A DNA stretch of 64,000 nt. It comes from Mesocentrotus franciscanus. Lineage: Eukaryota > Echinodermata > Echinoidea > Camarodonta > Strongylocentrotidae. Location: contig CP137672.1 in the NCBI GenBank assembly GCA_037976565.1, positions 35,604,737-35,668,736 on the forward strand, in the 5' to 3' direction. Made by a program: the position numbers and the translations under genes. The stretch's first letter is position 1. Each line of letters starts with the position of its first letter. Below the pieces are notes generated by a model. That model was not told the DNA's origin and did not search any database. It was given only the letters and a program-made list of their open reading frames with translations. This document shows, one piece after another, positions 1 through 64,000 of the stretch.

Positions 1-353
1 TCAAGCCGGTGGTGGCAGAGTCTTTGCGGCGTACCGGACAATGTTCTTGATATTTTGGCAATGTTATAAGAGTAACATTATCATTATAATTCATATATTC
101 ACTTCTAAACGATGACATTTGATCATCTTTCATTGCCATTACATTGAGCGAACCCAGATGGAGAATTTCTTGTCAAAACTCTTTTATTAAGCGAATCTCA
201 ATCTTTGTAGTTTTAAATAGTACTACCCTCTGAACCATCATCAAGGACAACTTTCCTCAATAAACGACATGCCTAGGGCAACTATGAAGACATTTTAATC
301 AGTTAACAAAAACATATAGAACTAGATGGAACTTCAACTGCGCGCAGTCGATG
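1..353. other. No recognised feature
   Basis: AT-rich sequence with no repeat, reading frame or RNA that I can identify. It runs up to the left end of the inverted-repeat element that begins near 354. Confidence 0.5.
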
Positions 354-390
354 ATGCCTCCGCCATAGAGCAATTTTACAAACCAAAATG

Positions 391-1200
391 GAAGCAATTT
401 TTAAAATTCAAGTTTGATTGTAATCCATCTGTTGGTTCTAATGATAACGCGATCACGAGCTATTTTAGGATACATAATGAGCCCTGTGACCTTTGACCTC
501 GTGACCCCAAATCTAATCAGTTCATTGGCTCTGCAAGATACATACATGACCCAAGTTTGGCGGTAATCCATCAATCGGTTCTTGAGATAATGTGATCACA
601 AGCTATTTTGCATACATAACGAGCCCTGTGACCTTTGACCTCGTGACCCCAAAGTCTAACCAGTTGATTAGCTCTGCAAGATACATACATAACCCAAGTT
701 TGGCGGTAATCCATCAATCGGTTCTTGAGATAACGTGATCACGAGCTATTTTTGCATACATAATGAGCCCTGTGACCTTTGACCTTTGACCTCGTGACCC
801 CAAAATCTAATCAGTTCATTAGCTCTGCAAGATACATACATGACCCAAGTTTGGCGGTAATCCATCAATCGGTTCTTGAGATAACGCGATCACAAGCTAT
901 TTTTGCATACATAATGAGCCCTGTGACCTTTGACCTTTGACCTCGTGACCCCAAAATCTAATCAGTTCATTAGCTCTGCAAGATACATACATGACCCAAG
1001 TTTGGCGGTAATCCATCAATCGGTTCTTGAGATAACGCGATCACGAGCTATTTTTGCATACATAATGAGCCTTGTGACCTTTGACCTTGGACCTCGTGAC
1101 CCCAAAATCTAATCACTTCATTAGCTCTGCAAGATACATACATGACCCGAGTTTGGCGGTAATCCATCAATTGGTTCTTGAGATAACGCGATCACGAGAA
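391..1200. repeat. Tandem repeat, ~142-151 bp unit, five copies plus partial
   Basis: The anchor GAGCCCTGTGACCTTTGACC begins at 479, 621, 765 and 916, and in slightly changed form at 1067, giving periods of 142, 144, 151 and 151 bp. A degenerate partial copy precedes the first unit (about 391-478). The last three units are longer because the heptamer TTTGACC is duplicated inside them. Each unit carries CATGACCCAAGTTTGGCGGT and then GGTTCTTGAGATAACGCGAT. Units are nearly identical, so amplification looks recent compared with the rest of the window. Confidence 0.92.
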
Positions 1201-1204
1201 CGGG

Positions 1205-1246
1205 ACGTACGTACGTACGTACGTACGTACGTACGGACGGACGGAC
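1205..1246. repeat. (ACGT)n followed by (GGAC)n
   Basis: A self-complementary ACGT repeat runs from 1205 to 1234, followed by three GGAC units to 1246. The ACGT part is palindromic in every register and could extrude as a hairpin. It separates the satellite array from the terminal hairpin of the element. Confidence 0.9.
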
Positions 1247-1260
1247 AACCAGAAAACATA

Positions 1261-1290
1261 ATGCCTCCGGCTACGTTGTAGCGGAGGCAT
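1261..1290. repeat. Terminal stem-loop of the 354-1290 element
   Basis: ATGCCTCCG at 1261-1269 pairs with CGGAGGCAT at 1282-1290, and CTAC pairs with GTAG inside it, leaving a very small loop. This gives a hairpin of about 13 bp at the right end. The same arm also matches the left end of the element at 354, so the right end can pair locally or with the far end. Confidence 0.85.
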
Positions 1291-1336
1291 AAAAACCTAT
1301 ATAGAGACAGAGTGACAGAAAATAGACAAGGATAAA

Positions 1337-1492
1337 GAGAGAGAGAGAGAGAGAGAGGGAGTGAGAGATGTTGAGAAAGATAGAGTTGGAAAGAGAGAAA
1401 GACAGAAAGATAGGGGGAGATATATAAAAAGGGGAGAGTGAGAGAGAGAGAGAGAGAGAAAGAAAGAGAGAGAGAGAGAGATAGAGGGGGAG
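1337..1492. repeat. (GA)n purine tract
   Basis: Two nearly pure GA runs (about 1337-1360 and 1438-1482) are joined by purine-rich sequence. The long minus-strand frames here translate only to Ser/Leu runs and are artefacts. Confidence 0.9.
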
Positions 1493-1767
1493 GAGAACAG
1501 GAAGACAGAAAAAGTGCGACAGGTGGACAATTATTTTTCTCGCGCAATAATTAAGAACACGAATCTTGCTTGAAGGTTGTGATTCAATGAACATTCTGAA
1601 ATGCACGATCATTGATCATATACCGACTGGTTTATATGATCACATCCGCATATACGGACTGCCTGTGATATAATCATATACCGTCTACTTGATGATAAGA
1701 AGTGCGACTACCCCTTCCCTTCCCAAGTTTACCGGCATATCATAACTCATGCTTATTGTCTGCATTA

Positions 1768-3851
1768 TTGTTTGTTTGTTTGTTTGATTGGTTTTATTTC
1801 TGCGTTCAAAAAGATACAAATTCAAAGTCAAATTACAAAAATTCGAACAATAACAAATACAATGAATAACATGTTTACAAAAGTAATTAAATAGAAGGTC
1901 ATGTACAATTATATCATACAATAAACATGTACGAAGCATACACAAAAGATAACAAATACATAGTAAACTTTTTTCAATAAATTAGAGAGGTAATTTAGAA
2001 CGCAGGAGACGACCATCGTGAGCGGTTAGGCTGGAGATGGACGGTGGCCTCAAAAAAAAAAAAATTGGCGACATAACTCTCTTGGGAAAACATGAGTGAT
2101 CAAGTGGGTGCAGTGCAAGTGCAGGTGTGGGTGCAGAAAGCAGTTGCATGCTAAAGTATAAAATAAGTCACGGATTTATACTAATTTAAAGAGTGGGGAG
2201 CGTATGATTGTATTATTTTTCGCTTAAGTGTAGCTTTTAAGGAGTAGATGGTTGAACAGAACTTTATGTTGTCGGGAAAATTATTCCAAATGTCCGGACC
2301 AGAATGTCTAATAGATTTGTGATTTATTGATAATTTGGGATTTGTAAGGTGGAAGTTTCCAGATATGCGAGTAGGGTACGAATGAACAGAACTATTAAAC
2401 CTAAAAATGTTATCAAAGGATGGTGGAAGTTGATTATTAATGTACTTAAACATAATGACTGCTACTTGAATAGTGTTCAAATCGACAATTTTTAGTGTTT
2501 TAAGTTTTTAAATAAAGGATCAGTGTGAGCTAAGAAATGCGAACCTGTACAAATACGTATGGCCTTCTTTTGCAGTTTAAAAATAGAATTAATTTTTGTC
2601 GAACCACAATTTGCCCATACAATATTACAATATGTTATATACGGGAGAACTAGCGTATTTTAAAGTAGAAAGAAGGTTGCATGGGGTAGAAGAAACTTTA
2701 GCTTGGAGATTATTCCAATACTTTTGGAAATGGACATTGTAACGTGGTGTAAATGCTCATTCCAAGTCAAAGTTTCATCTATAAGTACTCCCAAAAACTT
2801 GGACTTAGTTTTCTTCTCTAGCAGCATATCATCGATTTTAATATATATCGGTGTATCTGTATTATGAAATGATGTTTAAAATACATGAAATGGGTCTTTT
2901 TTGTATTAAGAGAAAGTTTATTGGACTTAAACCAGTTTGATACTTTGTTAATTTCATAATTCAAAATATTGTTTAAAGAATTAAGGTCTTTATGAGAATA
3001 AAATATATTTGTGTCATCGGCAAATAAGAAAAAAGAAAAAAGGGGGATGTATTGATAATATCATTAACATAAAGAATAAATAATAGTGGACCTAAGATGG
3101 AGCCTTGAGGAACACCGCATTGAATCAAAAGAGGATCAGAATCATAACTATTGAATGTAACATATTGTTTTCTGTTTGTTAAATAATCTTTAAACCATAA
3201 GAGTGGCTGACCCCGAATTCCATAATGACTGAGTTTGGAGAGTAGAACAGTGTGATTGAGCGTATCGAATGCTTTACTCGAGTCACAGAATATACCTATA
3301 ACATGTTTTTTGTTAGCTATGGCACTTGTAATTTTGTCATAAATTTGAATTAATGCTAGGTCAGTTGAGTAATTTTTCCTGAAGCCATATTGATTTGAAT
3401 TGAGTATTTTGTGTTTAGTGATAAATTTATGTAGCCTATTATGAACGATTTTTTCTAAGACTTTGGATATACTTTGAAGTAGGGAAATTGGCCGATAGTT
3501 ACTAATTTCGTGGGGATCATTTTTTTTTAGAATGGGATTGACTTTAGCTATTTTTAATAGATCAGGGAAAACACCTTGTGATAACGAGTGATTAAATATG
3601 TGAGTTAAAGGCTTTGCAAGTTGGTAAATTATTTCTTTCAGGAGAGACATATTTATTTTATCGAAACCGTGAGATTTTGAGTTGTTAAGAGATTGGGTAA
3701 TACTAATAATTTCGCTAGGATTTGTCGGGTTTAAAAAGAGAGACTCTTGGTTTTTATTGGAAAGATAGTCTGTAAAGTGAGCGCGAGTTCTGTTAATTTT
3801 GCTGGCGAGTTCAGGGCCGATATTCGTAAAAAATGAATTAGTACAACTCTC
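1768..3851 (-). mobile_element. 5'-truncated non-LTR retrotransposon (LINE)
   Basis: On the minus strand a decayed reverse-transcriptase ORF is followed by about 410 bp of AT-rich 3' UTR. The element ends at 1768-1790 in a TTTG repeat (CAAA on the element strand), preceded by an AATAAA-like signal ('GAAATAAAACC'). A short tandem tail instead of long poly(A) is usual for several non-LTR clades. The 5' part (endonuclease, gag-like ORF1) is missing. Recognisable coding starts near 3840 and a stop lies at 3852-3854, a typical 5' truncation. Clade (CR1/L2, Jockey or relative) cannot be decided by eye. It is a dead copy. A T-run at about 2049-2062 interrupts the 3' UTR. Confidence 0.85.
2181..3851 (-). 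pseudogene. LINE reverse transcriptase, frameshifted remnant
   Basis: The reverse transcriptase would have copied LINE RNA at a nicked genomic target. From 3851 down to about 2973 the minus strand reads the fingers and palm: NYRPISLL (motif 1 region), a K..EKIVHNRL stretch, AFDTLNH (the catalytic A-box Asp) and GVPQGSILGPLLF (B-box). The frame continues upstream of the Met at 3650 to a stop at 3852, with FFTNIGPELASKI as the truncated start. The catalytic FADD box (C-box) lies at 3012-3023 but in another frame, because of an indel in the T-rich run just before it. At least one more frameshift follows, near 2870. The thumb motif FLGVLID (about 2770-2795) and a C-terminal block (2181-2480, IWNNFPDNIK region) remain readable. 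No active protein can be made. Confidence 0.88.
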
Positions 3852-3854
3852 TCA

Positions 3855-5560
3855 GTACAACTTTGCACTTTCTTCCTACGCGAGCAATCATAACATTTAG
3901 TAAAGCCGTGTAGACAAAGTCACTTTAGACGTTGCATAAACGGTTTGTCTTGTATAATATAATTTTTTTTCGTAATTTGTATAAACTGATATTAAGAAAG
4001 ACACCAAAAAACTGGCAGAAAGCAAAGACTGAATGTAAAAGACCCAGAAGAGATCTTCGAACAAGCTTGGATGAAAACATGAGGATCTTTAATAGACATT
4101 AAAGAAGAAATGCCGGAGAATAGCAAAGTAGAAAAAAAACATGCCTACAACAATTTTGCCAAGGAGACAAATATGGAAGGGGGTGAAATATTTAAACGTT
4201 AACATCTAGTACAGTGATTTAGGTTTGGTTATTATGCTTAATTGACCTTGGATAAGGAAAGATGAAAGCAAAGTGGAAACACGTCTATCAAAATCGATGA
4301 TGTAGGATTGTCACTTTTGGCATTTTTCCTACCCCTGGCATTTTTACTTCTGACATGTTTACCATTGACAGTTTTACACAGACCCGGGTAGGCGTAGGCT
4401 AAACTTTAGAAGCGTCAGAAAGCAACCATTTCGATGGAACAGGTAGGTGCCCCTTTACGAGATGAAAAATTCCTTTAATGTGAAAAAAGACCTGAGATGG
4501 GTTAATGTGCCTCGTGAGGTACAAATGCTCATTCTGGGATTAAATATCTGGTGGGTCCCCTTTGTTTATAATGCCATCCACTATACGAATCAAAGAGGCC
4601 TGTATTTCCATGCAGGCAGTCTACCAATAAACACGCACTGATAAAACTATAAAATCTTCTTCTTGTTGGTGATAAAGTTGTTGAAATAATTCGCTTGACA
4701 AATTATTCGGATAAGATGAATAAATCAATCCTTGCCAGATATACCATCTGGCCTGAAACTCTCGACCACCCCCTTCAGTATGACATGAAGAATACCTATA
4801 AATGGCGACTCTCACTATCTGTCATAAGACTCATGATGTAATACCCTAACCTCTCCGAGACCTCTCTTCCCCCGAACATTACACCGCCCCCACCGGGGAT
4901 GCCAACCAGCTTGGTGAAGCAGAAGAAAAAGGGATGCGGAAAGAATTATGACTTCTTTACAATCCATCTCGTTTCAGAGTTGGTGTGAAATCACAAAAAA
5001 CCTTAAGGCTTCACATTTTCCTGAATTGTGTTCGCATAGTGTAAAGGTATTGAACAGAGCTAGACCCAACTGTAATTTTCCACATTTTAAGCACTATATT
5101 TGATTTGTATACGCCGTTACATCGATAACTTCATATTAAGCTTTTTTTCATTAGGAGCATGCCGGTGAATTTCTTTTTAAACATGACTTTGTGATAGGGA
5201 GATTTTGTTATATTTATGTATATAATTTATTTCGCTATTATTTCGCTATTTCGAGCAGACAAAACGTGAGAGAAATTATACATGTAATATATGGGAGTCA
5301 TAACAATGGTGTCGTGCATAGTCAGAGTACAAGTTATTGTTTTCCTCACACACGTTCTATATTAAACTCAAAACACTCAGAATGATTCGTATTTGATACC
5401 CAATTTTAAAAGAAAAGAACAGGTTCTTTAGATCGGTTATAACAAAGATTATTACACTTTGTTTTTAACATTCATATATTTTATACTGCTCTAAACTTAA
5501 TCTATCACACTCAAATGTATCAACTCAGATCTTCTTAAATCTTCCACCTCTTCCTCTATC
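3855..5560. other. No recognised feature
   Basis: AT-rich unique-looking sequence. The reading frames (up to 64 codons, for example 4447-4641 and 5191-5385) have no recognisable similarity and are at chance length. No repeat or RNA is apparent. Confidence 0.5.
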
Positions 5561-5561
5561 T

Positions 5562-5593
5562 GTCTCCCCCCTCTCTCTCTCTATATATATATA

Positions 5594-5634
<41 letters not shown>

Positions 5635-5660
5635 TTATTTATTTATTTATTTCACATATT
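5562..5660. repeat. (CT)n / (TA)n / (TTTA)n compound microsatellite
   Basis: CT runs at about 5570-5582 and 5594-5612 alternate with TA runs, then a TTTA run at 5634-5651. The TTTA part directly abuts sequence that looks like a retroelement 3' end on the minus strand, and may be its 3' tail. Confidence 0.85.
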
Positions 5661-6110
5661 TATACAGGGTATCTCATTCAGATTAAAAACTGGTCTTCCA
5701 TAAGGCCCTGTCTCATTAAAAATACACATAAATTATATACAAATTTCACAAAACAAAATCATACAATAACAGTAGGAAGAAAAAGACAACAATTAAATAA
5801 ATAAAGCATGTTAAAGTATGTTTAATTCCTAATATAAATTTAAATTTTTTGTATGCGCCTTGAGCATCTCTAGAGATGGATATGTTGCGCTTTATAAATA
5901 TTGTTATTATTATTATTAATATAACATCAAAGCACAATGATAAAGCAAGTAAAACTAACAATATGAAATGAATTACGATAAAAACTGATCTTTCATGTTG
6001 CCCTGCTCTGTAAAATTACAAATAGATATACAAAATGCTTCCATACATAATAAAGTGAGAGAAAAAAAATAGAGTTTACCATCAAATACGACAACAAATA
6101 TAGTAAAGGT
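5641..6110 (-). mobile_element. Probable retroelement 3'-UTR fragments, duplicated
   Basis: A segment at about 5681-5742 (ATTAAAAACTGGTCTTCC, then GCCCTGTCTCATTAAAA) recurs in diverged form at about 5977-6033 (GATAAAAACTGATCTTTC, then GCCCTGCTCTGTAAAA). Both are followed by A-rich sequence with similar spacing. With the TTTA-repeat border on the left this resembles LINE 3' UTRs inserted on the minus strand, but no coding part is present. It may be two insertions or one tandem duplication. Confidence 0.5.
5851..5918 (+). mobile_element. SINE/LINE 3' tail with (ATT)n
   Basis: The sequence runs GTATGCGCCTTGAGCATC, then GGATATGTTGCGCTTTATAA, then an ATT repeat. This 'GCGCxTTGAGCA..GGATA..GCGCTTTATAAAT' plus (ATT)n arrangement is the usual 3' end of SINEs and their partner LINEs in marine animals (general knowledge, not searched). 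Only the 3' end is present. It sits between the two halves of the duplicated retroelement sequence, so it probably inserted into it. Confidence 0.6.
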
Positions 6111-6217
6111 AAGATCATATTAAAATAAATGATACAATATAAGAAGTTAAAATGACCTTTGTATTAAAAACAGGAAGTGAGACACCGTTCATAGAATATT
6201 TTAAAAGAGCAAGAAAG

Positions 6218-6218
<1 letters not shown>

Positions 6219-6250
<32 letters not shown>
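6219..6250. repeat. (CT)n(CA)n microsatellite
   Basis: A CT run of about 11 units is followed by CA units. It lies inside a pyrimidine-rich stretch that continues weakly to about 6420. Confidence 0.9.
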
Positions 6251-6259
6251 CTTTTCTCT

Positions 6260-7540
6260 AATCGCTCTCCTTCTCTGTTATAATGCCCATCTAACTTTTG
6301 CACTCTACTCATTTCCATACTCGCTCATTCCAAAATCTCCCCAATTTCCGCATCCCCTTCTCTTTTTACCTCGTTACCTCCTGTTCTATCCTCTAAACTC
6401 TACCCCCTTCTCTAGGTTACCTAACCTACCTGAGGAGCCTGTGTCACTGCGACCAAGCACCTGGGCGCCGTCGGCGTGTTTTGCTAGCCATTCCCGCTAA
6501 ATATCTTCTGCATAATCCTCGAGCAAAAAATCGGACAGTCTAGCTTCATAATTGAATCAAGATGACCGAATTATCCTTCTTATTTTACCCTTGCCCTACG
6601 CCGAGATTGTAAAATATGATTTGTACTATAGGGAAGGAAACCATCTTGCTAATATTGCTTTGTTTATTCCGGGAATGGGGTCATATTTGGTAATTAGGGA
6701 TTCAGTGGACGCGGTAGATATTTATGTTCCTCACAAAGCATATTTCAATGAAATTACTTTTCCTTGAAAATGCCCCCCTCTCCAACTAACCAATATTGGT
6801 TGTGGACGGTATTATTGTATTTACAATTTTGTATTGAGCCACGGTATAATCTGATATGATCTATTAGGCAAAACATAATATTGCACAACAAAGATACTCG
6901 CGTTATCGGGTTTCATTTTCTTTTTTTTGACACACAAATCACGTAACACGTTTCATTATCTTAATTAGCACGGACGGTTTTTGTGCCATTTATAAGGATA
7001 GCAAGGCACTTTTAATGGCGTATATTACTCACGTCATTTGACTCATGATAGAAGACTGAGTTATGAATGAATTAAACACGCATTACTTAAGATTGGCAAA
7101 AGATTCAAATTAATATACTGCAATATCATTTGATTTCAAATTGGTTTAATTAGCTCTAAGCAGTTGGGGTCATTTCATAAACCACCTGGTTTAGAAGGAC
7201 AACGGAACGAAATAGAGGACTAATGACCGGCCATGTAGGTCAAGCGGTCATTTTGATTGGCCCAACAATGGGCGAATCGAGTGAGATTGAAGTTGCCGAC
7301 TCTGATTTTAAGGGCAAAGTGGACCGTGAAATGACAGATCGCTCATTTTATTTGAAGACTGTAATTATCAGGAAAGAACGTCCACACCGACATGACATTT
7401 GTAAATGGGTGTAGTGATCAATGTGATGAGCATAGGAGTTGGTAAGAGTAGTGACATATAGTTCAGATCACGGGATTTCACTTTGTAAACAATAAGCGAC
7501 CGTTGGTGGAACTAGTATCACTTCTCCCTATCAAAAAGTT
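6260..7540. other. No recognised feature
   Basis: No gene, RNA or dispersed repeat is recognised. Two small frames (6552-6767 and 7223-7414) are of chance length and show no familiar motif. Confidence 0.5.
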
Positions 7541-8080
7541 AATAGTGTTCCACAGTGTGAAATTAGTGTGAGCGGAGTACGTTTCTAAAGTCCACACTAT
7601 GAATGGATAAATCCCTTGCATGGTCACACACTGGTGCATATACTCTATGATTCGTTGTGACCACAGCCTGTCAAAGGGTTCACAATATGAACACACTGTG
7701 TTAACATTGTCCACACTATGAATGTGATCACAATTTGATACGTACACTCTGTGATTTTTGTGATTGCGGTGTGTCTCAGTGTGATATAGTATGAACACAG
7801 TAGTTTAACATTTTCAACACTATGTATTTTCATCACACTCTGGAAATTTCTATATTTTATCAGTGATCACAATGCGTCACATAATGTAAAAGTGTGAATA
7901 CAGTATGTTTGCATTTTCAACATTGTGATTTAATCGCAATGTGATAACATACACTTTGATTCCATCTGGCCACAGTAGTGCTACACCATACAACACAGTG
8001 ATACGAGAGTGTGAGCATAGTGATCACAGTGTCTCCAACTGTTCGCACTATGACTGTGCCAAAGCGTTTCAAAACTGTAT
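7540..8080. repeat. Diverged minisatellite, ~110 bp unit, five copies
   Basis: The anchor TCCACACTATG and its variants begin at 7591, 7710, 7814, 7917 and 8042, giving spacings of 119, 104, 103 and 125 bp. Each unit also carries CAGTGTGA-type and GTGATCAC-type words, so the block is rich in CACAGTG/CACTGTG on both strands. The copies have drifted considerably, so the array is old. The two overlapping minus-strand frames here (7478-7798 and 7645-7836) are the repeat read in two registers. Confidence 0.8.
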
Positions 8081-8394
8081 GACACTCTACTCATTACTGT
8101 AGCGCTTCACCAAATAAGATATAATCATTTGCGTGTATGCGTTAAGATTTAATACAGGCTATGTAGAATGATAATACAAGATTAGGCTAGCTCCTTTAAA
8201 TAAAATTAGCCATAATGGTTTAGAAGAAAGACCTGTAGCCCATGCACATTAATGAAAAACATACACCTCTCACACCTGAGCCTTACTTCTACATAGTACA
8301 ATGTGCCTCTGCGGATAGGTCAGAAGTATCATTGCCTATATGCCGGGAGGCGACAGCACGGTGTAAGTTATCTTAGCTGAGGCTGTCGGGAATA

Positions 8395-8531
8395 TACAGC
8401 ATCCCTCTCCCCACAACCGATAAAGGTGGAACAGAAATAGGATCGTCCACACTGCAACTCACGATTTCCAATGTTGCCATGGCTGTGCATGGATCGAACC
8501 CAACTGGTTATTGCGCACTAGTTGCCCATTA
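8395..8531 (-). mobile_element. tRNA-derived SINE, head and body
   Basis: On the minus strand the sequence carries a perfect internal B-box, GGGTTCGATCC (8491-8501). Upstream is a tRNA-like head, CTAATGGGCAACTAGTGCGC, whose A-box is degenerate. Pol III would have transcribed it towards lower coordinates. The body continues to roughly 8395 or beyond, but I cannot place its 3' end. The 5' part of the head is interrupted at 8531 by the MITE at 8532-8737. Past the MITE the likely remainder of the head reads GGTAAACATAACGTC on the same strand. Confidence 0.65.
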
Positions 8532-8737
8532 GGCCTCGTTCAGATACGACGCGGTAAACCGCGGCGTTTTTTCCTCCATTAAACGTAAGTGTAATACGCT
8601 TCTCATTTCATTTCTATATCTTGTAACACAGAGCTAAGTAATACGCGTAGACCTTTGCTGCGCGCGGTTGCCACTCATAATCTTACATGTTTAAAAAAAG
8701 ACGCCGCGGTTGTCCCTATTCATATCTGAACGAGCCT
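8532..8737. mobile_element. MITE, PIF/Harbinger-like
   Basis: This 206 bp element begins GGCCTCGTTCAGATA and ends with the reverse complement of AGGCTCGTTCAGATA. The inverted repeats extend about 55 bp inward with small gaps (ACCGCGGCGT and TTAAAC.TGTAAG occur in both arms). Both sides are flanked by TTA (8529-8531 and 8738-8740), a 3 bp target duplication of the kind made by PIF/Harbinger transposases. It has no coding capacity. It inserted into the head of the adjacent SINE, so it is the younger of the two. Confidence 0.82.
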
Positions 8738-8807
8738 TTAGACGTTATGTTTACCTCATTAGTACAATACGATTTGTTTATGTTTGCCTAATACAACGTA
8801 CCCCGCT

Positions 8808-8895
8808 TTCACAAAGGGAAAAATTCCTTAAAGCCGATTAGTTCAAAGAGCTTTAAACTAACCAGCTTTACATACAACATCATTCACACACAGAA
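8808..8895. mobile_element. Small palindromic MITE, copy 1
   Basis: TTCACAAAGGGAAAAATTCC is followed by an inverted core around AAGAGCTTTAAACTAACCAG and ends near CATTCACACA. It aligns over its whole length with the better preserved copy at 9144-9234. The right terminus is diverged. Confidence 0.65.
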
Positions 8896-9143
8896 AATTT
8901 CGGTGCGATCGTTTAAAAAATCAATGCTTTTAATGGCGCAGTAGGGCCATTGCGCATTGTGTGTTTACTATCAGGCAGATTGGCGCGGGCTAATTGGCGC
9001 CCGGTCTTAGCTCCGCCCAGTTAAGGACGTATAACAGTTCACACACAAAATGTCTTGCCTCTTAGATACGGACTTCGTACAATCTGCTCTGACCGGCGTA
9101 TAGATCGCGAGTTCGTTTCTGTCTGAACATCGTATAAACGACG

Positions 9144-9234
9144 TTCACACAGGGAAAATTTACTTTAAAGCTGTTTAGTTAAAGAGCTTTAAACTAAACA
9201 GCTATAGATATGATGAATTTTACGCCTGTGTGAA
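9144..9234. mobile_element. Small palindromic MITE, copy 2
   Basis: This 91 bp element has ends TTCACACAGG and CCTGTGTGAA. Its centre folds on itself: AGCTGTTTAGTT (9169-9180) pairs with AAACTAAACAGCT (9191-9203), around AAAGAGCTTT. It has no coding capacity. A diverged sister lies 336 bp upstream. No target duplication is evident. Confidence 0.75.
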
Positions 9235-9714
9235 AAGGCTGGTATTTGGTAGGTTACATATTTCAACAATAATGGGAACAGAGTTTACCATCGGTAACAC
9301 ACCCATAACCGGCAATAGATGGCAGTTTTAGTAGTACATGAACTGTATTTCTTTTCTGCTCTATTTTGCAGCTGGGACATCACATTTACTTAATTTCATT
9401 TTCCCGCTCCCAAAAGTGACCATAAATTTGATTAGAGACACGACCCAGTGGTATTTCACGTAAGAGAGACCTTCTCAGTGCGGGAATATGCACACATGAT
9501 TCTCATTGTATATTTGACATTGGTCAAATTCTCCTCAAACATAATCTGTCCTACATCATAAATATGATTCCTCTTTATATGTGGTTATTGTCGTCGTTGT
9601 AGTTTTTGCTTTTATTTTTATAGAAAATGTGGCTGTTTTAGTGATGATGATGTCGATGATGATGCTCTTATGCAAACAAAGCGTTCAGAATTATCGTCAG
9701 ATAAATTTATTTTG
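9235..9714. other. No recognised feature
   Basis: Unique-looking sequence without a supported gene or repeat. Confidence 0.5.
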
Positions 9715-9720
9715 GAGTAT

Positions 9721-9785
9721 GATGGCTCAGTGGATATTTAAAAGAGCAATCTTAGATTGTGAGGTTGTGGGTTCGAAGTCAAGCA
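9721..9785 (+). mobile_element. tRNA-derived SINE head fragment
   Basis: The A-box TGGCTCAGTGG (9723-9733) matches TRGYNNANNNG. The B-box GGTTCGAAGTC (9770-9780) differs from GGTTCGANNCC at one place. Their spacing is that of a tRNA promoter. The arms do not fold into a good cloverleaf and no clean acceptor stem is seen, so this is a SINE head rather than a functional tRNA gene. A frame across it (9581-9817) is accidental. Confidence 0.65.
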
Positions 9786-9799
9786 AATATCAGAGTGCT

Positions 9800-12670
9800 C
9801 TTTTAGTAAGAAATTAATCAACAGTCCTGATTATTGAAAAATAAATCAAGTCGTAGGTCCCATGTTTATCAAGTCGACGTGAAATAAAAGTTGCTATGAA
9901 AATCAAGCTCCCAAATGCAAGATTTTAAATCAAAAAATAAATTCCTTTCTTATTCATATTCCTCCAATATAAAATGTATCATTATTTATCCGTCTTTTAT
10001 AAAATAAAAGGCAGCAAATGTCCCCGCTAAGCACAGATTTTAACCAGCAGCCCATCCTGTGGTGCTGCCCTTCTGTGTATATTGGACGTACGCCCTCTCG
10101 CCATTATTATCTTATAGTTCGCTAACTTCATATCTTATGTAGATAGCCCGACATCGATTAATGAACAGCGATAGACTTTCTTAGATTTTATATGATTTCT
10201 TTATTGTACGGCTTCCTTAACGTATATTATAACCATTTTCCATAGGTAGTGTTGTCATTTTCACAAAGGGAATAACAATATGATAAAAAAGTATCGACAT
10301 CAGTCATTTTATTGTAAGAAATGATCATCGAAAACACGTATTTCAAACGATGGCGACAGTAGTACATTGAATTAAATGTGAATAAATAACCTAATGGAGT
10401 ATGCCTAATCTGGCTTCTGTGAATAAAGGATGCTTTTTTAGTTTATATTTAATTTGTATGATTTGTGTACCTGAAAACTTTTTCGTGCGACTTGACCGTG
10501 AAAAAATATAATGAATAGTTTGGGTAAACAAATATTTGCTGATGTAAATTCCATAGAGAAAATAACTCATATAAATGCATACAATTTCGAAGTACACAAT
10601 GCGTACATGGAGTTACTTGTCTAATACTATTGTATGATACATCCAGATCACATAAAGCAGACCCCCTCCTCCCCCCCCCTCCTCGGCTTGCCATCAAAAC
10701 CGCCACCGCTGACTGATGTTGCGGTCGAGAGAAGAATCATGAGGTATAGTCTAATCTTCTTCGAAAGGGACCATCAGGTTAGACTGAACATTGACTAGCA
10801 CGCAGACGAGACCGACGTCCGATCATGCATGAAATTATAAGTGTTCAATTCCCCTTGGCGCGCTATAATAAGAACTACATTGCGTTGCCATGGTGATATA
10901 GTATGGCGTCTTTAAAACGACAGAGTAAACTTCCAGTATTAGTTCTAAGGTGAAATATGGAATTGTATATTTATTACACCATGTCAACCACTTTTGGCAG
11001 GTTTGTTTCCAATCTCAATGTATAAAATGCCTGCAATATATTTTATGACAGCAATATTTTTTTTTAAAATAAACCCGGCTGAGATATTTTTTTTCGTCTC
11101 ATTTCCTTATTTTATGATGCATATTTGGTTATAAAAAGGACGTTTATTCGGTGGGGAAAAATGATTGTATGCCTTTCTGGCTCTCAGTTGACAATGGAAT
11201 GTTCGAATAGATAATAACAAAGCAAATAATAGAGAAATAAGCGACAACAACAACATAAATACTCATTCAAGAATGAAGCAAAATGAAATGGAGAACTTCA
11301 AATAAACCATCAAACCAGAAGAACAAAAGATGACATGATTTATGATTATGATATAAAAACAGAATAACATTAAATAGAATATGATTAAATTTGAATATAA
11401 CATACTTAATATCTAAGTGACACCATAGAATAAGAAAGGAACATAATAGATTACAAAGAATACATACTGTCATTATTATCATTATTGTTGTTATTATTAT
11501 TTAATATTATAATGATTATTTATTATTTATTTATCTTCCACTATTTAAAGCATGCATTCGTCCTTCCTATCTTCCTTTCTATATGTCGTTTATACAAATA
11601 AAAGAGGCATGTGGAAATGAGAAAACATTTATATATCTTGCCAGAGATTTTTTAACGTGACAAATTTTACTACAACAAATGCTGAACCCCCTCCCCGCCT
11701 TTTCAAGGACCATTTAACCAATTTTGTTGAATTTAGTAATCGGATTTCATTGACGTTGAAGTGTTTTTGATTGCTCATCAGCAACTAAATAGTTCAAGTA
11801 CGATGATTATCCTGATGTTGTCGAATTCATTTAGGTTAATAAGCGATACCAAATCACCTTTAAACGAAAATACCTATTCGCCAGGGACCATGTGTTCTCC
11901 AACGGGAAATTTTATTGCCTTGACAATTTATATGAAAAGACAGTCCACATAATAGACAACAACAAATATCTTGTTATAGCATTAAATCGACTTTCTCCGC
12001 ATAAATCTAAACATCATTTCGACCCATATTCGTTTAAGGGAATTTAGACAGTCTTTCGAAGCTACCTGGGCTGCATGCACGACATTAATGCATAATCCAC
12101 CTTTCCCACGGGATGGGCAGGTAAGTGTACAAATATCATGCACGCTTTTTTAGACAGTTCCTTAAAATGCAAACACGATGAAATTCCGGCGATTAAATAT
12201 CAAAGTTGAGAGGGAAAGTGCGCTGCCCTCGTGCACAGCAAACAAGGCCACTTTCACCAAGAGTCTTAAACGTATCTAATAGCTAGGACCGCGCGACATC
12301 GCCAGGTTAACGGGCGTGTACAGCCAATGCGTACGAGTCAGACTGGAACGGGTTGCTCTGTTTATTGATGTGAAAATGGCAGCGAGCGAAACGTTTTTCT
12401 TGGCTTGCAACCTGTTGAGAGCAGTGTACTCGGACTCTAGACAACATGAGTAAATGTTGTTCTACATTACAAGTAATTCCCTTACTTGTATGGATAAACT
12501 AAAGTGAAGCTATGCAAAAAGCTATGCTTATAGTATAAAGCTATAAATAAAGTAGAAAACTGGGAAACATGAAGAGTAAGTTGATCTAATTAGTCTAATG
12601 ATATTATGAAAAAAAAGAAAATGATAACATCATTCGAAAAAACAAACAAAGAACACTAACAGAGGAGGGT
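9800..12670. other. No recognised gene
   Basis: AT-rich. The stretch 11225-11530 is A-rich and then ATT-rich and resembles a decayed retroelement 3' end, without proof. A GC-richer patch lies at about 12240-12370. A palindromic GTTGCCATGG word sits at 10884. Reading frames are at chance length. Confidence 0.45.
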
Positions 12671-12674
12671 GGTA

Positions 12675-12865
12675 TATAGAGGAAAAAGAAAGAAAAAAGA
12701 GAGAGAGATAGAAAGCAAGAAGCAAGGGAAGAAGAAGAGACGTATGTAAAGAGAAAAGGATTGAGATAATGACAGGTTGAGAATAAATAGAAGGATGAGA
12801 GAAAAGAAAGAGACAGAAAGAAGGAGAGAGAGAGAGATAGAAAGGGAGAGAGAGAGAGGGGGTTA
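12675..12865. repeat. GA-rich purine tract
   Basis: A degenerate GA/GAAA tract with purer GA runs near 12700-12712 and 12822-12858. The minus-strand 87-codon frame is its pyrimidine complement. Confidence 0.85.
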
Positions 12866-13136
12866 CTGGATTAGAGATGGAGAGCGCCCACATTAATACG
12901 AAACATCATCTTCATGTAGCCTGATTCCAGCGGATTGGCTTCTCTAGCGCTAGTCGTGCAAACTTTCATTTCGCACCAATAAAGAGGAGCATTTGGAGCG
13001 AAGCAGTATTGCATCTCACTTCATTCTCCCTTATGTCAATAAATAGCGCAAGGAAATTGAGAACGCTAAATTCCTTCACTTGGTATCAATCTTAATTCAG
13101 ATTTTCTAGCTGTGTGACAGTGTGGGTTGAGTCAGA
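12866..13136. other. No recognised feature
   Basis: No gene or named repeat seen between the two purine tracts. Confidence 0.45.
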
Positions 13137-13180
13137 GTGAGAGAGAGAGAGATATAGAGAGAGAGAGAGAGAGAGAGAGG
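13137..13180. repeat. (GA)n microsatellite
   Basis: A GA run of about 20 units with one TATA interruption. It is followed by GGGGGTTACCGGAT, which also follows the preceding tract near 12860 in similar form (GGGGGTTACTGGAT). The two GA tracts may therefore be ends of one dispersed repeat. Confidence 0.85.
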
Positions 13181-13938
13181 GGGTTACCGGATGGAAGGAA
13201 AGGTGTGAAGGGTGAAATTTGGTATTGATGAGGGAGGGATGTAAAAGAGAAAAGACAAATGATAAAATGGTGGTGGTGTGGAAGGGAACGAAAGATGATG
13301 GATAATTAACAAAACAAGCTACACATTGCAACAAAGGATAATAAAAGCATATGGTGGATTCAAATAGGAGCGAGGTATATCTAAAAGTGCAGGAAGTTAA
13401 AAAGATAAGAAGATGAATGGCGAAGAAGGAATTTTAAGGGAGCAAAATAAGTTTGAGTTTAAGACGGAGGGGACACAGACAGAATGATTATGAAAGAGGA
13501 CGGGAAGTAGGATTTGTTTAAAAGCTCAGAACTATACGAAAGATAAAAAGGAATAGCTTAAGAGGAGAAAAGAAGGAACTTTTTTCTGAAAATGAATTGA
13601 AGATGGAGAGTGGTGATCAGATTTCTGGAATAAAGAGATTGGCGTTGTTATTAATCGATCGGATCGTGCCGATAGCAGTGGTTTGCGGTAGGCAAAATCT
13701 GTCGCCGTTTCGCGCCTAAATTCTCGCCACCAGCACGTTATACGGTTTGACTGGTAAACGGCTAATTTAGCTCGATTTCTTCCCATCTTCCCCACTTTTT
13801 TATTCCTTGGCTCGCAATGTCCTCTATGAGTATGCTGAGATGACAAATAAAGAGCTTAACAGTTTGCAGAGATCACACGAGGGCTAATTTGACTCTCCAA
13901 CTTCGCGAACGAAAGTCGTTGAAATTAAGCATGTCCGG

Positions 13939-13943
<5 letters not shown>
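13181..13943. other. Purine-rich spacer, no gene
   Basis: A-rich and purine-rich to about 13620, then a more complex GC-richer patch at 13640-13780 containing TTTCGCGCC. A 104-codon minus-strand frame spans this part without recognisable similarity. Confidence 0.4.
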
Positions 13944-13975
<32 letters not shown>

Positions 13976-14205
13976 AGAAGAGACTGAGAGTCAGAGACAG
14001 AGGAACAGATATTAAATACATTCCAGAGCCAATACAAAGACAGACAGACAGATAGACAGATAAACATACAGAATGGAACATAGAAGAGGTGAACGATTAT
14101 AATTATAATGAAAGATGGGGGAGAGGAAGCCATAATGCGAGAGAAGGAGATAGAGTCTCCAAGAAAGAGACACAGAGAGAGACAGAGAGAGAAAGAGGGG
14201 GACAT
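13944..14205. repeat. (GA)n, (GACA)n and (GATA)n compound tract
   Basis: A pure GA run (13944-13972), CAGA/GATA units (about 14037-14065), and further GA near 14160-14200. Confidence 0.85.
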
Positions 14206-16010
14206 GAACAGATAAATATAGACTGATCAAAAAACTGGACCATGTTATTAACCATGACCGTTTACGACTGTCTTCCCGCATGCACTCTTAATTGAGCGAA
14301 TAGCTCAAAACGGACTGGGAGCGGATAAACATGAGAAAGAGAATATCCCCTTTTGGCCTTGAATATCAGATCACATCGGCATTGCTTTGATCTTAGCAGC
14401 ATTATGTATTGGTGAAAACCTTAAGAGAGTATGCAGTATGAGAGGATGTTACATTTCAAAAAGTAGTATCGAATTAATGTTATTAGCCAGAGCTGCATAA
14501 ATTATGACTTCTTTCAACGATTTCCCCGATGAATTGTTAAAACCCTTTTTCATAATTATGGACATCATGATTGTGATATGATATTAGAAGATATTTTCCG
14601 ATATGTTTACTGTAATTATTTTTAATTGGAATTATAGAAGGGAGACAGAAGCGACTAACAAAATGTGGAAAGAGCTAGAAATTGTTTTGAGAGATACCAA
14701 TATAAAAGGACATATAGAGGTACTTGTCGACATTTAGAATGATTGCAGTGAGGCAAATCGTCGTGAAATTGAAGGAGAGGGTTGGGAGAGGGTAGGGAGA
14801 GGGATACATTAGTGTACATCGTAAGAGACCGACAATTTCTTAACTTTATACATCAAATCTGGCATCACTTTTTAATGTAAGCTAAATATGAATCGGTCTT
14901 GGAAGACTTATTATCAAACAGCTAAATTCACATGCATCTAAAGATAAATTGTGCGTTATCGCTCCACGAGCAACAAAACAGGACACCGTTGAAAAGGCTG
15001 ATGTATACAATATCCCGTTTTTATCTGGAAAGAAAGGTTTTAAAATCCCGATGAGAATATAAAAGGGTATAACTCGTCAATAAGCCTGTAAAGCTAGCGG
15101 TAATATACTACAATATACCAGCAAGCCCAGGGTAGCCTAATTTGACTGGATGTCTTCTAGTAACCTCTTATTCATGTTCCGATGAGATTGATGTGAAGTG
15201 GAGTAAAAGTTATCCCTGCTCGCCCCAAGGAGTCCGATATCGATTTTCAGTGTTCCGTGAAGCCATTTTCTTCTGTCATTATTATGTTTATGCGCATGCG
15301 CGTTCAGCTTACTGAATCCGACTGCATCGAGGTCTACAGAGGGACAGCGCGCATGGGAGAGGGTAAATGTATTTCCTTTTAATAGTGACCGACTTATGGA
15401 TACCAATTGATCTAGCGGATTTGGTATAAGTGGAATGGTTTGACGCCTCCATTCAAGATCCATTTTCCTACAGGTAAAATCAGGCAAAAATGTCAGTCTA
15501 TTCGCAATGGTCAATGAAATTTAATCATATTCAAAGTATAATGATGGTAAAATATCAAATTAAAAAGACATCGAGGGATACATCCAATAAGATTAGTCTG
15601 ATAGATAAAAAGGCCTATCGGCAACTAATGTTTGTTATTTTGAGTTACGTAAATATAGAAAGAAAACAAAGTAAGACAAAATAAATATCACAGAGCTTTG
15701 AATACATCTCTGCGACACGAATTCATCTATGAGACAAATTCAAAATGGCCAACACATTCCTTTGTTTGAAACCTGCCTACATTATTTCTCACTGTGATTT
15801 AATGACAATTCAATAAAAATAATAAAAAACCTTGTATTTAACATGAACTTGTTTTAAAGAGAAGGTTGGGTTCTGAGAAGGGTAACAGAAAGTGCAAGCT
15901 TTCTTATACATGGGAAACATGGGAAGGATTACTCCTAAAATACCTTCATGTTCTATTAACATTGTAAAAAATAAATAGAACCCGTGTAATGACATAAATA
16001 CGTTTGTAAT
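14206..16010. other. No supported gene
   Basis: One 125-codon minus-strand frame (15137-15514) has normal amino-acid composition but no recognisable domain. At this AT content a few frames of that length are expected by chance. No repeats were recognised. Confidence 0.45.
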
Positions 16011-16018
16011 CCCATATA

Positions 16019-16052
16019 TCAAGCGCAATACAAATGGGATTATTATTATCAT
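16019..16052 (+). mobile_element. Possible SINE 3' tail remnant
   Basis: CAAGCGCAATACAAATGGG followed by ATTATTATTATC resembles the GCGC...TATAAAT plus (ATT)n tail at 5851-5918. It is short and diverged, so this is tentative. Confidence 0.3.
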
Positions 16053-16642
16053 ATATCCATATAATTTATGTGCAGTGGTTTTGTCTGCAGTTATCAACAT
16101 GGTAGACCCGATTTGTTATTGATTTGATGATTTCAAAACCTTATACTGCACAATAATTATTGTACCTTTCTTAATCACTTTTAGACAGTTTATTTCACAA
16201 TACGCTCGCATGACCAGTACTTAACTGTATCTTAAGATTGATGGAAGCTCTCTATCGACACAGGAGCTCAAATTTAGAGTGGAAATTCGCCATCCCCAAA
16301 AGTTCAAGTTTCTGAACTAATCTTCCTCGCATGTTGAATTAACCTAGAAATGTATTCTCATTCAACATAAGAGAGAAACTGGACTAGCTTCGTAACAGTA
16401 CCCACTCCGACTGCAAATTGATCTGGATTCATTCTATTAAACAAAAGTCAAAATAGGCTGAGATTTCCGAATTTTTACAAAGACTTGGCCAGGTAACACA
16501 CTCGCTTAGACCAAAGATATATAATGTTGTGATATCTCTTTGCTTAGACGTTTGCAGACTGCAAAACAAGTCACCAGAAAGGTAGAGATATAATGATGAT
16601 ATTCCGCGTTTAGATAACGCTTAATACATCGACGCTGTCTCT

Positions 16643-16913
16643 AAGCGCTTTGCAGATATATTGTTATTATATTATTATCGGATTCAGGCTTGCCTGCACA
16701 AAATGTATGCACATTCTCGGATTCTCCACTCCCTAGGCAGCATTCCAGCCAGGTGCCATTTTACAGACGCTCACATTGCTGATCAAAATACATTAACGTT
16801 CGCATCCTGTCGGGTACCCTTTTAACACCTGGGTGGAGAGTGGCAAATGTAGATTAAGGTCTTGCCAAAGGACGGTGACTTATCTACTAGACCACGATAC
16901 CTCTATAACCAGT
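16643..16913 (-). mobile_element. tRNA-derived SINE, B-box region deleted
   Basis: On the minus strand the head begins near 16913 with an A-box TGGTCTAGTAG (16884-16894), an exact match to TRGYNNANNNG. No B-box follows: the head runs straight into GTCCTTTGGCAAGACC. Next comes the core CTCTCCACCCAGGTGTTAAA through to GGTACC (16813-16840), a long body (about 16690-16800), and a 3' end near 16640 with GCAAAGCGCTTAG and an ATA/ATT-rich tail. The core is shared with the SINE at 24062-24260. This suggests an internal deletion, and the copy could not be transcribed by Pol III. Confidence 0.75.
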
Positions 16914-16914
16914 G

Positions 16915-18238
16915 CTTGAGATCTTGCAGTCATATAATGAAAGCGATATAATTGCAATAATTGAGGAGAGTCACAATTGAGCAAAGTCTAAGCTTTAAGA
17001 TTGGAATTTAAAGAAAATATGTAAATTGATTGACTACTTGCGTTTCGTTTTATAGATTTTGTAATCGTCATTAATTTTTCATCAAAACTTAATTAATAAA
17101 GATTTTGCATAAACGCCTACTGTTCAATTAATCTTGAGGAAAGCGTCTCTTTACACCATGAAGTAGCTTAATGTTGCCTATTTGTAGGGTGCTAATTAAC
17201 CAGAAATAATCAATTACAAGCTAGAGTTAATTCACTTTTAATAAAATTAGATAAGTAGAGTGTTGTATGCCGAGTCAGATTCGAAGGGTCCCAAATTTGT
17301 CACTCCTACATGTTTTTTTCTCGGTCGAATGGAAACAAAAGGCTTCAAACTTAGCAGCTTGCTACCACCATTATGAAGACGACTCGGTGTTTTAATTAAA
17401 CGGCTGTGAAATTGTTCCTGAAGCTCTGTTCGAGATCATTTTAGTTTTCCCTTTGTTTGGTTACACGTGGAGTGACACCGACTTCCGTATCTTAATATTA
17501 GAAACCTTTAAGTTTTGCTTTGGGCAATCTAACTCAATGGAAATATTGGACTATCCAAAAAGTATGTCTCCGCCCCGTAATGATTCTGAAGAACACGGTG
17601 CTACAAGAAATTGGTTTAATTGGAAGCTATTGAAAGCTTAAATTGCTCTTTACAAAATTAATACATTCATCCTTTAGGCACAATTTTGATAGATCAATTT
17701 TCGAATAGGGATAATTTTGAAGAATAAAAATATTAAAGCCTTGTTATGGAGAATAATCATCGTCTTTAACCTCTTCCTAATACTGACTTTCAGGACGTCA
17801 AACAGAAATATGACAAGTTCTGGACATTTGGAATGATAATCAATATTTGATCACATGGCAATGCGAATAAGACCATCCATCTCTATCTGGTAGATATAGA
17901 TGGAATAAGACACATAATCCGAAATTCTCCCCCCCCCCCGGTGGATTTTTGATAAAAAGCCTAAGCATTATTTGGACTTCATTGTTTTACATTCAATTAA
18001 TTTGTAGATGAACTAGTATATCTAATCATTAAAAAGGAGAAGATTATCCTCCGTACAATCCACCACTGCATCAAAATATTGAAACTCTTGAGGCTCTTCT
18101 TTTGAGGCACCCTGTAGAAAGAGTACTTGTGACCCGTGTATGATTACAGGCCAGTGGGATGGTCAGAGATCCGCTAGAGAGCTTGAAACAGGTGGCAAAT
18201 GACCCAATTCAAGCTCAACACCCAATCGTGAGATGTAC
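16915..18238. other. No recognised feature
   Basis: AT-rich. A pure C run lies at about 17929-17939. No gene, RNA or repeat is recognised. Confidence 0.5.
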
Positions 18239-18240
18239 CC

Positions 18241-18268
18241 CCAACACACACACACATACACACATAAA
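18241..18268. repeat. (CA)n microsatellite
   Basis: A short CACACA/TACACA run. Confidence 0.85.
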
Positions 18269-18269
18269 C

Positions 18270-20170
18270 ACAATGTTTATACATGTTACCTGTATGTAGC
18301 ATTACCCTAGATAATGCTTTCTGTAGGCAACAAGAATATAAAAAGGTGGGCAATGCGTAAACGAATTCCATGACGGCGGAAACTAGAATTTTCCCCACAC
18401 CTTTTGCCTGTATGTTATTATTAGCATATATTGACTGCTATAGGTTGACTCTTGGGAGGCCAAACAAGTGGAGTGCGTTGATCATCAACACTACCAACAC
18501 GACCTACGAGCAGACGGATATTTTCAGATTTTTGACTGAGTTTAGTATTACACCAACATTACTGAATTTACTTTACCACGCCAAAAAGGAGTGAATGATG
18601 ATATGAAATCAATACTGGTGATTTTCTTTTCTTGAAGTCATGTGATAAAGTTTTATTTAGTTTGAGAAAGGAAGAAGAGTAAACATTTATATGCATTCAA
18701 CCTTTTAACGAAATAAATTCAAGAACACAAAAATAGAGAGGTTAAAATTTATAGGTCATATAAAAAAAACTTATATACGTATATAAAACTTCCTCGTCTT
18801 ATAATTTTCAGCAAAAAAGAAGATTTGTTTTTCTTTGTGTAAATAAAATAAACTTAAATCAAATGCCCAACTTTAATTTCCCCAGAATGAGATTAGTTTA
18901 ATAAAGCTAGAAATCACTAAAATAATCATTAGTTGTTGCCCACGTTTATTCATAACTTACCGCGGTGTCGGACGTCGTTGAGTAAGTCATCAAAAGTTAG
19001 AGGAGACTTCGTCTGGTAATAACGGAACTCGAGCCTCCAACACGGTAAGACATTAACAAAATAAAATTGGTGAAACAACAAATAAACCAATTGCAGGTTA
19101 TCGGTATATCAGTGCTGCAACAGTTAGAATGAACCTGTTGAAGGAGAGCTTCAGGCTGTAACAAATCTATCATCAGAGTTGAAGTAACATAAAAACAGGG
19201 TAATAATTAATGTCGCTAAACTAAAACGGTTGTGGTTGACTAAAGTGTACACGCAGTCCAACCCAAGTCTGAGTTTAGGGCCAGCTTTGTGTAAGAAGGA
19301 AAGTCGGGTTGTGCTATATCTTTGTAGGAAATCTTGAAATCGTTTCTATTCTCCTATTTTCTACCTTCGTTTTCCCACAATTACACGTCAAGAGAGGGTC
19401 AAGCAAGAGATGTACAAGGTCGGGCTGAAACAGTATGTAGCCAGCATGAACAGAGTAAAGATTTAAGATTCCACAATCCTAAGAATAGCGGGATATCAAA
19501 CTTAGGTCGTGGAAGGTATAAACGTCGGCCAGTATGAGAGAGAGTGGTCTTCCCATCGAACAATGTTTAGTACTGTCGATATTTATTGTTTCATTACCAT
19601 TGTTGTTATACCTTGTGTAGTTACTGCAATAACTATGTTTTGTTTATGTTACCTTAAACCACCCTCTCTCTCTCTCTCTCTCTCTCCCTTTCTCTCTCAT
19701 GACTATACAAGACGTCACAATCTTCATTTCAAATTTGTATTTTTTGTTTTTTAATTTGATTTAGTAATGCGGAAATATATCACGCAATTTTATCAGAAGT
19801 AGCAAGAAGCATTAAGTTTAATTTGCTTAAAAGTTCTATTTAACTATTTACGCAATTCCACTCTATACGTTTAAATAAGCTCACGTTCTTTCTTGCCAAG
19901 CATATCACGTCGGGTTATATTTATGTATAATGGAGGAGAATGCAAGGCAAGTATTAATACTGAGTCAGAGAAATCGGCTTCTTGGACTATAACGAGACGA
20001 AGGAGATCGTTTTGATGTCCCAGTTATTCACAGACACGACTAGAAACAAGGTAAGACGTCTATCAGTGAAAAGATGCTGAGAGAAAAAAGAATTACAACT
20101 GTCGAAATCCATCTGCGGTTGAAAGCCTTTGAAAGCGATTTCAACCTCCCATTCATATGGTATTTAGTCA
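18270..20170. other. No recognised gene; one short CT tract
   Basis: Contains a CT microsatellite at 19662-19698. Nothing else was recognised. The frames at 18370-18594, 19334-19537 and 19509-19754 are chance-length. Confidence 0.45.
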
Positions 20171-20173
20171 CAG

Positions 20174-20190
20174 AGTAGTAGTAGTAGTAG

Positions 20191-20226
<36 letters not shown>

Positions 20227-20340
20227 GGTGAGATCCGATAACAATAGAGAGTTGTGGTGGTGAGGAGGAGGGGGGCAGATCGGATGGGAGCGAGAGGGTC
20301 GTAGATGAGGAGAGGAGAATGAGAAGAATAAAATTGAGGG
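20174..20340. repeat. (GTA)n, (GA)n and purine-rich sequence
   Basis: A GTA run (20174-20191) passes into a GA run (20194-20223), followed by G-rich purine sequence. Confidence 0.85.
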
Positions 20341-20601
20341 TCACAAATTAGAAAATTAGGGATGGAATAATAGAATTAGAGGAGATGTAGACAAAAGGAG
20401 GGAGAGAAACAGAAGATAAAAAGAGATTTTTTTTGGGGGGGGGGAGAATACAAGAATGATGTAAAGAAGGACATGGAAATAAACAGGGACCAAGACAATT
20501 TCTTCTTGATGGAAATAAGAGACAGAAAATCCAACAAAAGCAAAGGAAAAATACATGACATGATAGAAATTCAGGGAGAGAATGGAGACTGAGGGGGAAT
20601 G

Positions 20602-20648
<47 letters not shown>

Positions 20649-20770
20649 GGATGGAGATTGACAGATAGAGAGAGGGAGCAGGAGAGAGTGGGAAGGGAGA
20701 TTCATGGAGGGAAAAAACCGAGCCAACTAAAGAGGGAGGGGGATAGAGGGGGAGGGAAAGAGTATTATGA
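20341..20770. repeat. Purine-rich region with long (GA)n
   Basis: Almost purine-only on the plus strand. It includes a G run (20435-20446) and a pure GA run of about 21 units (20604-20646). Long mirror-symmetric purine tracts can form triplexes. The apparent proteins on both strands are low-complexity. Confidence 0.85.
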
Positions 20771-21105
20771 ACATATACACAAAGAAAAAAATACCCATAT
20801 CAGACTCGAGAATACTCGGATACATCATTTTGTTCGGGAAATTCACCACCCCTCCTACCCCTCCAAATGAATCTGCGATGAACGTCTGTCGTCAAATGCA
20901 TTATCTTGATTGCTTGAGATGGAGAGAGATGATGCGCGTAGTAAATAGATGAACATTTAGTATTCTGATGATGTCACAAAAGAATGAATAGGACGCCTTA
21001 ATACAACAGCAGACATGTACATTATAACCTTATAGTTCTTCAAATGGTCTCTAACACAATTTATCGATCTGTGATAAATTAAAGCATTATAAAGCATTGG
21101 ATACA

Positions 21106-21300
21106 TTTTTTTTTTCAAGTTTATTTATTTCCACTTTATCGGAAATAACATAATTGAATATAATGAACATGGTAATAATTATAGCTAAACATGCAATATA
21201 GAAACATAATGTACATGGTAATAGTTATAACAAAAGATACAATCATAAGTTTGATAAATACATTGCAAAAAAAAAGAAAAAGGCTAAATAAAGTGGGGAT
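21106..21300 (-). mobile_element. LINE-like 3' end with poly(A), minus strand
   Basis: A T10 run at 21106-21115 corresponds to a poly(A) tail on the minus strand. It is preceded on that strand by GAAATAAATAAACTTG, which contains polyadenylation-like AATAAA. The AT-rich 3' UTR style matches the end of the LINE at 1768. Within it a segment of about 46 bp is tandemly duplicated, with ATAATGAACATGGTAATAAT near 21159 and ATAATGTACATGGTAATAGT near 21207. No coding part was identified. The insertion may extend to about 21700. Confidence 0.5.
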
Positions 21301-22680
21301 CTACTTAAAAGCAAAGCTTGTATTATGTAGGTCCCAGATAATAGGTTTGTATATAAATTAGGGTAAGAAAGAATAATTGTAAGGAAACCAAAAAGAGAAC
21401 AGGTACGTAAGAAAAGATGATTAACGAGAATGGAAAGTAAGAAGAAAAAAAGAAACGGAGGAAGAAGGACGAAACAAACGAGAACAAACACACACAAAAA
21501 CAAAAAAACAAAAAAACAAAACAAGGGATAGAAAGACAAGTGGGAACGTTGTGAACAAGCGGGAAAGAAAAGAAAAGGGAGAGAGCAAGAGGGAGGGGCA
21601 GAGATATCAGGGAAAGATTAGCATAGGGATAAAGCCGTCTTTGATCGTTGGTAAACAGTATTTCCAGAATTTAAGCAATTTATTTTCCCGTTATGATTAG
21701 TGTTTAATCCAGAACCTTTTTTTTATTTGAACATGTTAAGCTTTGGGGGCTTTACAGTTAGTGTTAGATGGAAATCATAATTGTATTTTCATTTCACCCC
21801 CCCCCCTCCATTGCTAAGAAGGGTAATAAACACACGTTAATGAATACAGCTTGTTGGTCCTCTTGTTCGAACGTGAATTGGAAAGAAATACTATTTAGAC
21901 ATGAAAAGAGTGCTCCTAGTACAGTAGTGATAGATATTAAGGAATATTAACGAATAATATCTATATTATAACCGGTTCATTTCTATAAATGAATTGTTGA
22001 TACGCTTGTTTCCTTTCTTCAACATGTTTCGCATTTTTACATAACCTTAACCTTTTACACTGCACAATTAAAGGTAACTGTACCTAATTGGCTTTCCATT
22101 ATGTTGCTAACTTAACTAAAATAATAACCAAACTAGACCCCCATTTTATCACTGAACTGGTAATAATCCCGTATACCTGTACGCACTTTAGAATGACATG
22201 TCACACGTAACCTAATTCTTTATCGGCTAATAATACACTCCCATATCGTAGGTAGAGTTTTTCAGATAATGGACATCTTTTTTTTTTAGCATTCTTGCTG
22301 CAAATCATGCCGGACTTATATTTCAAAATGCTTCGCAGAAAATCCCCAGCGAAGTGTCAAGACTGTAATGAGTACACCGCTGGAGGGCGGTGGATATGAT
22401 AACACGAATGAAATTTGATTCAGCTTTTTATGTTTTTGATGAGGTAAGTTTCTACCCATACATCTTTCACGAAATGTGATGACTGCAATTATCCTTTGAA
22501 CCTTCACTACAAGATATCGATTGTCTATCACATACGAATCTATGTTATTTTGTTAAAGTTTGGCGTTATAGTCACCAAAGTCCACAACGAAATGCCTTTT
22601 GGGTGGATCTGTCAAAATAATATTCTCTGGTTTCAAAGCCATTAATTGCATTACCTTTAATTCTACTTGTAATACTAAAA
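21301..22680. other. No recognised gene
   Basis: Purine-rich to about 21620, possibly still part of the retroelement insertion. The remainder is AT-rich with no gene or RNA identified. Confidence 0.4.
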
Positions 22681-22685
22681 TTGAT

Positions 22686-22866
<181 letters not shown>

Positions 22867-23515
22867 ACTGCTATTACTATTATATCTGAATCTCATCGAT
22901 TTTCTACGATTATTTGTTTTGCGTCATCCTTCTAGGATGGTTGGTAAACTTCTATTTAAAACGAGGTAACATTTAATGCTTTTCAAATCTAATTATGATA
23001 TTGTTTTATTCTTCATTGCCTTACCGTAAACTGTTACTCTGTGAAGTATTTGTCTTCTCTATAATATTTCAGCAATTCATACCTTTATGATGTTAGCGCG
23101 ATGCACATTAAACAGAACAACGGATAGGCAAATATTGGAATTTCTTTCCAAGTATGGCGCATACCTTTAAAAAAGGGAAGACACTTTTCTATTAATTATG
23201 ATACCAGTCACAATGTCGTCATGCCCTCCCTACAGTGAGGGCCTAGGGGCTCAAAATAGATATAGAAATGAAATTGCCCTTGGCCCTTAATGACGGGGTT
23301 TTAATTAATCCAACCCCTTTTTATCCGGGCTTTATTTCTCCGTCTAAATGGCTAGCGGGGACGCGTACCATGGAGACGTCGGCTTTTGTGCTCCTAAACC
23401 AAAGTAATGATAAAAGGCTCTGTTGCAAATCTGTTTTGTCCACTTCTCTTACTCACTCTCTTTGTCTTTATCAATTTCTTTTACTCACTCTCTCTGTTTT
23501 TATAAAATGTCCCTC
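22867..23515. other. No recognised feature
   Basis: No gene or repeat seen. The 178-codon plus-strand frame that starts at 23268 gets its length from the adjacent CT tract. Confidence 0.5.
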
Positions 23516-23567
23516 TGTCTCTCTCTCTTTCTCTCTTTCCTTCTCTTTCTGCATCTGCATTTCTCTT

Positions 23568-23604
<37 letters not shown>

Positions 23605-23725
23605 CTCTCTCTCTTTCTCTCCCTCTTTCTCTCCCTCTTTCTCTCTCTTTCTCTCGCTATTTCTCTCTCTCTTTCTCTCTTCTCTCTCTCTCTCACTCTC
23701 TCCCTCTCTCTCTTTCTCTCTCCGC
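23516..23725. repeat. (CT)n / (CA)n compound tract
   Basis: About 200 bp of CT, CTTT and CA units on the plus strand, interrupted by single-base changes. One of the longest simple tracts in the window. Confidence 0.92.
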
Positions 23726-23871
23726 CCACCCTGCCTCTTATGTGACTCATTACATTTCAGAAGATAATATAATTGTAGAATATTTATTCATATATATTTC
23801 TTGAACTATTATGAAACATACAGATTATACATTTTGTCCATAATATCTACAAAATAGCGTCTCACCATCTT

Positions 23872-23962
23872 TCTTTGTTTTCATCTCGATCTCTACTTCT
23901 ATTTCTCTTTCTCTCTTTATTTCTTTCTTTCTCCCTCGCTCCTTTCTCTTCTCCCTTCACCA
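23872..23962. repeat. CT-rich pyrimidine tract
   Basis: A degenerate CT/TTTC run on the plus strand, without internal structure. Confidence 0.8.
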
Positions 23963-24061
23963 TCCTTGAAATACAGGTGCTTCATGAATTAGGGATAGAG
24001 TCTCCATTTGAGGGAGAAACAGTCCGTATAGTACGCCGATTGCATAAAAACTACCAAATTG

Positions 24062-24260
24062 TGGTACATTGGTAGAGGCTCTTGGCTCACATGCAAGAGG
24101 TTCTGGGTTCCATGCTCCTTAGGTGCTTACATCCTGGACATGGTGATTTACCCAGATTTGTCCCTCTCTACCCAGGTGTAAATGGGTACCGAGCAATGCT
24201 GGGGTAATGATTAGCAATGTTAATACTGATGTTCTTATCTTGGATAATTTTGACCAAAGT
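24062..24260 (+). mobile_element. tRNA-derived SINE
   Basis: The A-box TGGTACATTGG (24062-24072) fits TRGYNNANNNG. The B-box GGTTCCATGCT (24106-24116) is close to GGTTCGANNCC. The body follows with the core CTCTCTACCCAGGTGTAAAT then GGGTACC (about 24164-24190), which the SINE at 16643-16913 shares in the opposite orientation. A conserved core after a tRNA head is the hallmark of several metazoan SINE superfamilies; I cannot name this one by eye. The 3' end is uncertain, because no GCGC..ATT tail is visible. Confidence 0.75.
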
Positions 24261-26030
24261 ATCAAGTATTTATTTACTATCTTTTTTATCTCAATACTTG
24301 CACAAAAATGTGACGTAAGAATAAAAAATTCAAGACACGCATAAATGTAGCATTTTTTATGAAATTAAGAAATCCACCCCCTCTTAAAGAATCATCTACA
24401 TAATCCCTACTTCCCTATTCATATCGTCTTACATTGTTAAGTCTCACTGACAATAGCTGTACTTTTCTTCAACCTGTTTGTCACCCTCTACAAACATTAG
24501 ATACAGATTATGTGAACAAAAAGAGATTCAGATTTGTCATAATCTAGCGCAAATCACTCCATTCTAACTTTATCATAACGCATGAACAGTTATTGTGTAA
24601 ACCATAAAATGATGTAGACCTATATGGTGGACTGGCTTGCTGCTTCTCAACCAAAATAGGGAGTATTTCGCTGCAAGTCTTTTACCCCTATTATCGAAAC
24701 GTCACTGAATACATCAAAATTGACGGCCCAACCTTACTCGACATGTAGAAGAAATAGGAAGGAGATTATACTTGTAATTTCTCAAATCGTGTTTCACGCA
24801 TCATGGTGATGCACCCACTAACCATGATACGTTCAATCTTTTGAGTGAAGTGCCGTCAGCCACAGCTCTTAATTTTCCCCTCCATTTTCAATCATATGCC
24901 GTTGCATGTCCTGCTATATTTCATCTCGATCTTTACCACTTATTATTTGAATTTCGAAAAATGCATACTATGTCAAGTAGAGAAGACATGAACTGAACAT
25001 AAGATATAACTTTTTAAGGAGACCAAGCTATTTATCGAAAATGCGGATTCTTCCCTGATTTGAATAAAATGACAAGATAAAGGAAATCGTAATGTATTGG
25101 TTTATCCTCTTGACTTGTACCAACACTGTGTATGACCACGATTACATTTAGTAACTTACGAATATGCCATGATATAGAGGTATGTGTACTTTAACTGCCT
25201 ATATTTTGTGATCAAAGTCAACCCCAGTGAAATGTATCGGTATACAATCAGGGTAAAGTGTCAATATGATGCCAACTACTTTCGAAAAAAAATCAAATCT
25301 AAGTCAATTTTAATAGCCTTTGTGCGTCACATATTGAAAGGTGCGAACGCGTCAATGATGTATCATGTAATTCGAACATGATATCTATGGGACATACAGT
25401 TGGGTATTGAACTTGAGTTGATTTTTTTCGAAAATAGTCGCGATCGTGTTTGTCTGACTTTAACGTCAAACCAAGGATAGAGGAGAGAGAAATATTCAGT
25501 TAGATGATATCTTATACGACTTCCCGACATGCATCTATATTTGTATATAACAGACAATGATTTATATTAGAGTCTAGTCACGACAATTAAAAACGACCAC
25601 ATTAAAGTAATGCAACTAATTCTCGGCAAATCATTTACTCATATTACTATTAAACATGGGATGTTGTAAATGTTCATTGTCAGTTTCATTTGTCATTTAT
25701 GCCAGCTATATGTCAATTTTAATCAATCATATCCCTAGCACTAGTCAAAAGGAACAAGTGATATCTGAAGGGGGTTCAGAACACCTACGAAAATGAATGT
25801 GCAATGTACTGTTACTTCAAGATTAGATCGGTTGGGTTACTCCTCTGGGAATTTTATAAAGAAACTTGGGGAAGAAGGACCAAGAGGAAAACCTATGTCA
25901 CATCGCTATGACGACGTTAAATTATTTTCCAGAAAAATATTCCCTTCTGGCAGGAAGTTGTAGGAGGGGCCGTCGTCACACACTCATAACAACAAGCATT
26001 ATTTGAGAAAATAATACATGACGATATCAG
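24261..26030. other. No recognised feature
   Basis: AT-rich sequence without a supported gene, RNA or repeat. Confidence 0.5.
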
Positions 26031-26038
26031 GATTTTCG

Positions 26039-26060
26039 TTTCTCTCTCTCTCTCTCTCAT
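26039..26060. repeat. (CT)n microsatellite
   Basis: A short pure CT run. Confidence 0.85.
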
Positions 26061-28710
26061 TTGAATCAAAATTTAGAATTAATTCAAACCGGGACCAATC
26101 ATGAACATTTTTGAAAGTTTAAATTCATATTATTTAAACGAAATCACATCATGATAAACATATACACAATAGTTTGCATCTGTCTTATCAGGAGTGACTA
26201 TACAATATGTATACATAGACCTAGAGTTTTCTGCGGATTGAGGAATTTGAAGCTTTGGTTTGCACCCTGGCAAGTGAAACAAAACTCACAGCAGAATTTA
26301 GGTTAACTCGAACAGCGTTCAAATATACAATTCTGGGTTTGTAAACACACTCCCCGTTCCTCACCCACACACTCACATTCTCACCCACATAAACGCGCAC
26401 ACACACACATCACGAAGTTAGATACGAAGGTGTAGGCTAATATTTGCTTGATCAGACTGCGTCTAAGCGTACACCTAGGTAGCGTTGATCGTGAGAAGAA
26501 TTTGGTATTTTGACAGATCTTACATCATGTCAGAGAGGATGGTGCAACCATGTCACTCTCCAGATTCCTGGAAATAGAGTAAAGATGAAGAGGAAATGAA
26601 AAAGCAAGGAGTTCGAGGAAATTAGATAAAGGAGAAAGAAAACGAATGAGGAAAACTAGAACGAGGGAGATGGGAGGGGGTAGGGGAATGCTTCGTCGGA
26701 TTTGGGGTAAAGTGAAGTCAATTCTACTCAGGGTCCGTCCATCTGATCAGCAGAATAAATAAATGCGAGAGAGTCTGTCTATAGCGGCAGTGGCGTAGCA
26801 AATGACCAGACATTAATGGGGAACTAGGCTAGCTAGCATCATCACGGAGGTGATTAGGGGACATAGGTCTTACTAAGTCGTTATTTCAGAGAAAGTGGTC
26901 CTTTTCATGTTTCCTCTCCCAATTCCTCTCTGTCTCTTCCTCCCTCCTCTTTATTCTATTATTCCTTTATTCCTTTAGTACCATTTTATTCGCCACGCAA
27001 TTGAGGGAAGGTGCCCTCGTGGCCCCATAGCTATGCCATTATGCCATTATAGGTAAAACTGTAATGTATATACTTTGTGCAACATAATGCAGTGTACAAT
27101 TACAAACAACTGGTATACATACAATTAAACCATTACAGAGAAGACGGGGAAAGAAACGGGAAAGAAATTAGGATAAAGTATGGTTCAAAGTAAAAAGTGA
27201 GGAAGTTTAAAGTCCTACGTTGCATGCAGACTGGATGCGAATCTAACATTATAGCAGTGACTTAATGCACCTGGATAAGTGGAAAAATCGATCGATTGAT
27301 CCCATAGCAAGATGGGTACATGATAGTGGTTCTACTAGGAACATGAAGGCGAGAATGCTTCTCAGAAAAGAGTCACTACATTTATATACGCTGAAGCAAG
27401 ACTTCAGTGCTTGCTCTATGAATTCCACATACACGTAGCTGGGATGAATATAAAGTATTCGTGTAAAAGAGACATTTCTCAACTCTAAACTCTTACTGCA
27501 GCCCATCTTTTACGCCTTCTCTGATGTCTTCCCCTCTGAATGTCCACTTTTAAATATTAAATCCATCTTTCTTTTCCTCACCGTCTGTTTATTGATCTGT
27601 CGTTTCTGTCTTCTAATCTTCATCTTTCTTTCAATACCTAAATTTGACTGTTTTCATACTCTTGTTACGTTTCATTTCCGTATATTTGACTCGCCATTCA
27701 CATCGTTGAAAAAAGGTCTTGCCCATCATAGCTACACTCAACTAAACATGCTTAGTAAAACATCAACGCGACAAAATGTATTCTTCAACATGTTTATGGT
27801 ATTCACGAAAAATGGGAGGATGAGTTGATTTCACTTAGCAAAAGGAAACAGGGTCTTTTTCATATATCTGTATTAGCCGACATAATAATGAAACTGGATT
27901 CTATGAAGCATGCAGGATGAGGAATGGTCAATGTTCTATCCTCCCAAAGCTATGTCTCTCATAATATTTGACCCACATCCCAAAAATGCTTTGCTCAACA
28001 TCAGAAATTTCCTCCTGCTGATCATCTTCGAGTGGACAAATTGCTAAGACATTACTCTCAACATCTCATTTCCAATGAGTACCATCCAAGCATCTTTGGA
28101 ACGAAGCAATGCATCACCAGAAGGTCCAGATTAATACCATACGCGATTCCAGTAACCAAGGTTACCAACGCAGAAAGATGCAGTGTCGATGCTGGAGTAC
28201 TGCGGTGATTAAACTTCGATATGTGGAAGTGTCTATCCTCTGATGGACGAATCTTCGAAAAAGGGTGATCTCGTGATTGATGGCATCATAACTCAAACTA
28301 AAATAGATACTCGATTTGTTTCATCCCTCTCTCTCTCTATCTTCCTCCTTTATATCGGTGTGGCTATAGCTCCTGTATTTATTTCGAAAAGGTTGACAGA
28401 TCGGGGCACTTTGTCCGAGAGAACAACCTTTGATAAATGCCAGGAAATGGGTGGTGATGGTAAAACAATTAACGATAAGATAAATTGATTTGTCAAGCTT
28501 CTTGAGATTGTTGTTTGTTAAATTAGAATTGACCAAGCAGTATAGGTTGAAAAGAAGTTTGCGTATGGCATTATCCCAAATATAGATATGGCCGAATAGG
28601 GGTGGAATTCATTGGGATGAGGATTAGAGGAGAGGGGGCACCATACATAGATATGATATAATTATGTATCAGAGAATCAGCCTCCATTAACGTCATTGAT
28701 CAGGCCTTCA
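26061..28710. other. No recognised gene
   Basis: A CACACACA run lies at 26397-26409. CAGTGGCGTAGCAAA at about 26787 looks like a hAT-type transposon end, but no partner end was found. TTATTCCTTTATTCCTTTAG near 26956-26980 could be a retroelement tail. Reading frames are of chance length. Confidence 0.4.
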
Positions 28711-28714
28711 AAGT

Positions 28715-29010
28715 GATGTAAAGGCAACGGCGAAGCCATAGGGGGCATGTGCCCCTTTCCCCCAATCGAATAACGCAATAGGAAGACAAAAATAACAAAA
28801 CAAAAAGGAAAGGGGATGGGAAAACGAACGTGAAGAGAAGATGTTCGGCCCCTCCTGCACGCTGGCGCGGTCCTTGACGCACCATAGGAGGGTGAAATCT
28901 TACTTCCAAAAAAAATAAATTAAAAGGAATGTTGGGCACATTGCATGGAATTACTGGCGTATATGGTCTGTTTGTCTTTGCTAGCTTGATTGGCGCATCT
29001 AATGACGCAG
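28715..29010. repeat. Dispersed repeat, copy 1 (pairs with 31990-32160)
   Basis: GGTCCTTGACGCACC followed by GGGTGAAATCTTAC (28869-28902) matches GGTCTTTGACGCCC followed by GAGTGAAATC near 32018-32055. Downstream similarity is weaker (ATGTTG...GAATTAC.GGCG and GGCGCA...ACGCA). The left part holds inverted GGGGGCATGTGCCCC-type sequence. This may be a diverged DNA-transposon family. The 104-codon minus-strand frame here is probably accidental. Confidence 0.45.
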
Positions 29011-30916
29011 TCAAATTGACGCATCATGTAGCATGGGCATTACAATGACTTAACGCTCATACATGCGCTTATGGAAGAGAATACATTGTAAGGCACTATT
29101 CACAACTTTCATTCAGCATGTTCAGGGCAGGGGTAATGCAATTGACCTAAAACCAACATGGTGCTCATACAACGAACAGCCCTCGGGTGTTGTAGTAAAG
29201 GAAATAAGAAAACAACCATGTTACACAGCCATGTTACACTCTCTCTTTTAACAGCTGGGGATTTATTCATGGACAAATACAAGTTCCATTTACTAAATAC
29301 ATAATCCTTGACTCCACTGGTGCGTGTGCTAAAAGTCAATGTTCCGTTCAGGAAATAAATTGACAAGAGTTTAGTACGTAGTGGTAGGGTGCGTGTTTGA
29401 TTGAGAATGACTAAGTGGATGGAAGATTCTCACTCGCGTCGTTGATTTTTTTTTTTTTTTTTTTGTATTTTGTACAATATGATCATATTTATATTAGAAA
29501 CTGACAAATTCGTATCAAATCGAATGACATTATAGTTTGCTCAGTAGGTGTTTTCTATAACCCGTAAGGCTAGCACAAACTAAAACGGGACAACATTCGA
29601 TCGTGCGCAATTAATAATGCCAAAACAGCTGAATTCGATCTTGACTTGAAACTGTTATGGCTTTAAACCTCGGGACAAATGACTGGGTTATATTTGGAAT
29701 CGCAGTAATGGTGAATGATTATAAGTGGCGGCGTGCTTTTAATTCAGGTCTATACACATGGTTTGCGATATCATTAATGTATCACCTGACCAAGGTGATT
29801 GATTGCTTGTATGATAATAGCAGTGGTAACGGACCTATGTTTGCAGAGAGGAAAATCACGAGGGAAATGTTAGTCACCTGCACGAGGAAACAGCACCTGG
29901 TGTTATCAATGGCAATCGGTTGAAGGACCATGGATAATTCCCGCCTTTTACACTCTCCAACTCATTCATGGATGATTCCACCAATCTGAAAGAAATCTCT
30001 CTCGCACTCTCTCTCGGAGAGGATGGTTGACCGTCGCTCATTTTATCAAACTCTGTTAGTAGTTACCTATCTGCCTGTATCTATTTGTATGGTTTCGTTT
30101 TTTTTTGCATTTGGCATCTTCCGCCAAACCTGTTGTAACTTTGAATATGAAAGCGCAGTCTGCCAAAGTACATTTTTAATTGTACCTACATTAATATGAA
30201 GTTCGAATTAAAAATAAAAAGATTTCATCTTGATAAACCTAGTTGCTTTCCTAGACCAACTTCAATGGGATGGGGGTATCAGATAACCTTTCTCACTAGT
30301 TGGGTGACAGTTTTTCTCTATATCCAATGCTCTCATGACGCCCCTGTACCATTAGTTCTGCAACTCACTTCGCTTGCTATAGAGGCCAGCAATCCCAGAA
30401 ACACAAGCAGACAATCAAACAGTAGAAAACACAAATCTGCTCTCGTTGCTTAGTAACGCCAAGGCTAAACGTGTCAAATAGTTTCCTGTTTACATATACA
30501 TTATCTTGAGTCTTGGATGGTATCATCAAATTCTGCATGTTCAGCAAACTCACAGTAAGAAAGGAAGAATCTAGCGTCTTGTTTGCAACAATTATTATAT
30601 GAAGCTCGAAAATGATGACCGGAATGTAACTGTGTACGTAAGATCAATAGAATGATCACAACCTGTTCAAATATTTTGAAGAGGCCAGAGCTAACTCGCC
30701 TTCAAGGCAGAGAGAAATCTCATCCTCATCCATGCATGTTTGGCCTTGAATATTGTTTTAAGTAACCTAATTCAAATGATCGAACTACTTCAGGATTAAT
30801 GAATCGAGACAGTGTAGTTGGATAATTGTTTCATATCTACACATGATTGCATTAGCGTTCCGCATGGGATTTATGGATCTTACTCGCTGAATGGTTATAT
30901 TCTTTAATGATCTCTT
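29011..30916. other. No recognised gene; poly(T) at 29446-29464
   Basis: A run of 19 T could be the poly(A) tail of a minus-strand retroposed sequence to its right, but no parent is recognised. Otherwise there is no gene or repeat. Confidence 0.4.
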
Positions 30917-31157
30917 CAATGATGGTGATGATTAAGAGGATAATGATGTTGATGGTGGTGGTGGTAGTGGTGGTGGGATAATGGTTATGATGAGGATGAT
31001 GATGGTCATCATGATGATGGTGGTGATGGTTATGATGATGATGGTGGTGGTGGTGACGACGATGATGATGGGGATGATGATGATGGTGATAGTGGTGATA
31101 GTAATGATGATATTGATGATGATGATAATGTTGATGGTTGTCATGATGAGGATGATG

Positions 31158-31198
<41 letters not shown>

Positions 31199-31202
31199 AT
31201 TG
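30917..31202. repeat. (GAT)n / (GGT)n trinucleotide region
   Basis: About 285 bp of GAT, GGT and related triplets, purest at the right end (ATG/GAT units, 31155-31198). Poly-Met/Val and poly-Ile/Thr frames on the two strands are artefacts. Confidence 0.93.
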
Positions 31203-31985
31203 TTATAATTTTGTTTTCTGTGCTTGAAGCAAACGATAATTTTACCTATTTCACTAAAGAGTGAAGAACATGAATGAATTAATGCGAGTAACTCCAGTAG
31301 ATATACTGCATTCATTGACTGAGAGTATATTCTTACTGAAAACATATAGACAGATACATGTATTCAGATTCAATGAATAGATAGAGTGTACTTGATTTAT
31401 CCAATTCGCGACGAATTTTCTTTGCTTCCATCTACATTTTCTACATTTTTTGCTTAGTGTGAGACTCATTAAACATCGAACAAAGTGCATAAAATATTGA
31501 AACGTAAATGACCAGGCGTTACACACTTCGTAGTACAAGCCAATAATATTCTATGCCCATATAGTTATATGACACCGGGACCAAAAGCGTGCGACCCGTC
31601 AGGAAGGTGGGTCACGTGGCTGTAAACCCGAACGCTTGAACTTATGTATAATGGAATGACCACTACCAACGAAAAATCAATCATCTAGGCTTGTCCCTAT
31701 CAATTATATGGTATGCAACAGATCATAGACATTTCGACATATCGAGCAATGAACCCGAGGAGTAGCGATCCGATTATGCTGCGGCGACAGTTCCGAGCTT
31801 TATTTCATCAAAGTTATAGGGTTAGGATTGGGGTTGGGGTAGGTTACAGTTTGGTTTGCAGTTGATTATAGTGTTTGGGCAGGATTGAAGTTACACATTC
31901 TGTAAGTGTAGGAAATCAACCGCGGAGTAATAGTCGCCGGAACATGCGTCGTAAAACCGAATGTTCCCGTTGTACACAATGCGTC
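31203..31985. other. No recognised feature
   Basis: A GGGTTAGGATTGGGGTTGGGG stretch (truncated here to its G/T-rich nature) near 31820-31845 is weakly telomere-like but not a TTAGGG array. No gene is seen. Confidence 0.4.
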
Positions 31986-31989
31986 GTTT

Positions 31990-32165
31990 TATTGACGTAG
32001 GAAAGCGTCACCAGCTGACGTGGTCTTTGACGCCCTTTATGAGAGTGAAATCAAAAGATTTCACTTTACAAAAAGTATGTTGAATTACAGGCGCACGGGC
32101 CAACTGCCTTCACATGCTCGATTTGGCGCAGGTACTATTACGCAACATATATGATGCCTGTGGGT
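31990..32165. repeat. Dispersed repeat, copy 2
   Basis: The partner of the segment at 28715-29010. The shared words are GGTCTTTGACGCC and GAGTGAAATC, then ATGTTGAATTAC.GGCGCA. It carries several CGTCA/TGACG words (GACGTAGG, GCGTCACC, GCTGACGTGG). Its boundaries could not be set. Confidence 0.45.
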
Positions 32166-33980
32166 ATCAGTGTGCCTTTAAGATGGTAATATTTTGAAAG
32201 AAACTGGGGCAAGATACGAAAATTTGACTGTAGATTTTATCTAAATGGTCTTACTTAAATGTGTCAAACTATGTTTATCATGTCAACCTTGGCATCCCTT
32301 CCACCCTGCCCATCTTGCATTGAGGCTTAGTTCATTGACCCCGTCAATGAAATCATCAAAGGTAAAGTATTCACACTGCATACATAAAGATCCTCGGCTT
32401 TTGGACTCACAGACAAATTAACAATATAAACAACAGGAAAGTGTCTCGCATCACCTTTTTTGTATATGCAGAACGTATTTCAACACTGCAATATATGCTC
32501 AATTTACTTACTTGCAGTTTTTTAATGATTGTTTAGACCTACCGTTAATTCCATTTGGAAACAAACCGGTGATGCAAGCTGAAATGTATGTTGTCAATGT
32601 GGATATAGTGTGCATGTATACAAACTTTTCATTTTCTGAATGCCATATACTGAACTGTTTAAAGATATAGTTGAGTTCTGGTCATGCGATTGCATTGTGA
32701 AAGAAACGGTGTGGAATCGATCAGAAAAGGTTGATCATCTAGCAACTAAAGTACTGGTGTGTACTGCAAGGTTCTGGAATCATCAAAATGACAAGAAATT
32801 TGGCCCAGTCTTGGTAAAGTTACAAGCACTGTTCACAGAAATATGTATATGGGACTACACAAACATGTGGCATAAAAATCTGTCCCGATGTTTATGCTGT
32901 TACATGTTATATTTAGAATATTAAGGCATTTGGAGAGCCATGCTTTTCAGGGAACATTGGTTATCTGATGTTGTTATTCCACACTTGCATAATAACAATG
33001 ATAACGCTCACAATTTGTTTTCACCTTTTCCCAGAACTCAACCTTCTCTTTAAGTTACTTAGCATCAACATACTGATTATCTTGTTTGTGGTGTTTAGCA
33101 GTTGCATCTTTTTCTTGTGCAGGTTCTACATTGAAAATTTGTATGGTTTGGATGTCCGTTTATCTACACCATATTGAATTCATCCACACTCTCTCGATCA
33201 GTTACCATTGAAAAATTAATATAAACTCTGTATGCTGCCTTCACTGCCTTAGCAAACACAAACAACCTGACTCTTCACAAACTATTTTTTTTGTGATGAT
33301 AATTAATTTAATTCCTTTTTAGTTTTCACTCTTTAAGTATGCTCAATCTTTTAGTGTTTTCGGCAGGAACGCAAACACAAGCGCATTTCCAAAGAAATAT
33401 AGTGTCTTATCTTTATCATTTTGCAATTACAATCATGATAATCCTGCTTGGTATTTTGGATGTCTCTGGAGAGGCTAATCAAGTACTTCAGCATCTCTCA
33501 ACAAGTTCCTTCATAAAAACATAGAAGTAAATGCCGTGCAATTTGTGTGATATCAATAAATTGTTATCTAAATAACACAAGAGGAAAATGAGAGTTGTGT
33601 CATTTCACAGCGCAAGTGATTGGGGAAAGCCCGATAAACATACAACTAGAAAGCCCATATCGCTTCCCTTTTTATTGAGAGCGCTAAATGATTAGCATTG
33701 TAAATTTGTGGCTGAGAGTTCAATGACTTCAAACTAGGTTTTCAGTATCAATACTTTTCTTTGAGTAAGTACAATTATTTTGAAAACAATGAATGAGAAA
33801 TTTCAATTACTATTTCACGTCAACCTGTCATTTTTTAAATACGTTTTAATGCAAATTATAGTCCCGACGAGACGGTTAAAATATGTGTCTGCAAGGAAAA
33901 AAAACATAAGAGGCAATACTCATACTCTCAAGAAGGTACGACTAGAACCAAAGGAAAATTAAACCAAGCCGTATTATTTG
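32166..33980. other. No recognised gene
   Basis: AT-rich. A 94-codon plus-strand frame (32640-32924) has ordinary composition but no recognisable family and no supporting splice or promoter signal that I can trust. Confidence 0.45.
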
Positions 33981-34316
33981 CATTTCCTTTCATATTTTGT
34001 AAAGCACGGGAACCTAGACTCTTGTTCCCAGTCGTTTTACGTCGCTCTCGTGCAATTTTCATGTGCTTACTATTGCAACTACAAGGCTACGTTGGAGATG
34101 AGGACAAAATTAAGGCAAAAATGAAAATGAAAGTACCCTGAATTCTTTCCATTTTCTTTCCTTTTTTTTGGAAGCATGGGAGTGTAGATTCGTGTTTCCA
34201 GTCGTTTATAAGTCGCACTCATGCAATCTTCATGTGCTCATTATTGCAACTACGGGGCGTTCTGGGAAATGGGGAATAGAATTAAGGCCAAAATGAAAAG
34301 GGATGATGATACGGCT
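33981..34316 (+). repeat. Tandem duplication, ~169 bp unit
   Basis: The segment starting CATTTCCTTTCATATTTTG at 33981 is repeated from about 34150 (CATTTTCTTTCCTTTTTTT). Both halves contain CCAGTCGTTT, TCATGTGCT and ATTGCAACTAC in the same order and end in AATTAAGGC.AAAATGAAAA. Divergence is moderate. The 134-codon frame at 34221-34625 begins inside the second half and is not supported as a gene. Confidence 0.85.
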
Positions 34317-34319
34317 AAA

Positions 34320-37300
34320 GTAGGTTTACTCTTCTCCTCAAAACATCCCTCTCAGGTCAGAAGAGGGAGAAAAGAAAAGAAGGTATTGAAATATAAAGTA
34401 GAATGTAGCTGCTGGTGGCAATTACTAGAGTCTGAAGTCATTGTTATGATAACATACACTCCAGTTTGCATAGACATATTACATAGCCTCAAACCACGAT
34501 TTCCGTATATCATGGGGTTTGAGATCGGCGCTCGCCAAATTAAGAGTCATAATTTTGGCCATGCAAGCAGGTTTAAAGTCGTTTGTTTTAATACAACGCA
34601 AGTTGGAAATGTTGTTAAGAGATGATTTTGGTGGGTGAGGGGTGGAGGCAAGTGATAGATTTAGTGATAGCGTGCAATATCAGTGCCCTGTGTCTATTAT
34701 AGGAAGTAATGTCATGGGTATGAAAGATGTTACTAGAGGCTTGACAACACAAGGGAAGTCTAGATTGAACCGTAGCCTCATAAAACAAGTTAAACCATAA
34801 GAATAACCCACTCACCACCACCACCACCTCAGCCATCCCTCCTTCAATACACATGAATGTAGCCTAATATTCAAATAAATTTAGGGGGCACGTGCAATTT
34901 TATTGTCAGCTGTAATAATGTTAGTTGTACTTTTATAATTCTTTCAGCTCTTAAAATGAACCATTTACCAACGCGTTCATCCTAAGTACGTGTATAATTA
35001 TGTCATTAGCCCCATACTGCATTAAACATTTACGAAATGTCGAATAACGTGAACGCTACCTTGCATCATCATTATGAAGAAGCGTGAAAACACGATAAGA
35101 CTACCGTGTGTGTTTAGCCATCGACAATTAATTAACGGCCTTCAGGGAAATGTAGTATACCTGGTGGTTCAAAATGACAGTTTAAAGGTACTATGTCCCA
35201 TTTGCAGGCCAACGAAATGAAAAGGTTAAATTCCAACGGCATTTGAAAGACAATACTAATTTAGAACGTCCCTAAAAAAAGAGGGGCTTGAAAATGTCTT
35301 TAAGTGGGAAAATAACGACTATTAGTTGTCGAATCGACTTAGGAGCTATAGAGCCAGTAAGTAATAGTCTGATTTTTCAGACCATTGTACCGAATGGTCG
35401 TACGTTTTATGCTGCGCAAAGATTCAATCAGTTTAATTTTGGCCATTACAAGAAGTGGGTTATTGATGTAGACAAATGCTCATGTACCCTTTACAGCTCA
35501 TTTTATGTATGTTATTACCAAAGATGAAAAAGCCAGTCAGTCACTCAATAGTGTCTGACAGTGAAGTCTAGCAAGTAAACGGGTTTCCTTGCATAATTTG
35601 AATATTAGGACACTGCTAACGTTTAAATTTCACAGATAGGACATACATGACATATTCATAATTCCTGCAAAGTTCTACAGAATTTGATGTTGGCTGCAAA
35701 AGGGACATAGTATCTTTAAGGACATGCTGATTTGGGGCGAGCTTCCTATATAAGCGTTATTCTGGTATCTCTTTAATGACTGGATACATCCAGTGTTTTC
35801 CAGGTAACTAGCTTTTTCCTTTTTCCAGGAGCACTTGATCGTTCTAAATGCATTAGCAAGTTTCATAGGAATTTGCAACATGTACCGTAAAATAGGTATT
35901 TTGAAATGAGATGTAACTAAAATATTATTATTATTATTAACCAGAAGATTATCAGAGATAGTCAATAACAGAATAAATGAATAACGATCTGTTTATTTTA
36001 AGATTTTAACATGAAACGAAGTCACCCCTGACCACACTAACCCATGACCGATTACTATCTCCTGAAATCCTACCTATTCCGTTCAAGTAGTGATCAAGTC
36101 ACCGGGCCACAATCCGCCATTGAAGAATGATGATCATCAATGGTTTCTAGTGAAGCTCCAAAACAATCCTAACCACATTTTCTGCTCCAGGCAAGAAGAT
36201 ATATTTGGAAGGAGAAAGGGGAATGATTAAGATTGGTCAGATTGGTCAGGTATATAGCTGCCATCGGGTGTCCAACCAATGACAGGCCTTTTTACCTGGG
36301 AGAAGCATCGCCTTCAGTCAATTTGGTAACCTCCAAAATGAAAGTGTCTTGGTTTGGATATAGGTATAAGATGTTATGACAGGTGTTTCTTTGTGACTAA
36401 AGGAATGTTTTATCTGAATCATTCACCTCAGGCTTTCCATTCTTTGCAACAATTCCGTTAGGTCTTTGGCATTTCGTTTCTGGGGACAATATACAATATA
36501 AAACACTTTGTCAGTGTATCGAGAAGTTCCTTGGCAGGAACAATAACGAGACTGATGCTCTACAAGGTAGCAACAAACCTAGCGGTCCTTCCGACCTGCA
36601 AGTCACGTCTTGGGCTTACCTAATGTCATGTGCCCATCAACGCATCCTCACCCCCAATGGCCATACTTCAAAGCGAGTCCTCATGCCATGAATCTAAATC
36701 AAACCTGACTCTGTCACACCTGAGTCGACTCTTGATTATGATGCGGGGGAGTTCATGTTGTTCTATGTAATACCCCCACCGACGGCGACATATATCCTTC
36801 TAAGAGACAGGTGAAAGTTAGTTTTGATTTCATCTCCAAAGTTGACCTTCTCGGCACAATGCTCTACAAAATTCTGTAAAGCAATCCCTCCTCCGGGACA
36901 TCATCATTTCTCAAAAAACCTATCTGATGCCTTTATGAGAATGTTATTCCACAGTTTCCAAGAAATCAAGCAAAAAGAAATACCTTGCAGGTAGAAACGA
37001 CCTCTCATAATTTCGGAACCTGGGCAAAGTCAACCTCCAAAATGGACGTTCGTTATTTCAGCCACATTAGATCTTGGTATTTATTACATACGAATCTAGT
37101 TCGAAAATTGGGAACCACAGCATAACATAATTGCTTTTTATTCCACCCAAACTCATTTGATTTGCCTAAGGCTTATAACTCTTTTTTTAAACCCTTAAAC
37201 TAAGATTCGAGTATCATGCTTGCTCGCTCTTGATTATTTTCATGAGTCTTTTTTATCTGCAGGTCAGCATTTTGACAAATCTACTCCCCAACCTCGTCTT

Positions 37301-38935
37301 ACAGGCCCTTCAGGCTTTTACCCTTGCATCTGAGCTTCTAGATACTTGAACTTTAGCCTAAATCAGCCAGGAGAAGGCAAAATGCTTTAAGAAATAAGGA
37401 AGGGCATCTTTGCATAAAATTAACAAAAAGTATAAGGTACACATACTTATTAATATGTGTTAGGTATCGCACTTGAATAAAACTTTTTTTTAATCCCACA
37501 ATATTAACATTATTAAGAAATTTAGTATTTTAAACGGTAGAAAAATGCCCGTGAAACTATGTCATATTCCTCAACATAATTTATCACATTTCTGTTCAAT
37601 TCCTTAATCATGTTGATAGATAGAACGTTTCAACATTCTTTCTTCATTTTATGTTTGAATAAGAGGAGTATTATTTTGTTTTTAATCGAAAGTCACGAAA
37701 TCGAATGTTGACGGTGGGACAGAGGGCGTGAAAGAAAAAGAAATACAATGCGAATGAAAGGGGCAAATTTAGAAAGCATTTAATATGAGGAGGTAGACAA
37801 ATCATGGTAACAGTAAAGAACAAAAATACGGAATGACGGATAGAGAATAATCAATCACCGAGAGGCGATTACCAGAAACATTAGAGATACAGAGAGTGTG
37901 ATATGATAAGAGAACTACAAGGCGGTGCACTATAGGGGAAGGTGATGGGTGTTCTATGAAATAGACCAAAGAGGAGATAGATAAAGTCTATTATGAATGA
38001 AATTAATTCACCCCTTCAAAAAAGGACGACTGAGAATTATTATAGTTTTACAGTAGACAAAAATGAAATGTTTATTTTTCATTCTTAAAATAGACTGTCC
38101 AAAAATGTGAACAAAATTGGTCGGAACCAAGATTTACGACAAGTAGCCTTTTATTCTTTATGAAACAAATGACCAACGTGTACATGTATAACAATGTGGG
38201 TACATACATTATAATCTAATCTACATGATATTCGGCAACAAGATGGACGACTTCTTTCTAGCTCCACAACAGTCTCAATGACCAACTACATATATTTTCC
38301 ACATAATAATAATCTGAACTTAACAAAAACAGCTGTTTCTTAAACCCTAGCGTTGTAAATTGAGATGTTTTGTTTTTTATTTGGGACGGAGGCACGGTAG
38401 AGAAAAACGACTTGCAGACAGTGCAGTTCATCTTCCTCTTCATCGAAATTAATGAGATAACAATCGATCTATCCCCATTAATGGTAGCCATGATGATGGT
38501 GACAGATATCCCGTGTTTATGAAAGCCGGCATGTAGAACTCAGTGATGAATGAAAGCCCTGCGGATACCGAGAAAGGATAACAATCTTTTAAAGGGCGTT
38601 CCGTTAACCGCGGGAGCGTACATCTGCATTTCAAATTTCCCCGATTTTTAGGAGCCGGTAGATGAACTCGGTTAACCTATCATTATAATCCTGCGGATAG
38701 TTACTGAGTAACTATAATCAAAATTGACAATATCAGTAATTTTTTTCTTAGCAGCATACATCACATCGTCCTAAAGCATGTATAATTTTACAAAACTGTT
38801 GTATCTTTCATTACCCACTGATGAAACGCAAATATGTGAACTCACAAATTAAAAATCTTTAAATCGCCAAAGGTTTTATGCATTTGATTTACCCCTAATC
38901 AATTATTTCTTTATCATATGCAGAAAGAGAATAAG
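34320..38935. other. No recognised gene
   Basis: No supported coding sequence. The part 36000-37330 has higher complexity and slightly higher GC than its surroundings and could contain decayed or exonic sequence. Frames are broken on all strands and I recognise no protein motif. An ATT run lies at 35922-35940. Confidence 0.4.
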
Positions 38936-38937
38936 AA

Positions 38938-38971
38938 AAGAGAGGGACATAGAATGAGAGAGAGAAAGAGT

Positions 38972-39002
<31 letters not shown>

Positions 39003-39006
39003 CAAG
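38938..39006. repeat. (GA)n purine tract
   Basis: GA-rich, pure from about 38970 to 38996. Confidence 0.88.
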
Positions 39007-40319
39007 AGATCAACCTATAAAAACTAACAACCCTCCTCACCCCTTGAAAGATGAGGTTTGTTCAAAGGGCCTCTATATTCGAAGACATTTCACACAATTC
39101 TGAAATCACAATTTTGATTTTATTTTAAAATGTCCAATCGTACTTTCAGGTCATTTAAATATGAATATTCTTCCAAAATATATATTTCTATGATGGAGAG
39201 GTTGAGTAGGATGCTAGTTTGTTCCATCACTGTCTCCGAACAGAACTCCTCCATGCTTGTGTCTAATAACATTTGACCCGTGAAGTTATATCCCTAACGC
39301 CTCGGTGGCTGGCTGGGCACTTGTTCGTATCAATTACGTAATCGATTGCACGTTGCCAAGGAAACAAGACGATGTCGTAAGGAAAGCACCATTATCGAAA
39401 CGGTCACCTACTGGGGTGAGATGACTCAAATATCAAGTTCAGAGTTACAGAAGTTAAAACATACTCTTTATTGTCTAAAAGAATTACATTTTACGCTCGC
39501 TAAAAGATACAAACAATTGATTTAGAAAATTGTGTTGATATTTAAAGAATAGCTTGTTAGATGCACCCTAAAATGATAGAAATAAAAGATGTTACAACAA
39601 CAGAGTATTCCTCTACCATGACTAAGTATATTCTTAGTAAAAGATTTGTTTCCAGCAAATATATATACAAAAAACATTAAAAGTACAATCTACATAATTA
39701 CACCATGACCTGCTGATGTACTACCATGTAATGTAATGTAGATTTTATCACTTTGTTACCCAAACACACACAAAACAAAAAAGGTATTGTTTCAGAATTT
39801 GACAAGAAATTGAGTGGCTGCCATCAATTCATTTCAAAATGTACTCCCGAGCGAGTTACATTTGACTTCTAGCATTTTTAATGTTCTATTATGAATATGA
39901 GCGTGCAACTTGGGGGTTATTATCGCATAATGTTAACACAGGTGACAAATTCTATGAAGCGCTAGTACAGACTTACAGAATATTAGTAAAATGTCACTTA
40001 CATGAATTGAAAATAAAGCAGCAACTTGACAAGAAATCGACTACTTCCTATCCTGAAATAGATGCAAATTACAGGGAACTGTTTTCTCGGAAATCCAAGG
40101 CTTAATCTCTTTTTTTACAGAAAGATTAGAGCGATGACAAATGGATGACATAAGGAAAGACATTAGATTGAGAATGAGAAGATAACAATAATTAACGTCG
40201 CCGAAAGATGTATGGATTTAGAAGAATTAAATGGAAAGATACGTGTAATATCACGAGTCAGAAAGCTAGGCCGTCGGAAAGAGCGGAAGAAAGAGGGAGG
40301 GGGAGTAGGGAAGAGGATC
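39007..40319. other. No recognised feature
   Basis: AT-rich with chance-length frames only. A GTTGCCAAGGAAAC word at 39352 resembles an RFX X-box, which is not evidence enough for a regulatory call. Confidence 0.45.
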
Positions 40320-40350
40320 AGAGAGGGACAGAGAGAGAGAGAGAGAGAGT
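40320..40350. repeat. (GA)n microsatellite
   Basis: A short GA run preceded by purine-rich sequence from about 40278. Confidence 0.85.
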
Positions 40351-43300
40351 AATAGGCAATCGTTATTGGGCAAATGATTAAAATGAAATTCCCCAAAGTT
40401 GGTCAACCGTAAACGCAATTACAATTTCCCGAAAATCGTACGATTTTATATCCAATTTAAGAGTAGAAAGAAGAATATGACCATTAAAACGGACTTATTT
40501 CGTTTAAGTTCATCACCTTACCGGTCTTTGACCATCAGAAAATCGGCCATTTTGTTCGTTTATCTGACCATCCAATCTCAAGGAAGCGTTTCAAGAGCCA
40601 GGCTTTCCTTACGACAATAGATAGCCAACTTCAAGTTCAGGCTGTCTAAGATTAGAGAGTTAACGAAGATATTGTTTCTGATTCTTCCACGATAATTTCT
40701 TACTCATCGCCATTACTGACTTTGTAGTTCAACAAGGGGTGCGAGTATTAAGCTTGCGTTTCTTTTTAGAGGTGCCTGTTACAGTTTCTTGATAGATAGT
40801 CAAGCCCATCCCCTCTCTCTTACATTAAAGGAGATGTGAACCTTTTCCAGGCTTAAGATATACTAAGTTATAAAAAAGAAGAAGAAAAAAAACTACTTAA
40901 AAACTGCCCTCAGAGTACAGCGATTGGACATTTGCTTTCGACGCAATTACATCAAGCGTCATGCCCGTTATGCCCTTTGTACACGAAATCCATTTGCCTG
41001 ACGTAGGGCTACGTCAGTGCCTGGTGCGGAGAGTGAATACTGTAAACAAAAGTAAACGCTGAGAGAACGATGCAAACATTGCGCTAAATTACCGGTACAT
41101 GCAAGGTAGTAATTGCCCCCATAGGCCTATTTAACGTAGTTAATAAAGCCATGAAATGGCGTCTCGTTCGCAACGTGTATAAGTCACTAAGTGTTATTTA
41201 AATTCTGTATTGCCTGCACTGATCAAGCCTCCGATGGCAATTAAAGAACGCGATGTTGGCACTATTTTACGTTGACTTTTGTACGAGCTCATTTTTACAT
41301 GGTGCGTCAAAGATAGTGCCAGACGTCGATGCAGTCCCACGCCAACACATGACCGTTCGTGTGCATCGAACATCATACTTCAAACTGAATTATTCCCGAT
41401 GACGTCAATTATTATGTGTATGTAAGAATCAGAAGGGCGTTATGGACTCCCATCCTATAACAATGAGTGAACGAGGTTCTAAACGGACAGGGTATATCGC
41501 TGATGCACACCAATTTCACTGTATTTTATTATATTTTTGTTTTCGCAAAAGGGATACAGAACCTTTAAATCAAAGAAAATGAAACCGGGGATAGAATTAA
41601 TGGAACAAGAGACAAAAACAAGGGAAAGAACTTGAGGGAAAATAAACACGGAACGCATTAAGATGGTGATAAATCGGTTCCTAACCCTTCTAGCTGATAA
41701 GGAGTGTACGAAGGAGGCCGCAATGAACCGAGAGGTAGTTTTAATCGGGTCCTTTTGAGGTAGTTAACATGTACTTAGTTTACAAAGGTGTTACAAGATT
41801 TCAAAGCACGAACATAAAAATATAGCAATATAACATAATGAGCAACTTTCAGCAAGAATGCTTGAGGAACGAACGTCTAAGAGGTAGGTATTTGAAAGAA
41901 AGCATGTCTGTGATGAAATCGAACGAGTTACATGTACATGTGCAGGTTTAGGTAAACTCTTGCGACATAGGGAACTTAGAGTCAGTGTCTCAGTTCAGAT
42001 ATACTGTATCTATACGTAAAATGCAATGCGATTAAGAAACTAACTATGATATATGAAGCAAGAAGACATGGAAAAAACAAAAGAGTAATCGCACCACCTA
42101 TTATTCTCTTAATCGTCATTAGGTGATTGAACACTCTTGATCACTTTATCACAATGTAATGGCTTCCTTCACAAGCAGTTATTCCCATTAAAAACAAATG
42201 TAGTCCCACATTTGTTATTTCGCTGCTGTTACCTAGGTCAGACTATTATGTATATACTAACTTTAACAAGGAATGAAAAGAAACATAAAAACGGTCACGT
42301 AAGAACCTCTTGTTTACGTGCTTGACTCGTTTTGACCTCTATACCTCTCAAAACATGACCGTGCATATAAATAGTTATACACGTGATGTCATAGATTACG
42401 TCAAGTGTAAGATAGACCTTTCAGCTTTTCGGGAATAAATTAGGTCACTCTTGTTGATATTTGGATACTATATTAGTACCGCTGCATAGGCTATACATTC
42501 GCCACTTATAGCAATACATAACAGGGATTTTTGTTCTCACTTAACATAATGATGTGTAAAGTCATTGGGTCTTTAATCCGTCCGATACATGAGATGCCAA
42601 AACAGCTATCCAATATTCCTGAAAAAGAAAATATTGTCTTTTCTACTTAACTTTGTAGATAGTATATGAAATGGGAATTAAGATAGCATAGTCATATCTA
42701 AAATATGAATACAGTCACATCCTTACATTAAAGAGCGTTCTTTTTCATGTGACACTGCCACATTGCTATATTGCAACATGTGAATGAACAAAAAAACAGT
42801 AGACCTGTTCTGACATACTCAGCCTTTTCTTCAGGAAAATTCTCTCAAAACCTCGACACGCGAAGTATCTCATTTCTTGAATTTTCTGAGCACTCTAAAT
42901 CACGTGAAGATATGAACACATTTTACCAAAAGAGCGCGAAATTAACAGGAGTCTATCGTCTGCTGAGAGCTAGAAAGGCATTAACTCTTTTGCTTTTACT
43001 CTGATTTATCGCCCTTCTGGCTTTCGACAAACGGTATCATCATTGCCGTAGTATTCAAGGCGACTTTTGTGCCTTCCAAATAATCCTAAAATGAAATAAA
43101 ACTAAAAGGCCTGATATCCGCCCATCTGTGACGTAATAATATATACGTATCTCATTCCCCGTGAAAGGACTTTTTAAAAGGTTCTACCCAGAATCGAGCA
43201 TTTTTACGGTATCCTGACCTTTAAAACAGCGCCGGACATCAAAAACAGCAGGGCTTCTCAAAATGGGAACTAACTGAAACAAATGAAATTTTAAGATAAG

Positions 43301-46300
43301 GATAGAGCCGCCGATGAATACATAAAGTCTGAGGCAAAGTGACTCCACTGATTTTAAGACAAGTAAAAGAGGGTTAACACATTCAAATATGGTAAAAACA
43401 AAAAGGTTAACAGTTGGCAACAAGAGGATGTTTGCAAGAATGCATATGGCCATGAAGAAAAATGTGCATCAAATAAATGTGAAATACAGGTAAGGAGGAA
43501 ATTAATGGAGAAAACTAGAATGAAATGTAATTAATGTGTAAATAGAAATCGGGAGGAAAGAGTGAAATCTTTACCCCTAAGTATATTATTTACCAGGTAT
43601 ATATATAATTTACCTTGGTTACAGTCTTAATAGAGGAAAGGACATGAACGAAAATGGTAAAATACAGGAAACTGAATTCCTGATTGACTATAACGTACAT
43701 GTACATAGTTTTTCCGTTGACCTTTTGTCCAGGGCAAGAATGTCACAATGACATCATCGCAGAGATGATGACGTCACAATAAATACCGACCCGTGTTCAT
43801 CAACTTTCAATTATTGAGTCGTTATATTGAGCCAGTGGTCTCCATAACTTTGAGCGTAAAGTCGTTTTTGGTCGCTTTTGAAGGAAATTCTGCATCCAGA
43901 ATGAGCAATATTATGTCGTATATGACCTGGGCACTTTGGCATAAAAGTGCAGAAGAATCAAGTGATTTTGATAATTTGCACTTTTCCATGAAAACATGAT
44001 AGCATCATGATAAAACATGAAATGAGAGATTTACAGGACAGTGCCATGAGCAGAATGTTTCTAGAATTGGATATTATTGAGAGGTTGAGAGGATGAGGGA
44101 TATTCCATGAAATATTTCCTCAAATGATTGACTGTAGAGACGAGACTCGAATTAATATTTCCTTGCCTGAATCATACAATACCATTCACTTTTCATCTTT
44201 CATTATTCATCTGCAAGATTTCGTATGTCTGAAAGGACATGTGCATCAATAGCAACAATATGAGAAAAGTACATTGGAAATCTTGTTTGAGTATATTGTA
44301 CTACCTACAACTTCTCAAAAACCCATTACCGTAAAAACTACTCGTAAAAAAACCTGACAGCATTCGAAAATGAAGGAAACCAAAGGTGACTCTTTCTTGT
44401 TCGGCCAGGTGGCATAACTTACTTTATAACATCTAAATCACTATTATTACACTTTACAATATAACGTCTTTATATCCACTTACACCTACTGGTTATTCAC
44501 ATGCGTCAGCTAATATGAAAGATATCTGATGAATTGATTTGTGTGACATCCAATGGGCATTACAACTGAGGTAAAGGTGTTTGCCCATGTTTCTGCCACA
44601 AGAAAAGAAAAAGTGCTAAGAAAAGTTGGTACTTGTGGAAGCTATAAATCTAGGAAGATAATATCATTTCATGTGCAGTTGGAATGACCTCTCGTTGAAT
44701 GTACTTTCTCTCTAATCCCATCCCCATGTAATCCCCTACCTCATCTGATCCCATGTTTCTTCAAGAATCCCCAAGAAACCTGGTATGGATGGTGATGATA
44801 CTGATTATAAGAAGGAAAGTGGATACTTCATTCTTCCTTCATCATGACATAGGAGGTCTTTTTTCTCGTATTTGCCTAGAGCTGTCCCAGGCTAAACGTC
44901 AATTGCTTATGTTGGCGATCGCGAAACCTGAATTAATTTCCGCCCACAAAAAAAGTTACAGCGCTCTACCGTCCAGTTTCTAATCCGTCCAGTATTGTGG
45001 CTAGTCTTCATTCCCAGTCTCTTATCGTTACAGTCTCTTATCGTTACGTGGGTACCCAATTTCAATAAAAAAAAAACAATATGAAATAACTTTAAAGCAA
45101 TCGGTATATAAAGCTACAGGCACAAGCTAATTGATGCCTAAATAATGCCTAAATGATGCCTAAATAAGACAAATTTTCAAGCAAATGAAAAGAAAAAACG
45201 GTAACATGCAGAAAGTAATTTGTGAGCTTGTGCATATTTGGTTCTTGAACGTAATTACTAGATGGTTCAATAACTTCTACCAAGTTTGTTCCAGACTGTT
45301 TTCACAAACATAAAAACATTTGAAGAGTATGGAAAGTTTGAACATGAAGTAGACTCTCCATAATCATATTGGAGGATATGATGAAATATTGATAATTCGT
45401 TAAATTTACATTAATAAAATCGTATTTGTAGGATTAAAGATTTAGGTGACTGCATTGCTCTTCCTCTCATAGCAACTAAAAAAATGCATTTATTTATGAA
45501 AAATCTTATGACGTATCATTCTATTTGGTTTACTCCCATATAAATGAACAAACCATTAAAAACGTACGATTGATTTACATGTTTATCGAAAACTTGTCGG
45601 TTGATAAGAAACGACTCAAGCGTGTTTCAAATCGTAATCCATGTGTAAATAATAAAGTTTGACAAAAGATGAAATTTACGACCTGCTATAATGATCTTCA
45701 GTCTGCTACTCATATACTAGTCTTTAATGCCAATTTTTGTATTAAGGGAATTCTTGCTGTATGTACCACGTCTATTATCACAGAAATAATGATAGTACGT
45801 TGAAATCAAGCTCAAGGCAGTCAAACCATAAGTTAACAAAAATATGAATGTGAAAATTTGAACCACAGCAAGTGGAAAATTGATTTATTAAAATATGCAG
45901 ATCAATAATAACCATACCAAGTTATCTTTTAAAACATGCATGGGTTAACATACTAATGAGTTATCATAAAAAAGTCGAAGGTATAGAAATAGAAAAATTA
46001 CCGTAATTTTATTTAGTTTTCAAACCTGTAATTTTATTTGTCGTGTGTCAACTTGTAGAAAATGTAACAACCATTATAATAAAACTTCCATTGCGATCAC
46101 TCGAATCTGATTTCCATAAACTACAGGCTGTTGAAGGAGACTATTTCCTCATACAAGTTTACATTCCGTGGTACATCGCCTGTTTAAATACAACTCTCGT
46201 TTCACATCACACTTTCCTCGAAATTGTCCCCATAGACGGTCATATCTTTGTATTGTGTCTAGGGCGCGCTCAAAATTAATGTCGGTTTTGTATATTTATA

Positions 46301-46647
46301 TTTCCATCACCGTTGATCATCTTCTTCTACCCTGGCTGAAACGGTTTCCACTTAATTTTATGACTGCGCCAGATTTAAGATCGCATGATTACATTTATTT
46401 CTGAAGAACATGACGGACTTGCTTATTTGTTCATTTTTTTTCCTCTTGCACTGGCAGAAAATAATGTTTTGGATGTATAGAGAAAAAGCATTTCTGAAAA
46501 TATCTTATTTGAAAGAGGAATTTAAAATCGATTTGGATATATCACAAGAACATTCCTATTTTGTCAATTTGTAAGAAAATGTTTTTTTATTTTCTTTTCT
46601 TCAGTGGGGGGAGGGGGTTTCTATTGTTATGATGGAGGGTATTGCAG
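40351..46647. other. No recognised gene
   Basis: A long AT-rich stretch. Small items only: CAGTCTCTTATCGTTA directly duplicated at about 45014-45045, three ATGCCTAAAT-type repeats at 45136-45165, and a GATGACGTCAC word at 43767. Frames reach 89 codons without recognisable similarity. Confidence 0.45.
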
Positions 46648-46650
46648 TTA

Positions 46651-47152
46651 GGCCTTAAAAAAAGATGTTGTATTGCCCTTTAGGTGCCAAAACATGGGTC
46701 GGTCGGTCGGAAATCTTTTTTTTTTTTACTTTTTTTTTTTGAGTGCCTTCAAAACGTGTCACGAATGAAGTGTTGTGAGCCTTTCCGTGGAAACTCTAAA
46801 CAGCGACCGTCGCCCAAAAAATTCAAAACCGGGAACGTCGCCCAAATCTCCCTGGTTTCTAGCTGGTGCAGTGCATGGTATATACACGTACACGAGGCCG
46901 GGGTCTACATGCATGTTTACGCTAGCAGGATTTTGAAACTATATGGAAGAAGACGAGAGAGAATTTGGGAATAGTTTGATGATTTTATGCATTTTTTATC
47001 CCATATTTAAACAAACAAAATACATACTTTTTTATTCATTTGAATTTTTTTTTTAAACGGTGAAAAAAAAACTTTTTAAAAAGCCGACCGTAGATTTTCA
47101 GATTTTTGGGTCGGTCGCAAAGGGCAATACAACATCTTTTTTTGTTAAGGCC
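46651..47152. mobile_element. MITE, PIF/Harbinger-like
   Basis: This 502 bp element has nearly identical inverted ends. The left end starts GGCCTTAAAAAAAGATG and continues TTGTATTGCCCTTT. The right end is the reverse complement of GGCCTTAACAAAAAAAGATG, also continuing TTGTATTGCCCTTT. TTA flanks both sides (46648-46650 and 47153-47155) as a 3 bp target duplication. Just inside the ends are GGTCGGTCGG and its counterpart CGACCGACC. A 96-codon frame (46684-46974) spans T-runs and is not recognisable as a transposase. Few differences between the arms suggest a fairly recent insertion. Confidence 0.88.
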
Positions 47153-47155
47153 TTA

Positions 47156-48840
47156 CTGAAATATAGAGAAGACGGGTTATAGTTAGTTCGAAAGACAGAA
47201 ATCGAATCATTTTCATAACAAACATTATAGACATCTTTGGTAAAATTGTGACATAAAAATAGTCTTGATCGTTATGATGAAGTGTTTGACTCATTGTGAT
47301 CACAGATATGTCTGTGGTGACCCAACAATTGAAACACTGGTCAAGGAGTCAAAATATTCTCTTTTGGATGCGGTCAAGATGTCAGAAATCAGTGCCAGTG
47401 GTCACCTAATCACAGAGAGTGGCGCAGGAGTCATGAAGGTTGTAAGAAGCAAACCTGTGGAGGGGAGTTTTCAATCAACGTTCCTTGCCTTGAAGTTGGG
47501 CGAATTAATGGGACATTTGAGCTTAAATTTACGACGCCGTTTTTGTGACCGACAGCGGATTGTTAAAAGGTAAAAGCAGTATATCTGTGTGTGCAGCTGT
47601 GACCGGTAATACAAGCCATGAAACGGTCATAGTACTTCTCGTGGAGGGCTCGAGTATCACTTGGCGTATCTGTCACCGCTTCCGGGCATTCGTTCATCGC
47701 ATGATGACCGCTCATTGGTCAATCAGGCCAATCACGTGCTAATGAATTCGATGTAGCGTATGCTATGAAAGGAAAATGGCACCACTTAAAGTATCGCAAT
47801 CGATTGAGATGTACAAAATAAGTAGTTTCTATGCTTTTCTCTCTTTTTCCCTTGTGATTAATTTTTAAAGCCTGTCTGCACTAGTTTGGCCAGGAGGGAT
47901 TAGTTTGGCCAGGAGGGATTAGACTTCCCAGCGTGGTCACTGACAGGTGGTTATCTCATCAACTCAGCTCTCAATTAACATAAGAAAAGGGGGATCATGG
48001 GGGACCAACGGGCACCGCTTAGGCATTGTTTGCTATATAGAGGGAGCAAGTAGCTACAAGTAGTGCAGTCCCGCTTTAACATATCCAATCGCAATCTATA
48101 TATATGTGCTACATACTGAATTTCCGTACAAAGCTCAATGTCTTCTGTCATTTACTTATCGACAGTTTGGGTCCACAAGTTGTTGGGCTTCTAAAAAATC
48201 ATGCTCTTTGGTAAACGTTATAACAAAATATTCTAAATGGGCTTAAAATATGGTCGAGAAGCTCTATAAATACAATTTTCTAAGGCACTTGATCAGAAAT
48301 TCAAAAGACCGGGATGATTAAGATATACCACATATAAATCAAACACCACTGAAGCAAAACAGTCGTTTAATTATGTTCACAAAGGGCAACATCATGACTC
48401 TGTAGCCTAAGTCCAATAATATGAAGCTTCGGTTTGCTTGACGTGCTCAGGGAACATAAATGATTGCGCAAATCCACCACGTACAGGTTACAGAGCTCTC
48501 CTTTAAACTTTCCGTGAGTCAATATTCGCATTCCAGCGCAAATATCATTGTCACTATTCATGATTCCCTACACTGGAGCATCATGGGGATTCATTCCATC
48601 CAGTGAACAAATCTCTAATACACGATCATGTCCTGGGGCACTCCGGGGGGGGGGGTATGGATGGGGGCTTGCGTACGCCCTTTTGTGCGGAGTAGTGGAG
48701 CGTGTTTTGTATAATCGCCGCTGTTATGACTTTTCGTTTGACTCATCGAAAGGTTTTCGATATGAAATTAATGTATGAATCTGTAAATATCGTGTGCTGA
48801 ATGTAACTCACTATCGGGAATAAAGACAAGTTGGAATGAT
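47156..48840. other. No recognised gene; one 19 bp duplication
   Basis: TAGTTTGGCCAGGAGGGAT occurs twice head to tail (47882-47919). Two overlapping frames (47265-47573 and 47545-47742) have ordinary composition but no recognisable domain. A G run lies near 48645-48654. Confidence 0.45.
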
Positions 48841-49315
48841 GTTGGTCCAATCCTACGTTGTCCAAACTCCAGTTTGTCTACGTGTATCCACATTATGTCT
48901 CATAACAGTATGTCTATTTCCATCATGAGGCCGAATCATCATTTTGTCTGTATTTCACGTTATCAATATATAATGCCCCATTAGGCAATTATTTATTTAG
49001 TCTAAGTACCATTGTGTCTAATTCTCGAGATTGACAACTTACCTAAAATGCCGGATAGGGGTACGGACAGATTTGACATGGCACTTGAATACGAGACTTA
49101 ATATGCAGTATAATATGGAAACAGCCCAGTTGATCATCAGACCAAATAATGATTAGACTTCAAGAAATTCAAATAATCCGATCATTATACCATGTAGATA
49201 ATAGGCAAAATATTAAGAGCTATAAACCAGTTAGACAGACACTAGAAACACTGGGTATAGACGAACTTTGATAGGGCGAGCTGGATACGGGACAAATCGG
49301 AATTGGACCAAGGGA
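48841..49315. mobile_element. Foldback-like element with ~15 bp repeats
   Basis: The left end TTGGTCCAATCCTACG then TTGTCC (48842-48863) is matched by an inverted right end, TTGGTCCAATTCCGAT then TTGTCC, read on the minus strand from about 49311. Inside the left end GTCY recurs at 48845, 48860, 48876, (48897) and 48912, mostly 15-16 bp apart. At the right end GGAC/GGGAC are also 15 bp apart (49291 and 49306). No coding capacity. The arms are short and diverged, and no target duplication was found. Confidence 0.5.
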
Positions 49316-49457
49316 AATAAGCACGATAGACGGTACGCAATCAAATGATATGATTGATTTACCAATCAAAATAGGCAATACAAGTCATTGTAATATTTAC
49401 AACATTTTGAAAGATTCATACGAGTTAATCATGAAAAAGACCAGAAAAGATTGGTAC

Positions 49458-50779
49458 AGCCCCCATCACACCGAACAAGTTTTCACTACCTTCTGGAAAA
49501 TGTAGCCAAACGGGCTCAAACTGTGTGCAAACGGAGTTGAACTTAGTAGCAATTGTTTACAATCTGTTTAAGAACTTCATGGACGGGCTCGGACTGGGTA
49601 GTACGGGAGAGTGCTCTAGAACTTTGAGCTTGTTCAAAAATTGCCCCCGTCCTGCAATTAGACAGAGTGACAACGTACTTAAAACGAGGAGGACGTACTA
49701 CGAACGGACTGATTGCCGTACTATAAACGGAATTGCCGTGTTTCGATCCTACTAGGAACGTGTTACAACGTGTCGTGGTCGAGCATCAATTAGCAGCAGT
49801 ATAGCCCCCATCACACCAAACTAGTTCTCACTACGTTCTGGAACCGTCCTAAAAAATCGTAAAAACGGGTTGTGGTCGGAGTAGAATGTGTAAATAATGT
49901 CTATAATACTATCCTAGATCGTTCATAAACAGTCCTCAATACGTCCATCTCGTCAGTGAACAGTCAGTTCACACCAAGTTCAAATCGGGTAAATTTGCCC
50001 TTTCCAGGCAGTCCAAGCCCGTCCGTAATCAGTTTAAACCAGTTCTTATCCAGTTCTACCTCGTCCCAATACGTCCAAACCATTCTAACTAGTTCGCAAC
50101 TTGTTCTAACTACTAGTAGTTTGTAACCCGATCACCCCGTTCAGGGACAGTTCAACTCGTCCTCATCTCGTTCTTAGTACGTTCGAACGCACCCATATAG
50201 TGCGTGTGCAATCCCGTCCTGGGTCGAGGGCTATACAAACCCAGTGCGTTCTTGCCGTTCCTAATTTCCGTTCAATTATACTACTGCTAATTGATGCTCG
50301 ACCACGTCACGTTGTAACACGTTATTAGTAGGACCGAAGAACGGCAATTCCGTTCGTAGTACGTCCATCTCGTTTTAAGTATGTTGTCACTCCGTCTAAT
50401 TGCAGGACGGGGACTATTTTGAACAGGATCAAAGTTCAAGAGCACCCTTCCCGTCCAAGCCAGTCCGAGTCCGTCCATGAAGTTCTTAAACAGATCTTAA
50501 ACAGTTGCTACTACGTTCACTCCGTTCGCACACAGTTTGAGCCCGTTTGGCAACATTTTACAGAACGTAGTGGGAACTAGTTTGGTGTGATGGGGGCTTC
50601 ACTTGAATTTCTTGATCTGCACAGCTTGAAACGATGAAGTTGAACGGGAATGAGGAATGACAAGGACGCGCTGGGGTTGTATAACCCTTGAGCCAGGACG
50701 TGATCGCACACGCTTAGGAGCGCGATTTTCTAGGACGGTTCCAGAACGTAGTGAGAACTAGTTTGGTGTGATGGGGGCT
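49458..50779. mobile_element. Composite foldback DNA element with four termini
   Basis: The terminal motif AGCCCCCATCACACC appears four times: forward at 49458 and 49803, inverted ending at 50598 and 50779. Forward 49458-~49800 and inverted 50598-~50278 are long arms of about 320 bp, close to 88% alike by eye, so the block can fold into a large hairpin. The second pair (49803 and 50779) shares a longer terminus extending to GTTCTGGAACCGTCCTA. No transposase frame exists; the mirror-image ORFs 49525-49755 and 50287-50478 are the same arm read twice. No target duplication is visible at any end pair. By architecture it recalls sea-urchin foldback (TU-type) elements, but I cannot confirm relationship. 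Confidence 0.8.
49511..50545. repeat. Degenerate ~10.4 bp phased GTYC/GRAC array
   Basis: On the plus strand GTYC or a one-base variant starts at 49921, 49932, 49943, 49952 and 49963; then 50011, 50021, 50032, 50042, 50053, 50063, 50073, 50083, 50092 and 50103; then 50139, 50150, 50159, 50170 and 50181; and again at 50453, 50463, 50473, 50482, 50493, 50503, 50515, 50524, 50535 and 50545. In the left arm the complement GRAC is spaced likewise (49511, 49521, 49532, 49542; 49584, 49594, 49604). The 5-6 bases between motifs vary. This is a short-unit degenerate repeat whose period is close to one DNA turn. Confidence 0.7.
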
Positions 50780-53700
50780 TAAACTGGAACTAGAAAACAG
50801 CACCATATGAGAAAACAACTGGAGAAAAGACTGATGAGTTAAGATAATAATACTAATGATAATGGTGATAATAGTGGGTTCTTATTTAACACTCGTGTAA
50901 GTCAGACTTGACACTCCTGTCGCTCCACAATAAAGTTCAGAAATATGTTGTTTTCTAAATTCCAAGATTATTGACTGGTCATCATCCTGTCATGTTTTAA
51001 GCTCAATAATGATCGACGTGTCATCCATGTACCAACATATCGATGTATTACAACTGAGTGACCTTATCATTCCCACGTTAACTTGGTAACATCATTCATG
51101 AAGGAATCCGTGTGAAATCATGGAGATAAGAAGGAAGTACAGGGGTTTGCTAACCAATGACTCCGGGAATAAAACACACACTACGGTTTTTGTGTTACTT
51201 TTTGGGGGGATTAAACAGAATCCGAAATATTCACGTCGATTATATAACCCTTAGCAAATGTCATCTATTTTGTAATCGATTAATGGAAATTTAAGATGGC
51301 TTGAATTGTTCTGTCAGCTCCTGTTTATGGAAAACAAGAATAATTAAGTTATACTGTATATTCTGAGTTCGAATCTTTCCAAAAATAAGATATTATTCAC
51401 AATAACAATTTCACTTTCTGCTCAAAAGCACATTTGTACTGTTAAATGACACGAAAATATCTACCACAACTAACCGAGAAACATTTGAACTCAATCATAA
51501 CTGAATTTCTATCTCCAGAGTCTAAAAATGTGCATGAAATTGACAGGTTACATGACAATTTTTCAACTTCACCTTTTCAGTTATGTCATTCAATTGTTTT
51601 TCCCTCACTCGCAATGCTCACAAACTCAAGTATTTTCACGATGAATACATACAACAACACAATTAAAGAGTCTACACATTGATATAAAACGTCGGCAATG
51701 TTCCATTTTATGAGACATATCCTAAAATTCACTTTTAAACCTATCTGTATTTGGTATGGACTTATTTCATAGTGATCTTTGGGACCTTTGAGCGTAATAG
51801 CTACAAACAGTATAGTTTTAGCTTACCAAGCTGTCCGAGTAACTGCCATGACTTGGAATTTTCCTTCAAATATCCTACAAAAAGAAAGTCTACAAAGCTT
51901 AGGGGAATTGGTATAAAGTTGGAAAATTGCATGAAGTTATACTAGGCCTACCACATCATACAACCTCGTTTGGATTCATATCAAATCTCATCCAGATCAA
52001 TGCTACAGGGCCATTATATTGGTTATAATTATCATATTTTCCTTGCCTTCATCGTCAGCGCTCTCTTGTTTTACCCAAGGGCTGCAAATCAAATGATATT
52101 TCAAAACTGAAGATAAGAAATAAAGGAAAAAAGGTACACATATACAATTTCGTTTTGCTTTTCCAAGTTGGGAAGCTTTCTTGAGTCTTTTTAAAAAGCG
52201 CGATATACAAGAATTAACAAATTGGGCTCGAGCAGTCGTTGAATAAGAGAACATCGACCTCGGATCAAATTTTATTTTATTTGTTTGCAAATATTCCAGC
52301 TCCAGGCAAGTACTCGTGAACGTTATACTTGAGTTTTTAAACTTTTGAATGGAACTCAAGATATGAATGCATATATGATATCATGAAAAGAATTTTGAGA
52401 AGATTTTGTTTACCGCCAGTGGCAGTGATCTTGCAGATGATTCATAATTTCGATTATCAAAACAGATCTTTTAACAAAGCTGCTTTTTTTCCTACATATT
52501 CAAGGTCACTTAAGTTTGTACTGCGAAAAAATAATGCAATGAATCTTTGCACAGCATTTTAAAACATTTTTAATGTGTTTAGGATTATGTGTTAAGAAAG
52601 TTTGTAGGAAAAAAACACCCGTTACCAGATGAAAAGCTTGCCAGAGATTATAATCTGACTTGGTAACAATTGGGGAAAGTAAAATAATCATGAACTCATC
52701 ATTCCATAAGCTAGACAATTGGATGATTTAAATTTTACAAAATAATTATCAAAATACAAGCCCTACTCTTGAAACGACGCTCCGTAACTCAGGTTGTCAC
52801 AGTAAGCGATGGGGCCATTAAATTTCCAGACGCAATGCCCCCTAAGTCCCCCTGAAGATGACTTTCAAATGTTTCACCAGCCCCTGAGACACGTTCAATA
52901 CGGGGATAGGCAGAAATGCGTTTCCCAACACGGATTTTCGGAGGGGGGTATTGATGGGGGCACTGATGGGGGCACTTCTATAGATCTGCCTCTATGCTTG
53001 ATATGAAAATGAGAGGGGAACTCGAAGATATTTTGTGCTAAAGGTTACCGACTAAATCAAATATTTGTAGTATACCTGATGACTGTATAAAGATTATAGC
53101 CCTACCACAGCTAGGATCAGATTAATATCCAGGATAATGATACATTCGAATTTAATTATTTTTATTGTTCCAATGTCCTTGGTAACGTAAGGGACACATC
53201 AATACCAAATACTTTGGACGTGCTCAAGTACAAACAAACCCGCAGTGCTCAATAGACAGCATAATTATTTACATTGGAATTGTACTTTATTAATAACGAA
53301 TAATAAATAGTTGTAGTATTCACACGTGTGATTCCCAGGCGTCTATCATGACTAGATGTTCATTTCGCAATGAAAGGCGGAGACAATTTATTATACACAA
53401 TAGAGTACCGAAGTGCTCACGTCATATTCGCTCGTCGTTCAGGTTACTGGTTCCAAACAACAGAGCCTGCGCATGAAGTTCACCGCGACAACATTCAAGC
53501 AACGGGCTGGAGCAGGGCGAATTCAGTGTTTGGCGCTGGTGTGATCACCACGCCTAGTTTAGCACAATTTTTTTGTAACCAGCAACCTTGGCATCTTGGC
53601 TAATATGACGTCACACTTCGGTACTCTATATACATGTTTACTAATGTTTTTCAATTTATGCACGTTTCTCTCCCCAACCCTTAGTTACCAACTATCTTAT

Positions 53701-54820
53701 TCACCTTCTATGCATAATGGCATCTCTATGGATGGAATTCACTTTTGCGTTAGATTCGGTTTCGTTATGTCAGGCAAGATTCTGGCAAGCTGTTTAGTCG
53801 TCATGAAAAACTTTTGTTCAAAACGTATGCATGGAATTAGTAAACAATTCTATTGCCGTCTACGTTCGGCTTGCATAACACACCTGCGTGTGTGTATTAC
53901 CTTGACACTGCACCTGTTTTGGAATGTAACATGTAATTTAGCATTTGGAATTCATCATTTGGAATGGTCAATTACGCTAATTCTATAACCTGTTAAGCCA
54001 GCATAGTGGATGCTTGTACATAGACATCAGATTCATCATAACAGAATCGTGAAAACAAGGATGTTTATTTATGGAAAATGTTAATTTATGGACAATGCCG
54101 CCTACTGTATGAAACACGTTTTAATAACAGGTGACAAATAATATGGATACAACCAACAAATGTAATGAAAGAGGTTTCATTTTTTTGTGTTTTTGTTGTT
54201 TTTTGTTGTTGAAGTGATAAAATTACAGTAAAGCAACATTAATGTAGGGATAAATAGCAATCTTACCTTATATGGAAATCAGGTGTCATCCATGAAATTG
54301 AAGAAATTCAGACGAAATCCAAGTTTTTCTCCATGCGCAAATCCTACTTACGCTATCAACACCACCACTTTTTTCTTTCCAAAAGCAATGTCCTTCAAAC
54401 TCGAAGTCGATCCACAAACTCTACCGCGATCTAGCGAATGGGAGAAACGAGGAGGAGGAGGCATCCAAAACAAATATCCCTGGGCCTGTCGTCAAGCAAT
54501 TCCTCTTGCTTTCTTCAAAAAGTCCTCCTCGGCAAATGGCGGCAATATTTTCCTCCCAAACAGGCGATGACGGTCTATGAGAAGAGGGGATAATACACGA
54601 TAGAATGAGATGGAGATGGGGGAATGTATGGATGTTGCATGGAGATGGTTGTTTGGAGCTGGTGTCTGGCTGGATGAAGGAGGAAGATGATGTGATGTTG
54701 GTGGAGGAAGAGAAGATGAGTGGTAGTTATCTCTAGATGAGTGATGGAACGTTTCAGTCCTCTAGATTTTCCTGATACATCCTCATCATCATTCTCATCC
54801 TCTCACTTTTGTCATAATCT
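50780..54820. other. No recognised gene
   Basis: AT-rich sequence. The longest frames (52003-52359 minus, 118 codons; 53596-53988 plus, 130 codons; 54283-54570 plus, 95 codons) lack recognisable motifs and are at chance length. No repeats were recognised. Confidence 0.45.
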
Positions 54821-54821
<1 letters not shown>

Positions 54822-54862
<41 letters not shown>

Positions 54863-54880
54863 ATCTCTCTCTCTCTCAAT
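54822..54880. repeat. (CT)n microsatellite
   Basis: A CT run with TATCT interruptions. Confidence 0.9.
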
Positions 54881-56520
54881 CACAAAAAAATAAACACTAG
54901 ATGATTTTGAAAAGATGGTGCCGGGTTCCTTAAAACGCTCACCATATGGTAAGAGGATGGTTGTCCAAAGATTGTTATTAAATCTTGTTTGAACACTCAC
55001 AATTCACCAGTGTACTAATCATGAAAACGGATTCCCAAAGAAAGTGAACCAGTCTTTTATCCACTTTCCACATCTAAATTAGGAGGAATAAGAGACTATC
55101 TGATAGGTAAAGGAATCTACACGCGATGCTTCCCAACAGAATGATGTGAAACCTCAACCTATAATCTAAAGATCACTTCGTATATCGTGAACGTTTTTAT
55201 GATGAACTGAATTAGATGCAACTGTCTCTTTGCAACATGCTATGTTACTTTTATTTTGTTTTATGTAACGATCAATGCAAGACATTGAAATCAAATCTAT
55301 ATTTTCTAAACTTATCGCTGGAAATGTTCATTCGAATTTTTTTCCGAAATCATAGGCCAACCAAATTCCAAAAACGTTGTTGGTTGCATGGAATTAAAGA
55401 CAAATCTTCAATACCAATTCCAGAGCCACGAAAGATGACAAATCCACTTTCATATCAATGTCCTTATGAAAACAAATTGAGATTATTTCATACAACTTTT
55501 ACAACAAACAATTACAGCTTCAATATAACATCGATGTGATTGGAATAACGTAGCATAACATATCAACCAACTATTTTGAATGAGTATGTTATAAGAAACG
55601 GTCGTAAACAATTCGCAGAACAAAAAAGAAAACAATATTTTGAACCTAAAAGATTTAACTGACTGAAGAGACAAGCATGATGTAAGCACGAAATTAACAA
55701 GTATCTGCATTCCCTTTTGAATTATTTACGTTATATAAAGACATGTGTCTGGGGTCATCGACCTTTGGTACTTTTATGATTATAAGATACAACGCAAATT
55801 AAGCTGAAGAAAATTATTAGAGTCAAATGAAATATTATTCAATAGAAAGATTTCGGAGATATACCAGTATTTTCGACAAGAGAAAGGTTTGAAATCTAAA
55901 TTACTGTGAAACAACAACAACAACTAAATAGAAGGATAAGTACATTCATTATTTTGTACTTACCAGTTGGAGATTGTTTACAGTTTGAACTTCATTATGA
56001 TTTCAGGAGAAAAGAATACAGTAATCCAACTAATTAATGTCAATAATGCCGAGATGAAAGAGATGTCAACACATGCAGAAGAATTTGATTGATTATGAAA
56101 AGATACTTTCGAGCGCTCTCAAGAGTTAACCTTATATTAGGGATACGCTGACGATTACAGAGATTTTACTCGAAGGATACCACGAGCACCACTATCTGCG
56201 CGGATCGCGCACGCACCGCCGCCGTGCACCCAAGGTGCATCCTTTTTTCCCCGCCCAAATTGATGTCGTCTGCGAGCAGAGCAATTCGCTCAAGATTGCA
56301 ACAGTCTTAAGTGATTGTGACGTCGAATGATCGACTTGAAAGCTGACTTCTACATCATTGCTACAAATAGTTTGTCTCATGCCATGGCTGTCTGTGTGTT
56401 AAGAAGCTCTACAAGCCGGGTAGCGAGGGTTATTTTAACCTTGTTGCTTGCATAACAACTACTTGCCTATGAGTTCGCTGTATTTGGTTTGTTTTTTCTT
56501 TTTTCTTTCAAGATTCCCAA
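54881..56520. other. No recognised gene; small GC-rich patch
   Basis: The only clear compositional change is a CpG-rich patch at about 56195-56240 (GCGCGGATCGCGCACGCACC). Nothing coding is recognised around it. Confidence 0.45.
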
Positions 56521-56527
56521 ACTTAAT

Positions 56528-56640
56528 TCTTTCTCTATGTCTGTATGTCTGTCTGTCTATGTCTCTTTCTCTGTCTCCGTCTGTCTGTCTGTATGTATGT
56601 CTCTTATCTCTCTGTCTCTGTATTTCACCCCCCTCTCCCC

Positions 56641-56679
<39 letters not shown>

Positions 56680-56715
56680 TCTCTTTCTCTCCCTCTCTCC
56701 TCTCCCCTTCATTCC
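56528..56715. repeat. (CTGT)n / (CT)n pyrimidine tract
   Basis: CTGT/TGTC units (56535-56605) pass into a long CT run (56640-56705). The three overlapping frames are low-complexity artefacts. Confidence 0.9.
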
Positions 56716-57130
56716 TTTTCTCTAATTGTGTTTTGCTCTATATATCATCTTGAGATTATATAACATATATTCGTCTTTGTTCATGTGAGGAAAATAATTT
56801 CGAAAAGCATGAACAATGATCTAGGATTTCTTGAGAACATATTATCTGTACATATTTTTGGAAAGAACAATTTACTTGATACTGGTGAATTGTCGATATA
56901 ATGGTGCATGATATTGCATTGTGTTTGAAAATACGCCTTTGGGTTTAATGTTAGAAGTGTCTCATCTATCGGAAAGAGATCTTATAAAAGGAACGACTGA
57001 AGCTAAAACGTAGCATAACAAACAACCAATGTGAGATCACTGTAGATTTACTGGAGTTACAACCAGTTTATTATCCATTTTAGCACTTCACGTTAACATG
57101 GTACAAAAAGTGCTAAAGCCTGAAAAATGT
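56716..57130. other. No recognised feature
   Basis: AT-rich, nothing recognised. Confidence 0.5.
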
Positions 57131-57133
57131 TTG

Positions 57134-57400
57134 GTCAAGTCAAGTCAAGTCAAGTTCATTTATTCAAAACCACACAAAACATGATATAATCTTTTAAATA
57201 GAAAAGAGACTGGTAATAGTACATTAAACAACATATTAACTTGATTACATCACATAATGAATGATTTTAGGACCCCTTTAGAAGCTGATGAGTAGGTCCT
57301 CAGTGGTCAAAAAGCATTATTAAGATAGTCTACAAAGAAAAACAAAAATTATGTCAGTCTTTCAAGTAGGTACGTTTTTGATAACCTTCTAAACCTAGAA
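57134..57400 (-). mobile_element. LINE-like 3' end with (TTGAC)n tail, minus strand
   Basis: GTCAA is repeated about four times at 57134-57155. On the minus strand this is a TTGAC tail directly after GAATAAATGAAC, which holds an AATAAA-like signal. A short tandem tail after an AT-rich 3' UTR is typical of non-LTR elements. No coding part remains, so it is a very short 5'-truncated copy. The right boundary is uncertain. Confidence 0.55.
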
Positions 57401-57409
57401 AGAGTAATT

Positions 57410-58581
57410 CAGGCGCGGCGATCCGGGGGACACGTCCCCTCAATTTTGTAGGGGTCCCCCCCCCCTTTGAACATTTGAAAAAGTGCAAAAAAAAAGGTAT
57501 AGCAAATACTGACTAAAGGCTGCAACACACATTTAGGCTCTGGAGGGCTCAAGAGTGCAGTGTTTAGACAGCTAAAAATGCAAAAATCTTCTCGCTCGGG
57601 AGCTATGCTCCCTCGCTTAATTTCCTTCAAAATGTCTAAGTAAATATTGTAGAGAAGTGAAGTGTGAAAAAGTATATTGCTTGTTTTTATACTGTAGTCT
57701 AGTTTTGCTAAGGTTTGTAATTTTTTAATATAACACAACTTCAATAACCTGTGAGGGGGTAGTCACTTCCGTCACCTTTACCCCACTCGTTCACAATGCT
57801 CCCTCGCACTTGCGTACTGATGGGGAGGGGGCTTGAGGGCAGTTCCCCCCAAATAAAACTCAAACGGGGTTTATTTCTAATTCGATACCAGTGATCTACA
57901 AATGTTGCTGAAATGGCATGATTTTTCCCTGAGCTTCCGGGGGCTCTGCCCCCTCGACCCCACCAAGGGCCCTAAGGCGGACCCCTGGTTGCTCATCTGA
58001 CCGTAATTAAATGCCTAAAACCCCTGACCTTCCGGGGGCTCCGCCCCCTAGACCCCACCAGGGCCCTAAGGCGGCCCCTGGATGCTCATATGACCGTTAT
58101 TACTTGCCTAAAACCCCTGACCTTCCGGGGGCTCTGCCCCCTGGACCCCACCAAGGGCCCTAAGGTGGCCCCTGGATGCTTATCTGATCGTCATTTAATG
58201 CCTAAAACCCTTGAGTTTCTGAGGGCTCCGCACCCTGGACCCCGATCCAATTAGTGACCTGCGTGCCACTGTCACAAATAAGGTATCAAGATATGCTCAT
58301 CTCACCGTAATTAAATGCCTTAAACCCCTGAGCTTCATGGGGCTCTGCCCCTTGACCCCCGCCGGGGCTTTGCCCCTGGACCCCACGTCAATTTTAAATA
58401 CTTTAGCCCCCCTCCCCACTTTGAAAAACGTTGCGCGGGGCCTGCATGTAACATGTAAGAGTGGTGGTGATGCGGATTTTTTCTGCCCCCCCCCTCCAAT
58501 AAACGTTTTTGTTCATTACGCCACTGTCCCTTGTCCCTCGCATTTCGTCCCCCCGGTCATGAAAAGAAATCGCCGCCCCTG
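57410..58581. mobile_element. hAT-like non-autonomous DNA element
   Basis: The left end CAGGCGCGGCGATCC (57410) and the reverse complement of the right end, CAGGGGCGGCGATTT (58581), agree at 12 of 15 positions. CAG(N)GGCG termini are characteristic of hAT transposons. Subterminal GGGGGAC words occur in both arms. A further CAGTGGCGTAAT terminus, inverted, lies at about 58524-58535, so one element may be nested in another. No 8 bp target duplication is evident (GAGTAATT versus GTTTGGTT). The interior is mostly the GC-rich tandem array. Frames at 57409-57744 and 58337-58660 do not resemble transposases. Confidence 0.55.
57931..58400. repeat. GC-rich tandem repeat, ~94 bp unit, five copies
   Basis: GAGCTTCCGGGGGCTCTGCC and variants begin at 57931, 58026, 58119, 58213 and 58330 (spacings 95, 93, 94 and 117 bp). 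Each unit has an inverted GGGGGC..GCCCCC hairpin, then GACCCCACC, CCCTAAGG and a TGACCGT.ATTA.TGCCTAAA link. The fourth unit is diverged and carries an insertion, and the last is partial. It is the most GC-rich block of the window. Confidence 0.88.
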
Positions 58582-58589
58582 GTTTGGTT

Positions 58590-59575
58590 TACCAATATAT
58601 TTATGCAAAATGTCAGGGAGAAACAGACAATTAATTATTCTTATTAAAGGCATCGTTTAACAATGTTAAATCTGAGATGCATGGCCCTATGTGTTATCAG
58701 TGTCTGTGATATAGTGTAATATTAAAGGCCTAAAAAATTGCGCTTCAAAATGATCATGAAGTGCCTAAAAAAAGTAAAATTCTTTGAGTGACCGGTTTTA
58801 CCATACTCATTTCCCCCAATAGACTGTAGTGTTATAAAAACCGTTAGGGAAACGAAAAATGAAATTTCGATTTCCAATCATAAATATCTTGATAATCAGA
58901 CAGGCGATCGGGTTGTAAAAGTCATGGGATTCCTGGCTGACCTAAAGGTTTATATAATTATGATTGCAGCATGAGCTAAATCCAGGATTTTGTTTCAGAA
59001 TCTGAGGCAATGTTTCCAAGTCACTTTAAGTTTAAACCATGTCGGATTTATCTTAGAAAACACATCGATCTCTTGCTTCCATACCTCCCAGGGAGCAATG
59101 ATCACAACTCCTGTATCAAAAACATGTCTTGTGACTTTATATGCTCTTTTCAGTTAGCATCAAAGACTTGGAAAATCAAATACATTTCTGCATGTTGCCG
59201 ATACACAAGGACTTGATGTAAAAATTAATACCCTGAGATCACGAAACGTATTTGGTATTATATACCTCACTTTAGAAATCTAGCCATCTGATTGGTCGAA
59301 ATTGGAGTCGTGATTTTAGCCATGCCCCGCCTACCAGTCAATAGTCTTTTGAAAAGTGCCCTCATACTGCGATCCCCATTGGTTTACGTGTCAAAATTGT
59401 CTTTGTGCGAGCGCGGACACCATACAGTGCTTTTTGTCTGCGTTTCCCAAATGATTGAAACTTTCAGTCATTTTTCCAGCGAAGATTAACAGACAGTGTC
59501 TCAGATTTATGTTTTAACCAATCTTTACTCAAGAAAATGATAAGGTAAGAATTCTTGGTAGATTTTTGTGTCAAT
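58590..59575. other. No recognised feature
   Basis: No supported gene or repeat. Confidence 0.5.
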
Positions 59576-59581
59576 TCAGTA

Positions 59582-59741
59582 TATAAAAGAGATATTGACT
59601 GCTTTAATATTCGAGGACTGGCTGTTTCTATACTGGCTCTCGGGAAAGTTAAGGCGCACCTCGGGGTGATAGCAGCGGATGCAACTTCCCCTTGAGCGTA
59701 TAAAAACAGCCAGTCCTCTCGTAGCAGTCGATTTCTTTATA
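59582..59741. repeat. Near-complete 160 bp hairpin (foldback MITE or structured RNA)
   Basis: The left half pairs with the right half almost throughout. GACTGCT (59597-59603) pairs with AGCAGTC (59723-59729). CGAGGACTGGCTGTTTCTAT (59612-59631) pairs with ATAAAAACAGCCAGTCCTCT (59700-59719). GCTCTCGGGAAAGTT (59636-59650) pairs with AACTTCCCCTTGAGC (59683-59697). The outermost TATAAA also pairs with TTTATA. The loop is about 30 nt (59651-59682). Inexact pairing argues against an assembly artefact. A palindromic MITE is the simplest reading. No target duplication was found. Confidence 0.78.
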
Positions 59742-60940
59742 ACATTGCCCCTTAAAGAAGAGAGAAAACGTATTTTGTGATTTCATAATTAATTTCTAAA
59801 GTCTTCGGTCACGAACAGATACTGCTGCGTATCATATAATAGGCAACTCACTCCAGACCATGATTTTGTTTTCATTACAAGAAAACGATTTTCTTTTACT
59901 GTTGTGGTCTCTCTTTTTTTTAGACATACCCATCGGTATAATCGGGAGTGCTAACTTATAATCCTCTTCCTCTTTCCAATGTTTACTCCTCTTTCGACCC
60001 CGACTCATTCTCTCTATTGAGACAATAGCTCATATGGGAGAGGAGTGGTTGTTAATAAGGTTATAAAAGAAAGGGGTAAAAGAAAACGTCAGGATAAACT
60101 AGGAAAAATACAAAGATGAAGCACAAACACATGTACTTTGAGACATAATGATTTACGTTTTAACCTACATGTAAATTTCCGTATGGTTGAATGGAGATCA
60201 AGATCTTAAATTTGATCAGCTGGCTACAGATAAATAGAATGTAATTTGATTTGGTTGGAGAGACAAGCTTGCTCAGTCTCTATGTCATGTTTTCTGCTCG
60301 CTTACACTCAAACAGAAATGCTGTTTAGTACTGTGAATACTGGTCCACATGCACGAGTTATAGCATTGCTAGATGTACACGTTGATTTCCAGAAGTAAAA
60401 AAACATGTATAATTATCTGAACTTAAAGAAGTTGCAGCACTTGTGGTATCAATGGAGGCTTATAGTCCATGGGAATGACAAAAAAACACTATGCCACCCC
60501 GCCCCCCCCGCAAAAAAAATACCCGAAGCAACAAATAAACCTTGTGCTCTTTGTCAGAAGTATTTAGACCTAAAATGGCTGGAAAAATATGATCCTATGT
60601 TTGTCTTTGCTAGTCAGATCAAGGACTCCTTGGTCAGATATAAAATGTTCTCTGTAGATTGCCTACGAATTACCAGATATCGTTGACATGTATACGAATG
60701 ACACCCCCCCCCTTATCCCTCCGCTGGGAGAATCATGGATCCATCGTTGATGTTTAATACATGATTTTATTGTTTAAATTGCCTAATATCAATTTACTTT
60801 AATTTCTGATTTATACAATTCGACAATACTTTCTCTAATATTCCTAAACTTGCCCTGTCTAACCATAACCTTTATGTCTGGCACATACTATGAAATCAAT
60901 ATTTCAGGAAGCTATTAGCCTTTTAATAATTTTAAACACA
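59742..60940. other. No recognised feature
   Basis: Includes short C runs (60498-60509 and 60704-60712). No gene or repeat is recognised. The frame 60405-60686 (93 codons) has no familiar motif. Confidence 0.45.
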
Positions 60941-60941
60941 A

Positions 60942-61085
60942 TAATTCGAAATGAGCTCGTGTTCTCTAAATATCTTCAGTCCAGGTTTTATTATTCTTTT
61001 TTTCCTTTTCATTTGTGGGAAAAGGTTCAAGTCTCAAACATAATTATTCAAAGTGAAATTGTGTTCTCTAAATATTTTCAGTCCA
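60942..61085 (+). repeat. Tandem duplication, ~102 bp unit
   Basis: GTTCTCTAAATATCTTCAGT at 60961 recurs as GTTCTCTAAATATTTTCAGT at 61063, with AATAATTCGAAATGA / TAATTATTCAAAGTGA before each. A weaker third match to the internal part (GGGAAAAGGTTCAAG at about 61018) lies near 61616 (GGAAAAAGGTTCAAG). Confidence 0.75.
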
Positions 61086-61089
61086 TATG

Positions 61090-63050
61090 TTAAAGTATTA
61101 CAAAGTTTTGGTATGGGGTCATGAATTTGGTTCAAATGAACATATTGGAAGCATATGCGATTCTACAATATTCAATGATCGTTGTCGTGGTTGAAATCGA
61201 GTCTAAAGTGATGAAATTGTAAATAATCAACTCTTTATGTTATATAGCGCCCTCTCAAGACTGATATTACTTTAGCTTTAAAACAATGTTTCTTGACTAC
61301 AATCGACCGATTTGCTATTCTTGTTTGGAAATTATAAACCAGAACTGCATATTCTGAGATTTTCATGGTCGCAGCTACCATGAAATGGCCTTAGGCGCTA
61401 TTTGAAATATTTGAAATTTACCAGGAGCACCGGTAAATTATGGTTATTGAATTTGCTCGAAAGCAGAAGAGTTCTAGGGGCTAAATTTTTAGTGCTTATA
61501 ATACATCCACAAGGGCATCCAAATATATCAAAAATTTAAAGAATTACTATCCATCCAATTTCAAAATTTCCCAAAACTTTGCATTACCTTTAATATTCTT
61601 AGTTTTTTTATTCGCGGAAAAAGGTTCAAGTAGGGCACTCATTTTTAATGATTATATCTATCCAAAGGTTATACATTGAATTAAGTTCTTACTTCTCTAA
61701 TGGGTTACATTATTTCTGTAACTTTGAAGATGGAAATGTGCGCGTATGTCGACGAGGAACAGGTTTCCCCAAACTATTTTGAAGAGCAGAGCAACATGTT
61801 TCTCGTTGCTATCTCAATCATTGAAAAGATCAGTCATTGTCCATCATCATGTTGATTAGTTCTTCCATACATCCACAAACCTAGATCCTCTTGCTCTATC
61901 TATCTTTTTTTTTTTTTTTTTACCCCTTTCATCGTATTCTTATAATCTAGGTACATCTTTAAACAAATTGCACCGTTTTCCTAAAGTATGTACTCATTTA
62001 AATAAAAGATTAAAGGGGGAGTGCTTCCCATTTCAAATGATTGTTGATTATAAGATATAAGCTGAAATAAAATTGCTTCCAATATCAAATTTATGACATT
62101 TTGTTTAGATATAATAATTCATTTGCTCTTATCCGAGTTCAATGTCTCATTAATTGATTGAAGTTGATTGGAAGTAGCAAGAGCCAATCAGCCCTTCGGA
62201 TAGGAGTTTTACAAATCCATAATGTTTATTTGTACAAGTATGTACTTCCTCTCTTATTTTCAGGGAGAAAAAAAAAAAAGTCGATCAAAAATGAGTTCAA
62301 AATAATACTGAAAACAAGTATATGCTAGGGAAACATGTATTTTTCTTAAATATATGTTTGTGTGTGAATATTACATAATGTGCTTCTGAACCCCCCTCCT
62401 CCTCCCCTTCCCTCCTTCCCCCTCCTCTCATCCTCTCCAACCTTCTTAACCAACTTATTATCAACAAATTAATGTTGCTGTACCTATCGATTCTTATCGT
62501 TTGGGCTTGACATACATGTAATTCCAAATAATCTCAACATGTCTAATTAGAACCGGTAGACATTGTAAAACAGCTTAGGCAAACAGTTATGTTTGCATTT
62601 AAATAACCATGCCATATGTCCTCTTAAACAACGGCATGTTTGTGGAATGTTAATTAAACCAAAGAACATACCGATTAGAACACTTATCGTTGAGACCTAC
62701 CTCATGTCTAGCAGAAACTAACATACATATTGCTGGGGGCGTGACTGCTCGAAGGCGATAATTAGCACATATTTTAACCTCTTTGCTGGGGAAGAGTTTA
62801 TGTATCGACATGCTCCGCCCTTGAGCAACGTTTCAAACTAAGTGGCATGCATGTGTCACAGGGGCGTCAATCGAAGCAGTATTGGGAGGGGCGTACAAGT
62901 CAAAAGCGCATTACGATAGAGTATTACGAGATTTTGTTAGGCAAACAAGTATTATTCCAGTGCCCTCTGAATCAGCACTTTTTTCTTTTCGTTTTACATA
63001 ATAAGAACATCACGTCATCAATGTATTTCATGAAAATGTCTTTTCAAATG
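61090..63050. other. No recognised gene; poly(T) at 61905-61921
   Basis: AT-rich. A run of 17 T follows TATCTATC. A palindromic TTTACC..GGTAAA occurs near 61417-61439. No coding sequence is seen. Confidence 0.45.
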
Positions 63051-63051
63051 T

Positions 63052-63054
63052 TTC

Positions 63055-63086
<32 letters not shown>

Positions 63087-63250
63087 CATTTTCCTGTGCC
63101 CTTCTGCGATACATTCTAATTCTTTATCTCTCATTCTCTTGGTCTTTCTTAGCATCCTCATATGTGTCTCCTTCGCACGCTCTCTTTCTCCCTCTATCCC
63201 TCTCTTCTTTCCTACCTCCTATCTCTGCCTTACTTCGTTTTCTTCACCTC
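63052..63250. repeat. (CT)n microsatellite and pyrimidine-rich flank
   Basis: CT run at 63053-63086, then pyrimidine-rich sequence to about 63250. The 90-codon frame ending here is accidental. Confidence 0.88.
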
Positions 63251-63475
63251 ACTCCGTTATCTTTCTTATTTTCAAACAATAATTGAGATCACTCATTTGG
63301 CCTTGGCATTATTGCAAAATTAATTGGGTACATAGATAGGCAGGCGGATGACCTCAGCTAGAAACTACGTTTGTGAGCCCAGGACAGGTGCTTGGCTTAT
63401 TAATATAATTGATAGATGGGGTAGCCCTGCAGTCAGGAAAAAACAAGATAGAAAAAAATGAAAGGACAGCGTAAG

Positions 63476-63692
63476 CAATTGATAGATAAATAGATGGATA
63501 GGCAGATAGATAGAGGGACATATAGGTAGAGAGATAGGTGGACATATAGATAGAAAGATATAAAATAGATATATAGCAGTGCAGTAGGAAGACAGAAAGA
63601 GGGAGAGGGGAAGGCGAGACAGCTAGAGAGAGAGAGAGAACGAAAGAGAGGTAGAGAAAGAAAGAGAGAGAGAGAGAGATATAGGAAGATAA
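63476..63692. repeat. (GATA)n then (GA)n compound tract
   Basis: GATA units (63481-63560) pass into GA-rich sequence with pure GA at about 63625-63640 and 63664-63680. The minus-strand Ser/Leu/Tyr-rich frames are artefacts. Confidence 0.88.
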
Positions 63693-64000
63693 GGAAAGTG
63701 AGAAAACAGGAAGGAGGAGAAAATGGCCTAGAAGTTAGCCAGGGAGAAAACATTAATCAAACCTTTTAATCACTTTTTTAAATATAATTCATTAATTTAT
63801 ACAATGTATATAAAGTGAAGAGAGAGTGTGATGGAGGCAGGCAGACAGATAGATGAAAACTACCACAGACAATGTCAAAAATGTAGGAAGCGGACGAGGA
63901 AAGGACGGAGAGAGGGAGGGAGGGAGTTTGATTAGACAACTGCACATAAGTCATGACCTCAACATTTCCTTTCGCAGGATGACGTTAAAAAACGTCCACG
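63693..64000. other. No recognised feature to the window end
   Basis: Purine-rich with a short GGGA run near 63911-63926. Nothing else seen. Confidence 0.45.

Follow-up and report, generated by a model that had tools for sequence, protein, structure and literature searches.

The feature of interest lies at positions 49458–50779 (- strand) of the window, by which we mean the whole stretch of 64,000 nucleotides that was analyzed. Its repeats and its copies elsewhere in the genome identify it as a whole element of the terminal-inverted-repeat type that is non-coding, non-autonomous and nested in itself. All four module ends in the window have a terminal repeat of 41–42 bp in common, and long inverted arms (pairs of 93, 80, 72 and 71 nt at 88–92%, plus others) are able to fold back. 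The copy in the window represents the full form in reversed orientation, with approximately 320 bp absent from the outer B module. A first-pass annotation had described a motif array within a foldback element at 49511–50545; the array is indeed found there, but the true span of the element is the one given above. The element has the following parts:

49458–49803, - strand: outer A' module of 345 bp, A[1-345], with the complement (GRAC) array, 18 units on the - strand
49803–50275, + strand: inner B module, B[1-473], with GTYC stretches at 49921–49981, 50011–50106 and 50139–50184
50277–50599, + strand: inner A module, an inverted copy of 49458–49803, with a GTYC array at 50453–50545
50640–50779, - strand: remains of the outer B module, B[400-473] at 50640–50713 and B[1-57] at 50723–50779, the middle being deleted
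49458–49498, + strand: terminal repeat 1 (outer, A type), outside trinucleotide TAC
49803–49843, + strand: terminal repeat 2 (inner, B type), with three array units 11 bp apart at 49819, 49830 and 49841
50558–50598, - strand: terminal repeat 3 (inner, A type)
50739–50779, - strand: terminal repeat 4 (outer, B type), outside trinucleotide TAA
49819–50549, + strand: polar array of 10–11 bp units AnYnMGTYCn, one unbroken chain in the scan with the family model

An Rfam search of 49300–50900 returned no match, and a 28-base piece of the terminal repeat was absent from IMG/VR and from bacterial and archaeal contigs, where animal genomes are not expected. Elsewhere in the window, a reverse-transcriptase frame of 292 aa at 2973–3851 (- strand; Pfam RVT_1, E 9e-26; 7537 matching database proteins) is a retrotransposon remnant. 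Tandem repeats were detected at 409–1198 (151 bp unit, 5.3 copies, 93%) and 57927–58243 (94 bp unit, 3.4 copies, 87%).

The recurrence of GTYC at steps of 10–11 bp was present where the first-pass annotation had placed it. GTYC occurs 32 times in 49900–50545 and forms 14 pairs 10 or 11 bp apart, compared to a mean of 0.39 and a maximum of 3 in 500 dinucleotide-preserving shuffles of the same region. The Fourier analysis against shuffled sequence that had been proposed as a check yielded a GTYC peak at 10.8 bp in 49803–50276, whose power of 11.7 exceeded all 300 shuffles (≤7.2); the two A arms alone failed this test (4.99 and 3.39 vs. 99% shuffle levels of 5.19 and 5.26). Independently of GTYC, a unit model built by segmentation and re-estimation, which was started from random 10-mers of the sequence itself, placed 50 units in 49804–50598 with a score of 185.7 (40 shuffles: mean 74.5, maximum 85.1) and 36 chained steps of 10.47 bp on average. 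On the other strand of the opposite arm, 49458–49803, it placed 18 units (score 68.2; maximum of 40 shuffles 49.5) with 11 chained steps of 10.36 bp on average, which confirms the complementary GRAC array that had been described for this arm and that is present there because the arm is an inverted copy. The proposed average step of about 10.4 bp is thus met by both means and by the value of 10.43 bp for the family monomer, far above chance. When applied to 40 random 795-bp pieces from elsewhere in the window, the unit model reached a mean score of 72.8, with one piece at 170.5 and the rest at or below about 110. When the family model was run over the entire window, only this element scored (106.5, 37.1 and 14.5; maximum of 6 whole-window shuffles 11.4); as the family itself had supplied the training data, this shows just that the window holds no second such array. 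In the output of Tandem Repeats Finder (score 40), the element was represented by only one 2-copy row (50484–50504).

The start of the terminal repeat, AGCCCCCATCACACC, has 751 exact occurrences (368 forward and 383 reverse) in the 773 Mb and 21 contigs of the genome searched, vs. 0 and 0 for a control with the reversed pattern. We fetched 74 family loci (8+20+16+30) and dropped 14 repeats, leaving 60 that were used together with the window stretch. Two of the 60 still duplicate the place of another (L069 = L053 and L070 = L057), segmental duplicates were kept, e.g. two in L033, and the loci are not a random sample because they were chosen by likeness to the window copy. Module B comprises about 470 bp and module A about 345 bp; both carry the same 41–42 bp terminal repeat outermost and differ in sequence beyond it. 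The fullest copy obtained, L039 (1643 bp), has the order B, 40-bp spacer, A, inverted B', inverted A', which is the layout of a monomer (B then A') into whose B/A' junction a second, inverted copy has been set. In L034, L054 and L017 this junction is unbroken. The anatomy together with the uninterrupted junctions shows that the foldback arises by self-insertion: an inverted copy of the monomer inside itself results in a foldback structure. Of 15 distinct nested sites, 8 had gained 3 bp and 7 had gained 2 bp when compared with at least one unbroken copy, and other alignments had a surplus of 8–12 bp where the empty copy has a deletion of its own; the surplus bases do not form a clean duplication. 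Among 35 copies with both ends, 11 measured 1238–1288 bp and 9 measured 1606–1681 bp, and in the shorter form B' has lost its outer part and A' its inner part. None of the fetched loci contained a full monomer standing on its own. At L028 726–744, two family elements abut with one TTA common to their terminal repeats, which is an insertion at the flank of an older copy. Two copies in L033 (2031 and 8964), 6.9 kb apart, have identical flanks and therefore represent a segmental duplication that carried the element along.

For analysis of the array across the family, an 819-bp majority sequence of the monomer was built from 95 B and 73 A rows; these rows count two loci twice (L069/L053 and L070/L057), and the array, phase and simulation tests rest on this sequence. 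It contains 55 units of the form AnYnMGTYCn with a score of 237, while 60 shuffles reached at most 91.5, and unbiased seeds recovered the same motif (208.5 vs. ≤96.6 in 20 shuffles). The 44 chained steps were distributed over 11 bp (24), 10 bp (12), 9 bp (7) and 12 bp (1) with a mean of 10.43 bp, and the information per unit position ranged from 0.12 to 1.96 bits. A repeat of 21-bp dimers was rejected, as the similarity of units two apart did not exceed that of neighbours (0.438 vs. 0.479). All 55 units have the same orientation, running from the B end of the monomer towards its A end. The first three are located inside the B-end terminal repeat, and the array meets the A-end terminal repeat tail to tail because that repeat is inverted. 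This polarity is an addition to the earlier description. Sub-repeats arranged symmetrically from both ends, as in foldback-type elements, were not found in the monomer with its one-way array; the symmetry of the composite exists because the inner copy is inverted. If the array simply served to bring the two ends together, an inverted arrangement between the ends would be expected, and the one-way layout speaks against such a role, although the composite shows the array to both ends. The proposal in the first-pass annotation that a row of proteins binds one face of the helix agrees with the phase coherence within chains of 4–18 units (R 0.93–0.99), but over the whole monomer the phase (R 0.51) was not better than with permuted steps (null mean 0.56).

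The insertion sites point to a probable superfamily. TWA was found on both sides in 29 of 35 copies, and TWA is the usual target of Harbinger elements. The terminal-repeat length of 41–42 bp falls in the Harbinger range of 25–50 bp. The flanking trinucleotides were identical in 16 of the 35 copies, one of them GTA/GTA, which does not exceed the agreement obtained after re-pairing the flanks (mean 12.7; equalled or surpassed in 258 of 2000). The middle base of TWA was uncorrelated between the sides (15 of 29 agree; examples of such copies are L010, L014, L022 and L074), a pattern that would be unexpected if both sides were copies of a single target. Spy elements insert without target-site duplication, and a Spy-like insertion was considered after the flanks had failed to correlate; it was dropped because empty sites show a gain of 3 bp. 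This gain was observed at the nested site of L040 in 87 of 91 alignments to unbroken family sequence, which are not independent of each other, and at the L028 site in the single alignment. Pairs that were judged mispaired or ambiguous gave other values: the junction in L071 (1443–2707) had a surplus of 8 bp relative to the family sequence in 53 of 54 alignments for one pairing, L040 4231–5658 had -19 in 17 of 18, the outer pair of L041 had 5 and 4, and L065 had 0. A 3-bp TWA target duplication, and with it membership in PIF/Harbinger, is likely.

The search for an autonomous relative, also proposed with the first-pass annotation, did not yield one. The transposase domain DDE_Tnp_4 is present in the genome with at least 152 matches (150 of 716 candidates were scored), and among the 100 of 751 places listed none of these matches lies inside a terminal-repeat pair. 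The one long (+ then -) terminal-repeat pair noticed among these places, C2:8862672–8873305, is, judging by 1.2 kb read from each end, an ordinary shortened copy with a large insert and flanks TTA/TTA; the one 85-aa frame scanned in the insert had no Pfam match, and a DDE_Tnp_4 match at C2:8880128 falls outside the pair. From the frames of at least 80 aa in the fetched loci, of which the 30 longest were considered, six outside family sequence were scanned against Pfam. They matched reverse-transcriptase, SRCR, TIR-domain and V-set (below cut-off) families, one was without match, and there was no transposase among the six.

Two explanations of the array are about equally likely: a docking array of a self-nested MITE, which we hold tentatively as the joint best explanation, and a minisatellite without function. 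According to the former, the family is a high-copy, non-coding, MITE-like DNA transposon that is most likely moved in trans by a PIF/Harbinger-type transposase and that, after insertion into an inverted copy of itself, was amplified as a composite. Its body is the polar tandem array, whose 10–11 bp unit also makes up the inner portion of the terminal repeat, and the array most likely arose by tandem expansion of the unit inward from the B end. In source elements, the array may have been loosely kept as a docking row for a DNA-binding protein on one helix face in stretches of 4–18 units. The docking protein could be one that belongs to the transposon, either Myb-like or the transposase, or it could be supplied by the host. 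The competing explanation, on which we place about the same tentative weight, is that an old 10–11 bp minisatellite without function in a MITE expanded through slippage, then decayed and travelled with the transposing element, and that its match to the helical repeat is accidental.

The tests of whether the spacing was selected point in both directions. Successive steps were anti-correlated (lag-1 r = -0.41, found in 0.7% of permutations and in 0.9% with a flat step prior), and 26 of 35 two-step sums equal 20 or 21 bp; an anti-correlation is as a lattice would give. We compared this with neutral simulations with independent steps and neutral decay at three decay rates, 60 each, evaluated with the same unit model. 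An r of -0.41 was reached by 2, 2 and 7 of 60 simulations, 2, 4 and 2 were as uneven across unit positions as observed, and 3, 2 and 1 matched the most informative unit position. The least informative position was unremarkable (18, 26 and 18 of 60 as low), and in earlier simulations with 12 per rate the largest unevenness was 0.72, 0.85 and 0.88 vs. 0.75 observed. The evidence for selected spacing, consisting of the step anti-correlation (p about 0.01–0.1) and the uneven unit positions, is suggestive only. The first-pass annotation held that spacing had been kept more than the bases, and proposed an alignment of genomic copies as a check. The common core AnYnMGTYCn and the anti-correlated steps speak for this claim, but private changes across copies were nearly equal in core (459/16986 = 2.7%) and spacer (759/24814 = 3.1%). 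Therefore, for young changes, the copies come close to the outcome that had been named as contradicting the claim, i.e. spacers as conserved as the motif. For changes shared by at least 12% of rows, column frequencies were used instead of clustering, which had left every B row and 75 of the 76 A rows together in one cluster. Columns with shared changes were fewer in the core (12/220 vs. 32/321 in the spacer, p 0.077; 8/180 vs. 28/278 without CpG columns, p 0.033); scaled by the private rate, the deficit was not significant (p 0.20, and 0.11 without CpG columns). The core/spacer and indel counts were made without double counting of L069/L053 and L070/L057. Present copies decay with little or no constraint.

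Near-equal decay of core and spacer after insertion, the non-significant difference of the older changes once scaled, the lack of whole-monomer phase and the ordinary least informative position argue against docking, which is further weakened because a polar array does not present the same face to both ends and because neither a binding protein nor an autonomous partner was found. The same near-equal private change and lack of long-range phase favour the minisatellite, which the first-pass annotation had named as its null hypothesis, and so does an excess of unit-sized deletions (22 of 48 vs. 11 expected with flat lengths), which is what repeat slippage alone would give; MITEs with minisatellites are also known (PMC4596501). 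However, unit-sized insertions (2 of 20) were not beyond chance, the steps mix 9, 10 and 11 bp and anti-correlate, and the unit positions are more uneven than in 52–58 of 60 neutral simulations at each rate. The units do follow head to tail as in a minisatellite, but with steps of 9–12 bp and positions that are unevenly alike. It is improbable that the periodicity instead sets nucleosome rotation or DNA curvature without base-by-base reading, a possibility of which the first-pass annotation had raised the nucleosome part. In the monomer, WW and SS power was slightly elevated (reached by 29 and 8 of 300 shuffles), the two being offset by 4.3 bp, the curvature predicted from wedge angles was also slightly elevated (shuffles that matched it: monomer maximum 5/200, monomer mean 25/200, mean of 103–383 10/200), and nucleosome effects on a Harbinger MITE have been discussed (PMC9921582). 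This periodicity is weak, however, and the best array, 201–383, was at shuffle level for WW and SS (99 and 163 of 300 as high), as was 567–769 of the monomer (54 and 252 of 300); the periodic signal resides in GTYC. We give practically no credence to a relic of coiled-coil coding sequence with 3.5 codons per period, even though 10.5 nt correspond to half a heptad and stop-to-stop frames of 166 aa (L042) and 156 aa (L037) lie mostly in family sequence: both frames are without Pfam match, no stop-to-stop frame of at least 120 aa overlaps the element in the window, the unit itself yields TAG and TAA (AACTAGTTCTAA), and steps of 9, 10 and 11 break the frame. An extension of the docking array, built on analogy with plasmid partition iterons and in our estimation rather unlikely, is that the monomer might serve as a polar track in phase with the helix, with about 50 weak sites along which a DNA-binding protein of the transposon or the host would assemble into a one-sided nucleoprotein filament. 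If so, the polarity would do work, e.g. if the protein loaded at one end and were delivered to the opposite one, and the track could explain the strong amplification of a self-inverted composite that shows it to both ends.

In comparison with known systems, this is an element of an ordinary kind with an unusual body. Harbinger transposons are described as having terminal repeats of 25–50 bp, 3-bp duplications and a Myb-like protein that binds these repeats (PMC9179366). The 41–42 bp ends, the TWA targets and the 3-bp gain resemble Tourist-like MITEs of the PIF/Harbinger group such as mPing; the family differs from these in its flanks, which match in no more than 16 of 35 copies, in its body, a polar array with a period of 10.4 bp, and in that the places listed above revealed no transposase partner. 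Internal regions of mPing affect its mobility, and nucleosomes and multiple sites like those of TnpA are discussed in this context (PMC9921582).

The long inverted arms with internal tandem repeats are a likeness to Galileo, FB, Tetris and Tm1. FB arms carry 10-, 20- and 31-bp repeats. The arms of Tm1 consist of 13–15 bp repeats (PMC3169594), and Tetris (PMC4079207) is of the same general build. For Galileo, extra THAP sites in the long arms were reported, and its authors suggest that the tandem repeats of foldback-like elements confer binding specificity (PMC3688188). In contrast to foldback-type elements, the arms here come from self-insertion, the repeats run one way through the monomer and the unit measures 10–11 bp; the target duplication of Tm1 is 8–10 bp vs. 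about 3 bp here. Among the matches listed in an open-access search, we found no literature tying transposon repeats to helical phasing and no paper using the term foldback (TU) element for sea urchins.

Further likenesses concern the possible mode of action or the layout. In plasmid partition by ParR/parC, 11-bp direct iterons are read by a filament-forming protein. As direct repeats near the helical repeat they compare with the present array in how they may work, and no relation is claimed. The BrickBuilt MITE also has a tandem array between short inverted ends, but is described as bacterial with a spacerless 23-bp minisatellite unit (PMC4596501). Maize Spm/En has many TnpA sites in its terminal repeats, which are thought to unite the ends (cited in PMC9921582); the likeness is one of possible function, as Spm/En belongs to another superfamily and its protein is known, whereas here the protein is a candidate. 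It has long been suspected, and for Galileo shown (PMC3688188), that the repeats of such foldback-type elements hold extra protein sites, and the question is whether their spacing matters. A high-copy family whose body is mostly a helix-phased motif offers a natural test, since its many copies, and those of sister species, allow scoring of cores, spacers and steps, and its self-nested composite illustrates how a small MITE can turn into a foldback element in a simple manner.
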